A program made the position numbers and the translations under genes. A stretch of DNA of 9,425 bases from a bacterium (GTDB lineage Bacteria > Blakebacterota > Blakebacteria > Blakebacterales > Blakebacteraceae): contig JALGVQ010000113.1 of assembly GCA_025774615.1 (NCBI GenBank), forward strand, positions 1-9,425, written 5' to 3'. Under the pieces are notes generated by a model. That model saw nothing but the letters and a program-made list of their open reading frames with translations, was not told where the DNA came from and did no database searches. How positions within the stretch are numbered: position 1 is the stretch's first letter; each line of letters starts with the position of its first letter. This document shows positions 1 to 9,425 of this stretch, piece by piece.

Positions 1-269
1 AGTCAGGATCATCTGTTTCCGCCGGGAACCTGTAGCAACCGAATGAAACAGATCCTGGATACTCATCTTACCCGGATGCCCCGGACAGAGCAGACAGATC
101 CTCTTGATCCGCGATGTCTGTGGTCCCGGTTTCTGGAGAACTGGACGCCTTTTTACTGCCTTCCTGTTGTTGATCTGCCTTTGGATAGTTCTCCCGTGGG
201 GATGCTGTGTCAAAGAGGCACAATGGCATCGGCAGCATCCCCATTTCGTGGAGAGGTAGAAACATCGTA
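1..269. other. Stretch downstream of the SPFH gene, no convincing gene
   Basis: No recognisable gene lies here. On the minus strand an open frame of 65 codons runs from an ATG at 265 to a stop at 68-70, starting 4 bp after the SPFH stop codon. It lacks a Shine-Dalgarno sequence, its predicted product is rich in Ser, Gly, Gln and Asp with no motif I recognise, and its third-position base use is not clearly coding-like. I leave it as a doubtful small ORF. No NfeD-like gene, the usual partner of many bacterial slipins, is visible. An interrupted inverted repeat at 4-57 is listed separately. Confidence 0.4.
4..57. repeat. Interrupted inverted repeat, possible hairpin
   Basis: CTGTTTC (13-19) pairs with GAAACAG (45-51), and CAGGAT (4-9) pairs with ATCCTG (52-57), giving 13 base pairs with a 3-nt bulge (10-12) and a 25-nt loop. 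It lies about 210 bp past the end of the SPFH gene. No T-run follows on either strand, so it is not a canonical intrinsic terminator. It could still mark the 3' end of the minus-strand operon, or be chance. Confidence 0.3.
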
Positions 270-1415
270 TTATTCCGGCTCGACATCCGGGATCTCGGTC
301 GAATCATTGATCTCTAATGGAACCTTCTTGTTCGCAGTTCCTCCATCCATGTTCCTGTCGAAGGCCGTGAGACCACCAAGAGCGCCCAGGCCCATGGTTT
401 CCACCGCAGTTGAGGGGACGATGATCATGGAGCCCTTCTGCCTCAGCCCCTCATAGACCATGTTCATGGCCCTCAGGTGCAGCGCAACAGGGTTGTCCTT
501 GTAGTGCTCGGATGCTTTGGCGAATTTCTCCGCGATCTCGGTCTCGGCGGTTCCCAGGATGATCCGGCTCTGGCGCTCTCTCTCAGCCTGAGCCTGACGG
601 GACATGGCATCCTCAAGCCCCTTCGGGATGATGATGTCCCTGATCTCGACCGATTGGGTGGTGATGCCCCAGGCACTCGTCTTCCCGTCCAGAACCTTCT
701 GTATCTCCTCGCCCAGTTTGTCACGTTCAGAGAGAAGATGGGCCAAGTCATGCTTCCCGATGGCATTCCGCAACGCTGTCTGGGCCGAGAGGATCACCGC
801 TTTGCCATATTCCTCGACTTCCAGTACGGCTTTCTCCGCGTCCCAGATCATCCAGAAAGCAATGGCATCGACACTCACCGGCACGGTGTCACTCGTCAAA
901 GTCGTCTCCGCGTTGAAATCGGCGACTCTGATCCTCTGATCGACGAATTCCGCGACCTTGTCGATAACCGGCATGATAAAGAACAGACCTGAAGGTTTGA
1001 GCCCCTTGAACTTGCCGAATCGGAGGAGTACCGCCCTCTCCCACTGCCAGGCAACCTGTATGGAAGGAGCCAGAATGACAGCCAGCAGGATGGTGACTAC
1101 CAGTATCATGCTGTCAGGACGCATCGTCAGATACACGAGCAATCCGTCGATCGTCCCGAGTACCAGCACCGTCTCCCACACCTGAAGAAATCTCAGCGAC
1201 AGCGCAAAGAAAACCGCAGAGCCGAGAGTGAAACCGACCGCAAGCGTGCTGAATCCGTATGTGTTCAGATGGATGATGAGCCCGACGAGGAATATTCCAA
1301 TGAGGATCATCACGTTGAGTGGCGCGAAGCGGAAGTCGGCACGCAGGGTTGTTGCAAACCTCTCTGGTGAGAACGCGGCGAAAGGATTCGATGACTGACT
1401 TTTTATCTGATTCAT
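270..1415 (-). CDS. SPFH/slipin (stomatin-like) protein with a polytopic N-terminus
   Basis: A 381-residue slipin-type SPFH (band 7) protein. Four hydrophobic segments (about residues 34-50, 55-77, 82-98, 103-123) precede an SPFH domain at about 120-300. That domain starts with the slipin-like stretch QWERAVLLRFGKFKGLKPSG and ends in the charged helix RQAQAERERQSRIILGTAE, which is likely coiled-coil. The C-terminal tail (about 340-381) is Gly-rich, then acidic. SPFH proteins oligomerise at membranes and organise microdomains or assist membrane proteases; a specific partner is not evident here. The ATG overlaps the GntR stop codon (ATGA) and is preceded by AGGAG eight bases upstream, so the two genes are translationally coupled. 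Typical slipins have one short membrane anchor, so the four-segment N-terminus is unusual. Family assignment is secure; the cellular role is inferred. Confidence 0.9.
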   Translation of the reverse strand: MNQIKSQSSNPFAAFSPERFATTLRADFRFAPLNVMILIGIFLVGLIIHLNTYGFSTLAVGFTLGSAVFFALSLRFLQVWETVLVLGTIDGLLVYLTMRPDSMILVVTILLAVILAPSIQVAWQWERAVLLRFGKFKGLKPSGLFFIMPVIDKVAEFVDQRIRVADFNAETTLTSDTVPVSVDAIAFWMIWDAEKAVLEVEEYGKAVILSAQTALRNAIGKHDLAHLLSERDKLGEEIQKVLDGKTSAWGITTQSVEIRDIIIPKGLEDAMSRQAQAERERQSRIILGTAETEIAEKFAKASEHYKDNPVALHLRAMNMVYEGLRQKGSMIIVPSTAVETMGLGALGGLTAFDRNMDGGTANKKVPLEINDSTEIPDVEPE

Positions 1416-1789
1416 GACGAGATCTCCTGTTGTGAGCGCATCGCTTCCAGGAGCTCTTCCATGGAGATTCCATAGGAGGAAGCGCGCGCCAACATCTCGG
1501 TTGCTATCTGATCGATCATGCGCTGTTTCTTCAGCAGATCGATCTCAGGTTTCTTGCTGCTCACAAATGTTCCGGATCCCTGCTGCATCTCAAGAAGCCC
1601 TTCCAACTCAAGCTCGCGGTAGGCCCGTATCACCGTGTTGAGATTGATGGAGAGATCGACCGCAAGCTGGCGTACAGTGGGCAACTGATCTCCAGACTTC
1701 AGCTCACCGTTGGCAATCGCGATCTTCACCTGTTCGATGATCTGGCGATAGATCGGTATGCCGGTAGTGGTATTGAGGAGGTAAGTCAC
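1412..1789 (-). CDS. GntR-family transcriptional regulator, YtrA-like
   Basis: A 125-residue cytoplasmic DNA-binding repressor-type protein. Residues 10-76 form a GntR winged helix: the opening GIPIYRQIIEQVK, the recognition-helix region LPTVRQLAVDLSINLNTV (36-53), and the wing GLLEMQQGSGTFV (64-76). The remaining ~50 residues are helical and too short for a FadR, HutC or aminotransferase-like effector domain, which places it in the small YtrA type. YtrA members commonly sit at the head of operons for membrane transporters or envelope-stress genes and repress their own operon. Translation most likely starts at the GTG at 1789, since no ATG lies nearby and the frame then matches the usual family N-terminus; the Shine-Dalgarno (AAGGGG) is distant, so initiation may be weak. 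The gene overlaps the SPFH gene by 4 bp. Its promoter is covered by a 34-bp palindrome, implying autoregulation. Confidence 0.92.
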   Translation of the reverse strand: MTYLLNTTTGIPIYRQIIEQVKIAIANGELKSGDQLPTVRQLAVDLSINLNTVIRAYRELELEGLLEMQQGSGTFVSSKKPEIDLLKKQRMIDQIATEMLARASSYGISMEELLEAMRSQQEISS

Positions 1790-1816
1790 AGCAGTTCCGT
1801 CCCCTTCTTGGATATT

Positions 1817-1850
1817 GTACTATTGTAATAGTTATATATTACATTAGTAC
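1817..1850. promoter_or_regulatory. Near-perfect palindrome, candidate GntR operator
   Basis: The left arm GTACTATTGTAATA (1817-1830) and the right arm TATTACATTAGTAC (1837-1850) are inverted copies matching at 13 of 14 positions, separated by 6 bp. The dyad lies 27 bp upstream of the GntR start codon and covers the -10 element and presumed start site of the GntR promoter. Its AT-rich core stands out from the surrounding sequence. A dimeric winged-helix repressor such as the adjacent GntR protein is the obvious ligand. The position suits repression by steric block; binding itself is inferred. Confidence 0.8.
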
Positions 1851-1864
1851 TTTCTCCGTGTCAA
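1836..1864 (-). promoter_or_regulatory. Sigma-70-like promoter of the GntR-SPFH operon
   Basis: On the minus strand a perfect -35 hexamer TTGACA (1864-1859) is followed after 17 bp by TAATAT (1841-1836), which matches the -10 consensus at 4 of 6 positions. Transcription would begin near 1829, leaving a leader of about 40 nt before the GTG start. The palindrome at 1817-1850 spans part of the spacer, the -10 and the start point. Confidence 0.65.
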
Positions 1865-1949
1865 CACCCACTTCCGAATTCCGGATTCTAGGTTCCTGGT
1901 CCCGGACGGGATCAGGGTATTCCTCCATCGTGAATCCCCTCCGGGATGA

Positions 1950-1955
1950 TATAAT
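1950..1955 (+). promoter_or_regulatory. Consensus -10 element before the FG-GAP/thioredoxin gene
   Basis: A perfect TATAAT sits 74 bp upstream of the ATG at 2030. No good -35 hexamer lies 16-18 bp upstream (ATCGTG or TCGTGA are the nearest). A short dyad, ATCCC-4-GGGAT (1934-1947), directly precedes it and could bind a regulator. Transcription would start near 1962, coinciding with an ATG at 1962 that opens a 29-codon leader frame. Confidence 0.45.
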
Positions 1956-2029
1956 GCGAGGATGGATACGCGAGGTGTTGCGCAGGTACACCACCGCCCG
2001 ATCACCTCTGGTGGAAAAGGATTCGATAG

Positions 2030-3712
2030 ATGTCAGGTAAAGCATTCATGAAGCATGCCTCACGGATACTCCCGATCGCGACCCTCCTGCTCGCGGCATG
2101 TACCAGTGATGGATCTCCGGCTCTGATCAAGCTGGAGATCAGCAATCTCCCTGAGAGGATCACCGCCCTGGCTGTCGGGGATTTCAACAGAAATGGTCAC
2201 CTCGATCTGATCAGTGGGAACGGGCGCTGGTTCCGGAATGAGGAAGGTGGCATCGAGTACGATCCCGGTTCGGTGCGGATACAGGAGATCAGGGGAGACA
2301 GTCTGCGGGACATCCATCAGTTCGAGACCCCTGCTCCTCTCGTCAAGGCGGCGATTGCGGATGTAGCAGAGGATGAGGAACCTGAGATCATTCTGGCTCT
2401 TGGCTGGCAGCAGTACGTGGATGGAGCATCTGTCCACCTCTGGATAGTGCATGAACAGGATGGAGACTGGGAGACCGAGGTGCTCTACACCATTCCCACT
2501 CCACGGAGTCAGGTGACCTCATTCCAGGTCGTCGATCTGAACGGGGACGGCCGGGAAGACATCCAGATCAGTTACTTCACCAGCAAGTACTTTATCGAAA
2601 CAGCACAGGTGGTGTGGACTGCAGGGGATGGCTGGAACGTATCGATCCTTCCCGAAGTACGGATGGCCATGAGCCGGCTGGCATACCGGCGCTCTGACCC
2701 CGAACCGCTCATGCAGATCGTGGGCAGGACCTATGGTGACAGCCTCGGTGATCTCGGTGACCTCTATATAGAAGCGGAAAACGGGATCCGGATCGATCTT
2801 CCCGCGTGGCAGGGGATCAACACCCTCGCCGGGGCCGACCTCGATGGTGACGGTCTGACCGAGGTGCTCCTCTCTGATGGCTGGCACAGGAACTACGGCC
2901 GGTTGGCAAGAGCCCGGATCGCCGTACTCCACCCGGAGGTGGAAGGATTCGTCTACGAGTTGATCGAGGACATAACCGGACAGAACAGGATCAACCAGAT
3001 CACGACCGCAGACATCGCCGGAGACCGTGGGCTCGAGATTGTTGCCTCCGGCAACATGGGATTGAGAATCTGGCAGAGTAATGGCGGACGGTTCAGGGCT
3101 TTCTCCCCTGAGGGTGTTCCAGGGGGTTCATTTGCACTGGCAGACATGAGGGGAGGCCGCAGAGCTGAACTCATCATGGCGGGAGCACCCCCTGCGATCT
3201 ATGCGTTCGCACGGAGATTGCCCTGGTCTGACGAACTGAGTGAGGAGGTCATACCACCAGACCTGGAGCCCGAAGATCTGATCGGTCAGCCGGCACCCGG
3301 TCTCATCACGGACGCATGGCTTAACAGCAAGCCACTCTCGCTCTCCGAACTCAAGGGAAAGGTGATCGTCCTCGATTTCTGGGCCACCTGGTGCGGACCG
3401 TGCCGGGAGATGTATCCGGTCCTCTCGCAGTGGCAGCGCGAACTGGCAGACGACGGCCTGATTGTAATCGGTATAACCAGATACGATGAACGGCAGCGGG
3501 ACCTCGATACGGTCCGGTCGTTTCTTGATTCGGAGGGACTGTCCTATCCCGTCGCGGTCAGCAGAGGCAACCAGACCCACCTACGGTATGCGGTAGGATC
3601 CATTCCCCACACGATCGTCATCGGGCCGGATGGAGTGGTCAGGTATAGCGTGGTGGGAGCCGCTGAACCGCATGACGCAGAATCGATCATCATGGAGCTG
3701 CTGGGGAAATGA
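2030..3712 (+). CDS. Predicted lipoprotein: FG-GAP repeat region fused to TlpA-like thioredoxin domain
   Basis: A 560-residue predicted envelope lipoprotein. Residues 7-24 form a lipoprotein signal peptide ending in the lipobox LAAC (Cys24). Residues about 40-395 carry six FG-GAP/VCBS-like repeats starting near residues 51, 111, 169, 270, 328 and 372; the calcium-loop pattern DxxGDG is intact only in the third (DLNGDGRED) and fourth (DLDGDGLTE). Together they suggest a beta-propeller. Residues about 416-560 are a TlpA/ResA-type thioredoxin fold with WCGPC (Trp454-Cys458) and the cis-proline loop SIPHT (Pro526). The protein should work outside the cytoplasmic membrane as a thiol-disulfide reductase, with the propeller as a ligand- or partner-binding module; the substrate is unknown. 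The ATG at 2030 has AAGGA at an 8-nt spacing. An ATG at 2048 is possible and yields the same mature lipoprotein. The gene appears monocistronic. Confidence 0.88.
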   Translation: MSGKAFMKHASRILPIATLLLAACTSDGSPALIKLEISNLPERITALAVGDFNRNGHLDLISGNGRWFRNEEGGIEYDPGSVRIQEIRGDSLRDIHQFETPAPLVKAAIADVAEDEEPEIILALGWQQYVDGASVHLWIVHEQDGDWETEVLYTIPTPRSQVTSFQVVDLNGDGREDIQISYFTSKYFIETAQVVWTAGDGWNVSILPEVRMAMSRLAYRRSDPEPLMQIVGRTYGDSLGDLGDLYIEAENGIRIDLPAWQGINTLAGADLDGDGLTEVLLSDGWHRNYGRLARARIAVLHPEVEGFVYELIEDITGQNRINQITTADIAGDRGLEIVASGNMGLRIWQSNGGRFRAFSPEGVPGGSFALADMRGGRRAELIMAGAPPAIYAFARRLPWSDELSEEVIPPDLEPEDLIGQPAPGLITDAWLNSKPLSLSELKGKVIVLDFWATWCGPCREMYPVLSQWQRELADDGLIVIGITRYDERQRDLDTVRSFLDSEGLSYPVAVSRGNQTHLRYAVGSIPHTIVIGPDGVVRYSVVGAAEPHDAESIIMELLGK

Positions 3713-3771
3713 CGGGTCGCGCGGGCTGCTCCTTGCGTGGTGGAGCATGGCTACTACCTTGGTGAGGGAAC

Positions 3772-3800
3772 TTCACATTATCGTAACCGTACGATATGTT
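3772..3800 (+). promoter_or_regulatory. Candidate lepB promoter with an operator-like dyad in its spacer
   Basis: TTCACA (3772-3777, 5 of 6 matches to the -35 consensus) is followed after 17 bp by TATGTT (3795-3800, 4 of 6 matches to the -10). The spacer and first -10 bases form a perfect inverted repeat, TATCGTA-ACCG-TACGATA (3779-3796). Transcription would begin near 3807, about 55 nt before the lepB ATG. The dyad's position is typical of a repressor site, but no cognate regulator is identified. Confidence 0.4.
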
Positions 3801-3862
3801 ATACGCGGAGCATCCGGGTATTGATCGTATCGGGATAACTTAATCTGCCGCAATGTGATGAG

Positions 3863-4507
3863 ATGACTGAATCTTCTGAAAAGTGGCCGTCAAAACGACT
3901 CATGGAGACGATCCGCCTGGTTGTCAGTGTGGTCGTTCTCACCTTTGCCATCAAGATCACCACGGCCGAGGCATATCGTATCGAGCAGTCATCGATGGAA
4001 CAAACCCTCATGCCGGGTGATGTGGTGATCGGGGTCAAATTCATCTATGGCGGGCGCCTGCCCTTGGTCAATGTCAGACTACCGGGGTTTCGTCATCCCC
4101 GTCCCGGGGACATTGTCGTCGTGAACTCACCCATTGAAAAAGGTATCAAGATCGTCAAGCGGGTCATTGCCATTGAAGGGCAGACCGTCGAGATCAGAAA
4201 CAAGCAGCTCTATGTAGACGGGGAGCCGGTGCCACGGCCTGAGAATGCCCGACCACTCGGCATTGATATCCTGCCACGTTCTGAGACCGGACGCGACAAC
4301 CTGGGGCCACTGCTCGTTCCCGAGGGCAAACTCTTCCTGATGGGTGACAACTGGGATGCCTCATTTGACAGCAGGAACTGGGGGTTCCTTGACGGAGATC
4401 TGGTCCTGGCCAAGGCTTTCTCGGTTCTCTATACATGGCAGCATGAACCTACCAGGCCGTTCTGGACGGCACTCAAATTCGGGCGAACCTTTCGGGTCCT
4501 TCACTGA
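3863..4507 (+). CDS. lepB: Signal peptidase I (leader peptidase, S26 family)
   Basis: A 214-residue type I signal peptidase, which cleaves signal peptides from proteins exported by Sec or Tat on the outer face of the cytoplasmic membrane. One membrane anchor (about 16-34) precedes the catalytic domain. The nucleophile is Ser44 in IEQSSMEQTLMPGD, the general base is Lys99 in KIVKRVIAIEG, and the late conserved box is GDNWDASFDSRNWG (161-174). The Ser box lacks the usual prolines of PSxSMxPT, and the late box has Trp where Arg is typical (GDNRDNS), but the catalytic Ser and Lys are present. It is near the small end of the family and has one N-terminal anchor rather than the two of E. coli LepB. 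The start has only a weak Shine-Dalgarno; the ATG at 3902 is an alternative but would trim the segment before the anchor. It converges with the zinc-ribbon gene, with 13 bp between stop codons. Confidence 0.93.
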   Translation: MTESSEKWPSKRLMETIRLVVSVVVLTFAIKITTAEAYRIEQSSMEQTLMPGDVVIGVKFIYGGRLPLVNVRLPGFRHPRPGDIVVVNSPIEKGIKIVKRVIAIEGQTVEIRNKQLYVDGEPVPRPENARPLGIDILPRSETGRDNLGPLLVPEGKLFLMGDNWDASFDSRNWGFLDGDLVLAKAFSVLYTWQHEPTRPFWTALKFGRTFRVLH

Positions 4508-4520
4508 GGCTTAACAGTTG

Positions 4521-4703
4521 CTACATGCCCATCGTGAGACCCTTGCGGTGTGAGATGCCAAGACATGCCCGACATCGGGGACAGAAGTAAACACAACGTT
4601 TCCCCAGATCCTTCATGAGTTCGCGATACCACAAAGTGGTGAGTTCGGTCTTGCAGTGGGGGCAGACCGGATAGATATCCTCTTTGATCTCAGTCTCGAT
4701 CAT
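4521..4703 (-). CDS. Small zinc-ribbon protein
   Basis: A 60-residue Cys-rich protein with a CPHC pair (Cys14, Cys17) and a CPRCRAC cluster (Cys41, Cys44, Cys47), spaced as in a zinc ribbon, ending in a basic SHRKG motif. It resembles small conserved bacterial zinc-ribbon proteins of unknown function; the general form is recognised from memory rather than a named family. I chose the ATG at 4703 because GGAGG stands six bases upstream. The frame continues upstream to an ATG at 4751, adding 16 residues with a further CPPC pair, but that start has no Shine-Dalgarno. A TACAAT -10-like hexamer (4766-4761 on the minus strand) would start transcription near 4754, fitting a short leader for the 4703 start. 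Function is unknown; binding to nucleic acid or protein is possible. Confidence 0.7.
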   Translation of the reverse strand: MIETEIKEDIYPVCPHCKTELTTLWYRELMKDLGKRCVYFCPRCRACLGISHRKGLTMGM

Positions 4704-4832
4704 GACCTTCCTCCGATTCATGCAGGGCGGGCAGGTGAAGGGTATACGCATCCAGAACAGATTGTATTCGCCACGATCGCCCGATCACGCACCTTATTCT
4801 GATTCACAACTACGCTGGTCTGCCCGCAATAC

Positions 4833-4838
4833 TTGACA
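4833..4838 (+). promoter_or_regulatory. Consensus -35 element upstream of the acyltransferase gene
   Basis: A perfect TTGACA lies 67 bp before the ATG at 4906. The hexamers at 16-18 bp downstream (CAGAGT, AGAGTC, GAGTCT) are poor -10 elements, so either an activator is needed or the match is chance. TGACA (4834-4838) and TGTCA (4852-4856) form a short dyad that overlaps the element. Confidence 0.3.
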
Positions 4839-4905
4839 CGATCACCGGTTCTGTCAGAGTCTCACATCAGCAACCGACATGGTAATCCGAAACCGTCGAG
4901 GCTGA

Positions 4906-6030
4906 ATGAAACGGGTCCAGATATCACAGATCGATGTACTCTTTGTGAATGGGAACCACCCGATCGAATTCCTCCTGTTCTTCCCGGAGACATTCGACAC
5001 CGATCAACTCAGGAAGGCCCTCAGGAGACTCTCCTCGGCATGGTGGCCGTTCTTCGGATCATACGAGGGCGAACACATCACATATGATGACTATCAGGAG
5101 GAATTCTGTTTCGATGAGGAAGAAAGGAATCACGAATTCGAGATTCCTGCTGCAGGGGCAGCATATTCAGAAGACTTCCTTCAGTACGCTCAACCTGACC
5201 TGATCCGGTTGTCATTCCTGAAAATCATCCGGTTCAGGAACGGGATCGCACTTATTCCGAAGCTGAATCATCTGGCGGGCGATGGGTACAGCTACTTCAC
5301 TTTCCTGGCAATGCTGGCGATGATGACACGGAAGTCAGTGATTCCCCTGAAATCCTCGTTCGTGAACATCCTTCTGAAACCACACCACAACAGAACCGTC
5401 CTGAGGAAATTCAGATTCAATGGAGATCCCCTGCCGCCGGCACCTCACGATGGGGACTGCACATTCAGGAATCATGAGATCCCGATCGAAGAGGTACAGT
5501 CGATCGTCAGGGACCGCTCAGATACGGAGGGCAATCGGATCTCAACCAACGATGTACTCTCTGCCATGGCCCTGAAGAAGATCGTCGATAATCGTCGTGA
5601 GATATGGAAAGATCAGGTGTCGCTGACCATCCCGATCGACGTCCGCCACAGGGTCCCTGAGTATGGGCGGAGGTTTGTGGGAAACGCACTCCAGGCTCAT
5701 GCCATGACTTTTAATGTTGATAACATCCTCGATGTACCGGTCCCTGAACTGGCGTATTCCATCAGGCAGTCGATGCCCCTGGTCACCAGGGAGTCATATG
5801 TCAGCTATCTTACCGGGTTGGAAGCAGTTATCGATGACAGGCAACCGGACGCGTTCCGTCCGTTCGATCCCGAGACCGGGTGTCTGGTCACGAATCTCAC
5901 ACGCATGCCCGTCGATCGTCTCGATTTCGGTGTTGGCCCCCCTGTTGTGTTGTATCCGCTGACAAGCGGGAAGCACGCTGCCGCGATATTGAGGAGAGCA
6001 GATCGTTATGTTCTGCGGATCGCATACTGA
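4906..6030 (+). CDS. BAHD-like acyltransferase (transferase family)
   Basis: A 374-residue predicted cytoplasmic acyl-CoA-dependent acyltransferase. The N-terminal half carries NHLAGDGYSYF (121-131), which contains the catalytic HxxxD motif (His122, Asp126) followed by Gly127. The region RISTNDVLSAMALKKI (211-226) resembles the conserved BAHD stretch before the crossover, and PIDVRHRVPEYGRRFVGNAL (243-262) matches the family's VDxRxR...GNA segment. The C-terminal DFGVGPP (340-346) corresponds to the structural DFGWG motif. BAHD enzymes move acyl groups from CoA thioesters to hydroxyls or amines, mostly in plant and fungal secondary metabolism. At 374 residues it is shorter than the plant enzymes (about 430-460). 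A condensation-domain-like or wax ester synthase-type relative is the main alternative, but those use HHxxxDG and lack DFGxG. The ATG at 4906 follows GAGG with a short 4-base spacer. The substrate is unknown and no biosynthetic genes are nearby. Confidence 0.75.
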   Translation: MKRVQISQIDVLFVNGNHPIEFLLFFPETFDTDQLRKALRRLSSAWWPFFGSYEGEHITYDDYQEEFCFDEEERNHEFEIPAAGAAYSEDFLQYAQPDLIRLSFLKIIRFRNGIALIPKLNHLAGDGYSYFTFLAMLAMMTRKSVIPLKSSFVNILLKPHHNRTVLRKFRFNGDPLPPAPHDGDCTFRNHEIPIEEVQSIVRDRSDTEGNRISTNDVLSAMALKKIVDNRREIWKDQVSLTIPIDVRHRVPEYGRRFVGNALQAHAMTFNVDNILDVPVPELAYSIRQSMPLVTRESYVSYLTGLEAVIDDRQPDAFRPFDPETGCLVTNLTRMPVDRLDFGVGPPVVLYPLTSGKHAAAILRRADRYVLRIAY

Positions 6031-6086
6031 TCCCCATCGGACCGCAGGCACTGCATCTGCGATTGTCTGAGGAGTGATCAGGGCAC
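6031..6086. other. Gap between convergent acyltransferase and permease genes
   Basis: These 56 bp separate two converging stop codons. A weak stem (CGCAG/CTGCG, near 6043-6061) is the only structure seen; there is no T-run, so no intrinsic terminator can be called. Confidence 0.4.
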
Positions 6087-8549
6087 TCACTCATGATGCA
6101 GAGCCTCGATCGGATTGACCCTGGCTGCCCGACGGGCAGGAGTTATCGTCGCGGCGATCGTCACACCGACCAGTATCAGGGGGACCCCCGCGAATGTGAT
6201 CGGATCGAGAGGATCGATACCGAACAGCAGGGCCTTCAGACCCTGAGCCGCTAGTGCAGCTACCGGCACCCCTATCAACAGCCCCACCAGCACCAGTTTG
6301 AGACCGTTCCAGAGGACCATGGTGAGAACATCACGTCTCTGTGCCCCGAGCGCCATGCGGACCCCGACCTCCCGTGTCCTGCGAGAAACCTCGAAAGCGA
6401 TGATACCGTAAAGGCCGATCGAACCGAGGATCAGCGCGACCAGTCCCAGGGCTGAAGCGATACTTCCGACCAGCCTTGGGATGAAGAGCATGACACCTTT
6501 GTACGCGGTGACGGTCTTCAGATCAAAGAGAGGCATGTCTGGATCGATCGACCGCACTTCGTTCTGGATGATCGGTATGAGTTCGTTCTCCGGTGCCGAG
6601 GTGCGCACGATGAACGAGACCGTGTTACCACTGATAGACCGCTGGAAGAGCGCGCCGTAGAAGAACGCCCGCTGCTCTTCACCCAGGGCCCGGTACTTGC
6701 CATCCGCGACCACGCCAACAATCGTGAACAGCTGTTCTCCACCATATGTCCGGCGGAACTGTTTGCCGATCGGATCCTCATCGGGCCAGAACTTCCTGGC
6801 GAAGGTCTCATTGACCATGGCCACGTTCGGCATTCCCTGAACATCCGCATCATTGAATACCCTGCCCCGCAGGATCGGTATACCCATAGCCGCGAAATAG
6901 CCGGGCGCGGCATCTGAGGTCGCGGAGTGCACTCCGTTCTCTCCGACCTCGTAGTCGGAATCAATCGGAATGACATTATTCCCCCGGCTGCTGAGATTCA
7001 TGGGGATATAGTCGGCCATACCGACCGCTTCGACTCCCGGGATGGAAGCAATGCGTTCCTTCACATCGTGCACGAACGTCATCGCCCGGGTCTCTTCATA
7101 TTCGGTGAACTCGAACATGAAGTCGAAGAGCACACCACGCTGCAGATCAAACCCCGGATCGACGGCAGTAGCATTGCCGAGACTGCGCATCAGGAGACCT
7201 GCGCAGAGCAGCAGGACAGCCGAGACCGCGACCTGGGCCACAATAAGTGAGTTTTTCAGCCCAAATCGCCGTCGGCCCTGGAAGGTCGTCGCGGTGCCCT
7301 TCAGGGAATGGACGATCTCCGGATTGGTCGCCTGCCTGGCCGGAATCAGCCCGAAAACGACCCCGGTGATCACTGACAGGACCAGCGTGAAGAGGAGAGC
7401 TTCACCGCTGATCCCGAAATCGAGGTTAACATCGAGTGGTAACGGCGGACGCACCGCCAGAAGCAGCTTTATCAGACCGTGAGCTATCCAGACCCCGACC
7501 AGACCACCCATCAGCGCAAGCGTTACGCTTTCTGTCAGCAGCTGGCGGATCAAACGCCCCCGACCTGCCCCGAGGGCAAGACGGATACCGATCTCCTTCT
7601 GTCGGGCTGATGCTCGGGCAAGCAGGATGCTGGCAAGGTTGGTGCAGGCGATCACGAGAACCAGTCCCACCAGTCCCATCAGAAACCAGCTGAGCAGTTT
7701 GACCGGTCGGTCGAACTCGGGCAATATGACGATATCCTTGGCGGGCAGGATGATCTCCCCGATCATGTTGCCCTCATAGACCTCCGGGTACTCCTGAGCA
7801 AGCCGGGACCGGACAGTACGCAAGACCTCACGGGCATGGCTGATGGTCACCCCGTCCTTCAGGCGGCCCTTGATGTAGCAGCTACTTCCTCCCCCATTCT
7901 CTCTCTGGTTCAGCCTGTTATCGCTTCGCTCCAGCAGGTCGTGGGTGTTGATGGGGGTCCAGCAGGCGACGGTAAAGGGGAACATGCCCGGGAAGTCGGC
8001 CGGGGCGACACCGATGACTGTGAAGGCGTGACTGTTCATCATCACCGTCTGACCGATAATATCCGGATCTGCGTCGAACTTGTTCTGCCAGGTAACGTTG
8101 CTGAGTACCATGGTGGGCATGGCACCCAGGATGTCATCCTCTGCCTCGATGAAACCCCGACCAAGCACCGGCTCGACTCCCAGCATGTCGAAGTAGTTGC
8201 CTGTCACCTCCTCGAAGAACACCATATCACTCGTCATCCCCAGATCCATGAGCGCGATCATGGGGATATACGCAAGGATATCCTCAAAAATATCAGTGGT
8301 CTGAGCACGGTAATCGAGGTATTCGGGGTAGGTGCCCTGAAAGTCATCAATGTCACTTCCAGCAAGCACAACGAGCTCGTGACCATCCTCTACTCCCTGA
8401 TCGGGCCGAAAGATGGTCTTGTAGATGCTGAAGATGCCGGTATTCACACCGATACCGATCGCGAGTGAGAACACCGCGACGGCAACGAAGCCGGGATTCA
8501 GCTTCATGGAGCGGAATGTATAGCGAAGATCGTTAAGGAAATCACCCAT
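6087..8549 (-). CDS. MacB/FtsX-like permease of the ADOP type
   Basis: An 820-residue inner-membrane permease built from two MacB-like halves. Each half has a leading membrane segment, a MacB-type periplasmic core domain and an FtsX domain. Predicted membrane segments are near 20-44, 286-308, 340-364, 385-404, 434-455, 696-720, 750-770 and 786-803. The cytoplasmic coupling motif appears twice, as EIGIRLALGA and EVGVRMALGA, and the protein ends in PARRAARVNPIEAL, all typical of ADOP (acidobacterial duplicated orphan permease) proteins. Family members probably work with an ABC ATPase in mechanotransmission or export of lipophilic compounds, but here no ATPase gene is adjacent. The start at 8549 follows AAGGGG with a good spacing and gives the usual family N-terminus; an ATG at 8588 would add 13 residues. 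The extra N-terminal domain found in some ADOPs is absent. The substrate cannot be inferred. Confidence 0.92.
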   Translation of the reverse strand: MGDFLNDLRYTFRSMKLNPGFVAVAVFSLAIGIGVNTGIFSIYKTIFRPDQGVEDGHELVVLAGSDIDDFQGTYPEYLDYRAQTTDIFEDILAYIPMIALMDLGMTSDMVFFEEVTGNYFDMLGVEPVLGRGFIEAEDDILGAMPTMVLSNVTWQNKFDADPDIIGQTVMMNSHAFTVIGVAPADFPGMFPFTVACWTPINTHDLLERSDNRLNQRENGGGSSCYIKGRLKDGVTISHAREVLRTVRSRLAQEYPEVYEGNMIGEIILPAKDIVILPEFDRPVKLLSWFLMGLVGLVLVIACTNLASILLARASARQKEIGIRLALGAGRGRLIRQLLTESVTLALMGGLVGVWIAHGLIKLLLAVRPPLPLDVNLDFGISGEALLFTLVLSVITGVVFGLIPARQATNPEIVHSLKGTATTFQGRRRFGLKNSLIVAQVAVSAVLLLCAGLLMRSLGNATAVDPGFDLQRGVLFDFMFEFTEYEETRAMTFVHDVKERIASIPGVEAVGMADYIPMNLSSRGNNVIPIDSDYEVGENGVHSATSDAAPGYFAAMGIPILRGRVFNDADVQGMPNVAMVNETFARKFWPDEDPIGKQFRRTYGGEQLFTIVGVVADGKYRALGEEQRAFFYGALFQRSISGNTVSFIVRTSAPENELIPIIQNEVRSIDPDMPLFDLKTVTAYKGVMLFIPRLVGSIASALGLVALILGSIGLYGIIAFEVSRRTREVGVRMALGAQRRDVLTMVLWNGLKLVLVGLLIGVPVAALAAQGLKALLFGIDPLDPITFAGVPLILVGVTIAATITPARRAARVNPIEALHHE

Positions 8550-8588
8550 TGCAGACCCCTTCAGGTACTGTCCCGTTCCGGTCTGCAT

Positions 8589-8893
8589 CCCCCACTCGAT
8601 ATCGATCGATGATAACCAGAACCTGTGATTCAGATATTCCTGCGCAACCGAGTTACTGATCGCCTGTTCTTCATACGGTATGCTGTAAAGTCAGGTTTCC
8701 GGGGAATCAGATGTTTGAGGAAGGTATCCTGTTGTATCAGTGGATTAATGACCATGTCAGTTGATCACAATGGAACACATCAGCGGATCTATGCAGTGAT
8801 CCGGTCGGATATCTCTCGACCGGTACGGCTGGCAACCCCGGGAGCGTCAATAGTGCCTCCTGAAGCGATCGACTGATATACCGGGTGGCAACT
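8589..8893. other. Non-coding stretch upstream of the permease gene
   Basis: About 300 bp with no convincing gene; the short open frames have no Shine-Dalgarno or recognisable product. It should hold the permease promoter (minus strand), but no clear -35/-10 pair is visible. Near the permease end it has the overlapping palindromes CGATATCG (8597-8604) and ATCGATCGAT (8601-8610). A perfect stem-loop at 8801-8823 is listed separately. GATC occurs six times here. Confidence 0.5.
8801..8823. repeat. Perfect 7-bp GC-rich stem-loop
   Basis: CCGGTCG (8801-8807) and CGACCGG (8817-8823) are perfect inverted copies around a 9-nt loop. It lies about 70 nt downstream of the DUF5615 stop codon, where the 3' end of that minus-strand transcript is expected. 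No T-run follows on the minus strand, so it is at best a non-canonical terminator or an RNA-stabilising 3' hairpin. Confidence 0.4.
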
Positions 8894-9346
8894 TCAGGTA
8901 GCCGCCTCCAGGCGTCGCAGGGCCCGAATCCAGGCAGGCTCCGCTTCCCGTATGAATGGACCGTCACCGTCCTGGATCAGATCCCGAGACAGCCAGGCTA
9001 CACCAGCCGGGATGCCGCCGGTACATTGTTGCAGCGACATCCAATTATTGATTGCACGTACCAGAAGAGTCGGGTCCTTTTCAGGAAAAGACGCAGGTAC
9101 AAGCAGAACACCTGTGAATTCTCTTTTCACATTTTGATAGAACCTTGACAGGCGCATGAAATCTTTCACATCCCGTGTGACCAGGATGCGATCGTCCTCC
9201 CTGGCTGCATCCAGGATCTCATTATCAGGTCGTCCTGAAAGACCGATACCTCGAACATGGACTGCATCGACTCCCTGGGCTTGCAGCGCGTTGAGCACAC
9301 CATCATGTATATTCTCGTCGAGAAGTAGACGTAGTCCGGATCTCAT
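8894..9346 (-). CDS. DUF5615 PIN-like protein, putative toxin-type nuclease
   Basis: A 150-residue protein with the DUF5615 (Mut7-C-like, PIN-fold) core. LLLDENI (Asp10, Glu11) begins the first strand; a GRPDNEILDAARE helix follows (38-50, Asp41 and Glu43); then LVTRDVKDF (55-63, Asp59 and Asp62) supplies further acidic residues of the expected metal site. The core ends near residue 115, and the ~35-residue C-terminal tail rich in Trp and Arg has no recognised motif. DUF5615 proteins usually lie next to a small partner gene and are treated as putative toxin-antitoxin components with RNase activity, though few have been tested. Its ATG overlaps the stop of the upstream frame (ATGA), as in a coupled pair. 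The tail and the 150-residue length make it somewhat longer than minimal members. Confidence 0.85.
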   Translation of the reverse strand: MRSGLRLLLDENIHDGVLNALQAQGVDAVHVRGIGLSGRPDNEILDAAREDDRILVTRDVKDFMRLSRFYQNVKREFTGVLLVPASFPEKDPTLLVRAINNWMSLQQCTGGIPAGVAWLSRDLIQDGDGPFIREAEPAWIRALRRLEAAT

Positions 9347-9423
9347 GCCTGGTCACCCAGCATGAGCTTCTCAAGTCGCAGATTCTCTCGTAGATGCTCA
9401 TCGATGGATTCGGGGAACAGCCG
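9343..9423 (-). CDS. C-terminal end of an unidentified gene, possible DUF5615 partner
   Basis: The last 26 codons of a minus-strand frame that enters from beyond the right edge and stops at TGA 9345-9343, overlapping the DUF5615 start by 4 bp. The visible product is hydrophilic and helical (FPESIDEHLRENLRLEKLML, then a short tail). The ATGA overlap and gene order suggest an antitoxin or other partner of the DUF5615 protein. Too little is visible to name a family; DUF433 and ribbon-helix-helix antitoxins are the usual candidates, but neither can be shown. Confidence 0.5.
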   Translation of the reverse strand, partial: RLFPESIDEHLRENLRLEKLMLGDQA

Positions 9424-9425
9424 GT

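Follow-up and report, generated by a model that had tools for sequence, protein, structure and literature searches.

The BAHD family is described as one of plants, with relatives in fungi, and a gene that resembles its members in a bacterial genome raises the question of whether it truly belongs to the family, how it came to be there and what its product does. The gene lies within the window, the whole stretch of 9,425 nucleotides of DNA that was analysed, and encodes a protein of 374 aa from an ATG start. The original prediction had read it as a BAHD-like acyltransferase on account of the motifs HLAGDG, STND, IDVRHR...GNAL and DFGVGPP, which are all present in the order that it gave (Table 1).

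Table 1. Positions of the gene and its motifs in the window
Feature	Position	Strand	Basis
BAHD/PF02458 acyltransferase gene, compact prokaryotic clade	4906..6030	+	profile, alignment, tree, model
GAGG, possible ribosome-binding site, 4 nt before ATG	4898..4901	+	read from sequence, inferred
HLAGDG, residues 122-127, catalytic HxxxDG	5269..5286	+	alignment
STND, residues 213-216, second-domain motif	5542..5553	+	alignment
IDVRHR...GNAL, residues 244-262	5635..5691	+	alignment
IDVRHR, residues 244-249	5635-5652	+	
GNAL, residues 259-262	5680-5691	+	
CLVTNLTRMP....DFGVGPP, residues 326-346, DFGWG-equivalent loop, V replacing W	5881..5943	+	alignment
DFGVGPP, residues 340-346	5923-5943	+	

At the sequence level this reading holds. 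The window protein scores 44.6 bits against PF02458 (cut-off 22.7, E 1e-11, residues 99-361), which is both its best match in Pfam and the sole family matched at E up to 1. PF02458 is also matched by all 35 aligned prokaryotic relatives, and the predicted fold lies nearest to plant BAHD structures. A search of the PDB with the single sequence recovers a hydroxycinnamoyl-CoA:tartrate transferase at 1e-9 and a search with a profile recovers HCTs at 1e-47; NCBIfam holds no model covering the window protein or its relatives in the compact clade described below. The window gene is a genuine member of the plant-and-fungal BAHD family. None of the outcomes named beforehand as speaking against this was found, as the best match is to neither a wax ester synthase, a condensation nor a PapA family, and the DFGVG of the window aligns with the DFGWG loop of plant enzymes.

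The AlphaFold2 model computed with the 35-row alignment has a pLDDT of 89 and a pTM of 0.89 (pLDDT 32 without the alignment), and the predicted two-domain BAHD fold spans the full length of the protein. The top 50 Foldseek matches listed are all BAHD-family structures. Superposition by VIA-align onto Coleus HCT (5kjv) covers window residues 1-374 with a Z of 34.2 and an rmsd of 2.7 over 346 residues, and suggests a channel leading to His122. Other BAHD folds that match include the EPS1 lyase (6wao/6wcs, Z 33), agmatine coumaroyltransferase (7cys, Z 32), vinorine synthase (Z 30.9), spermidine transferase (6lpw, Z 30.5), the fungal trichothecene 3-O-acetyltransferase TRI101 (Z 28-30) and CER2-like proteins (about 28 or less). 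It is extremely improbable that the protein is instead a member of one of the sister families (wax ester synthases, PapA, NRPS condensation domains) and is BAHD-like by shared fold only. The general two-domain fold is indeed common to these groups, but PapA5 (Z 23.0) and condensation domains (about 22) score clearly lower, a Pfam search at E up to 1 links the window protein to neither the PapA and wax ester synthase families nor PF00668 (NRPS condensation), and BAHD comes first by a wide margin in fold and sequence alike. The residue before H122 is N121, giving NHLAGDG and not HHxxxDG. Among the wider relatives, 9 of 35 match PF00668 weakly (best 3e-5).

Like the HCT/HTT enzymes (5kjv, 5fal, 4g0b, 9wts), the window protein combines a full-length fold and a long sequence match with HxxxDG, R-x-P....DFGxG and a GN after the D-x-R motif. 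It differs from them in its identity of 19-21%, in its length, which falls about 50-70 residues short of the solved chains, and in lacking the Trp of DFGWG, and the likeness in sequence and predicted model does not by itself point to phenylpropanoid acceptors. The idea of reading the substrate off the active site of HCT was abandoned, since at 20% identity the pockets align with too little certainty.

The window protein and its closest relatives form a compact clade of 13 sequences, each about 374 aa long, which come from Aminicenantes-type genomes, Calditrichota, bacterium SpSt-1139, Asgard archaea and the phylum of the window itself, represented by four genomes. Homologues within the clade align end to end at 36-48% identity. 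Few prokaryotes carry PF02458: it is above cut-off in 4 of 386 genomes drawn across the domain, the window's genome included, and in 1 of 396 genomes in the phylum of the actinomycete-like genome G247, namely G247 alone. One PF02458 gene was found in the window's genome (3.3 Mb, 82% complete). A same-genus genome and two same-family genomes, which are all the others of the phylum examined, gave no match to the BAHD gene, an absence that may reflect missing sequence, these genomes being 63-85% complete. Searching genome_contigs (84,980 species genomes) with a DNA pattern that encodes [N/S]x[S/T]RxPxxxxDFGxGxP gave 59 stretches, among which phmmer placed seven loci far closer to the window protein than the others (E 1e-35 to 1e-120, the others 4e-24 or weaker): two in Aminicenantes and one each in an 'Acidobacteria' record, Calditrichaeota CLD5, bacterium SpSt-1139, a Heimdallarchaeota genome and another Asgard archaeon. 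Each of the seven genomes carries one gene, the second Asgard copy being split between two frames. When the class to which the first Aminicenantes genome belongs was scanned with a profile built from the seven loci, 11 of 142 genomes matched; of these 11, two are longer, ring-type relatives, another is truncated at the end of its contig and another is broken. For the phylum that includes the Heimdallarchaeota genome the figure was 4 of 227, and among 297 genomes sampled from the phylum of the first Aminicenantes genome, that genome itself was the only one to match. No relatives were returned by single-sequence scans of genome_contigs and viral_contigs, by tblastn of plasmids or, in viral contigs, by patterns from two-row alignments, and an alignment of six distant bacterial BAHDs proved too varied to yield patterns. 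The spread of the compact clade is patchy. Broken or partial copies occur in an Aminicenantes-class genome and in Asgard genomes (L109 8509-9137, L031 4206-5230 and L104), and because some relatives are broken (L109, L031) the gene appears to be dispensable in some hosts.

In the tree, the compact clade has full support (100/100) and a long stem. The window protein lies within a seven-row group (100/99) whose other six members are Aminicenantes-type, with an exact placement at 89/75, and the three Asgard rows form one branch inside the clade (100/100). Other prokaryotic BAHDs of 384-460 aa, from Ignavibacteria, Neomarinimicrobiota, Spirochaetaceae, Myxococcota, Nocardia and others, share with the window protein PF02458, a similar start (SPVDY.FTG) and LVTNLSR.P....DFGxGxP, but stand on separate branches outside the compact clade at 21-25% identity. 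Two side observations concern other BAHD genes: four genomes of a five-genome phylum (L004, L005, L024, L025) carry a different, longer PF02458 protein, and G247 has two BAHD genes (L003, L007) separated by about 11 kb, in the vicinity of genes that resemble a DegT-type aminotransferase and a P450, which may mark a natural-product cluster. The plant rows are far from the window gene and adjoin actinomycete and other bacterial BAHDs. As the tree has a midpoint root and two plant rows only, it speaks against a recent plant source and not on deep origins. On the horizontal transfer for which the original prediction had proposed a phylogeny, the tree places the window gene among Aminicenantes-type rows but lends no support to recent transfer from plants to bacteria, as the plant rows stand opposite, together with other bacterial rows. 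From this branching order, transfer between prokaryotes is likely, and the simplest reading would be transfer from an Aminicenantes-like lineage, because the window's genome belongs to another phylum and its kin have no match.

A misbinned contig appears unlikely, because an ortholog of the contig's FG-GAP/TlpA gene is present in the same-genus genome (identity 81% for DNA, 79% for protein), the GC3 of the BAHD gene (0.64) fits that of most neighbours (0.65-0.71), and positions 9312-9425 of the window match the start of contig C214 from the same genome exactly over 114 bases, so that the window continues on C214. Contamination by an Aminicenantes contig is disfavoured by the GC3 fit and by the pattern of the FG-GAP/TlpA ortholog, which was not found in ten genomes carrying the BAHD gene. 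The neighbours in the window encode an SPFH protein, a GntR regulator, the FG-GAP/TlpA fusion, a signal peptidase I, an ADOP permease and a DUF5615 protein, none of them an evident pathway partner. As originally claimed, the gene stands alone: its flanks are a type I signal peptidase and an ADOP permease on the opposite strand. No operon partner recurs across the compact clade, in which neighbours vary by host except among close relatives, and the loci of the wider ring show no agreement among their neighbours. Read by eye, two Neomarinimicrobiota ring loci have a CBS-domain-like gene in common, two Ignavibacteriales ring loci share a ferritin-like gene and a PAS-like kinase, and one Bdellovibrio ring gene adjoins an apparent thiolase.

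None of the 35 aligned prokaryotic sequences departs from H122, D126 and G127, and the 13 compact-clade rows are further invariant at P243, D245, R247, G259, N260, T329, N330, P335, F341, G342 and P346. Conserved positions of the clade's own, at which the wider ring has other residues, include E21, W47, G125, P147, P291 and R371. The C-terminal DFGVG keeps the position and the D-F-G-x-G of DFGWG, while the W is replaced throughout the clade by V, T, S, G or N and DFG reads NFG in 4 of the 13 rows. Three close pairs within the clade have dN of 0.13-0.14, dS of 0.63-1.01 and dN/dS of 0.14-0.22, so that the protein is under purifying selection in these relatives. Together with the PF02458 match and the end-to-end alignment of the homologues, this shows that the reading frame is no product of chance.

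To our knowledge no activity has been measured for any member of the compact clade. The protein is very probably a single-chain, two-domain, acyl-CoA-dependent BAHD acyltransferase of a compact clade of about 374 aa. It would most likely act as an O- or N-acyltransferase with His122 as the general base, a mechanism that has been reviewed for the BAHD family (PMC10585174). As in vinorine synthase and HCT, the pocket would be formed by two domains similar in size, and His122 of HLAGDG would take a proton from a hydroxyl or amine group on a small acceptor. This acceptor would then attack the thioester carbonyl of acyl-CoA and CoA would leave. Asp126 and the DFGVG loop may be structural or may aid CoA binding. 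We infer a CoA donor, O- or N-acylation and a cytosolic site. Counting against this reading are the clade-wide loss of the DFGWG Trp and the lack of any neighbour that indicates a pathway. The motif is variable among accepted BAHD members (PMC10585174).

The fold alone is insufficient proof of acyl transfer, because the plant family includes other chemistries (the EPS1 lyase) and non-enzymatic roles (CER2-like proteins). Such exceptions are near to the window protein in fold (6wao/6wcs, 9uu3), and the replaced W would suit a non-catalytic CER2-like scaffold or an EPS1-like lyase. This is very improbable given that HxxxDG is invariant in 35 of 35 sequences and that the loop retains F-G-x-G in 12 of 13 members of the compact clade. 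CER2-like proteins are recognised by an incomplete set of HxxxD and DFGWG, whereas the window protein has a complete HxxxDG and retains DFGxG, and no fatty-acid elongase partner was recognised nearby.

For an active acyltransferase, a gene that is lone, mobile and present in single copy suggests that many cells can supply both substrates, and this keeps detoxification and polyamine acylation as live options within the same mechanism. It is rather unlikely that the enzyme serves mainly for detoxification or self-protection, acetylating hydroxylated compounds of foreign origin in the manner of fungal TRI101, and not for biosynthesis. The stand-alone single-copy gene, its patchy spread and its transfer between phyla would fit such a role, and TRI101 shares the BAHD fold and is among the matches. 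However, TRI101 is longer, at about 14% identity, it ranks below HCT-type enzymes in sequence and fold, and no resistance or efflux gene recurs beside the compact-clade members examined. A polyamine N-acyltransferase of spermidine or agmatine type, with a universal small amine as acceptor, is improbable, although an acceptor that is common inside cells would account for the solitary gene in hosts that are unrelated and include archaea. Agmatine coumaroyltransferases and spermidine transferases are good fold matches, and the former also lack the DFGWG Trp (PMC10585174), but HCT and other O-acyltransferases match as well or better and no polyamine gene was recognised near the compact-clade loci examined. 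For the acyltransferase as such, we infer an accessory and not a core role, gained by transfer between prokaryotes. That the compact clade is a distinct active BAHD class, shared horizontally by bacterial candidate phyla and Asgard archaea and using an acceptor outside known BAHD pathways, is plausible though just short of probable.

BAHD copies number 1-2 in algae and about 100 in several angiosperms (PMC9950517). The statement that bacterial members are little studied is consistent with the openly licensed papers searched, among which no report of a prokaryotic BAHD was found. No description of the compact clade was found there either, though earlier reports may exist; the novelty is this clade, as the BAHD kind is already known. 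Its presence in uncultured bacteria and Asgard archaea offers natural scaffolds of small size, additional outgroups with which to root the plant BAHD family, and a testable case of cross-domain transfer.

Two further features of the window concern its other genes. Positions 2030-3712 encode a protein that joins FG-GAP repeats to a TlpA/ResA-like thioredoxin domain containing WCGPC; its ortholog occurs, among the genomes tested, in the same-genus genome only. The DUF5615 PIN-like gene at 8894-9346 of the window is preceded on the same strand, with an overlap of about 4 bases, by a 130-aa ORF at 32-424 of C214 (L020), and the two may form a toxin-antitoxin pair that spans the join of the two contigs.
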